The position numbers were made by a program, and so were the translations under genes. Source: Morchella semilibera (Eukaryota; Ascomycota; Pezizomycetes; Pezizales; Morchellaceae). Taken from it: a stretch of DNA of 64,000 nt. Numbering within the stretch: the first letter of the stretch is position 1; each line of letters starts with the position of its first letter. The DNA lies in contig CM018605.1 of assembly GCA_009192285.1 (NCBI GenBank), forward strand, positions 1,388,530-1,452,529, in the 5' to 3' direction. Shown one piece after another: positions 1 through 64,000 of this stretch. Below the pieces are notes generated by a model. The model worked only from the letters and a program-made list of their open reading frames with translations, was not told the DNA's origin and searched no databases.

Positions 1-57
1 GTACAATTCTTCCTCCATTGCTTCATACCTAGACCCTTTTGATCTAATATCTTTTAG

Positions 58-3000
58 AGGGAATCCTATTGATAATAAATCTTTCCTCTGGTCATACCGA
101 TATCCAGAAGCTTATTGCCTTTGAGAATGCCTTTGAAAAGGCCTTCTATATAATTGACTCTGAAGGTGGCGTTGAGGGCGGTATCGTAGCTCAAGACTGC
201 CTACAGCTGCTATCAAACTTACTATCGTATAATGTGTCCAATCAGAGTTTCTTCAGAGAGACCGGTTGTGTTCCTAAGCTAGCAAAGCTATTTGAGTTTG
301 ATCAAAGAGATGTGGCACCATATGCGAAAGACCAGAGGGATACTAATATTCAATATGCGACGAGAGTTGTAAGGTTATTCGTTGTTCCAGGAGGGTTGGG
401 GACTACAGCAAATCAGACGGCATTTTTCAACGCGGGTATCCTGCACCTAATGCTGATAATAGCATTTTCGGCTTTCAGCGATTATCCAACCCGGGCTGAG
501 GTAATAATAAACCCTCTAAAAAGTTGGGAGGGCTCATAGCGCTGATCGTGACTGGACGCAGGCCTTAAAAGCAGTCGCCGATTTGATCCATGAAAACGAC
601 GTCCTCCAGGAGAACTTTGCACAAATGAAGGTTACTTATCTAGATCCCACCGTCCCACCTGAAGTTCAGATACAGCAGTTTAAGCCGGATGATATGTGTT
701 ATGTCATTGAGGGTTTACTAGACTTGGCATTGTTGACTTCATCAATCAATGCGTTTAATGCAAGACTGGCTGCCTGCCGGTGCCTTGAGTCCTATTTTGC
801 AGGGAATCAGCCAGTGCGGTTGCACTTCCTGAATCACGCCATTAATCTACACATTAATGGAGACCCATCCGCAAATATTCTCACATGTCTGATAAACCTC
901 GACTCAGATTCTCGTGGTGATCCATATCGTGTCTGGCTCGCAAGTGTCATCTTTTTGCATCTTGTCTATGATGATGAGGAAGCTAAGGCGCTTGCGACTT
1001 CTGTAACTGAAGGAGACGCCGAGGCTGGCGAAGAGGTTGTTTCGGCGATTCAGAGTATATCTGCCAACCTGGTAGCTGCTTTAGAACACAACTATGATCC
1101 GCGAATAATCGTTGGTTATTTGATGCTGCTGTGTGTGTGGTTATATGAAGACTCGTCAGCAGTTGATGACTTCTTAACGGAGGGATCCAGTGTACAGTCG
1201 TTGGTATCGGCAGTGAAGCAGAGTAGTAATTCGAATGTCTTGGTACAAGGGCTGTGTGCATTCTTTTTAGGGGTTTTGTATGAGTTCAGTCATAAGGACT
1301 CGCCCATTCCACGGTAAGGGCCCCAAACAATTAAAGCTTTGGGGAATATTTATATTGACTTGAATTTGTAGGGCCACACTACACCCTATATTAGCTAGTC
1401 GTATGGGACGAGACCATTACCTTAACAAAGTCACAAAGTTGCGGGAAAATCCTCGTGTACGAGACTTTGAAGTTTTCATGGAAGCTCCCATGAGTAGAAG
1501 GGGGACTGGACTTCCAGATGTGTTCTTCGATCACACTTTCATCGACTTTCTAAAAGATAACTATAGCCGAATACTGCGGGCCATTGACAAGGATCCTTCA
1601 GAAGCGCACACAGGTTCGAATGGCAAATCAAACGGGATATCTGCAGAAATGCTGGAATCGCTCAAAACGCAGCTTGAAGAGAAAGAGGAAGAGCTGTCAC
1701 AGCTGCAAACAACAATCCTGACCCTCGAGCAGCGAGTAACGCAAGAGCAGCACGAAGTGCAGAAAGTAAAAGAGGCAGCTGCAGCAGAATTGCACCGGCA
1801 GAGGGAGGCAGCAGAAGCGTTGCGGCGAAAACATGGAGCCGACGCCACTGCGGCTGCCGAGAGAAATAGGGCTGCCGTTGCGGAAATCCAGCGGGTTAAG
1901 TGGGAGGCAGAGCAAGCAGCACGTGAGAACATGGCATTAAAGAGGCGGGTAGGTGAGCTTGAGAACGAGATGAAGAGAAGAGTGGCAGAACTGGAGGGCC
2001 AAATGAGGAAGAAAGTAGCGGAGATGGAGAGCTTGATGAAGAGGAGGACACTGGAGCTAGAGGCTGAGATTGATAAGACGAAGAGAGAGTCGAATCTACA
2101 GCTTAGGATGGCGACCGAAGACAACCAAGCCGCGATTGCTGAAGTAGAGACTCGAGTCAAGAGGGCAGAGATGGCTCTCAGTGAAGCACAGAGTAAGGAG
2201 AGGGAAGCAGTGTCCAGAGCTCAGGCAGCTGAGGCGGCGGTCGCGGCTGCAGAGACCAGAACCAAGGAGGCTGAGGAAAACGTACATGCTGCAGACCAAG
2301 CGGTCAAGGCAGCCAACGACACGGCTAAGGCCGCTGAGGAAAGAGCCACGGTAGCGGAGGAGACAGTCAAGGCCGCCGAAGAAAAGGCTAAAGCTGCATC
2401 AGATACATCCTTGACAGCTAATGAGAAAGCAGCAGCTGCAGAGGAGAGCCTGAAGCTCATGGAGGAAAAACTAAGACTTTCAGAGGAGAAAATCAAGGCT
2501 ACAGAGGAGTCGGCAAAGGCGTTGGAGGAAGAGATGGGAGAAAAACTAAAAGCTGCGGAGGAGTCGGCGAAAGCATCGGAGGAAGAGATGAAGGAGAAAC
2601 TAAAGGCATCAGAAGAGGCCATGAACGAGAAGCTGAAGGCCTCAGAAGAGGCCATGCAAGAAAAACTCAAGGCCTCCGAAGAAGCCCTGGCCGCCGCAAA
2701 CACAAAAGCCGCCGCCGAAGCAGCAGCTTCGGAAGAGCGCTTCCAAACTGCCTCAGAAAACCAGCGAATCGCTGAAGAAGAGCTCAAAGCCGCCGAGGAG
2801 CGCACCAACATCGCGCAAGAGAAAGCCCAATCCCTCGAAGAGGACGCCCGCATCGCAATCGAAAAGGCCTCCGCCGCCGAATCCCGGGCAAACGCCGCCG
2901 AGGAGAAAATCAAGGCCCTCGAAGAGAGCGCAAAGTCCGGCGACGGGAAAAGCGCAGGAGCGCCTCCACGCGTCTGAGAATACCGTAAAGACAGTTACCG

Positions 3001-3375
3001 AAAGGATCAGGGTGATCGAGGACCAACTCAAGTCGTCTGAGGAGGAGAAGCAGCAGGCGGACGAGGAGGTGAAGAGGGCACGCGCAAAGGCAACGGAGGC
3101 GGAGGAGAAGATTAGGGCCGCGGAGGAGATGGCGAACACGGCAAAGAAGGAGAAGGATGATGTGCAGACGCAGCTGGAAGATCTTCTGATGGTGCTGACG
3201 GACCTTGAGGACAAGAGGAAGAGTGATAAGGTATGTAATCTATTGCACATTTTATCATTGGGACCGTTTACTGATTATGGTTTCCCCCACTTTTTTTTTT
3301 CTGTAGGAGCGGTTGAAAGCTTTGGGACAAGAGGTGTCGGACGACGAGGGTGATGACGATGACGATGATGAGTAG
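58..3375 (+). CDS. USO1: USO1/p115 vesicle tethering factor (5' end outside window)
   Basis: This is the C-terminal part of the Uso1/p115 long coiled-coil tether that captures COPII vesicles at the Golgi. Exons are 58-500, 562-1313, 1372-3230 and 3307-3375; positions 1-57 read as the end of an intron (acceptor TTTTAG). The first two exons give the armadillo-like globular head (e.g. QKLIAFENAFEKAF, GILYEF-like KDSPIPR near the end). From about 1600 the protein is a long Ala/Glu/Lys coiled coil, and it ends in an acidic tail (DDEGDDDDDDE), as in the family. Near 2948-2956 the frame moves by one base next to GGGAAAA; the coiled coil continues in the new frame (ERLHASENTVK). Removing a 23 nt GT-AG stretch (2934-2956) would also restore frame but is very short for an intron. 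It converges with OST1. Confidence 0.93.
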
Positions 3376-3995
3376 ATTTAAAACTCTGGACCTATGTAAT
3401 GGGGCCGAGAGAGAGAGAGTATTGGGATATGAGAGAGAGGGAGGTGAAGAGGACATGTAAAAAAAAGAAATTTTGTAAATAATACCGCCAGGAAAGAAAA
3501 AAAGTTTATTCTCGAGTTATAGCAGGTTATAAGATGGACACATTCCCAACGCTACATAGAAAAGAAAAGAGCGAGCGGCGGTCAATGATAAAATCTTAGC
3601 CCATCATCTCCCGAGTGATAGTCCATGACTAAACCACAATGACGCGCGGCCTCTGGACACAAACTTTTTCTTCAACGTGCAGTAGATCTGATTATTCCAA
3701 AGGTAAGATGGTATATACATGCAACAAGCCTCATAACCCCACCCATCCAGCCCCTCTCAATTTTCATATCAATTTCCATCTTTTTTTTTAAAAAAAAAAT
3801 ATAATATTTTTTTGTTTGTTCTACCCACGAAAAAAGAAAAAAAAAAGAAATACATGCCCTACATAACTATAACTAAACCACGTAACGTACAACTAGTACA
3901 TACACAGTCCTCTCTCCCTGCCCCCTCTACCCCCGCGGGGCTCAAACACGCACACACGCACACACACACACAAAAAGAAAGAAAAAAAAAGAAAA
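3376..3995. other. Convergent 3' intergenic region USO1/OST1
   Basis: No gene seen. It holds the 3' untranslated regions of two convergent genes, with GA-rich stretches near 3400-3450, T/A homopolymers near 3780-3850 and a short CA repeat near 3948-3972. Confidence 0.7.
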
Positions 3996-5640
3996 CTATT
4001 TACCAATCTTCAGATCCACCCTACCCACGATCCAGCTGAGCGTGAACAGCGCCATGAGCGCCGTAAACATTACAAACGGCTTCCTCAGCGCCTCGGACCT
4101 TGGCAGGTGGTAGCTGACGACCAGCTCCTTGCGGTGCTGCTCGTCGACAACGTTGGAGGCTGTCAGCTTCACGGCTGTGCGCCCGATCGTGTCCATGAAC
4201 GTCTTGTGCAGGTACTGCTCCTCCTTGATGAGGGGGATGGGGGAGTTGTATTTCACGTTGCTGCGGGAGGGGTGTGTGTGTTAGCTTCTTTCCTCTTGGC
4301 TAGGTGGGTATAGGATAGCTTTACGTTGCGCCCTCCGGTAGCAGCACGGTGACCTCCAGATCCTGGTAGGTGACAGCCTCCTTTGGTCCCTCCAGGAAGG
4401 GCACCTTGAGCACAAAGTCCTCTCCACCGTGGGCGCCGCGGACAAAGTCGCGGAGATCATGGTTCCAGCCGGTGACGAAGGAGTAGTTCCAGCCGCCAAA
4501 GACGGGGTATCGGGGCTTGAGCTCGAGGGTTGCTTCGCGCGGGGAGGAGCGGAAGCGAGAGGTGGAGACGTTGCCGATCTCGTCGGTGAAGTAGGGATCG
4601 ACGGCGCCGGGGGCTGAGCGGGAAGGTTAGCTGCTTGATGGCCGTTGTGGGGGGGTTGTAGTAGTTTGTGGCGGCCCAGGCAACGCGGGAGAATTGGTCT
4701 TTGAGCCTGTGAGGGGAGTTTTGTATGTTAGCTTTGTTTAGAGGCGGCGGCGGGGAGAGGGAGGGAGGGAGGTTGTATACTTTGCGCCGTTGTTGGTCAT
4801 CCAGTAACGTTCCTCGATGGCGAGATTGCCGCCCCAGTGGGATACCTCGATGAGGCGCTCCATGCGGTCCATCTTGATGACCGGGTTCGTGTACTCGAAC
4901 CGAAGCGTGACATCCTCGCCCGCCTTTCCAGCCTCCACAGCCGGGTATGGGCCGAACGTAAACTGGTTTCCAGACTTTGTGGGGTCCTCTGTGCCATCAG
5001 ACTTGGGCTCGAGCTTGGAGTGCTCGGGCACCTCATTGCTAGCCAGCTTGAGCTTTGTCTTCTGCTTCTCGGTCACGTACGCAGACAGGGCGTACTGGCT
5101 GCCCGTCCACTTGAGAAACTGCTTCTCCACCTGCGTGACCAGTGCAGGCACAGGCGTCAGCACATCCGTGGCCGCCAGGCTGATCTGTAGCGTAATCGAG
5201 TGTCCGGGCGGAACGCCGGGCTCAAACAGGATGCGGTAGTATTGCAGAGCACTATTTCCCCCCACCAATTAGATCTATGCCCACGAGGGATTGACTTTGT
5301 AAACTATTACTCACTTGTCATCATCATACTCCACCGGCGTCACCACATACTCGGCCCCCGTGCCCTTCTTGTTGCGGGCCTCCACATAGCTCAGCTTCGG
5401 CAAGGTGGCCTTATCCACGGGCAGGTAGAACTCGCTCTGTGGCTGTGGGGAGATGTTTTCGACGACGGCGGCGATGACTTCGCGGGCGTAGGGCTTTGTG
5501 AGGTCAATTGTCCGCAGGAGATTGCTCTGCTTGAAGACCTGGGGCGGTGTGAAGTCTGCGGGGAGGACAATGTGCTCGGCGGCTGCTGCTAAGGTGGCAA
5601 GCAGCGAGGCTAGGGCGCCCCAATTGTGAATTGAGCGCAT
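3996..5640 (-). CDS. OST1: Oligosaccharyltransferase subunit OST1 (ribophorin I)
   Basis: Ribophorin I is a non-catalytic subunit of the ER oligosaccharyltransferase that N-glycosylates nascent proteins. Exons on the minus strand are 5640-5315, 5251-4781, 4706-4325 and 4260-3996, about 480 residues, normal for the family. There is an N-terminal signal peptide (ALASLLATLAAAAEH) followed by the ribophorin lumenal domain (YYRILFEPG, RLIEVSHWGGNLAIEE, VDPYFTDEIGNVSTSRFR). A single C-terminal membrane segment (FVMFTALMALFTLSWIV) precedes a short basic tail. Frame is kept only if one base of the five-base G run at 4609-4613 is ignored: upstream reads AIKQLTFPLS and downstream reads PGAVDPYF, both family-typical. 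The start at 5640 is the first ATG giving a clean signal peptide. Confidence 0.94.
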
Positions 5641-6941
5641 CGTATGTATGTGGGGGAGGTTTCTTCTTCTATTGTATCGTTGTTGGTTGGAAGTGTGTGA
5701 GTTGGGATCGAATGCTCCGAAGCTCAACTTGTCGTTTCTTTCTTTGGGAGGTTACGAGACGTGTTGCGAAGTGGAACGGAGGGAACGCGTGGAGTGCGTA
5801 CCATCGAGAACGTCCAACAACAAAAGACGCGAGTGATAGTTTGTGGTGCCGACAATGCCGATGCAGTTTTATGATAAGAAGAGCTATAACTACATGCAGT
5901 CACATCTAATACGGTACATCTCATGGAAACTACACGAAACCACAGCACTAAGAAGAGGATCTCTACGGCATTCCCGCCAATGCAATAGCACTCTCCCTCC
6001 AACTTCACTAAATCCAATTCCACGCCCCACCCCTCGTTTCCTAGCTACAGGCAGAGAGTGACTCCACCATCGACTGGAGCCAAAGCGTCCAGACTCGACC
6101 TGCCACTCATGCTCACCACAGAAAGACCCGCCAGTTACAGACAAGGGCCATGCATGTATGGCGGTATCCCCCAGTGCTCGTCGGTACGGGGCGGACATGG
6201 CTACAAGGGGCGGCAAACAGTGGGGCCACAGGAATCTACATAGTATAGTATAGTATCCACAGAGATCTACCCCCTCACTCTACCCACCCAACCCCCAACT
6301 GCATGCAGGTAGATCCCAACCAACGCCGCCCTCCGTCCCCACCCCACCTCACCCCATCCCAGGACCAACCCCAGCCAGGGCCCCCCACTCCCCATCCCAA
6401 TCCCAGGTTCAGCGGTACAGCCCACCCACCCACCCGCAAGTTACCCGGACCCCACCCGCACCCACCACCCACCACCCACCATCCCGCCCGTCCCGCCGCA
6501 CAGCAAATCACTCGCCAGCACACGCACCACACATCGAGTGACGCCCCATGACGCCCACGGACTAGCACAGGTGAAGTCGTTATCATTACGTGCCCCCCCC
6601 CCCCCGGCCAAATAGTACGGACGATTTAATAGTACAGGCTTTAACAGACAGCCGGGGTAAAAGGGGGGGAAACAAAGATCATAATTAAAAAAAAAAAAAA
6701 AAAAAAAACAGGCCGCCCATGACATAAACCACCATGATAAACAAAAAGGAAGAAAGATATAGATAATAATAATAATAATAATAAAAGGAAGAATGGGAAG
6801 GGGATGAAGAATCACTCAATGTTAGGAAGAAATCATCAAGAAGAAAAAGAACGATAGCGCCCGCTAAATCATACACCCGCCACTATCTATCCCTCCCCCT
6901 AAAAAAAAGAAAAAAAAAGAAAGGAAATGGGAAAATGGGAC
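5641..6941. other. OST1 upstream region and VAM7 3' flank
   Basis: No gene seen. 6235-6260 has a TATAG tandem stretch. 6280-6530 is a strongly C-rich (G-poor) segment on the + strand. Long homopolymers occur at 6592-6604 (C) and 6688-6708 (A), and an AAT microsatellite at about 6763-6783. Confidence 0.6.
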
Positions 6942-8017
6942 CTATGAAATCCCATTAACCCTCTTCCTCGCAACCCTCATCTTCTTATCTACCCTATCTA
7001 CATCCTGATCCAGATTCGCCAGCATGCGATTCTGGACCTCAATTTCCTCCCCAATTGCCACGCCAATCTCCTTCATCCTCGTGACATTGCCCAGCAGCCC
7101 CTCGACTGCCTTGTCCTGCTCATGCATATACTGCTCGTTCAGCAGCAGCACCCCGCTGTTATCCAGCTCGCGGGTCTTATCCGTCTCTGGCAGTGGCGCT
7201 CCCAGCACCCGTCCCCCACCCACCCTCGGCCTCCCTCCGGTGCCAGCCTTCAAAAACAGCGCCCCGCGATCGGCGTCCGCCGCCGGCGCCGGCGAGGCCC
7301 TCTTGCTCGCCATGGAGTTGGCGAGGGACTCGAGCCCATCGCGCTCCTTCCGCGCTGAGGCGACGAGGTCGCGGCGCCTCCGGATCTCGCCATCGAGGAG
7401 CCCGTTGCTCCCTCCTTTGAGGCCCGAGTCGAGTGCGGTGAGGAGCGTCGAGGAGCGGACGAGACAGCGCTTGGCGGCGGCGGAAGCCTCGTATTGCTCG
7501 TTTGCGACAAGGGCTTGGTCGCGCTTGGCGAGGTGCATTCGGGCATCGTGGAGGAGCGTCTTGACCTCGCGGTGGGTGTCGAGCCAGAGGGTTGGGTCTG
7601 TCACTGGTGCTCCGGCGGCGGCGGCGGTGGTGGGAGAGGCGAGAGAGGTGGTGGATGAGTGCGGGGACCAGTTGCTGGGGAGCGACAGGAAGGTGCGCCA
7701 GGGGGGGAGGAGCGCCAACGGCTGTCGGGGGAGTGAAGGATGGCGTTGAGGTAAGATTCGAGCGCGACACGGCGGTTCTCCGTCAGTGTGGGATTGGAGA
7801 TTGTGCGCGTGAAGTAGGATTTGGGAGGGGGGTTGAGGGGGGGTGGAGCCCCGACGGTCGAGGTGAGTTGGCTGTGAAGGGTGAGAAAGTCTGTGTAACG
7901 GTGGGAGACGGTGAGTGTACGGAGGGGGAGGCGAAGCTGTATGTTGTAGACGGTATGAGGCTTGCCGGGGGAGGTGGCGAGGGAGGTATTTGGAATGGAG
8001 ATTTGGATGGAAGACAT
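6942..8017 (-). CDS. VAM7: Vacuolar PX-domain Qc-SNARE, VAM7-like
   Basis: Vam7 is the soluble Qc-SNARE of vacuole fusion; its PX domain binds PI3P. The N-terminal 110 residues form a PX domain (VYNIQLRLPLRTLTVSHRYTDF, then FTRTISNPTL). A central helical part follows, and the C-terminal SNARE motif (about residues 280-350) has the zero-layer Gln in EEIEVQNRML and no membrane anchor, as expected. The two halves lie in frames offset by one base; the change is at the seven-base G run 7701-7707 (C run on the coding strand), where SRWRSS should run straight into WRTFLSLPSNW. One missing C explains it. Otherwise the gene is a single exon of about 358 residues. The start at 8017 is the first ATG before the PX domain. 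It diverges from the SIP3-like gene. Confidence 0.9.
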
Positions 8018-8672
8018 TGTGGACCCTGGGCACGTGGTGAGTGTATTGTATTGTGAGACTTTTTACTGTGCCGTAAGACTATGAGTGGGTATCGTTGACT
8101 TTGCTGTATGTAGATGTAGAAGCGTGTGGATGTAGATTGATGTAAGTTGATGTAGATTGATGTAGACAGGGGGGGGGAAGCAAGGGAGTGAGTGAGTCTT
8201 TGTCTTGCCCTCAATCCTCCAGGTATTGTTGATTGATTTTTAGGGATATGATGTAGTAGAGATAAGGTAAGGGAGGAATAAGGGACAGACGGTGGGGAAG
8301 GAGAAGGAGAAGGAGGAGAGGAAGAGAAGAAGGAGGAGAAGGAGGAGAATGAGCAGAAGTGTGTGGATTCCGCAGTGATCGACGGGGGGAAGAAAGGAAG
8401 GAAGAAGGAAGGAAGGAAGGAAGGGAAGGGGGGGGATGAAATCTGGTTGGGAAAATGGCTGGGTGGAGGAGGGATCAACTAAAGATGTAGTTTAAGGGAG
8501 AAAGAGAGAGTTTTCGAATGATTGAACGAGCGAGCGAGCGAGTGACAAAACTGACGAAGTGATTACTCGAGATGAGATCAGCTGTCTCAAGTGGTCAGGA
8601 CAAGGAGACAACAACCTTTTTCTCTCCAAAACTGGAGTCTATCCCTGAAACCCTTGAAACTGGGAAACCTGT

Positions 8673-8678
<6 letters not shown>

Positions 8679-8703
<25 letters not shown>

Positions 8704-8706
8704 AGA
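8679..8706. repeat. (GA)n microsatellite
   Basis: Uninterrupted GA dinucleotide repeat, 14 units. Confidence 0.95.
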
Positions 8707-9629
8707 ACTAGTCTTTTATAATAAATAATATAGTCAATCCTGTTTGACGGGTTCTTGACTGCATGTCTGTCTCGCCTGTGGACCCATAGAATAGAAACCA
8801 AGATCTCTCGTCATGTATGTAGGATAGAGTACATGAGGTTGTGGGCATGCCATGTATTCCATGTATGAAGAAGTTATATGTATGTATGCCATGTAACTAC
8901 TTCACTCGTCCGCTATCTCTCCCTCACTCGCTCGTTCACGTTCTCCACTCTCCTCTCCTCTCCTCTCCTCTCCCCTCTCTCCCCTCTCTCTGCACGTACG
9001 GAATTCTACCGCTTTATCCTCCGTGCAGCTGCGATACGACGACTGTCGTGTGTTTATTGGCCCAACTGGTCTGTTGTATCGTTCTCTTGCATAGAGAGAG
9101 AGACATACAGACAGGCAGACAGACACAGACAAACAACTCCCGGTGTGTGCGTGTGTGTGTGTGGCGTTAAACGAGTGGCGCGTGTTGAGCCACAAATAGA
9201 ATATTCCCGTTGCCAGGGTTCATCCCTGCACTGGTGCCCTGTTCTGTTCTGTGAGAAGTAATGAGACCAGTGAACTGTTACTGTTACTACAACCTTTTCA
9301 ATAACTACAATATTACTTGCAAGCTGTGGGAGATCATAACCCCCTCCTCCACTACTCTCTTCCATCTACATACCTCACCTCACCTCCCTTACTTCTACAT
9401 ACTTACATACACTCGACAGTTTCTTCTGCTTCTAGATTGCCCTCCCCTGTGAGCTCTCTCTCTCTCTCTCTCTCCTATTCGCCCACATATCTACAACACT
9501 TCAACCACCACTACAACCACCACCACCACCAGCTATAGCTACCAGATCCCAGATATTAGCTACCAGACCGAGTCCCCCAGCTACTTACACACACACACAC
9601 CTCCAGAGACTCCCCTCTCTAAACCCCAA

Positions 9630-9631
<2 letters not shown>

Positions 9632-9673
<42 letters not shown>
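9632..9673. repeat. (CT)n microsatellite
   Basis: Uninterrupted CT dinucleotide repeat, about 21 units, just upstream of the SIP3-like start codon. Confidence 0.95.
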
Positions 9674-9676
<3 letters not shown>

Positions 9677-9696
9677 GTGCCCCGCCAGCACCTACG

Positions 9697-12600
9697 ATGC
9701 TAAACAGGCCAATATCACTAATGTACCCTCCCCCACCAGCTATTCCCCCCCCCCCCCCCCAAGATAACCATTCCCAACTAACAAAGCAGACCTGTAACCC
9801 TCCGTGAGGCCGCCCTCGACTCCCCCACCTTCCGTGGTACCGTCGTCCATTATGCAGAGCAAGTAACGCTCGTCGAGGCCTGGCTCGAGGAATACATCAA
9901 AGCGACTAGCCGACTCAGCACTGGTGTCAGCGGTCCGCCTCTCCTCCCCTACCACCAGGAATAAAATTGCTGACTCGTTTTTGTAAAGCACTCGAGGGCT
10001 TGATCAATACCTACATTGCCGCCGGGAACCCTGCGGGACTCTCGGAGAGTATGATGGACCATGACTACACCCTGTTGGCACTGACGCGCTATGCCGAGGG
10101 GTCAAAGAGCTTTTGGGGCGCGGTCATGGCGGGCGCACAGAAGACGGAGGCAAGTGTTGTCGAGCCGCTGCTAGCGTTCCAGAAGAAGGATCTGAAGACG
10201 TTCAAGGTACGACGGCCTCCTAGCCCCGCTACCCCTAACCCTACATTTACAGGCTACTATTATTGCAGGCGAGCTATCTAAAAAAAAAAAAGTTGTCTTT
10301 ACGGTCATTGACATGCACTAGGAGATCCGACGCACCCTCGAGACTACGCAAAGCAGGTATGATCTACTCCTGAGCCGCTACTCTGCTCAGAGCAAAACGA
10401 AGGAGCCGTCCTCCCTCCGCGAGGACGCATTCCAAGTCTACGAGGCCCGGAAACTCTATATTCGCAGCTGTCTAGACTTTTGCGTGGCTGCACCAACGTT
10501 CCGCGCGGCACTGGATAGGGTCCTGGTCCGGATCTTCTCCGACCAGTCGCGCGAGCAGCTACGAATCCGCCGCGACGGCACCGCAGCGCTGGAACGCCAT
10601 GCGACCGAGATCGACCGTGTGCGGGCGTGGTCGGAGGGCATGGAGGCCTCCGATCAGATGTTCCGGAAGGAGCTCGTCAGCGCGCGCAAGGAGCTCGAGG
10701 AGAAGGCGAAGCGCGACTGGCAGCCCGCACGGGACCTCGAGGAGTACGCGGTGAGCACGGTGCCGTACCTGACGAGCCGGCCGAACGTGCCGGAGGAGAA
10801 GGAGGGCGAGAAGACGCCCAGCGTCAAGCAGGGGTGGCTGTTTATGCGGGTTATTGCGGGGAAGCCGGGGGCGAGGACGTCGTGGATCCGGCGGTGGTTC
10901 TTTGTGAAGGACGGCGTGTTTGGGTGGCTGGTGCAGGGCTTTAAGGATGGTGCCATGGAGGAGAGCGAGAAGATTGGGGTGCTGCTGTGTAATATCAAGC
11001 CGGCATTCCAGGAGGAGCGGAGGTTCTGCTTCGAGGTCAAGACGAAGGATACGACGGTGCTTCTGCAGGCGGAGACGCAGGTGGAGCTGATGCAGTGGCT
11101 GGCAGTGTTTGAACAGGCAAAGAGGACGGCGGTTGAGAATGCTACGAGTACGAGCAATACTCAGGCCTTCTCGATTATTCCCCCGTCCGCAGTGATCCCG
11201 CCGGCGGAGCCGGCGTATATCACAAAGGGTCACGACGGCACAATGGCATCGGCCGCAGTATCGACGAGCAAGGATAGCCATACCCTCGGCGCCCTGCACC
11301 TCCCCCGGCACCTCCACGTCCGCCGAAATGACGACGACGACATGCGTCTCGTCGCGGCCTCGACCATGCCCGCCGAAACCGTCACCCGCGCAACCTCAAT
11401 CGACATCTCGAGCGCCGACGCCACCCCAATCCCCTCAAACACCCGCGAAAAGATCGCCCAAAAGCTCGACATCGGGCGCAAGCCCGCCACCAATGACCGG
11501 TCCCTCAGCCCTTCCCTAGCCCTGCTACCCCCCTCCAGCCCATCACCGGCGCTGGCTTCAGCGCCCTCATCTCCGCTTCACACAATGCCCTCCCCTTCCA
11601 CCCCTCCGGTGATACCACCCGCTTCGGCGACACTACCACCACCCTGGCGCCCACCACCCTCGTAAACACCCCCGCCCCAGTCATGCTGTCTAAGGCTGCA
11701 GCCGTGACCTCCGGCCCTTCCATGCAGCCCCCCCACGCCGCCGACCTCTTCAAAGGCCACCGCAAGACCCAATCCCTCGACACCGATATCGGGCTCTCTC
11801 ACGCGCACGGCGGCACCCCCGCCGGGCCCCCCGCAGAGGGCACATACCCGCCCTCGTACCCCACGGAGCTCGTCGCGCAGGACTCTCACCTGCGCACGCT
11901 CTTCCCCACGCTGCGCGGCGCCGGCGAGATCGTGCTGCTGGTGTTCCGCGCGACATGGACGGCGAGCGCCACGCAGGACATACCGGGCCGCTGCTACGTC
12001 ACCAGCCGGCGCATCTACTTCTACAGCCACTACCAGGGACTAGTATTTACGAGCGTTGTCTCGCTGGCGCACATCACGGGTGTGACGGCGGCGCCGGGGC
12101 GCGACTGCGACCACCTGTTCCTGCACCTGCACCCGGACCCCGACGACCGCCAGAGCGTTCTCGAGGACACGGGCGAGGACGAGCGCGTGACGGTGCGCGT
12201 CTATTTAGAGCCCGTACGGCTACTACAGCGCCGCCTCCTGTTCCTCATCAAGGCACGCCACGCGGAGCTCGAGGGCGGGAATAAGGTCAGCAACGCGGAG
12301 GCGCTGCAGGAGCTCCTTAGGCTCGAGAAGGCGGGTGAGGAGGAGGAGCACCGCGGCGCGGACACAGAGAGCTGGGAGGACCTCGGGGAGGTGGCGGAGG
12401 CGCCGTACAGGGGTGGTGGCGGCGGGATCGATGGCAGGGTGAAGGAGGTGACGAGGGTCAAGCTGCCGACAAAACCCATAGAGTATAAGCCTAGGGGCAT
12501 GAGTAGGGTGGCGTTCGAGAGGGAGTTTGAGGTGTCGCCGAAGGCGATGTTTCATGTTATGTTTGGCGATCGGAGCGGCGTGTGGCAGAGGCTGTATTTT

Positions 12601-14350
12601 GAGAGGAGGGCGCAGCGTGAGTCTTCTTTACTTTACTTTAGGGTGGGGGTGCGGGTGGCTAACGGGGAGCAGATATCAAGCAGAGCCCGTGGAGGACCTC
12701 GGAGACGGGGCAGTTGCGGAGGGAGTTTGGGTATGAGATTGACTACACTTCATTTCTAGGTATGACCCCCCCCCCCCTTTTTTTTTACGAGCTAAGTTAC
12801 GGATTATTGGGCTGGACTGACACCGCACATAGGCAAGCAGAAGAAAGGTGCCGTCAATGACTACCAGACTATTGAGCTGCAAGACGACCATCTGTTTGTC
12901 CCCCTCTCTTACCCTCGATCAAGGAATAGGATTACCATATTAACAGTGGGTGGGTGGTGTCTACAGAGTCTACGTGGTGGCCGACCGAAAGACGCCGTGG
13001 CACCTTCCGCACCGCGAGCGCTTCATGCTCGTGACGAAGGTGGTGATTGCGCATGTGGCAAAGAGCAAGTGCAGGCTCTCGATATGGACGGATGTGGAGT
13101 GGTCGGATGTGCCGGTGTTTTCGAAAGGTGAGTTGGCCCCGCTATGCTTTCTCCCAGATTGCAATTTACGGTGTTTTTATATTAACATTTCATTTTACAT
13201 ACAGGAGTCATCCAGCGCCAGGCACTCGACGATCTCGATCTGGATGCTCTAGACCTCGGCGATATCGTCGCCGACCAAGTGCGGAAACTAGGCACCAACG
13301 AAGGAGGACGCACCAAGACCGCTGTCCGCCTCTTTGGCGACGTCAGCGGGGACCCGCCTCAGCAGCCAACAACAAACGACCCTCCGCTCAGCACACCCGA
13401 CGGCGCACCGGAGTTGGGTCCCAGAGCCCCCACCATGAGGGTGCGCATCAAGCAGCGGCGTCTCGCGCGCATGATGGCCGAGACGGCGCTCTCGTTCCTC
13501 GAGAGCGCGGCAAGTAGCGTCATCATGTGGACGGCCGCGGGGCTCGGGAAGGCGTGGGAGGTGGTGACGGCGCAGCGCGTGCTGCTGCTCGTGCTGGTCG
13601 TCAGTGTGCTGTGGAATGCGGTGGTGGGCCGCGGCGCGGTCGTCAGTTACTGGAACGAGAGGAGGGCGGCGAGGTGGTTGGACGAGGTGGGCGTGAGGCC
13701 CGGCGGCATCATGAGTAGGGCCGTGTATCTGAAGGATCTGGAGGAGGTGGTGGCCAATGGGACGATGAGTATGCGGGTGGAGGGGGAGAGCCAGTGGTGA
13801 GTAATTGATGTGTCCCCTATCCCCCCCCCCTTCTTGATTAATGCCCCGGCCCGTCCTGTCCTGTCCCGCCCCGGAGATGCGATGTTGGTCCGGGGGCCAC
13901 CTCCCGGTCTAACTGCTCCCAACCCCCCTTACATCCCTCTGCGGAAGCACCCTCCCTCCCTCCCTCCCTTCAACCCAACACAACACAAGAAGCTAACCCA
14001 CGCACAGCCATGCCGCCTTCCGTGCCCTCTCCGAGAGCACCGACCTCACCGCCACCACCGCAACTCACCAATTCTCATCGGCATCCACTCGCGCCACCGC
14101 ACGGCGCCTGCGCCAGGGCCGCCAGCACCTCGGCACCTACCGCCACGACCTCCTCGTCGCCATGCGCGTGGTAAACAGCCTCGAGCGCGAGATGCTGCGC
14201 GCAGAATGGGGAAACTTTGTCGGCGAGGAGCTGGCAAGGTGTGCGCAGGCGTGGGAGAGGAGGGGCGAGATGCGGGAGGATGTGGCCGGCTGGGTGACGG
14301 CGTATTGTGAGAGCTGTAGAGAGGAGGATGTAGCGGCTGTGGGGTGGTGA
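9697..14350 (+). CDS. SIP3: SIP3/LAM-type sterol-transfer protein (BAR-PH-GRAM-VASt-TM)
   Basis: Family members (yeast Sip3/Lam3, Lam1) sit at ER-plasma membrane contacts and move sterol. Exons: 9697-9722, 9790-9923, 9989-10206, 10322-12616, 12673-12759, 12833-12893, 12967-13127, 13205-13796 and 14008-14350, about 1,305 residues. Order: BAR-like region (TLREAALDSPTFR to YLTSRP, residues 10-290), PH domain (SVKQGWLFMRV to WLAVFEQ, about 295-395), GRAM/PH-like domain (GRCYVTSRRIYFYSHY, about 650-775), VASt sterol-binding domain (AFEREFEVSPKAMFHVMFGD to VEWSDVPVFSKG, about 855-995) and a membrane segment (RVLLLVLVVSVLWNAVV, about 1120). One frame change is needed at the C run 11528-11533; the frame after it (ITGAGFSALISASHNAL) is the family-like one. 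The start is inferred from a short first exon with clean splice phase. Confidence 0.9.
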
Positions 14351-15095
14351 AGTGGAAAGGGGGGGGCGTTTTTTTTTGTAATTTTTTTGTTTTTTTTTAA
14401 ATTTGTATTTTGTAGGGCTTGGTATGGTTATGGGGGCTGTAATAATAGATATCCTTGGTTTGGTTTTTGGATTTGACTTTTATTTTGATTTTTACTTCAT
14501 TGCGTTGTATTGTATTGTATACTTATACTTGCTTATACTTATATGTAGCTACATACTCATCTACATGTAGCTACGTTGTAGCTTATCCATAATGGGCGCT
14601 ACTTTGTTTGTTAAGAGAAAGGATACCAATCTTCCCTTAATTTCGCTGATCTATACAACACTTATACCCCCCCTAGAGGAACTGAACCCCAATCAAACCA
14701 AACCCAAGGGTACACCATCTTCTACTATGTACTACTCTAGATTACATCCTTTTGCGCCCCGCAACCTTATTGGTTGAGGGTGACGGGGGTATTGACTAAG
14801 CACGACAATATCCGCCGAAGGCCGCCATATGAAATGTCTAACTGGCGGGGTGCGTAGAGAGAGGATTTGTCTACCACTGTTCCCTAAAATTTACAGTGCT
14901 AGTCTGTGCTAGTGGGTATTCTAACATATGTTAGTTAATGTGTTTCGAAATATTTTGAATTTGAAATCAATTTGGAAAACAAGATCTGTATCTAATAGTA
15001 CACTAATAAAATAATACAACTAACTTAAAATATTGGGAAAAAAAATATATATTAATTTTTGACAAACAATTTAACTGGTGGGTCGGTCAAATGAT

Positions 15096-15258
15096 AAAAA
15101 AAAGCCGCGGCAACAAAAGACTTACGTGAAGAAGTACTCATCCCTCAAGAGCGTCGCTACCATATTGGGCTTTCTCATCACTGCTCCCACCAGGATTTGA
15201 ACCTGTCGTGGTCATATGACGAAGCCCAGTGTATTACCACTAGGCCACGCCACGATGC
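15096..15258 (-). other. tRNA-like / SINE-like Pol III element
   Basis: On the minus strand an A-box-like TGGCCTAGTGG (15247-15237) is followed 33 bases later by a canonical B-box GGTTCAAATCC (15203-15193). A run of eight Ts lies at 15103-15096. I could not pair a 7 bp acceptor stem, so it is not called as a tRNA gene. A tRNA relic or SINE fits better. A similar A-box context (GTGGNCGTGGNNTAGTGGT) occurs at 58,258-58,335. Confidence 0.4.
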
Positions 15259-15741
15259 TTTTCTTTGTGTCGTTGTAGTTTATGAGCCCCCCCCATTTGT
15301 TGTGGAAAGATCGATCTCCTTGGCAACGCATCAAATATTGTGCTTGATACACGAGGCATGCACATATGTAAGTACTATGGCTCGAGAAGCTATGGAGGAT
15401 AGGTGTGTAAACTTCGACATTTGCAGCCAATTAGTCTATAGAAACTAGGAGATCTACTCCCATAATTGTACTAACGCCTAGCCTAACGGTCTAATTCCCA
15501 TACAAAAAAGATTCCCCTGTGGTTTACACACCCACCCCCTATGCCTTCCCGCGCCATATGTACATGTAGTATCCGACACACCACAACCTATGGCCACACG
15601 ATTCAGGGGCCACGAGCCACAGAGTGACCGTCTGCGCCGCACTCACAAATCTACATGTATGCATATGGCCCGCCAAAAAAAAAAAAAAAATCAGTACGGA
15701 CGACTATGTATGGTGCACTTGCCACACGGAGCAGTGATTGT

Positions 15742-15880
15742 GTATACATAATACCAAGGTACCTCTCGGCCCCATCACCACGCGGGGCAGGGGGTTTGTG
15801 AATCGCGGGAACCAGACACGAGCGAGTGCATCACAACAAATCACTCGCCCTGATACTCGCCTGTTGGTATTATGTAATAC
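15742..15880. repeat. Small inverted-repeat element, MITE-like
   Basis: The left end (15742-15757) and the reverse complement of the right end (15880-15864) both read GTATNACATAATACCAA with one length difference. They enclose about 105 bases with no coding sequence. A non-autonomous DNA transposon is likely, but no clear target duplication is visible. Confidence 0.4.
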
Positions 15881-17324
15881 ACCACCAATGCGCGGCTTGG
15901 CAACCCATCCACCCTTCGGATCTAACCGCACTCTCAAACGCCCGCCACAATTGCACACGAAACCCGTTTCGTGCGATTATATGAGACTGCAATCAGCCGC
16001 GCACATGTAGTTCGTGGCTTGCTTATGAGGGGGGGGGGGACACGGCGCGCGAAAGCGTATGTAGCTTGTTGCCCCGAGTCCTCAAGGGGCCCCCGGGGGG
16101 GGTAAAGTCGCGCCAGGAGTAATGAAAAGATGAGTAATTGGGGGTGGGTGAGGTGAGGAAAAAAAGCGAGCGCCTGGAGAGAGAGATATTATACGCACGG
16201 TCCATCTCTACTGTTGCTTATTATTATTACTACTTTTTTGCCAACCGCTGGTTTTGGGTTGGGTTCTCGCGGCACAATTGCAGATAACTACCCGCCTCGG
16301 CTTCAACAGCCGCTGGTGGATTTTTTTCCCCCTTCACCAACAGCACAACATGTAACTACAGTGCAGTATGTGCAACTACTGTGGTACTGACTTCATTAAC
16401 CGCTGGCTTGCCATCATTGAATCGTCACTAGACTGACGATATTGCGCAATTGATGGTGGCAGCGGCGGTTTGGTATCTTCGGCATCTACGGCGCCTCCGC
16501 TTCCCTTTCTGGTGATTATCCCCAATTGGCTCAAGACGGAAAAGAAAAAGAAAAGGCGACACGGGAAGAAGTATAATGGTGACGGCAGATTATTCCCTTC
16601 CAAGCGCGCAATAAAAGTGTAGTGAGAAGGTGAGTAATACGTTTCATAGTCCGCTTATCGCGCTTGCCAAACAAAATATCGAACCTAGCCTACTATTGTT
16701 TCCCCCCCCCCCCCCAATGCAGCAGCTCTCCCCCTGCTTGGTTTTATGCGCTGCGCTAGGCAGAAAGCGGTGACGATGATAAATGTAATACTCAATAGCT
16801 CTGTCTAGATTTGTGGTAACTCCATCCTAGGAAAAGCCCAGCTTCGTTATGCGCTGCAGCAATTGAGTTTGAGGGGGGTGTATCTAGCTTACAGTACTCT
16901 ACAGGACCCCAGTGCCATTACACGCGGTTATGCGTCGTTGCAGAAGGTAGACATCTAGAACCGTGGGATATGCATGGTTACTTAACCAGGCCCAGCTATT
17001 GTAGATATACGTAATCTCCGTTATGCGCTGGGGAAAAGTGCAGACATCTTGATCACGGTATCTGCTGCCCTTCTCATGTACAGCTATGATAGTTGGGTTT
17101 GAGGACATGTTAGCATGTTAGAAGTAAAAAGACTGTAGTTAAAGCCACCATCACCACCATCCCGATCACGGGTTCGGGTTGTACTGGAAATAGCATACAC
17201 TCTCACAGAGCTTGCCCTCCGAACAGAACCAGGACCCGGAGCTGCCCTGCGGTGCGTAGTCAGATGGCATTGAGCAGGGTTAGGGGATGTGTAGCGGCGA
17301 ATGAGGCTGAAGAAATAGCATGTA

Positions 17325-19544
17325 GACGCCATCCCGGGCCACTCGTACACCCCGTTCATTCGGGCAGTTTATATAATCTGGTTTGTGATTGGTTGAAGGT
17401 GAGACATTTATGTCATGAGTTGCATATTCCAAGGAAATCAGTTGCACCTGGACCCTTGGGTTAAAGCGTACCCCGCAGAGCCCATCAAGCTGAGTCTCTT
17501 CAACGCAAAATGGTCATCAGCAACAATACCTTTCGCAGAGAAGCTCAATTGGCTGAGGCTGAACGAGTCTACAAAACAAAGCCAGATTATAGCTCTATAA
17601 GGAAAACAGCAGCATGTTTTGATTTAGTGAAGCCAAGCACTCTTTTGGATAGAATTAATAAGGGAAGAAGTAAAATCCGTGATATTGAAAATAGACAGTA
17701 TCTCTCCGGTATGAGATCAAAACCACTCTCAGGCTAAATGTTAATCTATTTATTACTAATTCACTAATAGATAATGAAGCCAAATATCTATTTGAGATAT
17801 GCGACCGTATGTCAGCACATAATTTTTCTGTAACCATACCGATATTCACTGAGTATGCGAATGGTATCCTACGTCAGAAACTCAATAAGCAAGAGGATAC
17901 TATTCGTGTTGGAAAGAACTGGGTTACACAATATTTTCAACGATGGCACGATGTTTATACAACTATACGCTCTAAACAACTTCATCATTCCCGGGCACAA
18001 GCGAATCATGATCGACATTTTTACAACGATTATTTCGAAAAATTGAGAACTGCACTTACCGATTACGAGATTCAAGGTCAAAATTTCTACAACCTGGATG
18101 AAAAGGGATTTCGATTAGGTGAAGCAGTACATTGTACTGTTATTATTAGGCGGGGCCATCCAGAGCAAGGAGAGCTATCGGAAGATGGATCAAAGGAGAT
18201 GATCACAGTCCTAGAGTGTATATCAGCTGATAATTGGGTTGCAAAACCTTTAGTTATCTATAAAGGTAAAAACTATAATTACGGTTGGTCTTTTAAAGAT
18301 GGATACCTCTATGGATATTCCGATTCTGGTTGGATAGATTCAGAGCTTTATTCGACATGGATAAAAAATGTTTTTGAGCCCCGATACAGCCATACGGTTA
18401 GTAACCACTCAAATACCAGTTATAAGTATCAAAAACTAACATAATTAGAGCTAATGGCAAATGGAGATTGCTTTTAGTAGATGGGTTAGCTGCACATATG
18501 AGTTTTGAAACTGTTGAATATTGCTGGAAACATAAAATTATTGTTTTATGTCTTCCCTCGCATGCGACACACTTGTTACAGCCACTTGATGTTGGCGTAT
18601 TCCGTCATTATCAACATTGGTATGGCTTAGAAGTGGCAGCGCATTCAAGACATGGAAAGACTGGTATCGGCAAACATAATTTCATGGAATTTCTAGAACC
18701 CGCACGCCAAAAAACATTTCAAAACTCTAATATATGTAGTCAAGCCTTCAAATCAGCTGGTGCGTGGCCATTTGATCCAGAGGCAGCAAAGCGTCGAATT
18801 CCAGAACCTCCTCCACCTCCCTGGACACCAGTAGCATGGTCAATGCCCTTAGAAAATTCATTCCGGGAAGCTATTACACTCCTTGAATCCTATGAAAGGG
18901 CAAGATCTCGGCATTCTGTTGACTACAGTTGTCTACCGGAGTGGGCACAACTGAACTCTACCATGTTACACGACTCTCTAAACCAATTGCACCAGGAGAT
19001 TGAAAGGCAGCGAGCAGAAATATCCTTTCTAACCTATGAAAAAGATAAAACCCAAAGAGGTAATATCAACTTTCCTAAACATCCTCTTCTAAGAATTTAG
19101 CTAACAGGAAACCAGAACTTCAACGCATCCGCAACTCCAAACCTAATAGGAAAAAAGTTTTTACTGAAAGTAGACTGTGTACAGGAGAGTACATAAAGGA
19201 ACAGAAAAGAAAAAGAGATGAACAGGACGAGAGAAGTACTTCCCATGTAAATAGAACAAAAATATCCCTAGGGGTCGTGGTGGAGGCCGTAGTATAAGAG
19301 GGGTTTGCCTTAGTGGAGGGCAACCCGCAACCTCTATGATTAGAGATCCTCCCACAGAACTGGAATTAGGACACTTTAGCGAGGTTGGACAGTAAACAAT
19401 GGGCCTGTAGTATCCTCTATTAGCAAAAGATACATTAAAGTAGATCGCTACCATACCAAGAATTGATTCCAAGTCCAATAGGAACCCGGTAGTTCTTGGC
19501 CTTGTTCGAGTGAACGGGGTGTTCGAGTGGCCCGGGACGGCGTC
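17325..19544 (+). mobile_element. pogo/Fot1-like DNA transposon, complete with TIRs and TA target site
   Basis: A 2,220 bp Tc1/mariner-superfamily element. Terminal inverted repeats of 38 bp at 17325-17362 and 19507-19544 start GACGCC and contain TCCCGGGCCACTCG; I count three mismatches between them. Both ends are flanked by TA (17323-17324 and 19545-19546), the target duplication of this superfamily. It encodes one transposase with three predicted introns. The interior is clearly more AT-rich than nearby host genes. Confidence 0.93.
17510..19297 (+). CDS. pogo/Fot1-family transposase (DD35D)
   Basis: This cut-and-paste transposase appears open once three introns are spliced. Exons are 17510-17708, 17771-18400, 18451-19059 and 19101-19297, about 544 residues, close to the Fot1 size. 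Residues 1-70 form a psq-type helix-turn-helix (SIRKTAACFDLVKPSTLLDR). A CENP-B-type HTH follows (RVGKNWVTQYFQRW). The DDE_1 catalytic core has D in FYNLDEKGF, D in LLLVDGLAAHM and D in LLQPLDVGVF, the last two separated by 35 residues. The C-terminus is Lys/Arg/Glu-rich (EYIKEQKRKRDEQDE). All splice phases agree, though the 50 and 41 bp introns are short. An Arg-Gly-rich stretch lies just past the stop in a neighbouring frame, so the true end could be near 19395. Confidence 0.85.
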
Positions 19545-19546
19545 TA

Positions 19547-22500
19547 TGTAAGTAGGTAGGATGGGGACCGGGGGGTGTGGTGAGGGGTGCTGGGTGTCGC
19601 CAGGGTTATGGCATAACGGTTGACGTAGGTTGGCATCTGTTATGCAGAGACTGGTATCTGAAGAGGCACAGATGAGATCGAGATGGCGGTTATGGGAAGA
19701 GGAGGGAGAGGTTGAGATTCAGGGAGGGGGGTGGGTGGCGGGAAGAGGAGATAGGCGAGGTTTCACTAAGGAATACTTTTTGCAACTCGTCCATCTAGTA
19801 GACACCTATGTAGGCCTGACGCAGAGTTCGGTATGATAGTTTCAGAACTCCACCGTTTACCTGGGAATTAACCTACTAGCTCTATCTTTGCAAACGTGCG
19901 CAGCTCAATAGAATAGAATACGAGTCACTGACTGCGGTCCATTCCGTATGTAGTGCCCATCATCAGCACCGTGTGGCTTATCTCTCCCCTGTATCTACAT
20001 GTACTTCTTACCACTTCTACATGTCATGGAGGTGGGGGGGGGGGTTGTGTAGATTGTAGAGATGGTGCATGTTAGTGTGCACACGTAAATCAGGCCAGTA
20101 TTAGGTATATTCCCCCCCCCCTCTTCCTCTTCCGTCCACCCCCCAGCCAACCCGGGGAAATCTCATCGAGCGACCAAGTTTCAGAGTTTTAAAATAACAG
20201 ATCTTTGGGCAGGGGTAGGTTGTGTCAGGAGGCGAATGACGTTAGTGCACTGTGGTCAAAGCTTTTCTTTCTTTTCCTTCGTTGTGCGGCGTGGAGGGGG
20301 GAGGAGGGGGGGGGGATTAGATATGTTTAGGATGGCGACTGGATAAACGGATGTATTAGGGCGGGCCCTTTAGCCCAATCGTGGAGCAGCAGAAAAATGG
20401 TGTATCTGCCTGGGTAACATTAAGTGGTTTCGCGAGTATGGGAAATATGGGATGGATGATGGAAACCTGACCCGTAATTCGGTCCTGGAGACAATCGTAC
20501 ATGTAGGTACAATGGTACTACAAAGTATTTCTTATCGGGGAAGTGGGATCTCGGACGTTGCATTTTGGGGGGGGGGGTTTCCTCAATGCGCCAGGCGTAT
20601 GTACCTGGTCGAAAAAAGTACATGCATGTATTTTTGATGGTGAAAGAGATAGATAGATGCGAAAACATTAATGAAGGTACATAGAGTACATACATGTAGG
20701 TAAACTTTATTTAGATATGTTTCTTCTGCATGCAAGGGCCTATAACTGGCCAGTAGGAAACAGTGCTGCTGCTGCTGTTTCCAGATGCAGGTACATTGTG
20801 CGGCCCAAGGTCGGAAAGTCAGAGAGAGAGAGAGACGTCTCCCATTGCCGTATCATGGCTTGCAATTAATTGCGCAGTGGGAGAGAGGAAAAGAAGTACG
20901 CTAGTTCATCATCATCATCATCATTCACTTTATTTGCTACAAGTGCGCTGCGCTTGAAATCCTACTAAACTACATGTAAGCTAATATTTGGACTAGTCTC
21001 CAACAACAGCCTCGTTGCGGGAGCTAGTAATTACATGTACATACGCTAGCGGGCCGGTACTTTTAGTACTCTTCCACTCTCGCGGTGGCGGGAGCCAGAT
21101 TTAATTAAGGAGAGACACTTTTCGGATGTTAGGCGAAAACCAGGTGCCTAGCCCAGCGAAAGCAAAAAAAAAAAAAAATAATAAAATAAAATAAAATAGA
21201 CAAGGAAAGGAAAGGGAAAGGGAAAAAAAAACCGCCGAACGGGGTTCAGGTTACGTGCAGCCTACGTACCAGGCCAGACATCTCATATCGAGTTCGGGTA
21301 CTCAAAGGCTGGGCGCATTCATGCGGAAGAATCGAGCAGGGTAAGGGGAAGAAGGAAAAGAAGGGAAGGGAGATGGAGGGAAAAAAAAAGAATATCCTCC
21401 GTCCATCGAGTGATGCGGCCTATGACGGCTACGTGCATTGCAGAAGGGCTGAAATCTAACAGTAAGTTAGAGTAACTACATGTATGTGCTAGCTATCTAG
21501 TATGTTACGTGTTAGGCCTGGGATTGGAGTCCGTGTTGTTATTTGGGGAAACCATTTGGGCTGTGATATGTGACGCTGACTGAATAATTCACTGAAGTCT
21601 TTTTTGTGTGTGGAAGCTAGGGCGCTTGGGGGCGGCTGTTTCTTTGCCCTTGTGGTGAGGGCCAGGGGGGAGGGGAGGGGATCTTTTTCTTCTTCGGCAG
21701 TCGGTTGATTTTTTACCCTACCCCGCGCTGGGCAGGGCAAAGAATAGAAAAATAACCGTGGGGCCGGGAGAGGGACGAAGGATTCCTGGCCCATGGTGCG
21801 AGCGTGGGACAGACGAGACAGACATGGTCCATGGGTGGGTTGGGTTGATCTATGTTTATCTCTATGTATAGAACAATAACTCTTGTTCTTCCGCACGTTT
21901 TTTTTTTCCCGTTCCTGCACGATTGCCGCCTAGGATTGAGGGCCTCTTTGCTGACAGAGAGGATGCAGCATGGGAGAGTGGCTTTTTCTTTTCTTTTGAG
22001 TATGCATGTCTCTCTCTCGCTAGGCGGTTGATTAATCTGCTAGATAGGGTTTTACGGTTGAAAAGCAAAACAAAAAAAGGCACACACAATTAACACTTGT
22101 AAGTCTAAATGGGCATGGTTGTTCTAAATATATCTATTTATGGTAACAACAAGATCCAGGACAGGATGGATGGTACGGCCGGGGGGGGGTGTGCAGCAGG
22201 GTGAGAAAAAAAAAAAAGCTATGGCCAACTTGGGGTACCATCTCCAAATAAACCTCTGTGGATGGGCATGCACGGCCGGAAAAGGCCGCATCGGGGAAGG
22301 GGAGTGGACGTGGATCCCCACTAATTACAGATACAGAATTGGATCTTTTGTTGCTGTTGTGCCACTTCGCCAAATTTGGGATACAGTAGAGAGGAAAAGT
22401 GACAGGTCAGTCATTGTACAGCCAATGAGAGGGGTTTCTAAAAGAGAGCTCCTGCCCTTTTGGTAAAGGTTTGACTGGGTTGGGGTTACATGGGAATTGT

Positions 22501-25375
22501 AGGTACCTGGTGTACAGGTAACTTTTTTTACTCTACCTTCTGGTTCACCAAGTAATGATTACGGATTTGCAACTGAGAACTCCGTCATCGTGAGGACTGC
22601 GCTCCTAGGTACTTTTTTTTTTTGACGGGTACTTGCCTTCAAAGTAAAATTGTCGGGTTCGGCTTTGTATACTCTTGAGGAATTTTTTTTTTTTTGAAAA
22701 TAACGAATTACAATCTACTGGGGATGTTGCTGACATGTAGTGGTAACGGCCGAGTGACCGACACCAAAGTCATACAATGTACTCATCATTGTCAATTACA
22801 CAAGATTGATGCGGACAGGACTTATGAGCAGAAGGGTCTATGTTGTTGTCTTTTTCTCACCTACATGACATACGTGATGCTCGCAAATACCACTATTTTT
22901 CGCTTTTCACAGCACACACCACACACACACTGCCATCTCCATCCCAACTTTCACCGAAGCAAGCAACCTCACCTCACTCCGCGGCTGTTTCGAAATGGTC
23001 TCAAACCACACCACCTATTCCAAGGGCCTCCGTGAGCGTTTCATGTGGGTGTCAGTCGATGGCACACCTTTAGCAGCAAGCAACAGATCTTTTTTGGAGT
23101 TGGTGGGGCTGCGTTAACAACACTCCCCCAATCCATATCCGTGAGACACAACCTGCTTTTGGTATATGAAGAGAGTAGAAAAGGGAATAGCTTCCGGCAA
23201 CAAGGCGTAAGCATGCATGCGTGAGAATGTTGCTGCCATTTTCGAGGGAAAGAAAAGCCACATTTGGTGAGAAGTTAGAGAGAGAGAGAGCCTGCGGAAT
23301 CTTTCTTATTCATGTCAGGCTCGTTGATATCTTAATTTACTTTTTTTGTCTTGTTTTGATCTGGGGGTTTATGATTACTATAAGTGCTGCGGATTTTCAA
23401 ATGACTGTTCGTCTGGTGTCTGTAGATCTATCAACTTTTCTATAGTGGATGTAGTAGTGGATGTAGTAATAGTAAAGTTTTTCTATGGGGATTGGTAATC
23501 CCTGGCTAGGTAAGTCCCTTGCTTAATGGGGGTTGGGTTGTGTGGGTTTGAGAGAGAGAAAATACCATGTGGGAATATTCTTTTTTGGGAACATGATTAT
23601 TGGGCAGAGCTAGCTGTACTTACAGCAGCAAGCATGTTAGCTGTCAACCATTGCAACCCGTGTACCTTGCAGAGGACCCTCGTTGATGATATTTTCTTCT
23701 TCCTGATCTCTATAGCTCTGGGATTGAAACGTAACTGCATTCTGCAAACAAAAAAAATAAAAAAAAAAAGGGACGAAAATGCTGCGCAATAGACCCAGCC
23801 ACGCTCGCGGCTCAATATGATCCCCCAGGAAGAAGCACACATACCCTGGTTCCTGATGGGAGGAGGCTCCGGGGACATCCGGCTGGGATGTGTGACATTG
23901 TGTGGGAAAGAGCCTCGATTTCAACCTTTGATCTTTTTTTCCTTCCAGCGGCTCCAGAACGTTCGGTTAGCAGAAAAAAAAAATAGCGAGAGCATAGACG
24001 CCTGCTACCAAGTTTAAACCACGTACCAATCGGGATGGTAGGGGTCCTTTCTCTCTTTCCCCCTGCACCACCACCACCAACCTTACATTGCATCTACAGG
24101 GGCAAAGAGAGGGAGACAGAGGGGAGTAGGGCCGGGGGACGATACTGGTGGTGGGCCGCCGGAGGATGGTTTGAAGAACGATGGAAGAAGAACCTGAAGC
24201 AAGTCGTACATATGTAGAGGCGACAGCGCGCGTACTGGCGGGGTGCTTTACTGGTCCAACTGGCCAACTACCAATCCAAGTGTCCCTCGCTCAACCCCTC
24301 CCCCCCCCCCCCTCCACCCCACACAATTGAGTCCCTGGATCCAGAAAAAAAAAATCTAGGACCTACAATATAATTCCCGATCCCCCACCCCACCAACGTC
24401 CCGCTTTTTTCCCTTCTGCTCCATCCGATTTATCTTGACTCGTCCCGGACCTGCATCTCCGTTTCGTTTCGATATATATTTTTTTTTATATTTGCTTTCT
24501 TTCTTTCGTTTTTCCTTACGTTTACGATTTATATTTTAGACTTAAATCTTTAATTCGCCCCGGGCTTCTCTCACCTCCCCCTCCCAAAGAAAAAAAAAAC
24601 CAAAAGTCCCAACTGAGAACTGGCTTTCTCATATATATCATTCAAATATCCTGAGCTTCCGTCGACTCTTTTCCTACAACGATATTCCTTGTCCCACAGT
24701 ACAGGTTGTTGACGATCGACTACTACTACTACAATCGACTACTACTATTACTACTACTACAATTTACTACTATTACTACATACTTACTACTACTACCACC
24801 CACTATTAAGACTACAACAACTACTACGATTTCAACTATTACTACCACTATTCTCTACTACTACTAGTACGACATTCGTCTAATACTTACTAAATAATTC
24901 ACTTGACGCTGCGCTCTCGGGTTTCTACACAATATAAAATCTCTTGGCCGGTCCTGATTTCTTGTTTTACTTTATAACTTGATCATTTTTTGTATACTTT
25001 ATACTGTAAGTTGTTCGCCCTCTCTCCCCTTGCTTCCTCGGCCTTTAGCTACTCCTTGCGGTGATGCGACCCGTACAATGAGACCTGGGAAACAACCTCG
25101 ACATCGAAATTGCAATGGCGCTGACGGGTATCTGCATCTTTAGTTGTAAATCCTTGTACTACCTTCTTCCTCACACGGCGAGGAGAGTAAACCAGATGCA
25201 AGCCTTGACTCAGATGGACTCAATTCTTTCTCAGTATGTTTCCTGTTATTGTTATTACTATTTTATTTTATTCTCCCTTTCTTTTTTAGTCAAATAATTC
25301 CCCCCCCACCCACCCACTCACCCACCCCCCTCCTCATCCCACTAGTGCACAGGTGACTGATGTTGGTGATAAAAC
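19547..25375. other. 5.8 kb gene-free region upstream of the Rua1-like gene
   Basis: No protein gene recognised on either strand. It holds six TACATGTA palindromes (19996-21477), many homopolymers, and an ACT/TAC triplet-rich stretch at 24717-24870. The last 350 bases look like a transcribed leader: a small open frame at 25115-25297 and a probable 5' UTR intron (donor GTATGT at 25233, acceptor near 25350). Confidence 0.6.
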
Positions 25376-27242
25376 ATGAATAGACAACACAATATGCCCA
25401 AGAACACTTTCGCACAACACACTCAGTTCAGGCCCCAGAACCTGAGTGACAGTTATCCGAGATCAATCCAGCCTGGAATGGATTCCCCTCTGCCTGGTCA
25501 TTCTTTCGCTCTGTGGCCGCCTACACCTCGTACAAATGGCACCAGGCCTACAACAGTCCATGAAACTAGCTTTCCATATTCTTCACTTCCAGAAGACTGT
25601 TCTACTTCTGTATCTGCCTGGGACCCGGCCTGCTTGATCCCCTCTGAGAGTCAAAGCCTTGGAGCCAGCCCTGTGGATCTGTCTCATTACGATATGAGTA
25701 GTAGTAAGTCGCACCCAATATGACATATTAGCTTTAGGTTTTAAACTAACGATTTATTATTATAGACAACGATTGGAGCCGTCCGAGAGGTGTTATTGGG
25801 GGTTGTTTGGATACTGACGTTGAACGTATGGGGTCCAGCTATGGGAGCAGTGGTAGAGACAGCAATAACCTTCTCGACCCCCACTATCATTTCTCACAAC
25901 ACCAAGTTGGAGACATGGTTCTGAGCTTGAATACCAATATTGCCCGCCGCTCCTCGGATGCCATCTCAATGTCCAGCGCAGAGGCCCCAATTTCGACCTC
26001 TGATTTGTTTTTTGAGATCTCACCTTCACCGGCCTACGAGACCTCCCCATACCCAGATTCAATGTCGGAATATATCACTCGCGGATCAGGCTTCACAATG
26101 TCCACCAGCACCACCCCGCTCTCGCCTGTAATGTCCCCCAGTGGCAATAGAATCAGGAGCGGCAGCCGTGGGCGTGCCTCGCCCTCACCATCTAGGACCA
26201 GCATGCGAACAGTCCCATACACGACTATGGGGCGCGACGCCAACAAGCGTTGGTCCACTGGCTCATTCCTACCAAACTCCCAGACCTCCTCGCCATATAT
26301 CGTTACACAGCCCGACCCCTGCCAGGTTCAGAACGGCTACCACTCAACAAACTCGCACCACTCATCGCCCACATACTCATCCCCGACCTACTCGTCGCCC
26401 ACCTGCGGATCCGCACAATGCCCGCCGCACACCCCACAGCAGATGCTCCTCTCACACGGCCACAACTTTCCCCGTGGCGGCGGGTATGCCCAGATGCCAC
26501 AGCAGCAAGCAGGCCCCTATGTGGATGATCTCACATGCCAGCAGCAGGTACCGAGCCATCTCTTCAAGATGCTACAGTCAAACGCAGCAGACCACTACCG
26601 CAGCCACTATGGCGACCTCTCCGACCCCCCAGACCTCTATGCGTCTTTACAGGAGGAGCAAATCCCGCCGCCGCCGGAGGATATGGACCCTGAGGACCCC
26701 GAGATGAAGCCGCATGAGCAGGATCTCCGGTTCGACGGGGATCTGTACACACCGCGCTGGGTCCGCGGACACGGGAACAAGCGCGAGGGTTGGTGTGGCA
26801 TCTGCAAGCGCTGGTTGGTGCTCAAGAACTCGGCCTTCTGGTACGATAAATCATTCACCCATGGAATTAGTGCGGCGACGGGGCAGCGCTTCGTAGGACC
26901 AAAGTCGCAGAGGAGGATGGAAGGAAACCCAGATGTTTGGGAGGGCTTGTGCCATAGCTGCAATGACTGGGTGGCACTTGTGAGCAATAAGAAGAAGGGC
27001 ACTACTTGGTTCAGACATGCGTACAAGGTAAGCTTGATTTCTACCAATTGAGACACTTGGGTAATTTACTAACGGCTCATTCTTTCCTGCAGTGTCATAC
27101 ACACCCAAAGATCAAGGATGCCCCAAAGCGAAGAAGGGAGAGCAGTCAAGGGAAAGCAGCAGCTGCGGCAGCGGCAGCGGCAGCCAAAACAAGACATGTT
27201 GAGGTACAACACTCGCATCGCCAGCGCCATCACCACTATTAA
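25376..27242 (+). CDS. Rua1/DUF4451-type transcription regulator
   Basis: The protein of about 579 residues comes from exons 25376-25703, 25766-27027 and 27093-27242. The first 400 residues are Ser/Pro/Gln-rich and probably disordered, with a small repeat (SSPTYSSPTYSSPT). The C-terminal third matches the Rua1 C-terminal (DUF4451) domain: LYTPRWVRGHGNKREGW, then C-x2-C (WCGICKRW), SAFWYDKSFTHGISAATG, C-x2-C (GLCHSCNDW), KKKGTTWFRHAYK and CHTHPKIKDAPKRRRE, where the intron falls between HAYK and CHTH. Rua1 of Ustilago maydis activates ustilagic acid genes; here only a DNA-binding regulator role is inferred. A poly-Ala run of ten residues lies near the end. The start is the first ATG after the predicted leader intron. 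Confidence 0.88.
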
Positions 27243-28794
27243 AGATTTACGATTCAACCATTCGAGATGGGAGGTTACTTTTTTCTTTTTCACTTCTTTG
27301 CTATCGGAGTTTTTTCTCTCTTTTCTGTCTTTGATTGCTCGCACATTTAGCGAAAGCCGGCTTTCCGATTATCATCGGTGTTGATCTCCTTTTTTTTTAT
27401 TTATTGTTTATTCTGCATTTTAACGGTCGTTTTCTTTGAGGTCTCTGCTGGGTAGAAAGATGAAACTGCATGTACTTTTTTTTTGCTTTTTCTTTCGTTT
27501 ACGGTACGGTTATCATGGGGGTTCCAAAAAAAGACGGGTTATGGTCATTCAGGGTCAGGGTCGGGTCATTCATTGGTGGGGTTTCATGGTGTTTTGATTA
27601 TTTGGCTTCACTTCATTGTTTATTTTTCTGTAGAATACTACTGGATTTCTATATTACTTTGTGGTCCTTCTCTAGTTATTTCATTAATAGTTGATCTCTA
27701 AGTGGAATTTCTACCTCTCTTTCTTTTTTCTTTCTCTTTTGCCAAAGTTCAACGTTGTTTTCCTAGGTATGCAGTTAGACAACAAACAGAGTAAAAGGAG
27801 AGAAAGATTTAGTTTAAAACGATCAATTGGGACATGTTAAGTTGATCTGCATGCAATTGTACCTCAATCGGGGGAGTTGAAGCAGTTTTGTATGTAAAAC
27901 CCTGAGGCAAGGGGGGGGGGGAGGTCGGAGGTGGTTGCTACTGCTGTACGTTGAGTGAGGCTTGTTCAAGGTAAGGCTTAGAGGGGAGGGGGGGAGGAGA
28001 GATAGTAGAAAAGTTGCTAGAACATTCCACGACCCAGGCGTTTTTTTGCACTGGAACAACCAGAAGGCTCACTTTTTTCTGCTACCTTCTACTTCCTTTG
28101 GTGCCTGCTGGGTTTGACTTTCTCTTTTTCCCTTTTTCCTTTTTTTTTTCCCCCTTCCCTCACTCATTCCCGCTGTTCCTTCTCCCCTCTCTTTTTTTCC
28201 CCTCAGATTCTTCCCTTTTCCTTTCCCCGCGTCGGTTTCTGTACTTGTTCACACGTTTGTTTGCCAATTACCGACCACCACCACCTCCACCACCACCACC
28301 ACTACAACAACCACCTGCTACAACCACCTATACCCCTCCTCTTCTTTTCCCTTCACTTGTGTCGCCTCGTCTCGCTATCGTCCGAAGGTCTGCAATTTCT
28401 CTATTGCGGGTAATTTCTCTTCTACTACTTCCTTTGCAGAGTTGATTCTACTGTGAAACACCACATTACACCCTCTTTCATCCTGGTTATCGCTCCCTAT
28501 CCTTACCTAGGCCTGCCTTAAATAACTTATCCGATACTCTCACCCCGAGGCCTCTTTTTAGTAGTGAAAAAGTAGTTTCTGAAAACTGTCTTTTCTGCTA
28601 CAGCCCTGTTGTCTTTTTTGAATCACTCTTCTCGATTCGATTCGTTCTCATCACCGCCAGTCTCGTGATCAAAGGCGAAAAAGAAACCAAGTAAAGATCA
28701 AGGAGCGACGACTTTAAATAAATCCCCCAAAAAGAAAAGAAAAAGGAACGGGAAAAGGAGGAAAGAAAAGAAAAAAAAAGTAAAAAAGAAAGCC
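27243..28794. other. 3' flank of the Rua1-like gene and DnaJ promoter
   Basis: No gene seen. 28100-28260 is strongly pyrimidine-rich and 28270-28330 is an ACC-rich stretch; A/G-rich sequence sits directly before the ATG at 28795. This fits a pyrimidine-rich fungal promoter and leader. Confidence 0.6.
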
Positions 28795-30609
28795 ATGTCT
28801 TCTATGGACATCGACCCCGAAACCCCCGTGACACCTGCAGCGGCGGAAGCACCAGCGGCATCACCGGCCCCAACAGAAGCTCCCAAGCCCGTCACCACAA
28901 ACGGTGTGAATGGCACACATACGCTCCCGCCCGACCCGCCAAAGGTTGAAATCGACGGCGAGACCTACAAGCAGGCTGGCAACAAGTTTTTCAAGCAGAA
29001 GGAGTACATCAAGGCTATCGAGCAGTACACAAAGGCCATCGAGTGCGAACCCGAAAATGCAACTTTCCTATCAAACAGGGCGGCGGCTTACATGTCTGCC
29101 GGAAAGTTCAAGCAGGCTCTCGACGACTGCATGATGGCTGACCGCCACCAGCCGGACCAGCCAAAGACTCTTCTGCGGATGGCCAGGATCCAGGTCGCGC
29201 TGGGTAGGCCAGCCGACGCCCTGGAGACGTATGATAGGATGAACCCTCCAGCGAGCACGAAGGATAGGGCTCCTGCGCAGCAGATGTTACAGCACCTTAC
29301 TAGTGCCGAGAAATCTGTGGCTTCTGGCACTGGTGGCTCTATGACATTGTTTGCCCTCGACCTAGCAGAGTCCTTTCTGGGGATGGGTGTTGAGCCGCCA
29401 AAGAAGTGGAAGATGCTTCGCGGGGAGGCAAACTTGAGGATGAACACACAGAGTTCTCTTTTTGAGGCGCAGAATGTGGCGATGTCACTACTCCGTCAGA
29501 ATCCCCAGGACCCGGATGCTCTTGTACTCAGAGGACGTATCTTGTACGCCCAGGGCGAGAACCCGAAGGCGGCTGCGCATTTCCAGGAGGCGCTGAGGTG
29601 CGACCCTGATATGAAAACCGCGAGGATATATTTGAAGCGGGCGAGAGAGTTGGAGAAGAAGAAGGAGGCTGGCAATGAGGCGTTTAAGAAGAACGACCTC
29701 AAGGCCGCCAAGGAACTGTACTCTGAGGCTTTGGCGGTGGACCCAGACAATAAGGGGACCAATTCCAAGTTGTACGGAAATCGTGCACTTACCCATAATA
29801 AGGTATATCCTTTTATAGGTCACCTCCTTATGCTAAGAAGTTATTAACACTTTGTTTTAAAGCTCAAAATGTGGAAAGAAGCTATCGCAGACTGTGACGA
29901 TGCATTGAGGCTAGACCCTACGTACCACAAGGCCCGCCGAGCGCGTGCCAAGGCGCTCGGTGCACAGGGTCTCTGGGAAGAGGCTGTCCGCGAGCTCAAG
30001 GCCTTTTCCGAAGCCAACCCGGCAGATACTACCATAAAGAGGGAGATTCGTGAAGCGGAGTTGGAATTGAAGAAAAGCAAAAGGAAGGACTACTACAAGA
30101 TCCTGGGTGTTGAGAAGGAGGCCACCGAGGCAGAAATCAAGAAGGCGTACAGGAAGATGGCAATCCTGCACCATCCTGATAAGAACCCCGATAACCCGGA
30201 TGCTGCTGAGAAGTTCAAGGGTAAGCCATATTAGCCTTACATGCTCTATATTTAATTAACGATTGCATTGCAGATGTTGGTGAGGCGTACGAGACACTCT
30301 CAGATCCTCAGAAGCGAGAGCGGTATGATTCTGGTATAGATCTTCAGGAAGATGATATGTTTAGTGGTGGTGGTGGAATGGGAGGAATGAACATTGATCC
30401 TAGTACGCCTCCCCAATTCCATATTTTCCTCCGTTGACACTAATTAACAATCTCAAACAGATGTTTTATTCAACATGATGAATAACATGGGAGGTGCCGG
30501 CGGTGGTGGTTTCTCTTTTGGCGGTCCTGGCGGCGCGGGAGGGTACGCTGGAAACGGCAGGCGAAGGGGTGGTCCCCAAGGGGGTTTCCCACCAGGCTTC
30601 GGCTTCTAG
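28795..30609 (+). CDS. TPR-DnaJ co-chaperone (DNAJC7-like)
   Basis: A type III J-protein with TPR repeats, predicted to link Hsp70 and Hsp90 in the cytosol like metazoan DNAJC7/TPR2. Exons are 28795-29802, 29863-30220, 30274-30402 and 30461-30609, giving 547 residues. After a Pro/Ala-rich leader, TPR motifs start near residue 55 ([20 protein letters not shown]) and continue in two blocks (second block [20 protein letters not shown]). The J domain is at about 411-475 ([29 protein letters not shown]), with the HPD motif that stimulates Hsp70 ATPase. The tail is Gly-rich ([12 protein letters not shown]) and ends GFGF. All intron phases agree. Confidence 0.95.
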
Positions 30610-31883
30610 TCGGACTTTGGTTGAGGGGGTTGAGGGGGGATTAAGTTTAAGTTTTTTGTGTTGTGTGATATCTGGTGAAATACTGGATGGGAAATGCATA
30701 AGACCGGGTTAATGATTTCCATATTTCTTTTTTTTTCACCTTATTTTACCACCTTTTCTTATGCGTAATGTTTTTTTACATACGCAATTCTTTCTTGGCT
30801 TTCATCATCCATTGATTTGGAAGCAATGACTGTAGGGGGCGTGTTTTTTTTTTTTTTTCATTTTTTTTTTTCCTCTTCATTTTTTTCCCTCCACATTTGC
30901 GGCAGGCATTTCCAACCTCTTATGCATATGTCTCTGAAACTCATCATGGCCGACCTTTAGAATTCTCGAGCTAAACTAAGTTGGGGCTTTAAATTATATA
31001 TTATTATATATATTGATTGTGTTTTTCTGGTTGACTCCCCGGCTACATGTATCTATCTACTGGAGTTGAGGGGGTATGTATATGTGTGTGTATGTGTGTG
31101 TGTGTGTGCGGCGAGGGGTGTATGGAGATCTTGTTTTTTTTTATTACTTTAGATGGGGATGGAGTGGAACAGGATTTTTATTTTTTTTACTTTTTACTTT
31201 TTTATATTCTATCTTGGATTCCGGGGTTTGGTTGATGGGGGGTGTTTATAAATATAAATACTGGTTTTTATTTTTTTATATAATTTCACTTGGTGTTAAT
31301 CTACCCTCGATCACAGTGTAGTTGATAGGCGCGGGGGGGGAGGGGGTGGGCCATCCTGTCGGGTTGGTGGCGGTGGTGGCGGTGGTGGTGCCCTCCGTAT
31401 GTCTAGACCGGACGACGGACTAGCTACATACATGTAGCTACGTAGTACTTGACAGACCTCCCGACCCGCGGGGCTGCTATCGTGTTGGGGCGGTCGGCCG
31501 GTCATAGGGTATCACTCGGTCGTGGTCGTGGCTGTGGTCGGTGATTGATTGATTGATACTTCATAGTGGCCGTGGTCGGTGTCCCAGTATGTACTATTGA
31601 TGAGAGGGGAGGTGTTTGTCTACATGCATGCATAACAGTATCCTTTTTCTTTAATTTTAGTGTCTACGGTTCCATATATATATGGCTATTAGGTCTTGTG
31701 TTCATTTGGTTCGTGTAGTTTTTCCACTGTGCATACTGTATGTCTTCCCGGGTCTCTAATAGCATTTATTAATTAGCGCTCCTTGTAAACCACTATCTAG
31801 TCCTCTACCCCCTCTCTCTACGCATTACCAAACAACTACTTTTAACCCACCAGCCCTATACACGCACGCAGCACGTACGCCAC
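30610..31883. other. Convergent intergenic region DnaJ/ARV1
   Basis: No gene seen. T-rich 3' flank, a TG-rich stretch at 31080-31110, a GGT-rich stretch at 31340-31390 and two TACATGTA palindromes (31044, 31429). Confidence 0.6.
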
Positions 31884-32974
31884 CTACTTGCCCAACCCCA
31901 GCCTAGCCACCCACTCCTCGAGGCCAATGACGCCCCACATGCTCTCGCGCCCGAGCAGGCCCGTCCAAGCCAGGATGCCCTGGCTCGCGGCGGCCCTGAC
32001 CACGGCGCCCGCACCCGCCAGCCCCGCGGCCCTGACGTAGTCCACGCCGAGGAGTATGCGCAGCGCCTCGACGTTGTTGACCACGACGGCCCACCCGACC
32101 GATTTGGCCGCGGCGGGCACGTCGTACTCCCAGATGACCATGAGGATGGGGAAGAGCTTGGTGCAGGAGGAGACGAGGAGCGCCGTCGAGACCGAGTTGG
32201 GGCGCGTGAACCCCAGGAGGAGGCGCGAGAGGAGGCGGATGGTGAGGTGGAAGAGGAGCGACTCGGTTAGGCAGAGGAGGACTGTTGCGGGGTGTGTGTT
32301 AGCTTGGTTGGTTTTTGGGTGGAAAGGGGGGGGGGGGGTACGGAAGAACATGTATTGCACGACAATGGGCTGTTTGGTGAGGATGCCGAAAGTGTTGAAT
32401 GGATCTTGCGGGATCTCTTTCTCGATGCGCGCCCAGGTCAGGTAGACGTCGAAGAGGAGGAGTAGGATTCCAAGGCGGATTATGGATGGCTTTTGAGGGG
32501 GTAGGAAATTTAGTACGGATTGTGTGTAGTAGTTATTTTAGATCTAGAGAGTAGATATATAGCTACATACTTCGAACTTGTCATCCTGCCGGCCGAGACG
32601 ATTGAACAGCAGGTGTCTATATACCTAAATACATATAACCCACCGCCGTCAGCCCTTTCCTTATTCCCCCCCCCCCCCCCTCTCTCACTCTACACTACCC
32701 TCGGCCCTCCCTCTCATACCTGAGGCTTGATCAACACCAGATCAATAAACAGCACGACAAAGTCGTGCTCGACATACTTATCGGCGAAGCGCTTGCACCG
32801 CGGACACTGCGTGAGGCGCACACCGCGCCCCAGGGATCTGTCGTCGGCGGAGGAGTAGGCCGTGTACAGAGACTGCACGGGGTACGAGCATTCGATGCAG
32901 ATGTATAAGTGGGCCTCTGCTGCTGGTGATGGTACTGCCGGCACTGCTGGAGCTGCTGTTGCTGTGGTTGACAT
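31884..32974 (-). CDS. ARV1: ARV1 sterol/lipid homeostasis protein
   Basis: Arv1 is an ER membrane protein needed for sterol distribution and GPI-anchor synthesis. Minus-strand exons 32974-32720, 32624-32571, 32489-32342 and 32281-31884 give 284 residues. The N-terminal Arv1 homology domain has two CxxC pairs (YICIECSYPV and TQCPRCKRF) followed by FADKYVEHDFVVLFIDLVLIKPQVYRHLLFNRL, almost diagnostic. Several hydrophobic segments follow (IRLGILLLLFDVYLTW, LLCLTESLLFHLTIRLL, VSTALLVSSCTKLFPILMVIW). Intron three begins at a long C run (coding strand), whose length does not affect the protein. It converges with the TPR-DnaJ gene. Confidence 0.95.
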
Positions 32975-35900
32975 TTGGGTTGAGTTGAGATGTGGTCGGA
33001 TTAGAGTTGGCGGGAAGTGCCGTGGTGAAAGTGCGTGAAGACGAAGAAGAATGCGGTTCTGTCGGATCGGGTTGGTCTAGCCGGTAAGTACAATTACATG
33101 TAAGCAACACGTGGGGGTTGTTGTGCCGAGACATTGACTTGATTGGTTTAATTTGCCTGAGGATGTCGATTGATTGCTGATGAAGAGGAGGAGGGACTGT
33201 TACTGTATCATTGTATTGTGTATTGTGGTTAGCTACATCCATACGTATATAGTAGACTAGAGTTAAAGGAATCACAACGGACCTCCCAGGATATAACAAA
33301 ATCTCAGTGATGAGGGCACAGAATCCAAAAGTAACCGGGAAGATATGATCCTATCAGTACGTTATGATGTAGTATCTCGTTTCATGCTTTAAGTGCTTAA
33401 TAGAGTCCGGGTGTTTGTCCAAAGAGTTCCAATCTCCAAACTGACAGCTTCAAGATCGACCTCGTTTCCAGGGCCTGACTGGATCTTCTGACGTTGATAA
33501 CTTTAGAGCAACTTAGCAGAACCTCTGCACGAGTCGCCACTACCTAGCAAAACTTAGCCTAGATATATATCACTCTTGGTCTTCAAAACAAAAGGTCTTT
33601 GTTGGTAGCGTAAAACATTGCATATACTCAGACCGCCGCCAGAGCTTCACCTGTCCGGCCCACTTCTACGGGGATATTATCATGTAGTCAAGAGCGGTCT
33701 CTGGTTGCAATTAATAGCGAAGAGGCGTAAATCTCCCCCTCCCGGATCTTCGAAACTTCCCCTTCGTTCTCTCGCTGTTAATGGCTATTAACCCCCCCCC
33801 CCCTCTGCAGCCAGAGACTTTAGATAAGCTGTCCCGGGCCAAAAGTGAGCTGGTCTGTCTAAGCCTAGTCAGGAAACCTGAGGCTAGACTGGCTTAGCCA
33901 AATATACGGTCTCAAGCATCCCGGGCTCTCACTTTTCACATACGCTCGTGGGAAGGAAAGGATCTTGATACACTCTAGAGGGAACTAAAAACAACTCTGC
34001 TAGTACACGATAGCGCCTCTAGTCCGGAGTAGAGAAGAGGTAAGGGGAGGTAATTTCTGCCATTGTCGGCTCGCGCATATTAGACCTGGTAAACCCAGAG
34101 GGGAGGCTAGATCCGGTGAGTTTTGAGTTGAATGGGGGTGTCGTCTCTCTACTTATGTGTAAATAAACTTATCTAGGCGTTCATGCTGCCTACCTTTTCC
34201 ATGGCTAATAAAGTGAGTGGTGCTAGCGGGTCAGTTGTTGAAAATTACAATCATGAAATATCACTCGGTACAGTGACCCCTAGGACTATTTGTCCGATAC
34301 ACACATCTAATATGTGACTGTCTTATATGGATATATAAGGCAGCTCTCTTGTCCTGAGTCCCATGCTACCCAGTCCTCCCTCCAGTCAAATTACAAACCC
34401 GTCAATCTGGGCTTTCGATTATCGTTGTTGGAATCGAATAACGGAATCTTAAGCTCAGATGATCATATGAGCCGTTGGAAAAACAACCCTCTAAATTCTA
34501 TGGCTCCGTCCAACCTTCGTCACGTCATAAATCATAAACAAAAACATCATTCACCTGAGAGCTTTCAGGTGTTGTTCAAGCCTAGAGTATCAGGTCCACA
34601 GCTTACCAACTATTAATCCCGCGGGGAGCTTTCTGGGGCCCATAAAATCTACACCCAGGACGGGCCGGCCTAGGCCTGAGTCGTCACTTTCCCCCCGGCC
34701 GGGGCTAAGTTCTGACCAACAAAAAAGGCTCGGGCCGGCTCCGGGGCCTACATACATAGCGACCCGGGCCGCAGATATTTAGAGACCAGGGCCGATGCCC
34801 AGCCGCGGGTCGGTTTCACGGGCCCCAGTTTGGCCTTCATCTGCTTCCTTGGCTTAAATTCACCCTGGCCGGGTCTTTAGGACCATGTATCATTTCTGCC
34901 CGTGGCAACATATGATATGATCGCTCCTGGCCTCCTCTCTCCTGCTCGGTTCTTGTCCTGAGATAGAGCCACGTGCTGCATATGTGTAGCCGGGGAATGA
35001 CTGGACATGTATGTGGTCAGAGCACGACTAAATGCATGCTTGATGCATCTGAAAGCCAAGGCATGCGCAGAACTGGGGGCCTCAGCGCCAGAGGACAATG
35101 TCGGGCCTGAAACAGTAACCGTGGCGGTGCAGATAGAAAGGGCCGGACTAATATTATCCCCGGCAGCCAGCATAAATAACCGCAGTATTACCGGTGGGAA
35201 ACTGTAACTACTCGATCGATCTAGTACCTGGCTCATCTTTTAGGGATTGCGTCCGCGCCCCCGTGGCCGACACCCCCCGGGGATCAGCGTTCTCTTTTAG
35301 AGAAAGAAGCTTTTACGATAGCTGGACATATGGGTCTTTGAACTATTATATTATCTGGATAGCGTTACGATTAGTATAGCAAGCTGCCACGCGACCCTAA
35401 TCCATTATCACGCCATGAGATAGCCATGAAATTCGATCCGGAGAGTTCAATATTCATATCAAACACGTTTTAGAGATTTTCCCAACAGGAAACTAAGAAA
35501 CGTTATTGGGCAGTAAGATAACGCACTCTAGAGTGATAAGCTATGTGGTCGATTCATAAGCTTCTCGAAAGTCGTTATGAGGGGTGTTTGATATCAAGCC
35601 TGTCAGCCATGATAAATCATGCCGACTGCCTTTCTAATTAAAATTAGAGCCGTACTTGCATCTGTCAGGCCCGCTCATTCGGAATCCGAGGCTTAACGAC
35701 GGGTCAAGGTCGGGCGGGCGGTTTGTATGAGGTCCGGATCCAAGGTCACAGCCTCGGCGCCTCGGGCCTTGAATTTCACATTACTAAGCTTAGGGCCAAA
35801 GGAAAGAAAAAAAGAAAAAAGAATTCTAAGAAAGAAGGCCAACCTTATTACTTCCTTATTCCAGCTCTGCAGATGTGTATCAAACATCCTTAATTCCGCT

Positions 35901-37480
35901 CCACGGCACTTCCTCATAGCCCCCATCGGTAGTAATTCTTATCTACCCCTTTATCTAGATCTCGTCGACCGATCGTACCTCGTCTATGTAGGTATTCTGG
36001 CAGGGTATTTTTACATCCGGGTTAGCCGATTCATACATTATCACTCGGTCTTGGGTCAGGTTGTGGGTCACACAAAGCCTACTGTAGTTACATATTAAAG
36101 TTATTACCCCGCGCCGCGGCGGCTGTTATCAAGACCCCTGCCTGACCGGACGAATAAGATATAGCCAAGACCAGTTGGGTGCCGAGATACCGAAGTGAGA
36201 CTCATTCCAAAGATGTCCATTTGCTGGATCTGCGGAGATGGCGCATGTCGGTCAGAGTAGGGCATGAGGAAAAAGCTGCCTAAGGAGACGGTGCATGCAG
36301 TAGGTACATAACTTAAGGTTGGGGCTCATATTCGCCAGAGTAGGTCTCCAGTCTTCCAGGAGGGGCTGTCGCAACCAGAGCTCGAATATTGTGGGCGTGG
36401 GCTTCTCCCACCCCAAAGACCTCGTATTCGTATAAAGTTTGAGGCTTTTCTTTACTTTTTAACGCCTCATATCATAGGCTTCTAGGGACTGGTTTGGCTC
36501 TTGAACTTCCTCATATAAGGCTCACATTGTGGTGCCCAGATGATATCCAAGTTCCAAATAGGGTAAGATTGGCTAGCTCGAAGGATCATAGACTCAACTA
36601 TAAGCTTAAAAAAAAAGGAGCATACAGAAACCGCGAGCCTCAAAACATGAATCCTGTTTTCCTCTCCTTAGCCAGGATTGGGTTACCAACTTATGTATGT
36701 CAAGGTGACGCATGAGATTTCCAAGGTATCGATAGTAATAACCCAGGACAGGGAAATCATGAAGCGAGACATAGAGTACACTTCATCCTTCATTAGGCAT
36801 GATTTTCGCTACTACCAATTGATTATTATTGATTAGTAGTATTTCCGAAAACGGTTTACGAAGCGATACGACAGGTGCCCACAGCTTACTGTTTGACTTT
36901 ACTTGTAATTCACATCTTCATGTAGTTCCATTACTGACTGAGGCCCGTTGTTATGATGGCCTAGGTCACACAGCCTGCTGCGGGGTGTCTTAATATTATA
37001 AGGCTGGATATAGATATTTAGAGTATGTGTATGTACTTAGAGGTTGGTGCTATTATGGGCTGGTCAGTCCTAGGAAGAAGTTGTGTGGATATGGTGGTGC
37101 ACTGAAACAGACGGTCTAGGACGGGGAGTAGGGGGCAAAGGGATTGATGAGCTAATTACACCTGCCCGTGGTCTACACTATGTGAGTGTATATGGTATCC
37201 TTGGCAAGATATACTTGGAGTTTTTGCTAGAAGGCCAGATGGTCTTTCTGGTAGGAGTATTGATTTAATAATTTAAGAAACCCAAGGGAGATGGATATTA
37301 ATATAATGAAAGAAGCCCCATAAGCTTACCGAATGTTATACCCTTTACTACGTGTATGAGTACTAATGCCTTGTAGCTATACGCAACCTCAACCCTTCAT
37401 TATAAAATCCATATATCCCTGCATACGCTAATAAACATTCAAACAAAAAAACAAACAAATGAAAACCAATAGAAGGTCTA
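32975..37480. other. 4.5 kb gene-free region
   Basis: No protein gene recognised on either strand. It contains an inverted-repeat element at 33697-33818, a neighbouring imperfect hairpin region at about 33826-33935 around two CCCGGG sites, a cluster of CGGGCC hexamers between 34650 and 35780, and one TACATGTA (33095). An 11 bp inverted pair (ATATCAAACAC near 35453 and its complement near 35584) is also present. It may be degraded repeats, but I cannot assign a family. Confidence 0.55.
33697..33818. repeat. Inverted-repeat element, MITE-like (122 bp)
   Basis: The left end reads GTCTCTGGTTGCA, then TTAATAGC. The reverse complement of the right end reads GTCTCTGGCTGCA, then a G run and TTAATAGC. 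The two arms pair over the outer 13 bases with one mismatch and again over the inner 8, with a homopolymer insertion between. No coding capacity. Confidence 0.5.
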
Positions 37481-39007
37481 CTATAATTCGTCATGTTGGA
37501 TCCCCTCAACTTCAATGCCTGCCTCCTCCCGTAAACTATTTTCTTCTACAGGGTCATACTCCATTATCCGCGATTTAGGGTTTCGTTCCTCCTCTTGGGA
37601 AGGCATGGTTTGTCCGGGGCCATAGTCCACTCGCCGTGAGTTAGGATCTCTGTCTAGAGATTCTCTAGCCGCTTGGGTACGGGCACGGCTTTCTTCTTCT
37701 GGGTCATATTCCATTCTCCTCGATTTAGGATTTTTGTCCTGGTGGGGTAGTTTTTCGGGCGGTTGCGCAACGACTGTTTCTTCTGACTCCGAGTTCGGTG
37801 TATCATGATCACCCTCGCCACCATTACTAGCTGGAGCCTCCCCAGCGTCTATAATCTTCTCGACCTTTTCTCTTATTGAATCTCCTCTCATCGATCCCTG
37901 CGTGGCCTCAGAATCTTCTGGTAGAGGCGAAGCCGTTGACGACGGTACCCGTACTAACAAGCTTTCCGGAATTCCCTTAACCTCCACGGTCGGTGTTGCG
38001 CCAACAAACCCACTCTCGTCGAGTCCGGCACCCCGCCGTATCTCTGCAACCCCACCATCGCCGCCCGACCCAATGACCCATGCCATGCATGATAAACCCC
38101 ACCATACCAACCTCAATGGCATGCCGAAGAACAGATAGATTGGTCCCCATAGAAGCCGACGGATTAAGATCCAAACAAGTATGCTAACAAGAACATATAT
38201 CGCATGTTCAAAGTACCATCTATCACTTTTGTTCTTCTTAATTAAGTCTGAAATCAGTACTCTTGATGACGCAACAATATCATCGAAAGCGCTGTAACGC
38301 GACGTCAAATCCGTCAGTGCAGCAGTAGAGGCATGTAGTGTCTCCGTCGCAAACGCTGAGCGCGAGAGCTCAGACTGCAACAACGTATGTGTGCGCCGAA
38401 GTGCAACGGTGACATCAGAAGATGCACCGACCAGCAAGTCTGCCTGTGTCAGGCTCTTATTACGCCGCTTACCCTCTGGCGTCGAGCGGCCCGATCCACC
38501 GCCACTAAGTAGCCGTTCCCGCTCACGCTGCGCCGTCGTCTCAGCAAGTCGCTTCGATGCGAGTTGGGCCTTCCGGTATTGGAGACGTGCACTACGATCA
38601 CCCTTAATCAGGCATGTTTATTCCTAGCGCTCGCTCCACAGCTAGATTACGCTTACATTTTCATATCCTCCGTCAGTTTGTGAATTTTTGAGCTCAGTGC
38701 TGCTGAATTTGGTGAGTTGCCGTCGCCGATTTCATCGTCAACCTGAGTTGAGAGCAGTTCAAGCTCCTGGTCGGCGTCTTTCAGGGATTGATGGATTAGG
38801 TTTGATAACTCGAGGCGTGCAGCATCGGTTCCAGTGCCGCCAAGTTTAGAGAGACGAGATATGAGGATCATGCACTGTTTTTTTTTTTTAGGCCTGTTAG
38901 CTAGGACTACTAGTAATGCCACGTTTCAATATTACAAGAAAGGGACTGACTTCTCGGTGAGCATCGCTTAGGGAGGCTATTCGTTGTGAGATTTCAAGAA
39001 TTGTCAT
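37481..39007 (-). CDS. SEC20: SEC20/BNIP1-type ER Q-SNARE with C-terminal HDEL
   Basis: Sec20 is the ER SNARE for Golgi-to-ER retrograde vesicles, working with Tip20 and Ufe1. Minus-strand exons are 39007-38951, 38874-38657 and about 38602-37481, about 465 residues. The N-terminal part is helical (CMILISRLSKLGGTG). The Sec20 SNARE-like domain reads LTQADLLVGASSDVTVALRR to LISDLIKKNKSDRWYFEHA. It is followed by hydrophobic segments (IYVLVSILVWILIRRLLW). The long lumenal tail carries three related motifs (NPKSRRMEYDP, DPNSRRVDYGP, NPKSRIMEYDP) and ends HDEL, the ER retrieval signal also found on yeast Sec20. The junction to exon 3 is off by one base at the GGG of 38601-38603 (coding strand GGG after TTAAG), so either the splice site or one base is wrong. 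Confidence 0.92.
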
Positions 39008-39457
39008 TATGGGATATCAGGTGAAGAAGAAGTTAAAGAGTAGAATTCTGATCGGAAAGAAGATTAACTTACAAGGTGGGATGGAGAGGTCGACCTAAGA
39101 AAGACGTTGTGTTAGAGTTGTTTGCACGTGGCCTGTGCGTTAGCTCTTGGCTTGCTGTGGCTTAAGAAAGGGTTGGTGGTGACGTCGACACGACACACAA
39201 CACAACGAGTGCAAATCAGTTAACCCGGCAAGAGTTTCTACCAATGGTTACGCTTTTACAAGTTAAGTAGGTACAGCGCACAGAAGTAGGTACTAGTACC
39301 TACATAAAGATGATACAAGCTCTCCTGTTGGTAAGGATCCTGGGAATACAATGCGTTACAACAATGCGTTACAACGATTGTGGGCCCATGGACCACATTC
39401 CAGTGCAGGTAGGCTTCTCAATTCATGCTGCATCGGAAAATCTAAAAATCCTAAGCT
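39008..39457. other. SEC20 upstream region
   Basis: No gene seen. It separates two genes on the same strand and contains a small repeat of ATGCGTTACAAC near 39350-39373. Confidence 0.6.
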
Positions 39458-40090
39458 CTAAAACTTCCTCATTCCTCCTGGTCCTGTCGTTTGATTTTGT
39501 CCCATCTTTTTGATCTTCTCACTGCTCTCCACATAAGCACCTCTTGCATCCTGCCACACACCTCTTCCCATGGTGTTCAAACAATAGTCCACAATCCCCT
39601 TCAATTCCCTCTTACTCTCGTTCTCGAGCCTGGTATGCTCTTGTTCCATCTCCTCTCCCTTCTCACCTTTCCTTAGCCTTTGATCCAAGCTCTGCACCTC
39701 CGAGATGAATTTCTCCGCCTTCCCCCCCTTGACACCTTCTCCCTTTCCCCAAACATTCTCCATTACCTCGGTATCGCTCACATCCTTATACCATGCCCGG
39801 GCATTGTCGTAGTCCCCCTCGATACGATGCAATACCCCATGTAGAAACATCCCTTCTGCGGCGGGCAAGGACTGCATTTTACGCAGGAGGAAGTGTGCAG
39901 ACGGAAGGTCATAATTGAGAATATGGAGGGCAGCCTCAAGGGCAGGGTGCACGCGAAGTGAGGAGATTGAATCGGCAAGCGAGGGGGTATGTGGCTTTGG
40001 AGGGTGCAGGAGGGGAGGCCTAAAAGAGAGCGTTTGTGCGTAGAGCTCATCGAAGGCGGAGCTTCGAGTTTGAGTTTCAGTAGTAGACAT
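39458..40090 (-). CDS. Conserved-looking fungal protein, function unknown
   Basis: A single-exon gene of 210 residues that I cannot name. It looks real: codon use is even, there are no low-complexity shadows, and the middle has helix-pair character (HPALEAALHILNYDLPSAHF, then EGMFLHGVLHRIEGDYDNAR and AWYKDV), reminiscent of a TPR-like fold. The C-terminal half is charged (RLRKGEKGEEMEQEHTRLE). I chose the ATG at 40090 for its better context (AAAG before ATG). An in-frame ATG at 40141 would add 17 residues, Arg- and hydrophobic-rich (MQRLRICSPLRFYALRK), which could be a mitochondrial presequence. No signal peptide or membrane segment is seen. Confidence 0.75.
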   Translation of the reverse strand: MSTTETQTRSSAFDELYAQTLSFRPPLLHPPKPHTPSLADSISSLRVHPALEAALHILNYDLPSAHFLLRKMQSLPAAEGMFLHGVLHRIEGDYDNARAWYKDVSDTEVMENVWGKGEGVKGGKAEKFISEVQSLDQRLRKGEKGEEMEQEHTRLENESKRELKGIVDYCLNTMGRGVWQDARGAYVESSEKIKKMGQNQTTGPGGMRKF

Positions 40091-41909
40091 CTTTCGCAAG
40101 GCGTAAAATCTCAGCGGGGAACAGATTCGTAATCGTTGCATTCCGTGGGCTACAGGAGTGTATAGAGACGGAGGAGGAGAAATGGTATATTGGAGTATCT
40201 GAGTGGTGATGTCATTATGTTGAAGTAAAAGTCCGATAGTACTAATGCCCCAGTGCTCTCCGCGGCTCAGTTGCCCGGTTCCAAATTGATGTCTCGGCTT
40301 CCTGGAGCACTAAGGAATACCCTAATACGTGGCGATAGTAAATGTTGTGGTAGAAAGCAAGATTCCTAATTACCAGAATATCAATCATTGACCCGACCCG
40401 AATCTGATAAGGGACAACGAAGCTAGCACTAGCGAGCGCGAGGAGTCATCGTGTGAATCGAAGTCTTAATTACCCAAGCCATATATTTTTGCGGTAGCAC
40501 CTCCTGAAGTAAGTATATTCCGCAATTCTGCAATTAGCTCAAAATTCTGGATCCACATTCGCGATCGGGGTCCGGAGACCGTCGCCCCGAAGCGCTGGAA
40601 TGAACCCTGAATGTCTAGTTAATAAGGAACTAATAGGCGAATGGCTAGGATGAATGTAGAATCATATCAAAACCACCTTAAATACGAGAATGGCTCCTAT
40701 AGTCGTAATTTCAAGACATTCCCATACCGCCGATACCACCCAAATGAGCTGCTTACGTATGCTTATATTGCCGAACTTGCCTAATACCGTGGAGTGAAAC
40801 AGACCATACGAGCTGAATCCAGTCGTTTAAAGTAGCGAGTGGGGGAAAAAAAGATAAAACAGGGATTTCTTTGTAAATTTGTCTACTGAGTTGATCACAC
40901 CTCTATCGGTCCGTATGCCCCATAAGTGTATGTGATGGGGGCCGGGAGCTGGGAGATGATGGAAGTGTACGTACTGATAAGTGACGGTTCCCAAAACCTG
41001 ATATATACGCTCTTCATCCAGGTGTCCCAGTAACTTGAACCAAGATGTCTCTTTTGATGTGTCACCAAGTCACATACTTCTCAATATCATCCTTTCTGGG
41101 TCCATATTTGTCTTCCCATATACAATAAATTGCAATTTAGACGAACGAGTGATATGCCATGAAACAGTCCCACCCAACTGGTCTGGGTAAATGACTCAGA
41201 GAACGCTCAGGCCATGACTAAAGGCAATTGGTCTTAAATGCATGCAGATCTTAACTCCGTCTGCTTAATGCCAATCGAGATGACACATTGTATTCTATAT
41301 ACCTAGTAGATATTCCCCCCCCTCCCCTCTCATCTTGACAGATTAGCAGATTATCTGATCACAACTATCCCAATACAAGTAAGCGATAGGTTTTCAAAAT
41401 GACCTGTCGCGGGGCTAAAGATCAGATAGAAAAGTTAGGGCTTGAACACCACACTTACTGAGGAGGTAAGGCGGGCGTTGCAATATCTCCGGGATGTTAC
41501 GGCGATTGAATCGGAAATTCGTATTCATGATAATCCGCATGAGTCATGCAAGCCAGCTTCTGCAGGTCACACTGTATTTTACATACACTATGTTGTGCTG
41601 AGAAATCATTGGTAGGGATACAGCGGGAACGAGATAATTCGGTATTACAGTACAAGTAAGCTTAAGTTTGACGTGGGTAGAAGCTCGCCTGAAAAGAAAC
41701 AAAAAAAAGCCATTGCGAGGGTAAATATGGACGAATTGAAAAGGGAAGAAGAAAAGGCTCCAGCCTTGACATTCCTGAGAAGACCAAGTATGGGTTACAC
41801 CCACAGAGTGCGCTATGCGATGCAAGTCCGGCTAGAATTTCATGCAGATGCCTGGAAGAATGAAGCCTTTAGCCATATTTGTACGATTTTTCGCCTAGGT
41901 TTAGGGAGG
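40091..41909. other. Gene-free region
   Basis: No gene recognised on either strand and no clear repeats; only short poly-C and poly-A runs. Confidence 0.55.
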
Positions 41910-43617
41910 CTAGCATACCTTCTGGTATCTCCTGACCGCGCGCTTCCAAAATTCTTCTAGCATCTGGTGATATTCATCTACTACCTCAAACTGCAGACAA
42001 TGCCCTACGCCCTCAAAGACTCTTTTCTGGACGCCTCCCTTGATACCCTCTACAATTACATCCGAATGCCTGTGCTCAATCAACGCATCCTTTGTCCCCG
42101 TAGCCACTAATATATCCGGGATCTTCTCGCCGAGCACCCTGAGTCGTTCGGGGCCGAAGTAATGCCAGCTCACAGCAAGCCCTTGGAGAAGTGTTCCCGA
42201 GTAGACGGGGGCCTGCATCCTCTCCATACGCCAGAGATCCTCAGCAACAAAGCGGTCACCGTTGGTGGGGAACTCGCCGAGAGCATCCGGTGCGAGGAGC
42301 CATTCGGGCGAGAAGAGGTTTGTTTTAGCGGCTTCAAGGCGCTCAACGAGTGGTTTAGGTCGTATCATCTCGATACGACGCGCAATATGCGTGAGCCATG
42401 GCTAGTGGAAGGAATTAACGGAATTGGTTCAGCACAGAGACTCAAGGGGGAAGAGTGTTCATAGTCGCCTTGTATGAAGAATATTCCCAACTTACAAGTG
42501 TGGAGACTAGGCTTGAGGCTGTGCTCTGGAGCGTGAGAGAGGCGATACGCTCTGGTATAAGATATGCCCTAGCTCCCACTGCTCGTTAAATTACAAAAAC
42601 TTGAGCAAGTCCCGGGGGTATGGTCCATGGGCACGATATACGAGGATTCATACAGTTCTTGGGATATCATTCCTGCAAGAGGAGCGGGTAGAAATAAGCT
42701 TGCGTATCCCAATGTACATTCATAGGCCCAATTAATGGGAAAGGAGTATTGTTTACTACTCACCTCCCATGGAGACACCAACTACATGAAGTTGGCGGGC
42801 TTTGGTCCAGCCTATGTGCTCCAGAATGTCGATAACATCTTTAGCCATTTCACTGGTGGAATATTTTACAAGCGGTTTGTCACTGTCGCCAACACCTGAG
42901 GGTTGCATTGACCATTTTAGATAATTGTTCCTCAGGCATATTGTTTCCCATTACGGGAAAATAGCGACAGCTGCAGCTTTTGTTTGGGACAAAACTGCAG
43001 CCTTGAACAAAAGGGCTGATAGCAATATTACTCTACTGACCCCGATTATCAAATACCAATGATGTGTACTTGTCACCATGTTTATGTCCGCTAGTAACGC
43101 ATTAGTACTATTACTCACGGTTTCACAAGGACACAAGAAAAAATAAGACTTACAAATATTTTATTTGCTGCAGTAGCGAGAAAAAGCAAACAGGAAGGGG
43201 AAACAGTTAGAGAATGTTCCGTTTCAATCTACATGTAGATAGGTTTGATTGCCCAATCAAGGGATCTCTTACACGATACCACGCAATTTTAGGGGCGTTT
43301 AGCCCCATTATCCACTACACAAGCAATCAGCAAAATTGATCACCCAGAGGACCCCAATCAACGAGAATCGACAAGACAGACGAGGGGCACAGCCCGCTAA
43401 TTATTCCTTTTATCACACCAAAATGATAACACCTTCAAGGACGTACCACAAGATGAACGGGTCCCGTCCCGTGGACTTCGTACGCAATTGCCATCGGACC
43501 GCCAGCCCTGTTAATCGCAACTGGTGCATTCCCCTGACGGTCTGGGGTGTGGAGCTCCAAGACCGTGGGGAAGGCCGGATGGGCCAAAATCTCCTCGATA
43601 GTCAACGGTTTCCTCAT
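41910..43617 (-). CDS. Alpha/beta hydrolase with eight exons, two very small
   Basis: A soluble alpha/beta-hydrolase-fold enzyme of 330 residues; substrate unknown. Minus-strand exons: 43617-43447, 43314-43273, 43167-43154, 43090-43041, 42895-42764, 42672-42654, 42568-42496 and 42401-41910. All phases close without correction. Joined, they give family hallmarks in order: oxyanion-side strand WIMGLNAPK, SLVFDNRGVGDSDKP, YSTSEMAKDV, the nucleophile elbow HVVGVSMGG (Ser about 134), acidic residue in VATGTKDALI (Asp about 272) and catalytic His in EGVGHCLQF (His about 301). Exons three and six are only 14 and 19 nt, so automated annotation would probably break this gene. There is no signal peptide. 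The final residues could change if another intron follows at AAGGTATGC near 41916. Confidence 0.9.
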
Positions 43618-45700
43618 TGTGCTTAAACCTAGATTGGACGGAATCTAGTACTAGTATTTAGATGCCACAAAAGGAAGGGTGATTCAAGGTATAGAGAGAG
43701 GGAGAGGGAGAGGGAGAGGGGGGGGGGGGTCTAGAGAGAACAGCGGCACCGTTCCCAGCAAGTTGGAACCAACAAACGCGACAGTAAGCTAGAAACCTGG
43801 GAAAGACAGCACCTATTTTTGATGGTCGATATCTGGAGGCTTGTCAGGGGTGAGAAGTACAGACTTCTGGGGGGGGGGGGGGGGGCTCAACCACCCGTCG
43901 GTGAGAATAGTCAGTTCGGCGGTGAAGCCGAAAACGAATACGGTATAGAAGTTGGTATGAATATTTCACTGACTAAGCGATGTAGGTAATATTCTACTTT
44001 TTCTCGTCCGAAGACTAGAAGCCTAGAGTAATCGGCCGAAAGAATAATCACTCGCTCGCTCGCGTATCGAGAATCGAGGCCCTGCGCGGCCACTGCGGCG
44101 GGACCACCACCAACTCATGACCACTCTCTTCTCTACCCCATGCACACATCTATGTTTATGCTTACAGTTATATAATACTAGTTTTATAGAATCACCATAT
44201 TTGTGAACGAAGGTGCTATTTTAGCGGGAGTAAAATGCAAATGTGACGTCTTTGATCGGGTTTTCCATTGCATTCCGTATATGTAGTAGATCTAGTGACA
44301 GTGACTATGTAAGTACATGTACATGGTACGGGATTTTATGCAGTAAGCATCTTGAGTGGGACACAAATGTGCTACACAAAACACTGAAACATGACTGAAG
44401 GGGCCCAGTCCTATCTATTGAGAATTGTCTGGATGCGAACAGATGGTAGTAACCCAAACTCCTGAAGACCTGAACGCGTAAGCTAATCTCAAGGAAATAC
44501 TATGAATTGAGGCTGAGGGCATGGCGGGGGAGAGAGAGTTTGTAACTTTTCAGAGTGCCTGCCCAATCTAGGGGGGGGGGGGAGGGGGAGGGGAGAGGGG
44601 GAGAGAGAGAGAGAAAGAGTTACTTCTTAGTAGCAATAACCCAAGTCAAAGCTCAAATACAATAATACCCATGATTGACTTGGCATGTTTCTGCCAGGAG
44701 CGGAGGTGTCAACTTCTTAAAGGATAGTTAAGCTTGAAAGGTAGGAACAGAAAAGAGGAATGGGGGATATTTATCTCTCGTCTCATTCTGAACATCTTCC
44801 CCGAACTTTTGCTAGCGAGTCTCCAATTGAATCAGAATCCTCAATCGAGTTTATTATTCCTTGCTAAGGCTCACAAGGTGTGGTGGAATAAAAAAAAAAA
44901 GGCGGGATTGTAGTTGTTCCGGCGGGCGCAGACAAGGGACTCCGAGGCTCCGGGGCCGACTCACACACGACAGACAGACCCTGCTAGCTAGAGAGTGTAG
45001 GTAGTACAGCCTGCAACAGTCTGCTAGCCCACATTTTTACCATTAGTCCATTAGTCAGGACCGCCGTACATAGTTGCACTTTTTTTTTTTGCCTGTAAGT
45101 TGTGAGCGACTCAACTGAGCCTGTGACTTCATTAGCTTACAGCCAGCCAAAGGGCAAGCATATACCTCGTTTGAGGAAAACCTTCCGCTTTAACTGCATC
45201 ACACTTGCAGGTACCCTTCCCTCTCCTCTTAACCACCCCTCCCCTACGTAACTCAGAACTACACTAAAAGAACCTCTTTGTGCTCTATTCTTTTATTTCC
45301 AATTATCTCCGAGTCGTCAAAAGCCCTATACTTCCCACACACCCCCCCCCCCCCCACCCACTTGTCTAATCTTCTCCCCGCAAACAGACTAGAACATCAA
45401 AGAAGCTCTATCGTCCTTTTTTTCTTTCTTTTTTTCCCTTTCCTTTTTTTTTCTTTTTTTTCTTTCCCCCTTCCCTTCTGTTGCTGCGACGGTACTTGGT
45501 ATCGCTGCTCACATGTGCAGACATATTAATCACACTCCTATTCGGATTAGTTACTAGTCTTCTTTACATATCATCATCGGACCAAATCCTTAACACTATC
45601 CGCCGCCACCCCATAGAACATTTTCTACTCTTACTACTTTACACATCCAGACAGAAAAGGGAAACAAAACAAAAACAAGAAAAAAAAATAATAATCTCAG
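43618..45700. other. Gene-free region and Zn2Cys6 gene promoter
   Basis: No gene seen. It holds G-rich/GA microsatellites (43693-43730, 43869-43886, 44572-44614), one TACATGTA (44314) and, from 45340, C-rich and T-rich leader-like DNA before the ATG at 45701. Confidence 0.6.
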
Positions 45701-48700
45701 ATGGCTGCTCACAGCATTGTGAATCTCTCACCATCACCAGCAACTTCTCCAACCTTTCACAGCAACGGAGGTGCGCCCATACCCGCCGCTATGTTTAATC
45801 CCGGACACGCCTCATCCGACGATGGAGGAACCGATCCGAAACGAAGAAGGATTGCGAGAGCTTGTGATATGTGTAGGAAGAAAAAAGTTCGCATATTCTC
45901 TTGTCCTAAACTCCTCACGTCATCGGATAGTGGTGGCAAACCTTAAATTACTCAAGCTTATTATTATGTTCTGGAATAGATCAAATGTGATGGTAAATTA
46001 CCGTCGTGTACACATTGTGTGAACTACAAAACAGAATGTGTCTTTACCTTGGTCGAGAAGAAAAGGAATCCCCCCAAAGGGTTGGTCAAGTCTTGGGTTC
46101 CTCATTTGAGCTCGACCGCTGACAAATTACATAGTGCAAAATATATTGAAGGATTAGAAAATCGTCTGGGAAGGATGGAGTCTCTCCTCAAGTTGTCCGG
46201 TTTGTTGCCAGAGGGTGATGGGAAGACGGACCTGGGGGATTTGGAACGCCGTTTACAGGATCAGGTACAGCAACAACAGGCTGCTAGTCAGAATGGATCC
46301 GTATGTACACCCACCATTGGGAGGTCGTCGTCAGAATCAATGCGGGAAACTCCGACTTCGTCGTCGATGCACTCAGTTACGAACTCTCCTGCAATTTCGA
46401 AAGACGAGGATGAGGTGGAGGCCTTGTCGGATCAAATGTGTTCTTTGGTTACAAACAATTGTGGAGAGACACGTTTCATTGGTATATACTACCAAAATGC
46501 TGCTATTTTTCGTGTTTAAGACGGCTGAAGGGATTTTCTAACCAAGGTCTTGTTCAAGGTTCCTCATCGGGCTTCTCAATATTTTCACCAAAGGGTATTC
46601 AGTGGGTAAATGAAAAAACAGGTGACAAGAGCTTTCAGCAAATGATTATGGAAGCTACGTCGGCAGACTCAAAATGGTCCATGTGGAAGCAAGACATATT
46701 TGGCCCTCTATTTGAACATCGAGGGGAGAATGAGCTGCCAACAAAAGAGGTAGCGTCTGTGCTTGTACAAGGTGAGACCTTTTGTTTGTACTTCATGTGT
46801 ATTTGGTTCTTTTATTTTGGGGGGAATTCGATTCTCATTGCTCGCTCTATCCTCCAGATTTCTTCCGGTATTTCAATATTTGCTTTCCGCTTTTTCATAA
46901 ACCCACTTTCGATGCTTTGTTTGAGCGACATTATTCGGAGACCCCTCCACCGAAAGACTCCGGGTGGTATGCGGCTTTCAATATGGTTCTTGCGATTGCG
47001 TTGCGGATACAGATCTCCCATCCCGGACTACCAGATGAGGATGCTACTACCTCCAATCAAGAATCATGGCAGTTCTTTCAGAATGCGGCTTCTGTTCTCA
47101 CCGAATTGCTTTTAAAGAACACTGATCTAGTCAGCATACAGGCGATCTTAGGAATGGTATTACTAAATTCCTTTCGTTATAGGCTTGTAGAAACATCAAT
47201 TTCATGATACTGACTACGGTATTCTTTTTTTTTTTAAGGCCCTATACTTGCAAGGAACTGCCAATCCTCAGCCCTCTTACTTCCTCATTGCTGCGGCAGT
47301 GCGGATATCGAATAGCATCGGTATGCACCGAAGAGGTAACTCATTTGGGTTAAATCCCGTCGAGGTCGAACAGAGACGACGAGTTTTTTGGATCATGTAT
47401 CTCCTTGATAAAGACATGGCACTTCGCTCCGGACGCCCTCCGTGTATCAACGACGATGATATTTCCGTTGAGCTACCCGACGAAGACCCTGCCGATGATA
47501 TCGGTAATATTTTGCTTAAGAACGGCAAAGATAAATGTAACCTCTTTAGACTTATGGCCACATTTTCGGTTATCGAGAGCAAAGTCTACATGCAACTCTA
47601 TTCCGCAAAGGCTGCTAGACAGTCTGATGGAGAGCTACTGAACACCATTGGAGATCTTGACAAAGAGCTTGAAGAGTGGAAGGAAACCGTACCACTAGAG
47701 TATAGGCCAGACAGCGAGATTGATGTTAATCAAGGGCCATTGGTGCTTCATTTAGTCATGTTGCACTTTGCATACTATAACTGTCTGACCACAATCCACC
47801 GCATGTCGATACATCATGGCTACTGGTCTAGCAGACTTTCAAATTACGCCATCGCTGGTTTGAGTGCACGGCCACTCAATCCGCGTGTTTTTTCGAGCGC
47901 AGCGCTTTGTGTGGCCGCAGCTAGATCGTCGATACACCTAATCAAGTACATTAACAAACGGGATTATCCTTGTATATGGTAAGCTTCCTTATTTTCTCGG
48001 CTCGTCTTCAGGCTAGAGAGTGCATCATTATGATTTTGATTCACTTATGCATATAGGATGTTCTGCAGGTTGATTATGTATTACCCCGTATCGGCACTCG
48101 TAACACTCTTCGCCAACGTTCTTCAGAATCCACAGGATACTCGCGCCAAGAGTGATCTGAGGCTCATGAATGTAGTTGTGGAGTTTTTACAAACTGTACA
48201 GAAGGAAGACGACAGCAACAAGCAAGACACTGCATCTGTACAGCGGATGCTTGCAGTTTGTGGCGAGTTTCACCGAATTGCCAAGCTAGTGCTAGACAAG
48301 GCAGAGAATGAGAACGTTAGTAGGAGGAAGAGGAAGAATGAGGACACCAAACATAGCGTTTCGTATCCGCGCAAGCATGATGCATCAAGTTCGCCCAGAA
48401 CAAATATACCACAGACCTCATCCCCAAGGACAGAGGCTGCATCGCCACCTACTAGTGTATTGAATCCAGAGATAAATTCTCAGGTACTTTTACCTTTTGC
48501 TTACCATTACCTTATTGACACTCTGCTAACTCAATGATTAGCTTTTTGGGGATTACCCAACCGCCTTTTCCCCCTCGAACCCTCTTTCTTGGCTCAACGA
48601 AATGAATACCCCTTCAACAACCTTTCCAGTTTCTCCAAGTCCTGGCCATGTAGGCTTAGATACGCAAGGGATGCCTCAAATGCCAGGGAACTCATTCCAG

Positions 48701-48808
48701 CAGCCGTTCGTACCGCAGGACTTATGGCAGATGCCGATGACGTTTGAGTGGGACTGGGCCGATGTGAATACAGTCCCTTGGGGGCACGATAGTACTGGCG
48801 GGTTGTAG
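45701..48808 (+). CDS. Zn(II)2Cys6 transcription factor with fungal-specific regulatory domain
   Basis: A nuclear transcription factor of about 855 residues, target unknown. Exons: 45701-45886, 45980-46080, 46135-46481, 46559-46771, 46858-47156, 47239-47978, 48069-48483 and 48542-48808. The binuclear zinc cluster ([10 protein letters not shown], then [20 protein letters not shown]) is split by the first intron and followed by a linker and dimerisation helix ([19 protein letters not shown]). The fungal_trans regulatory domain spans about 260-600 ([71 protein letters not shown]). A basic stretch near residue 685 (RRKRKNED) could be an NLS. The acidic/aromatic C-terminus ([16 protein letters not shown]) resembles an activation tail. 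The first donor (GTTCGC) is weak, but its position within the zinc cluster is common in this family. Confidence 0.93.
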
Positions 48809-49980
48809 TATCTATGGATATTCGAGGGAAAGATAGGTCTTGCGTGGATAGAGCGATACCGGCCAAAATTTCCATCTGTTTGTTTGATTTGCATCGGAGT
48901 ATCGGGTTTTGGGCATTTTTTTCCAAACATCTTTTGTTACATCTTTTTGCTCCTTTCTTTTTCTATTTTATTTGTTTGCGCGTCTACGACAGCTCTACTC
49001 CACTCGCCTTGAGCAACAAACTCTCCTCAGGTAATGTGCAAATAGTTAATATTCTCTCCCCTACGGCTGAGGGGGTGAAGGGAATGAATTGGGTATGTAT
49101 TATGGGCCAACGATAAGTTGGATGATTTTACATCAGTGTCGACGATTCTTTACAACGATCGGTACTATTATATTGGGCAGGTTTGCATGGGTCGGGTATG
49201 GGTAGTTGTTTTCTTTCTTTTACTTCACTTTCTTTTGTCCGTTAATGGCCTGTGGTACATAAACGATTGGGATGTATTTATGTGCGCTTTGTAGCGATGT
49301 AAACTGTGCTGGAGTTTATCGGGGTCTTCTTTTTTTAGGCATAACACTCTGCTCTAGTGTAAGATATCATCAGTCCTCTCATTATTTTATTTCCTGTGGT
49401 TTTGAGGGTTTTCTCGGGCGATATGAGACTACATGTATACGTAGTTGGGGTTGGGCGGTTCTCGGACGATAGAGATTTTAATTTACAGGGTAGTCAAATA
49501 TATGTAATTGTTGGGTCTAGACGCCCAGTCATTGGTTGTCACTCGACACCCAAGCGTTTCCCAGCAGGGGATAGTATATAATATCAAGGAAGCGCTGAGC
49601 CCCCTTGAATACGAGGATTGTAACATGTGAGACAGAATTGAAATTGACTCGATTATGGCCCCTAATGATAATGATGCATTGATATTAGAGTAGCTAGCTG
49701 CTTGTATGGAGATATGATTCCTTTAACGCCGCTTCGCGCTAGTCCCTTTTAGACTGCGGGGGATTTCGCTTACTAATCCCAATGTGGAGTGACGAAAAAT
49801 GCCCTCTTACGCAACCCCGACACCGGATTTCCGCTGCAGCTTCACCGCCACCCCCCCCCCCCCCACAACAACTCTCATCATCCACATCTCATCTACATCT
49901 CATCTCATCCTCACAACCACCACCATAACCCCCCCGCCCTGAATCAATCCGCCCCTTGCAGGGCTCAGTTCGTCACAGCA
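48809..49980. other. Zn2Cys6 gene 3' flank and YTA12 promoter
   Basis: No gene seen. It contains T-rich 3' flank, one TACATGTA (49430) and, just before the YTA12 ATG, a C run (49851-49864) followed by CATCT repeats. An open frame runs into YTA12 from 49789 but is C/H-rich leader sequence. Confidence 0.6.
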
Positions 49981-52785
49981 ATGCTTCCGCGATCCCGAAT
50001 TCTCGCGAGGCATTCGGCGGCGCCGACTCGACTCTTGTTCCAGCGGTCCTCAAAACTTTGTCTTCGTACGCCGGGATTGGTGGCTCCTCTAATTGTTTCC
50101 GGTGGTGTTGCAGCGCGGAGGCCGTATGCTACTGTGAATAAAGGGCCTGGCGAGGGTGAAGATAACAAGGACAAGAAGATTCCTGGTTCCTCGAGAGCAC
50201 CCCCGATCTCGGAATTCAAGCCTGATCAGTGGGATAAACTTCACCCAGAGCACCAGAAATTGATAGCTCTAATTATCCGCGACCCCGAGGCAACATGGAA
50301 CAGTTGGCCCGTGGACCAGAGGAAGGCGTTTATTGGGATGGTAGAGGATGCGAGCAAGAAGGCGGAGAAACTCTCCAACCTCCCATGGATGCCCAGGGCT
50401 ATCAGGGATATGGCATCTCTTTTTGGTTTAAGCTCGGGCCCCCAGAATGTACAGAATAAGAAGGAGGAAGGCCAACAGCAAGGAAAGGAGGAATCAGAGA
50501 GCAAAACTGAAGAAGAGAGTGGAAAAGAGAAGCAGGAACAGCGAGGGAAGCAGGGGGAAACCGAAGGAAAGGGATCTGATGGGAAAATGCCATTTGGGAT
50601 TCCTAATGACGGCAAAGGTGGACCTCGAGAGTTCAAGTTCGATATCACCAACCTCATTGCAACAACCGTTATTTCCTTATTTGTATACCAGTTTCTCGTT
50701 CCTGGCCAGGAAGCTCGGGAGATCACCTGGCAGGAATTCCGGAATACTTTCTTTGATAAAGGTCTTGTCGAGAAGTTAACTGTCGTGAACCGTAGCCGGG
50801 TGAAGGTCAACCTTCACAGGGCGGCTACTGCGCAAATGTACCCCGATTCACCCGCCGCCGGTAACCCACAGTTTTACTATTACTTTAGCATTGGTTCTGT
50901 GGAGGCTTTCGAACGACGATTGGATGATGCGCAGAAGGAATTGGGTATCCCCAGTTCCGAGCGGATTCCTGTGGCCTACAAAGATGAGATCTCTTGGACT
51001 GGAACTGTTCTATCGTTCGCCCCTACGCTTCTTGTAATAGGGTCCATCTTCTGGTTGTCACGCCGTGCCTCCGGCGGCGCTGGTGGACAAAGTGGTATCT
51101 TTGGGATTGGAAAATCTAGGGCCAAACTTTTCAACCAAGAAACCGACATCAAGACTAAATTCAAAGATGTAGCTGGTATGGATGAGGCAAAGGTGGAAAT
51201 TATGGAGTTCGTTTCGTTCCTTAAGCAACCTGAGCGCTTCCAGAAACTCGGTGCTAAAATTCCTCGCGGTGCCATCCTATCTGGCCCACCTGGTACTGGT
51301 AAGACTCTTCTTGCAAAGGCGACTGCTGGGGAGGCCCAGGTTCCTTTCTTTTCAGTATCCGGTTCTGAATTCGTTGAAATGTTTGTGGGAGTTGGTCCTT
51401 CTCGCGTCCGCGACCTGTTTGCGAAGGCAAGGAAGAACGCACCATGCATCATCTTCGTCGATGAAATTGATGCTATCGGAAAATCCCGTGCGAAGTCCAA
51501 TTTTGGTGGTGGTAATGACGAACGGGAATCAACACTTAACCAACTTCTTACAGAAATGGACGGGTTCAACACAACCGAACAAGTTGTTGTTTTAGCGGGT
51601 ACCAACCGTGCCGACGTTCTTGACAAGGCATTGATGAGACCTGGGCGGTTTGATAGACACATTACGATAGATCGCCCAACCATGGATGGAAGAAAGCAAA
51701 TCTTCCTCGTCCATCTTAAGAAGATTGTAACCTCGGAGGACATGGAGTACCTGAGTGGAAGACTTGCGGCGCTTACCCCCGGATTTTCAGGGGCTGATAT
51801 TGCTAACTGTGTTAATGAAGCCGCCCTTATTGGTTTGTTGCCAATATTCACCCAAGACAAGGGTCTAGCATACTAATAATGTCCTAGGCGCTCGAGGAAA
51901 CGCCGAGACTGTCGCTATGACGCACTTTGAACAGGCTATTGAGCGTGTTATTGGTGGTCTGGAGAAGAAGTCACTTGTCCTTAATCCAGAAGAGAAGAAG
52001 ACCGTTGCCTACCATGAAGTACGACCCTTCTCTAGGGCGGGGTGTTTCTTCTGCATGATTTACTGACTAGACAGGCCGGCCATGCTGTATGTGGTTGGTT
52101 TTTGAAATACGCCGATCCACTTCTCAAGGTCTCAATTATTCCCCGTGGTCAAGGTGCACTTGGTTACGCGCAATACCTTCCTCCGGGAGAGCAATATCTT
52201 ATGTCTATGTCGCAATTAATGGACCGCATGGCAATGACATTGGGAGGCCGCGTCTCCGAGGAGATCCACTTTGACACAGTAACCTCCGGAGCCTCTGACG
52301 ATTTTAACAAGGTTAATCGCATGGCATCCGCCATGGTTACAAAATGGGGAATGAGCAAGGATATTGGCTTTGTTTACTATGACGATGATGAAGGCCAAAG
52401 ACTCCAAAAGCCTTTCTCAGAGGAGACAGCACGCCGGATCGATAAGGAGGTAAAGAGACTTATTGATGAGGCCTATGTTAGGTGCAAAACCCTCTTGACG
52501 GAGAAGAAAGAGCTTGTGGGATTGATTGCGGAGGAGCTTCTGAGGAAGGAGGTATTGGGTAGAGAAGATATGATCAGGATTTTGGGCAAGAGGCCGTTTG
52601 AGGAGAACAAAGATTTCGAGAAGTTTTTCAATAAGGCGCATCGAGTCAGCTCTCCACCGTAAGTGATATCCAACTTTCCAAGCCAACTATCTTACCAAAC
52701 CGTGCTAAAATCAAAACACAGCCCATTCCCAGAAGACCAACCTCTAGTCAATGAATCCGGCAATTCCCCCACGCCCCCATCATAA
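49981..52785 (+). CDS. YTA12: Mitochondrial m-AAA protease subunit, YTA12/AFG3-like
   Basis: An inner-membrane AAA metalloprotease that degrades misfolded membrane proteins and matures some imports on the matrix side. Exons 49981-51832, 51888-52018, 52075-52658 and 52722-52785 give 876 residues. Order: Arg-rich presequence ([19 protein letters not shown]), charged Gln/Glu/Lys linker, FtsH_ext segment between two membrane spans ([16 protein letters not shown] about 224; [18 protein letters not shown] about 342). The AAA+ module has Walker A GPPGTGKT (about 434), Walker [10 protein letters not shown] and arginine finger RPGRFDR. The M41 protease zinc site HEAGH (about 660) is split exactly by intron two, and GASDD carries the third ligand. 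The long N-terminus fits Yta12 better than Afg3. The start at 49981 gives the presequence; upstream in-frame sequence is leader-like. Confidence 0.95.
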
Positions 52786-53783
52786 ACAAACCCTACTCAA
52801 ACTATTTCATTGTATTTTTTTACTCCCTTCCTCGACATTGACTGGCTGGTTTCTTTTTTGTATATAAATGTGACATAACCCTTTTTTTTCTCAGCTACCA
52901 TCAAGCCAACTAAGCACCGCTCAATTCTTCAGCTTCTCGGTTTCTTTTATCAATTTTCGTTGCATAATTTTTCCGGGAGAGAATTTTTGGGTTTGAGGTT
53001 TTACTTGATGTGCGTGTTTAGATGGTCTACCGGGAGCGAAAGAAGTGTGGAATTGATAGAAAAATGTGAGCGCAGCAAATTCCGAAGGTGATTAATGGGT
53101 TTTATATGTTTGGTCGATGGATATCTTATAATCAATTAAGTAAGCTGAAGGGGCTCCTTCTAGTGAGGTCTGAGTTCATGTACCGTAAAAAAAAGAAAGG
53201 ACTCGTACGTGGTTTGGTATAATATGTTGCTTTTTCGTCACCTCGATCGCGAGTCATAAATTTAGCCTCGAACAAGAGAGTTGCTTTTAGAAATAAATCG
53301 GGTCTAGACCTTATCGAAAAATGCGTATATGTCTCCAGTTTTAGGAGCGCTTCGGGTTCGTAACCTGGTTTTAGGGGGTCTGTTGTACTACAGCCCCGGA
53401 GGGAGCTCCGGTTTCTCATACAGTCATTGCCTTGAGTAATCTGCTATACCCGCATGGGTATACGTAAATGGTGTCTGGATTAAAAAGGCTCTGTGTGAGG
53501 TTTGATACAGATTTTGTTAATTCCCTTTAATAGGGTCGCGATTGTGTCAGAAGATGTTAACTACTCTGACCCAGGATAGGGGCAAATCAGCCCCCCCCCC
53601 CCGGCACTCTGAGAACAGAAGCTCGTAAGGGCTTTTGAAATGGCTGTGGGATTGACCGTTTCGTGGAGGTCAATGATCAGTATTGCGTGATATGCTTGCT
53701 CAGCGCATTTCAAATTTGATGTATTAGTAAGGAAGGACCTCAAACACGTGATCCCGTTTTATTATCAGTAAGGTGTACTAGTA
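52786..53783. other. YTA12 3' flank, gene-free
   Basis: No gene seen; AT-rich 3' flank with a C run at 53590-53602. It ends at the first of two MITEs. Confidence 0.6.
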
Positions 53784-53867
53784 CTACGGGGGTAGGGGAA
53801 AGTCTCCAGAACTGCGGCTATGGTTGCAACTGACCATAGTTCTGGAGACTTACCCCTACCCCCGTAG
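53784..53867. mobile_element. 84 bp hairpin MITE, copy 1
   Basis: Non-autonomous element flanked by TA on both sides (53782-53783, 53868-53869), so probably mobilised by a Tc1/mariner-type transposase. It is almost wholly an inverted repeat: about 30 bp arms beginning CTACGGGGGTAGGGG with a single mismatch, around a 24 base loop. It is related to the copy 75 bp downstream: same length, same CTACGGG start, and GCGGCT and TTGCAAC / CTGCAAC in the centre. It does not share ends with the Fot1-like element at 17,325. Confidence 0.9.
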
Positions 53868-53942
53868 TACAGTAAGTAGTATTTATAATAAACCCTACAC
53901 ACTTAGTCACGTACTTAGGTAACACCGAAAAATTTTCATGTA

Positions 53943-54026
53943 CTACGGGTGTAGGGGTAGGTCTGTAGACAGTGGTCGCGGCTGCAACAGCAGTAGGTGT
54001 CTACAGACTTACCCCTACACCCGTAG
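53943..54026. mobile_element. 84 bp hairpin MITE, copy 2
   Basis: Same family and length as the copy at 53784-53867, flanked by TA (53941-53942, 54027-54028). Arms begin CTACGGGTGTAGGGGTAGG and continue to about 28-30 bases. The inner arm sequence differs from copy 1 (TCTGTAGACA against TCTCCAGAACT) but each copy is self-complementary, so arms changed in step or the two are distinct subfamilies. It lies 201 bases upstream of the NACHT-ankyrin ATG. Confidence 0.9.
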
Positions 54027-54227
54027 TACATATAAGTGGCAAATATCATATCATTATCGGTAGGTGGAGTCAGGTTCTGAAGACAACAACTTCAGCTCTT
54101 GTTGTGGGAAAGCCAAGCCAAGGAGGAACTATATCTCCTGTGCCACGCGCTCACGCATCTCACGCATCTCACGAAGCGGTCAACCAATCCGGTGCACCTA
54201 AAGTGCAAGGATAACATCTTCCGCTCA

Positions 54228-57200
54228 ATGGCAGAGGTACTCGGATTAGCATCATCAATCATTGCTATAATCCAAATCACAGCAAAGATAACACAGCTAG
54301 CTTATCAGTACACGACCGATGTTCGGGGGGCGCCCGAGTCCATTAAGGTGTTTCTGGACGAGATTCGGTCACTCACCTATATTCTTAATGCCCTTGACGA
54401 GTGTCGTAAGAAAAACCCCCATCTAGGTGCGATCCAGAAGCTTGAGAGGCCGTTGAATAAACATCTAGTGGAAATGAACATGCTTGCAATGAAACTTGAG
54501 TCGAAGATCAACCCTAGCTGGTGGAGAAGAACTATTACCAGACTGAAGTGGCCGCTGAATGACGGTGAGATGACTGAATATTTGGCTAAGATTGAGCGGT
54601 TCAAATCGATGATTATGATAGCCATAGGGACAGCAAATCTGTAGGTTTTACCGTCGCGGCTTAATATATATATTAACTAATAATGTTTCAATCAGGAAAG
54701 GTCCCAACAAGTGGCTGTTAGGGGTGCTGAGCGGGGGATTGGAAAGATGCAGGGTATGCACTATTTGATGGGCGGGCCCGAGGGGGTGCCCCCAACTGGT
54801 AAGAATTGCTTAACGTGTTATTGATACATAAATATTCCACTCCGAAATAGTATCGATGACTCTGATTCCCTTCGGGAGTCTTGAGGGCCTGAGGGTGTCT
54901 TTGGCCTAATTAGTTCTATCGATCACAAACAGCAGTACTCAATTATATAGCTAACTAACATCGGAACATCATTAGATGAAAGGCGCAGCTTGGTCCTTAA
55001 CTGGTTATACCCATATTCACCCGACCAGAAACATGCCGAGATCGTTAAAAGAAGACAAATAGACACTAGTCGGTTGATCCTGGAAACCTCGGAGTTCGGG
55101 AGGTGGATAGCAGGTGATGCTGGTTCACGGATTCTATTAGTTCTTGGTATAGGTAAGTAACTCTCTACGCACAAATGTTTCTAAATATCTATATGTACTA
55201 ATTTAGTATAGCCGGGGCCGGCAAAACTTTCATGACGTATGTGTTCACTGAAGCCCGCATACAACACCCAAATTAAGTATGAAGATGGGCTTTAGGTCCT
55301 TTATGATCGATTACTTGTCCCGTCAACCCTCACAAGAGGTTTGCGGGGTGGCTTATGTTTATTTCGATTATAAAAACCCGGATTTACAGAAACCTACGTC
55401 CATACTTGCAAGTCTAGGAAAGCAGTTAGCCTGTCAAACGCAACAAGCACTACCCAAAGAGCTTGATTACGTATACGATGAGCTTTCGTACCAGCAAAGA
55501 CGACCCTCTATCGAGCAACTATATCAGATCCTTCTTCGACTTACAAGACACTTCGACAAAACCTTCATCGTCTGTGATTCTCTTGATGAATACCAAGGCC
55601 AACGAAGGGAATTATTACCGTTATTTCGCCGAATGGAGGGGAACGGTATTTGGTTGCTATTAACTAGCCGCGAAGACTGCGTTGATGTAAAGGAATTTTT
55701 CCAGGATTCGACCAAGGTTAGATTTTGTGTAACCAGCGAGGTTATAGAGAACTATATTGAACGAAGAATAACGGGCCTCAACATACCGGGGAAGGACAGA
55801 GGTTTGGTTGTCTCTGAGCTCACGGGTCGTGCCGAAAGAATGCATGTAACCTCCTAAAATCCACATGTAATATTTACTCATAGCCTCCTAGATTTTTGCT
55901 TGCTTTCTCCAGCACGAAGTACCTATGTGAGCAGATGGGAAGAGGGGGTGATCTGGGGCAACCCTCCAAAGAAAGCTCCGCTACAAGCTATAGCTCCCTC
56001 GCACACACTCACTCGGGATATCTATTTGAACTTTTGGGGCAACTCGAGGTCCCCAAAGGTCCAACTTCAAACCCGGATAGCCCTCTGGATAGCACTTACA
56101 AATTCTACATGGCTGCTTTCCGCGCACAACCACCTGAATCTGTTGAACTGGGGCTCAGCGTCCTCTTATGGCTTGTCAAAGCCCGACGAACACTCAAAGT
56201 ATCTGAGCTACAACTAGCGGTTTCCATGCATACGAGGAAGCGAAAATGTAAAAACTTTCACGAAATAGATCTACCCGATAGGAAAATGATACTCGATGTT
56301 TGTGCCAATTTCATTTTGTATGACGAGGAGGATGATACCATCAAGCTTATTCACTACACGGCCCAAGAGTTTCTCCTTAAAAACCTTATGATCCCTAGTG
56401 ATGCAGACTTGAAGGTAGCTCTGGCCTGTATCTCCTATCTCTCACTTGACATATTTGCGCAGGGTGCATGTACCACCAATAGCTCTCTGGAAACACGGCG
56501 AAAGCAACATCCCTTTCACAAATATGCTTCCGAGAATCTGTCGTATCATCTCAGGTCATGCAATGAGGCCAGTACGGAAAATGCTGTTTTCAGTTTCCTT
56601 AAAGAGCCAGGGTGCGTGAAATCATACCTTCAGGCCCTCCACTGTAAGGCGCCGCCATCTAGTACTGGGGGGGAGCCAGAGTACCACGATCAATACCCTA
56701 AGCAGCAAACATCACTCCACATCGCAGCTACTTTAGGGCACCTTACTGTGACTCAGAAGTTGCGGAGGGGGGGCGCTAGAATAAATGCCCTCGATGACTA
56801 CGGAAAAACTCCAATGCTGATAGCTACGATGGAGGGTCACAAAACGATCGTAAACCTACTACTCCAAAAGAGAGCTGACCCCTCAATTCCAGATAAGAAC
56901 GGTATCACCCCGCTACATGTGTCGATTTCTCAAGGACATGGAGCAGGATCTATGCTTAAGTTATTACTTGACAGAGGCGTGAATCCATCTACCATGGACC
57001 ATAGAGGCTGCACACCCCTTCATTGGGCGGCTTCTCAGGGACTCGAACCAGAAACTCGGATTTTGCTTGGGCACGGTGCCAACATCTCGAGTACAGATCT
57101 GAAGGGATGGACTGCCCTGCATTATGCGGTAAAAAACGGACACGAACCACTAGTTCGGGCCCTACTTGAATGTGGCGCCAGTCCATCCTCTATAGATCAA

Positions 57201-57563
57201 GATGGAAGAACTGCACTTCATTTAGCAGTGTTGTATAAGCCAATACTTGAGTTATTGTTAAAGAAAGGCGCCAATATCACAAGCGTAGACAGCCGTGGAC
57301 GAACAGTGCTGCATTGGGCATGTTATTTGGGGGGTTTGGACGTAGTTAATTTGCTCTTGGAGAGTAATGCGGATCACTCGTACGTAGATGATGAAGGACG
57401 TACAGCACTACATTATGCAGCTTCTGAGGGCCACGATCCCATTGTAGAACTTTTGAGAGAAGTGGGTGCCGATCTTTCAGCCACAGACAATAGGGGACAA
57501 ACAGCATATCAGGTGGCTGTGGCAAGAAATCATGCATCGATCATTCAACTGTTGGAGCCTTGA
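54228..57563 (+). CDS. NACHT-ankyrin STAND protein (fungal NLR-like), possibly with one frame break
   Basis: An NLR-type receptor candidate for non-self recognition, about 980 residues. Exons: 54228-54640, 54696-54798, 54976-55152, 55212-55236, 55296-55845 and 55884-57563. The N-terminal helical domain (MAEVLGLASSIIAIIQITAK to RLKWPLNDGEMTEYLAKIER) resembles the STAND N-terminal domain PF17111. Next come the pre-NACHT signature (NWLYPYSP, IVKRRQIDTSRL), Walker A GIAGAGKT across intron three, and Walker B FIVCDSLDEY. A winged-helix-like part (LKVSELQLAVSM, IHYTAQEFLL) precedes nine ankyrin repeats (TPLHWAASQG, TALHYAVKNG, TALHLAV and so on). The first splice junction does not keep phase by one base, and the last intron would be only 38 bp. 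It may be intact with a sequence error, or a recent pseudogene. Confidence 0.8.
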
Positions 57564-60500
57564 CGTGGCGGCTTTGGAGAATGGTGCTTTTAGTAGATCT
57601 CAGGGTTAACGTTGTAAGGTATTGAGTGTGGAGGCTACGGATATTTGTGAGAATAGGCTGTAAGAGGGATTTGGTGGACGAGGATTCTAGATTGTTTTTG
57701 TGATTTTGTGTGATGAAAGTAGGTTTGTTACTGTTTGTACGTTTTGTAATCTGTAAGTGTGTTTGTTTGTCTAGCTGGTTCTTTCTACCCCCACGCTTAG
57801 CCTATTCTTTACGTGAAGCACACAAGTTCAATGCATCAAAAACGCCTCTAGCATCCGGCACTATTATATTAACGCGGTCAATAAGTAGAGGCCAAGCTAT
57901 ACACACAGGCTCGCAATAGATCGATCTAACCTAAACTAGGTTTAGCTCACCTCTATAGTCAATATTTTATATCTATAATCCCCCTATAATTTACAGTATG
58001 AGCCGTAATATCTACAACTAAAGCCACCAAGTAAATTAAAACAATTGGTGGAGATATCATGAAACCTAGAGTACTCGTCTCAGACCTGATTATACTATCA
58101 CCATATGATAAACCTTAATCTATAGATAGTTACATGTAATACTAACTTCGTTGAAAGAGTAACTACTTATGTACTTGCATGTACAGAATCTAGTAGCGTA
58201 GGATTCTTGCAAAAGTGGGTATTACGTAGCCCGATAGTTCTATTATTCAAAGGAAATAAAAAAAAGTTAGTCCTCCAGGGGTGGGGATGGAACCCACCCC
58301 CATGCGCGGCTGGGGAACCACTACTCCACGACCACACAAGACCCACATTTGCAATAATTTTACTAGACTCTGTATACATGTGCTTTTATGTAAGTACCTA
58401 GTGTATACTTAAGTATAACCCACAAATTTCTAATTATACATGTAGAGAGGTATCTCAGGTGGCTACTAACTGAAACAAAGATATCCGCTCTCTACTACCT
58501 ACAGAACTTACCTGTCAGTACCGGTTGCTGCAAGACCGATCAACCCCTAAAATCCCGCGGATTCGGATCTCGGAACCCGTCCTCCTGGTAGCGATTCACG
58601 AAGGTCACAGCCAATCAGCCCCTTAATCAGAGATTGGGTCACCGAAAGTCCTCCTAATGCTTGTTTTCACCTCACAAGACCAATATTGTAGCTCCGAGAT
58701 GTCCTCGGCCTCGGAGGTATCAGGAGCCGAAGGATCACGGAGTATCACTCGTTTAGGTGGTACCCACAGTCAAGCTCTGCTGCGCCGGACTCCGGAACTA
58801 GGCGGGATCCGAGAGTATAGTCGATGGGTAGGTGATATCTCTTCTGTTCTTAAGAGTAAGATGATGCGAGGCTGCAAATACCGGTTGCGTCGTGGGTCAG
58901 GGGACATGGGATAGATGAGCGGGGCATTGATCCCCTCGAGAGGTAACTGGACCTTTACAGACATTCAGAGGGGCGGGATGAAGCCACAGCTGTCAAAAGT
59001 GGTATGATTCTCGAACAGCAGAATCAGTCGTCCGATCAGCTAACGCGTCAAGGTGCATGTTCGCCAATTTTACCTACATGCTCAAGAGCCCAAGAAACCC
59101 TTAATGGAGAATTCCACAAGCACGGGCCTTTCTGCAAGTCTAGGGATAATTCATTGGTCCCACGCGATGTTCGTATGATTTAGGGTCTAGACTTGTATAG
59201 AAGTTAATAATAGAACCCTCACTTCCTGCATACCGCTGAAGGAAGAAGCCGCATGTTTGCAGGGATATGCACGCGACTACAACTTCAGGCCGACTTACCT
59301 ATGACCGAACAAATGTAATGTGTTGAAGAGGGCCGAGTCAGACTCTTTAATACCGGCCCTTATATACCCGTGAAATATAAGTGCGGATGAACTCGAGCCT
59401 AGTAAAGGTGAAATTATTATCATTGAGCGGGGGAATAGTGGGGAGTCTGCTTAACTAATAGCTAGATTCAATTGGCTGTTGAAGTTGACGGAGTCATGGG
59501 CTCTGCCAGTGATGATGAGAGCGATGATTGGGGGTGATGATGGTGATCACAATTGTAGGCACTTAGAATTAGGTGGTAGACAGCGATGCCTTCATGTATT
59601 CGCCGAGAAGAGGGGCAGGCAGAGTCGATGATGAGGGCGATAGTTTTGATGCTGGCGCTGGTGTAATGTATGGAGGAAGGCCGTCCATGGTGCTGACTTT
59701 GACTCGGCAAAAATAAGGTTAATACATGTATATAGTGTATACGTAGGGTTTTATCTTGATTTTAAAAAAACTAGGATACACGTACACAAAATACAACACT
59801 GTGGTATTTGTGTCTAGCTAAAGGACTCCTTGAGCGATTGTTCTCCTCTTGAGCTGGAAGGGGATCCCTTTATCGGGTTTCTAGCAGCTTTTTATACGTC
59901 ATGAGCATCCGCTTCCCGAAGTCAGACCCGTCCCTGAAAAACCTACCGATAGGAGATTCCCTAGCACATGATCTATTTACCATATATCATTCATTTAACT
60001 ACATATACTCTGTGAGTTAATTGAGCTAATTACCCATCCCAGATACGATGCCTAGACTCCAGTCTTTAGACCGAGTGATATATTATGAATAAAATCACAA
60101 TTCAATTCATAAGACTCTGATCCGAACGATGGACCGATTGGTTGATTGGTTTGGGTTTGAGTGGAAACCTATTATTACTCCTATCTATCGCTTAAACAAA
60201 TAGAGTTTTACGCGTATATACTACGAATAAGATGGAGGTAAAGCCTCAAGTTCCGATTATCCTTAAGCTATCATTACTGACCCTATATATATATATAGTT
60301 ATCTATAGTATAGAGTTGACCCGAATGGTAAATCAATTTTTTGATAAAGAGGTAACAGGATCTATAGAAGAAAGCCGCACTTTTGGAAGCAGCTTTAAAA
60401 GGGCAGCGATTTAAGGGACCGTTCTTGGGCTGTTAATGTTTCGCCCAGCGCATTTCTAAACGGCCCAAGTTTGAAACTCGAATCGGAGAATAGGGCGTCT

Positions 60501-63500
60501 CCACTCGGTACACCTACTGTCCAGCATAGGTATACTTGATGGGGCAGATCTTGTTGGCCTGCGTCGACGAATGAATACCTTTCTATACTTATCTTTACAT
60601 ATCCCAACATTATTCTATGGGGTATAAAATTCAACAGGAGTGTATAGAAATTAAACAATGAATTACTAATGCTTTAGGTGTCGTGTCGGGAAGCGTGATA
60701 CGATACGATAAGCTGTTATCGGCTAGAGAATTCAACACCTCATATCGGACTCAACAAGAATAGTTTACAATTGATGGATTAACAGCAGTCTACAAATACC
60801 AAATCATTGTACTACAACGGCGCACGTGCATTGCCTATAGTATGTAGTGGTGAGAGGATTAGGTACATACGTAACCGTCTAAAAATGGCCATCTAAGCTT
60901 AAACTAAGACAGAAAGTTAAGATCAAGTTCGAATCGAATATATTTCTTCCAATATATGACCGTCTTCGGTCAAGTCCAGCTATGCGAGGTAAACCACGGG
61001 TACGCTTACCATATCCTCATGTTTTTTTGAACATGGAATTCGCAGTCACCACCGGTCTCTAGATCTTGGAGTGATCTAGCCTCGAGATAAGTCAATCAAT
61101 CTAGCAATGGTAGATAATATATTTCTTTCTCAACATATTCCGGGTCTTCACGAATTCAAGCATCTGGAGGAGCTTTCCTGTACCACTCCTCCCTACGTGG
61201 ATCTAAAACACGTCTATCAGCGGTGAAGAGTGACATCGTTGTAATTATAATGTATTGTGAGGGTAGATTCCAATTGGCAGTAGCAATCCATCGATACATA
61301 CACCCAGGCCGGTTGACCAATCCGGCGGGTGAAACATAATTCCCGAATCCCATGACACCGTCTCGAATAATCATTTGCTTTTCACCACGTGAATGGGGAT
61401 CACTATTTCGTAATGAACAATCCGTTACTATGTACCTACATGTACTTTATTACACAGTGCTCTGGCTATTGACGGATGCAGTCATCAATGAAGCGGAGGT
61501 GGGCGTTGGGCTAATTTTAGAGATAGCCAATCGATTTTGAAGGTTTCTATGAACCTAACCTCTTATTGATCGGGGAGCTCTTCGTGAAACATGACCAATT
61601 TATCTCATGTGTAGTTGACAATTTTCGGGTTTCCGTCCGATTGGATGTCGAGTGATATATTATGTTACTGACATAATTCTGCGTCCACCCAGCGGAATCG
61701 AAACCTTGGGTTTCTGCCCACTATTTCTTCTTTAACTACCCGAAATAAAAAGTAGGCGGATCAATCAAGCAAGGTCCCAGGCCGCTTAACTCCAAAAAAA
61801 GGGTAAGAAAAACGGTAAACACGCAGATGAACATGGTTCGAGGGGTGCAAATCTTTGCATTTGCAGAATGACACGTTTAACGTTTGGATTCTCATGTTCC
61901 ACACACACAGTCAGCATTATCAACATCGTCATAGAAATACAATGTACCCACTCTCCACTATTTCATCTTTTAGGGTCTCAATTGAACCCCGTGGGAGCCT
62001 AAGCTCGTCACCAGAGACGCCCTCATGAGGGCCTTCTTCATCATCACCAACATCACAGACACCATTGCACAATGCTTTAGACAAGCTCTATCAATTCTAG
62101 CTGCTTCCTTTGCCGTTAATTAAGGTTAGACTTATGCGATTTGGACTCTCGTCATGTCACTCTTGATCAAGGAACCAATTATAGATATCGTTGTGTTACA
62201 ATATGTACTCTACTCTACCAACGTCATAACAGGAAAAGCCCCGCCCACATACATGGACGAAACCTGATATAAAAAGGCTCCTCAGGTTTTATTGTACCGT
62301 CAAATCGGAACCATAGTAGAGCTTCGTTGGTGTTTCGGGATCTAAGTAGCTAGGTCTACACCAAGGTTCCCTCTCCCTCTGAATTCCCCCCACAGCATCC
62401 TTTCTAGGACTGCGCACTGTTCATGTAGAGGACCCCAATATTCTACAATACGACGTTGAATTAAGGTGTAAGACACAAGACCCCTCTCGCATGTGCAAGC
62501 ATGTTGGCTCGAGCTCCCTCTCCTAACTAGGAGCTCCTCCTGGCCAAGTTAGAAATACAGCTGGAATAATTACTCAGCTTTGATGGTGAAATTCGACAAC
62601 TTACATAGTAGTCTGATATACAATTCTTTATTTCAACATCTAATCACGATCTTCGTGATACTACCTCAAATCAACCTTCCTTTCCGGCTGCCTAACGACA
62701 GACCTGAGCAATGCTGATGTGTCCTCATCCTGAAAAAAGAAAAAGGAGAATATGTAGTTGAACTGGTCACATAAGTAACTAGATGGTTTCACGATAACTG
62801 CCGGCCTCCTGAAAGGACGGCGGCATTCATTCGAGGCCTATTGGATTATGAGACGCTTCATAGAATCGGTCAGCTGCCCCCCTGAATGGAGCATTCTACA
62901 ATACTCAGCAGCTCATATTTTAATTTTGAAACACTATGGCAATGTCGGTCAATGTCCTGGAGTACTCCGAAAGAAGGGCTCCGTCGAGGTATAGATAGGC
63001 ACCTCACTGAGGAAATTGAGCTATAGATTCCAACCATTTGTCTTTACAGTTTTCATGACTTTGATTAGGCCGATGGCCCTGTTGAGATGTCGTGTTACTT
63101 CCGTGGTGACGACTGGATGCATGGAAATATATGTATCGAGACCTAGGAATCTTTACAAGAAGCTACAATCGGGTTAATGCACTTTCGCCATGCATCAATT
63201 ATACATAGTACACTTTCATTCTTGACTGGCGACTGGATCACGAGGTTGGTGGCTAGAGATTCGTTGGACTAGGCCCGCAGAATCTAGGAGGTACGGTACA
63301 TTGCTTTGAAGTATGTACGCAGAGGGCAACGGGGTGGGAGAAGAGTTTAGGGTAACTAAGGAAGGATGGGAGGGAAGGACACACAGGATGCTGTTTTCCA
63401 AACCGCTGTCGCCGTCTCGTTGGCTACGAATCAGAGGTGAGAGGTCAGACTTGTGGAGAGTACTGCAGTACTGACTAACCGACATGTCTTATTACCTAAT

Positions 63501-64000
63501 TGGGAACGACGGGATAAGCCACAACTTACAACTTACAACTTACAGAGGCTTCTTCTGTTCGTTCGTTACGTCTTTTTCTTCGACGGTCTCTGTGCAGGGA
63601 CTCTAGGTATGTAGTACTCTAGCTCAGGCCTAGATCCCTTTCAATGTTAACGGGAATTGGAGTAAATCAGCAGAGTATCACACCCGTAGGTAGAGAGTAT
63701 TATGCATATATGTACCCCGCAAGAAAATTCACCCTATTAGGTTGACTCTGGGAAATATCCAACATTTTTGGGTGGGAGGCATGGGTGGGTGACTTTTGAG
63801 GTATTTTATTTCCCTCGTCTGTGGCCTGTTAGTGTGATTTTTTCAAGCCAGGGATGGATATGAGATAGCCAGAAAGAAGTCCGTGTACTGACTAGGGTTA
63901 TTTTTTTTTCAAAGGGACCTTCATGGAATTTCTGCAAGCTACCAATATTTTGGTTGTGGTATACTGGTAGAGCGAAGTTTGGGGGAAAGGGTCTGGATGA
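57564..64000. other. 6.4 kb gene-free region
   Basis: No convincing protein gene on either strand. A short open frame at 58657-58914 is Ser/Arg/Gly-rich and unrecognised. The region holds a tRNA-like element (58258-58335), four TACATGTA palindromes (58131, 58437, 59723, 61437) and otherwise anonymous, moderately AT-rich DNA. Confidence 0.55.
58258..58335 (-). other. tRNA-like / SINE-like Pol III element
   Basis: On the minus strand, A-box-like TGGAGTAGTGG (58329-58319) is followed by CCCCA/TGGGG arms and a T-arm with perfect GTGGG/CCCAC stem around TTCCATC; the B-box-like GGGTTCCATCC is at 58296-58286. A nine-T run follows at 58266-58258. The acceptor ends do not pair properly and the anticodon loop would have eight bases, so a functional tRNA is doubtful. 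Confidence 0.45.

What the first reader, a model, noticed from the sequence alone, without database searches (positions are those of the whole stretch)
53784..54026. Two 84 bp self-complementary MITEs side by side upstream of an NLR-like gene
Both have length 84, TA on each side, CTACGGG ends and nearly full-length hairpin arms, but the inner arm sequences differ between copies while staying self-complementary. That is unusual for simple descent by mutation. They sit 200-450 bases from the start of a NACHT-ankyrin gene, so they may influence its transcription or feed small RNA production.
Basis: partly seen in the sequence, partly recalled or inferred. Interest (0 to 1): 0.7.

Follow-up and report, generated by a model that had tools for sequence, protein, structure and literature searches.

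The report
Palindromic 84-base mobile DNA family
Two short palindromic pieces of DNA in front of a fungal immune-type gene are copies of a mobile family scattered through the genome, and its sub-types differ in the middle of both arms while the arms still match each other.

Summary
53784-53867 and 53943-54026 are 84-base, TA-flanked hairpins with CTACGGG...CCCGTAG ends. They belong to a dispersed MITE family: 93 exact-ended places in the 56.8 Mb genome, reversed-pattern control 0. The two copies are of different subfamilies, A and B; a third, C, exists. All share the outer 22 bases and the centre, so they probably had one 84-base ancestor. Between subfamily majority sequences 8 of the first 30 pairs differ; 6 changed on both sides and still pair. 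Inside subfamilies 9 of 158 changed pairs are compensated, 3 of 133 among copies with at most 9 substitutions. Settled copies thus decay one side at a time; matching returns in lineages that amplify. I read this as co-selection of two transposase-bound ends, with a hairpin requirement as the rival. No partner transposase was found in a partial search. The target is GTAC, remade at each junction, and copies cluster. An effect on the NLR-like gene is untested; in 20 loci MITEs are not nearer to long ORFs than random places. In passing: TACATGTA occurs 22,206 times, perhaps transposon excision footprints.

The parts
53784..53867 (+). MITE copy 1, subfamily A, 84 bases, TA at 53782-53783 and 53868-53869
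   Evidence: 98% identical to C20:637076-637167 over 92 bases
53943..54026 (+). MITE copy 2, subfamily B, 84 bases, TA at 53941-53942 and 54027-54028
   Evidence: 97% identical to C4:1473026-1473122 and 98% to C12:738607-738697
53806..53813 (+). left inner arm of copy 1 (CCAGAACT), element positions 23-30
53838..53845 (+). right inner arm of copy 1 (AGTTCTGG), element positions 55-62
53965..53972 (+). left inner arm of copy 2 (GTAGACAG), element positions 23-30
53997..54004 (+). right inner arm of copy 2 (GTGTCTAC), element positions 55-62; pair 30/55 is G.G
54228..54641 (+). first open stretch of the NLR-like gene downstream, PigL_N domain (neighbour, not part of the element)
   Evidence: PF17111 E=1.7e-11
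55252..57560 (+). further open stretches with NPHP3_N (55252-55854) and ankyrin repeats (55884-57560); neighbour

Best explanation
The pair are two insertions of one non-autonomous DNA transposon (MITE) family that inserts at TA, preferring GTAC, and was moved in trans by a transposase that binds both ends. Shown: dispersed copies, TA flanks, GTAC preference, three subfamilies with a shared frame and matched inner arms, one-sided decay of settled copies. Inferred: the mover is an IS630-Tc1-mariner/pogo-type DDE transposase; positions 23-29 of each end are a recognition site that must be alike on both ends, so a lineage with a new site spreads well only once both ends carry it. The palindrome is then mainly two facing copies of one binding site plus the shared outer ends. 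Because an insertion into GTAC leaves G-TA-C at both junctions, each copy offers two fresh targets, which can explain neighbouring copies that share one TA.
For: 93 exact places, reversed control 0. TA on both sides in 76 of 85 copies, GTA...TAC in 66 of 85, against 221 of 3757 TA steps lying in GTAC in the window. Between subfamily majorities 6 of 8 differing pairs among the first 30 are changed on both sides and paired (23, 24, 25, 28, 29 and, by column majority, 8); within subfamilies 9 of 158; Fisher P = 5e-6, and 1e-4 if pair 8 is counted as unmatched. Within subfamilies 9 double changes are complementary and 1 is not. On a 20-copy alignment the covariation score is 0.128 against 0.045 shuffled (0 of 500) and at most 0.023 when slid. 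Of 21 short forms with perfect ends, by eye 19 have a deletion of their own and 2 share one, while 46 of 85 copies are exactly 84 bases. Six pairs of neighbours lie within 212 bases where 0.05 are expected for an assumed 113 elements; three pairs share one TA. The genome holds 96 DDE_1 and 69 DDE_3 matches.
Against: No transposase with these ends was found. 32 arm loci, read by eye over at most 250 bases, hold complete, short or broken MITEs or run into other DNA. Of 12 DDE_1 loci checked, five show candidate inverted repeats and none begins CTACGGG. Mismatches occur in several copies alike: A.A at 20/65 in 5 of 32 B copies, G.A at 8/77 in 9 of 32 B and 5 of 10 A copies, so pairing is not needed everywhere; pair 16 is mismatched in the A majority and pair 30 pairs only in A. 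Two copies at different places share one deletion junction (C1:6260343, C3:1102388; L129, L131) that removes the right inner arm, hinting that outer bases may be enough. No empty site was seen, so the TA duplication rests on flanks alone. Founder events are few and not independent of one another, and MAFFT reads part of the A/B difference as a mirrored one-base indel. In one search two of the 28 pairs given were out of register, and the number of pair types did not exceed shuffles (147 of 500 as high).
Confidence: 0.6

Rival explanations
1. The hairpin itself is selected: a single-stranded or transcribed hairpin is the mobile or processed form, as suggested for bacterial REPINs, so only pairing and length matter in the middle.
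For: For REPINs the authors report conserved ends, a middle whose length and pairing matter, and common compensatory changes (PMC3116915, passages seen). A similar pattern is seen here between subfamilies, and length 84 is the commonest.
Against: TA flanks and a GTAC target fit a DDE cut-and-paste element. One-sided changes show no clear bias to G.T over A.C (47 against 38), so no sign of an RNA-strand constraint. Copies with the same mismatches recur.
Confidence: 0.2
2. In-place correction: the palindrome extrudes or misaligns in replication and one arm is rewritten from the other, so both arms change together in each copy.
For: Nine complementary double changes against one non-complementary within subfamilies, where 4.3 doubles of any kind are expected. 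L152 shows three matched pairs. 6 of 25 changed pairs are compensated in the 5 most diverged copies.
Against: Among the 90 copies with at most 9 substitutions 3 of 133 changed pairs are compensated, so this is not the main process in settled copies.
Confidence: 0.1
3. Three separate autonomous elements with related ends each gave rise to one MITE subfamily by internal deletion; matching was inherited from their inverted repeats.
For: Subfamilies A, B and C are discrete in the inner arms; several related transposases in one genome are common (recalled).
Against: All three share length 84 and an off-centre block around GTTGCAAC, which separate deletions would hardly give. No such autonomous ends were found in a partial search.
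Confidence: 0.1

Closest known systems
Stowaway-like MITEs of plants (DcSto of carrot, PMC3695323, passages seen)
   Same: short TIR MITEs, some families fold into almost perfect hairpins, clustered insertions; TA target recalled
   Different: Conserved terminal motif there is CTCCCT, here CTACGGG; 60-72% AT there; 84 bases here
mimp / mFot5 MITEs of Fusarium (PMC3599309, passages seen)
   Same: fungal MITEs; mimp ends resemble those of the Tc1/mariner element Impala; several subfamilies; some in promoters
   Different: mimps are 200-220 bases with ~27-base ends; [quoted passage not shown]
REPINs of bacteria (PMC3116915, passages seen)
   Same: short hairpin with conserved ends, middle constrained in length and pairing, compensatory changes, extragenic
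   Different: bacterial, linked to RAYT transposases; TA flanks are not described in the passages I saw

Membership tests
MITE (non-autonomous TIR element) | short, terminal inverted repeats, too short to code | tested here: met
   84 bases, arms of about 29 bases
MITE (non-autonomous TIR element) | many dispersed copies in unrelated flanks | tested here: met
   93 exact places; of window 53500-54300 only the two elements with a few edge bases match elsewhere
MITE (non-autonomous TIR element) | target site duplication proven against an empty site | tested here: inconclusive
   TA on both sides in 76 of 85 but no empty site found in two searches
MITE (non-autonomous TIR element) | autonomous element with the same ends | tested here: inconclusive
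   none found; most of the 96 DDE_1 and all 69 DDE_3 places were not fetched
IS630-Tc1-mariner/pogo | TA target duplication | tested here: inconclusive
   flanks fit; no empty site
IS630-Tc1-mariner/pogo | mobilised by a DDE transposase that binds these ends | not testable with these tools
   needs a partner and an assay
Stowaway | terminal motif CTCCCT | tested here: not met
   ends are CTACGGG; motif from PMC3695323
mimp | 200-220 bases | tested here: not met
   84 bases; size from PMC3599309
REPIN | REP doublet linked to a RAYT transposase | not tested
   RAYT was not searched for
microRNA precursor (Rfam) | score above the family's gathering threshold | tested here: not met
   best 43.6 bits against gathering 100

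The most novel reading that the evidence does not exclude
A eukaryotic counterpart of REPINs: a minimal 84-base hairpin element in which the middle is selected for pairing and length rather than for letters, so that its subfamilies evolve like a structured molecule, and whose insertions rebuild their own target (GTAC) and so seed neighbouring copies.
Probability: 0.15. Interest if true: 0.7.

Novelty: new member of a known kind. Interest (0 to 1): 0.4.

Why it matters
The family gives a natural test of how inverted repeats stay matched: about 95 copies separate what happens in place (one-sided decay) from what happens in lineages that spread (matched change). If positions 23-29 are a recognition site, the subfamilies record switches of transposase specificity. 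The same copies also act as before/after recorders of other events, such as six-base insertions that make TACATGTA.

Tried and rejected
Long element with the same ends, through arms: one search gave 230 arm matches with up to 3 mismatches, of which 100 were listed. I fetched 32 arm loci (20, 12; the 13th region, L153, was a mistaken place without an arm). Read by eye, none showed a transposase; ten were complete copies with one altered end and were added to the set, several were short forms. One arm followed for 1.5 kb (L001) held no stretch between stops over 77 aa. Ends of six best-scoring DDE_1 loci and of six DDE_1 genes with long open frames: five of 12 had candidate inverted repeats, none CTACGGG. 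On contig C1 the listed 22 DDE_1 and 18 DDE_3 places are at least 23.7 and 6.5 kb from the nearest of 82 TACTACGGG sites.

Empty site: searches with C22:1695670-1696070 and with window 53500-54300 found no flanks without the element. Contig twins C9/C10, C12/C13 and part of C21/C22 are identical over 381-399 bases at 10 of 10 sites, so they gave no polymorphism; I dropped these 10 twin copies before counting.

Rfam microRNA hits rejected as sub-threshold hairpin matches. Literature: searches for the end sequences (37 papers hold a term, 20 listed, none on a fungal transposon by title), fungal MITE and palindrome terms, footprints, compensatory change. I saw search listings, and passages of four papers. 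That I found no report of this family rests on these searches alone.

Biases: copies were chosen by exact 7-base ends, so pairs 1-7 say nothing on conservation; the pairs beyond 30 are mostly unpaired in B. At least ten of the 44 insertions fall at three shared sites and need not be independent. The element number of 113 behind the clustering estimate is assumed.

Full report
OBSERVATION. The two elements are present as described. Each is 84 bases, CTACGGG...CCCGTAG, TA on both sides, and folds far better than 200 shuffles (z -11.8 and -11.4). They lie between open stretches with FtsH_ext, AAA and peptidase M41 domains (49777-52659, + strand; an FtsH-type protease gene) and a gene with PigL_N, NPHP3_N and ankyrin domains whose ATG is at 54228.

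THE FAMILY. The window belongs to a 56.76 Mb genome in 23 contigs, fungal by its gene content (inference). TACTACGGG-N56..86-CCCGTAGTA occurs at 93 places, the reversed control at 0; contig twins are included in the 93. I parsed 95 copies from fetched loci and the window, removed 10 identical twin copies and kept 85. TA stands on both sides in 76 of 85, GTA...TAC in 66 of 85. In the window 221 of 3757 TA steps are in GTAC, so GTAC is a strong preference. The pooled flank favours A-(T/A)-G-TA. In a search with window 53500-54300 only the two elements, with a few edge bases, match elsewhere.

SUBFAMILIES. Of 46 copies of exactly 84 bases, 10 are type A, 32 type B, 3 type C and 1 unassigned. They share the outer 22 bases, apart mainly from the variable pairs 8, 16, 18 and 20, and a block around GTTGCAAC in the middle. 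The inner arms differ: CCAGAACT (A), GTAGACA (B), GGCGACA (C). Window copy 1 is A, copy 2 is B. Shared length and shared off-centre block argue for one 84-base ancestor (inference). L034 has an A-like outer left arm on a B middle, so arms may also have been exchanged.

HOW THE ARMS CHANGED. With majority sequences of 95 copies (24 A, 49 B, 22 C; the 85 plus 10 with one altered end), eight of the first 30 pairs differ between subfamilies: 8, 16, 23, 24, 25, 28, 29, 30. Pairs 23, 24, 25, 28 and 29 are changed on both sides and paired. Pair 8 is so by column majority, but G.A is its commonest state among the 84-base A copies (5 of 10). Pair 16 is A.A in the A majority, and pair 30 pairs only in A. 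MAFFT prefers a mirrored one-base indel in place of 28 and 29, which is also matched. Inside subfamilies (pairs 1-29), 148 changed pairs are one-sided, 9 changed on both sides and complementary, 1 on both sides and not. By divergence, 3 of 133 changed pairs are compensated in the 90 copies with at most 9 substitutions and 6 of 25 in the 5 most diverged, which may belong to further subfamilies. Fisher P for 6 of 8 against 9 of 158 is 5e-6, for 5 of 8 it is 1e-4; shared descent makes these rough. So a settled copy does not keep its palindrome, and matched arms are a property of lineages that went on to spread. The small excess of matched doubles within subfamilies is partial support for correction or for unrecognised subfamilies. 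Check: on 20 copies the covariation score exceeds all 500 shuffles and all slid controls, pairs with a change on both sides reach the observed 6 in 13 of 500 shuffles, and pair types in 147 of 500; two of the 28 pairs that I gave there were out of register and paired in no sequence, and relatedness inflates the shuffle test.

MECHANISM. The most economical reading is that both ends are sites for one transposase: outer bases for cleavage and general binding, positions 23-29 for specificity. A change at one end alone does not spread well; the same change at both ends founds a subfamily. A hairpin requirement predicts the same for the arms but is less easy to reconcile with mismatches that recur in several copies at 8, 16, 18 and 20. 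Of 21 short forms with perfect ends, by eye 19 have a deletion of their own and 2 share one (L129 and L131), which suggests that losing the inner arms usually ends amplification, with one possible exception; many may simply have been deleted after settling. The mover is unknown: 96 DDE_1 and 69 DDE_3 matches exist, but of the 12 DDE_1 loci that I looked at none shows these ends.

CLUSTERING. Six pairs of neighbours lie 2 to 212 bases apart: the window pair (75 bases), L100 (212), L108 (sharing one TA), L104 with the short form C21:3338493 (sharing one TA), the two copies in L083 (C15:513207-513392, sharing one TA) and L150 (10 bases from another element's end). For an assumed 113 elements 0.05 pairs within 215 bases are expected. 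The direct search for facing ends 2-32 bases apart gave 6 places, of which 3 are of this family, and 6 for the control. An insertion into GTAC makes G-TA-C at both junctions, so every copy rebuilds two targets; this explains the shared-TA pairs, not the window pair. Clustered MITE insertion is reported elsewhere (PMC3695323, passages).

GENE EFFECT. In 20 loci of 5 kb no MITE lies in an open frame of 150 codons or more (random 18%), and the median distance to such a frame is 1188 bases against 1032 for random places. There is no sign of a promoter preference in this small sample. Lying 201 bases before the ATG allows an effect; nothing here tests one. [quoted passage not shown]

A SIDE RESULT. 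TACATGTA occurs 124 times in the 164,020 bases of the window and 20 MITE loci where 4.6 are expected, and 22,206 times in the genome against 3,723 for its reverse. In the sample it is dispersed and avoids long ORFs (2 of 124 inside, ORF cover 27%). MITE copies show it arriving as an insertion: in L088 CCATAGTTC has become CCATACATGTAGTTC. Of 44 clean insertions of 2 or more bases in MITE copies, 10 have the form TA-x-TA (chance 1.8%, P about 5e-9), although three are at one site and may share descent; 34 do not have that form. TA-CA-TG-TA is what I recall as a footprint of Tc1-like excision for elements ending CA...TG; DDE_1 loci L115 and L116 have candidate ends of that kind. Three library papers hold the word, all on Phytophthora by title (listing only).

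Noticed in passing
whole genome G000; in the window 14562, 15561, 15652, 19996, 20498, 20691, 20971, 21032, 21477, 31044, 31429, 33095, 43230, 44314, 49430, 58131, 58437, 59723, 61437: The palindrome TACATGTA is 27 times over-represented in the 164 kb sample and occurs 22,206 times in 56.8 Mb, mostly outside long ORFs in the sample, with little similarity of flanks. In some MITE copies it appears as a clean CATGTA insertion at a TA, so it may be a genome-wide layer of transposon excision footprints.
   Followed up: partly
G000 contigs C9/C10, C12/C13, C21/C22: Pairs of contigs carry the same MITEs at nearly the same positions, 100% identical over 381-399 bases at 10 of 10 sites compared; a C22 locus at 1.696 Mb has no full match in C21. 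Duplicate chromosomes, two nuclei or duplicate assembly.
   Followed up: partly
window 18199-18737 (+): Two DDE_1 matches in separate stretches (C3:1406728-1406919 and 1406979-1407266): probably remains of a pogo-type transposase gene.
   Followed up: no
L124, L137, L150: Other inverted-repeat elements sit inside or beside CTACGGG MITEs; in L124 an element with CTTGCTG...CAGCAAG ends is inserted at an internal TA and has TA on both sides.
   Followed up: no
window 15089-15342: A 254-base dispersed repeat, 87-88% identical to stretches of L024 and L042.
   Followed up: no
L075 (C11:680877-680960): A B copy in which one arm alone carries six A/T to G/C differences from the B majority; direction and cause unknown.
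   Followed up: no
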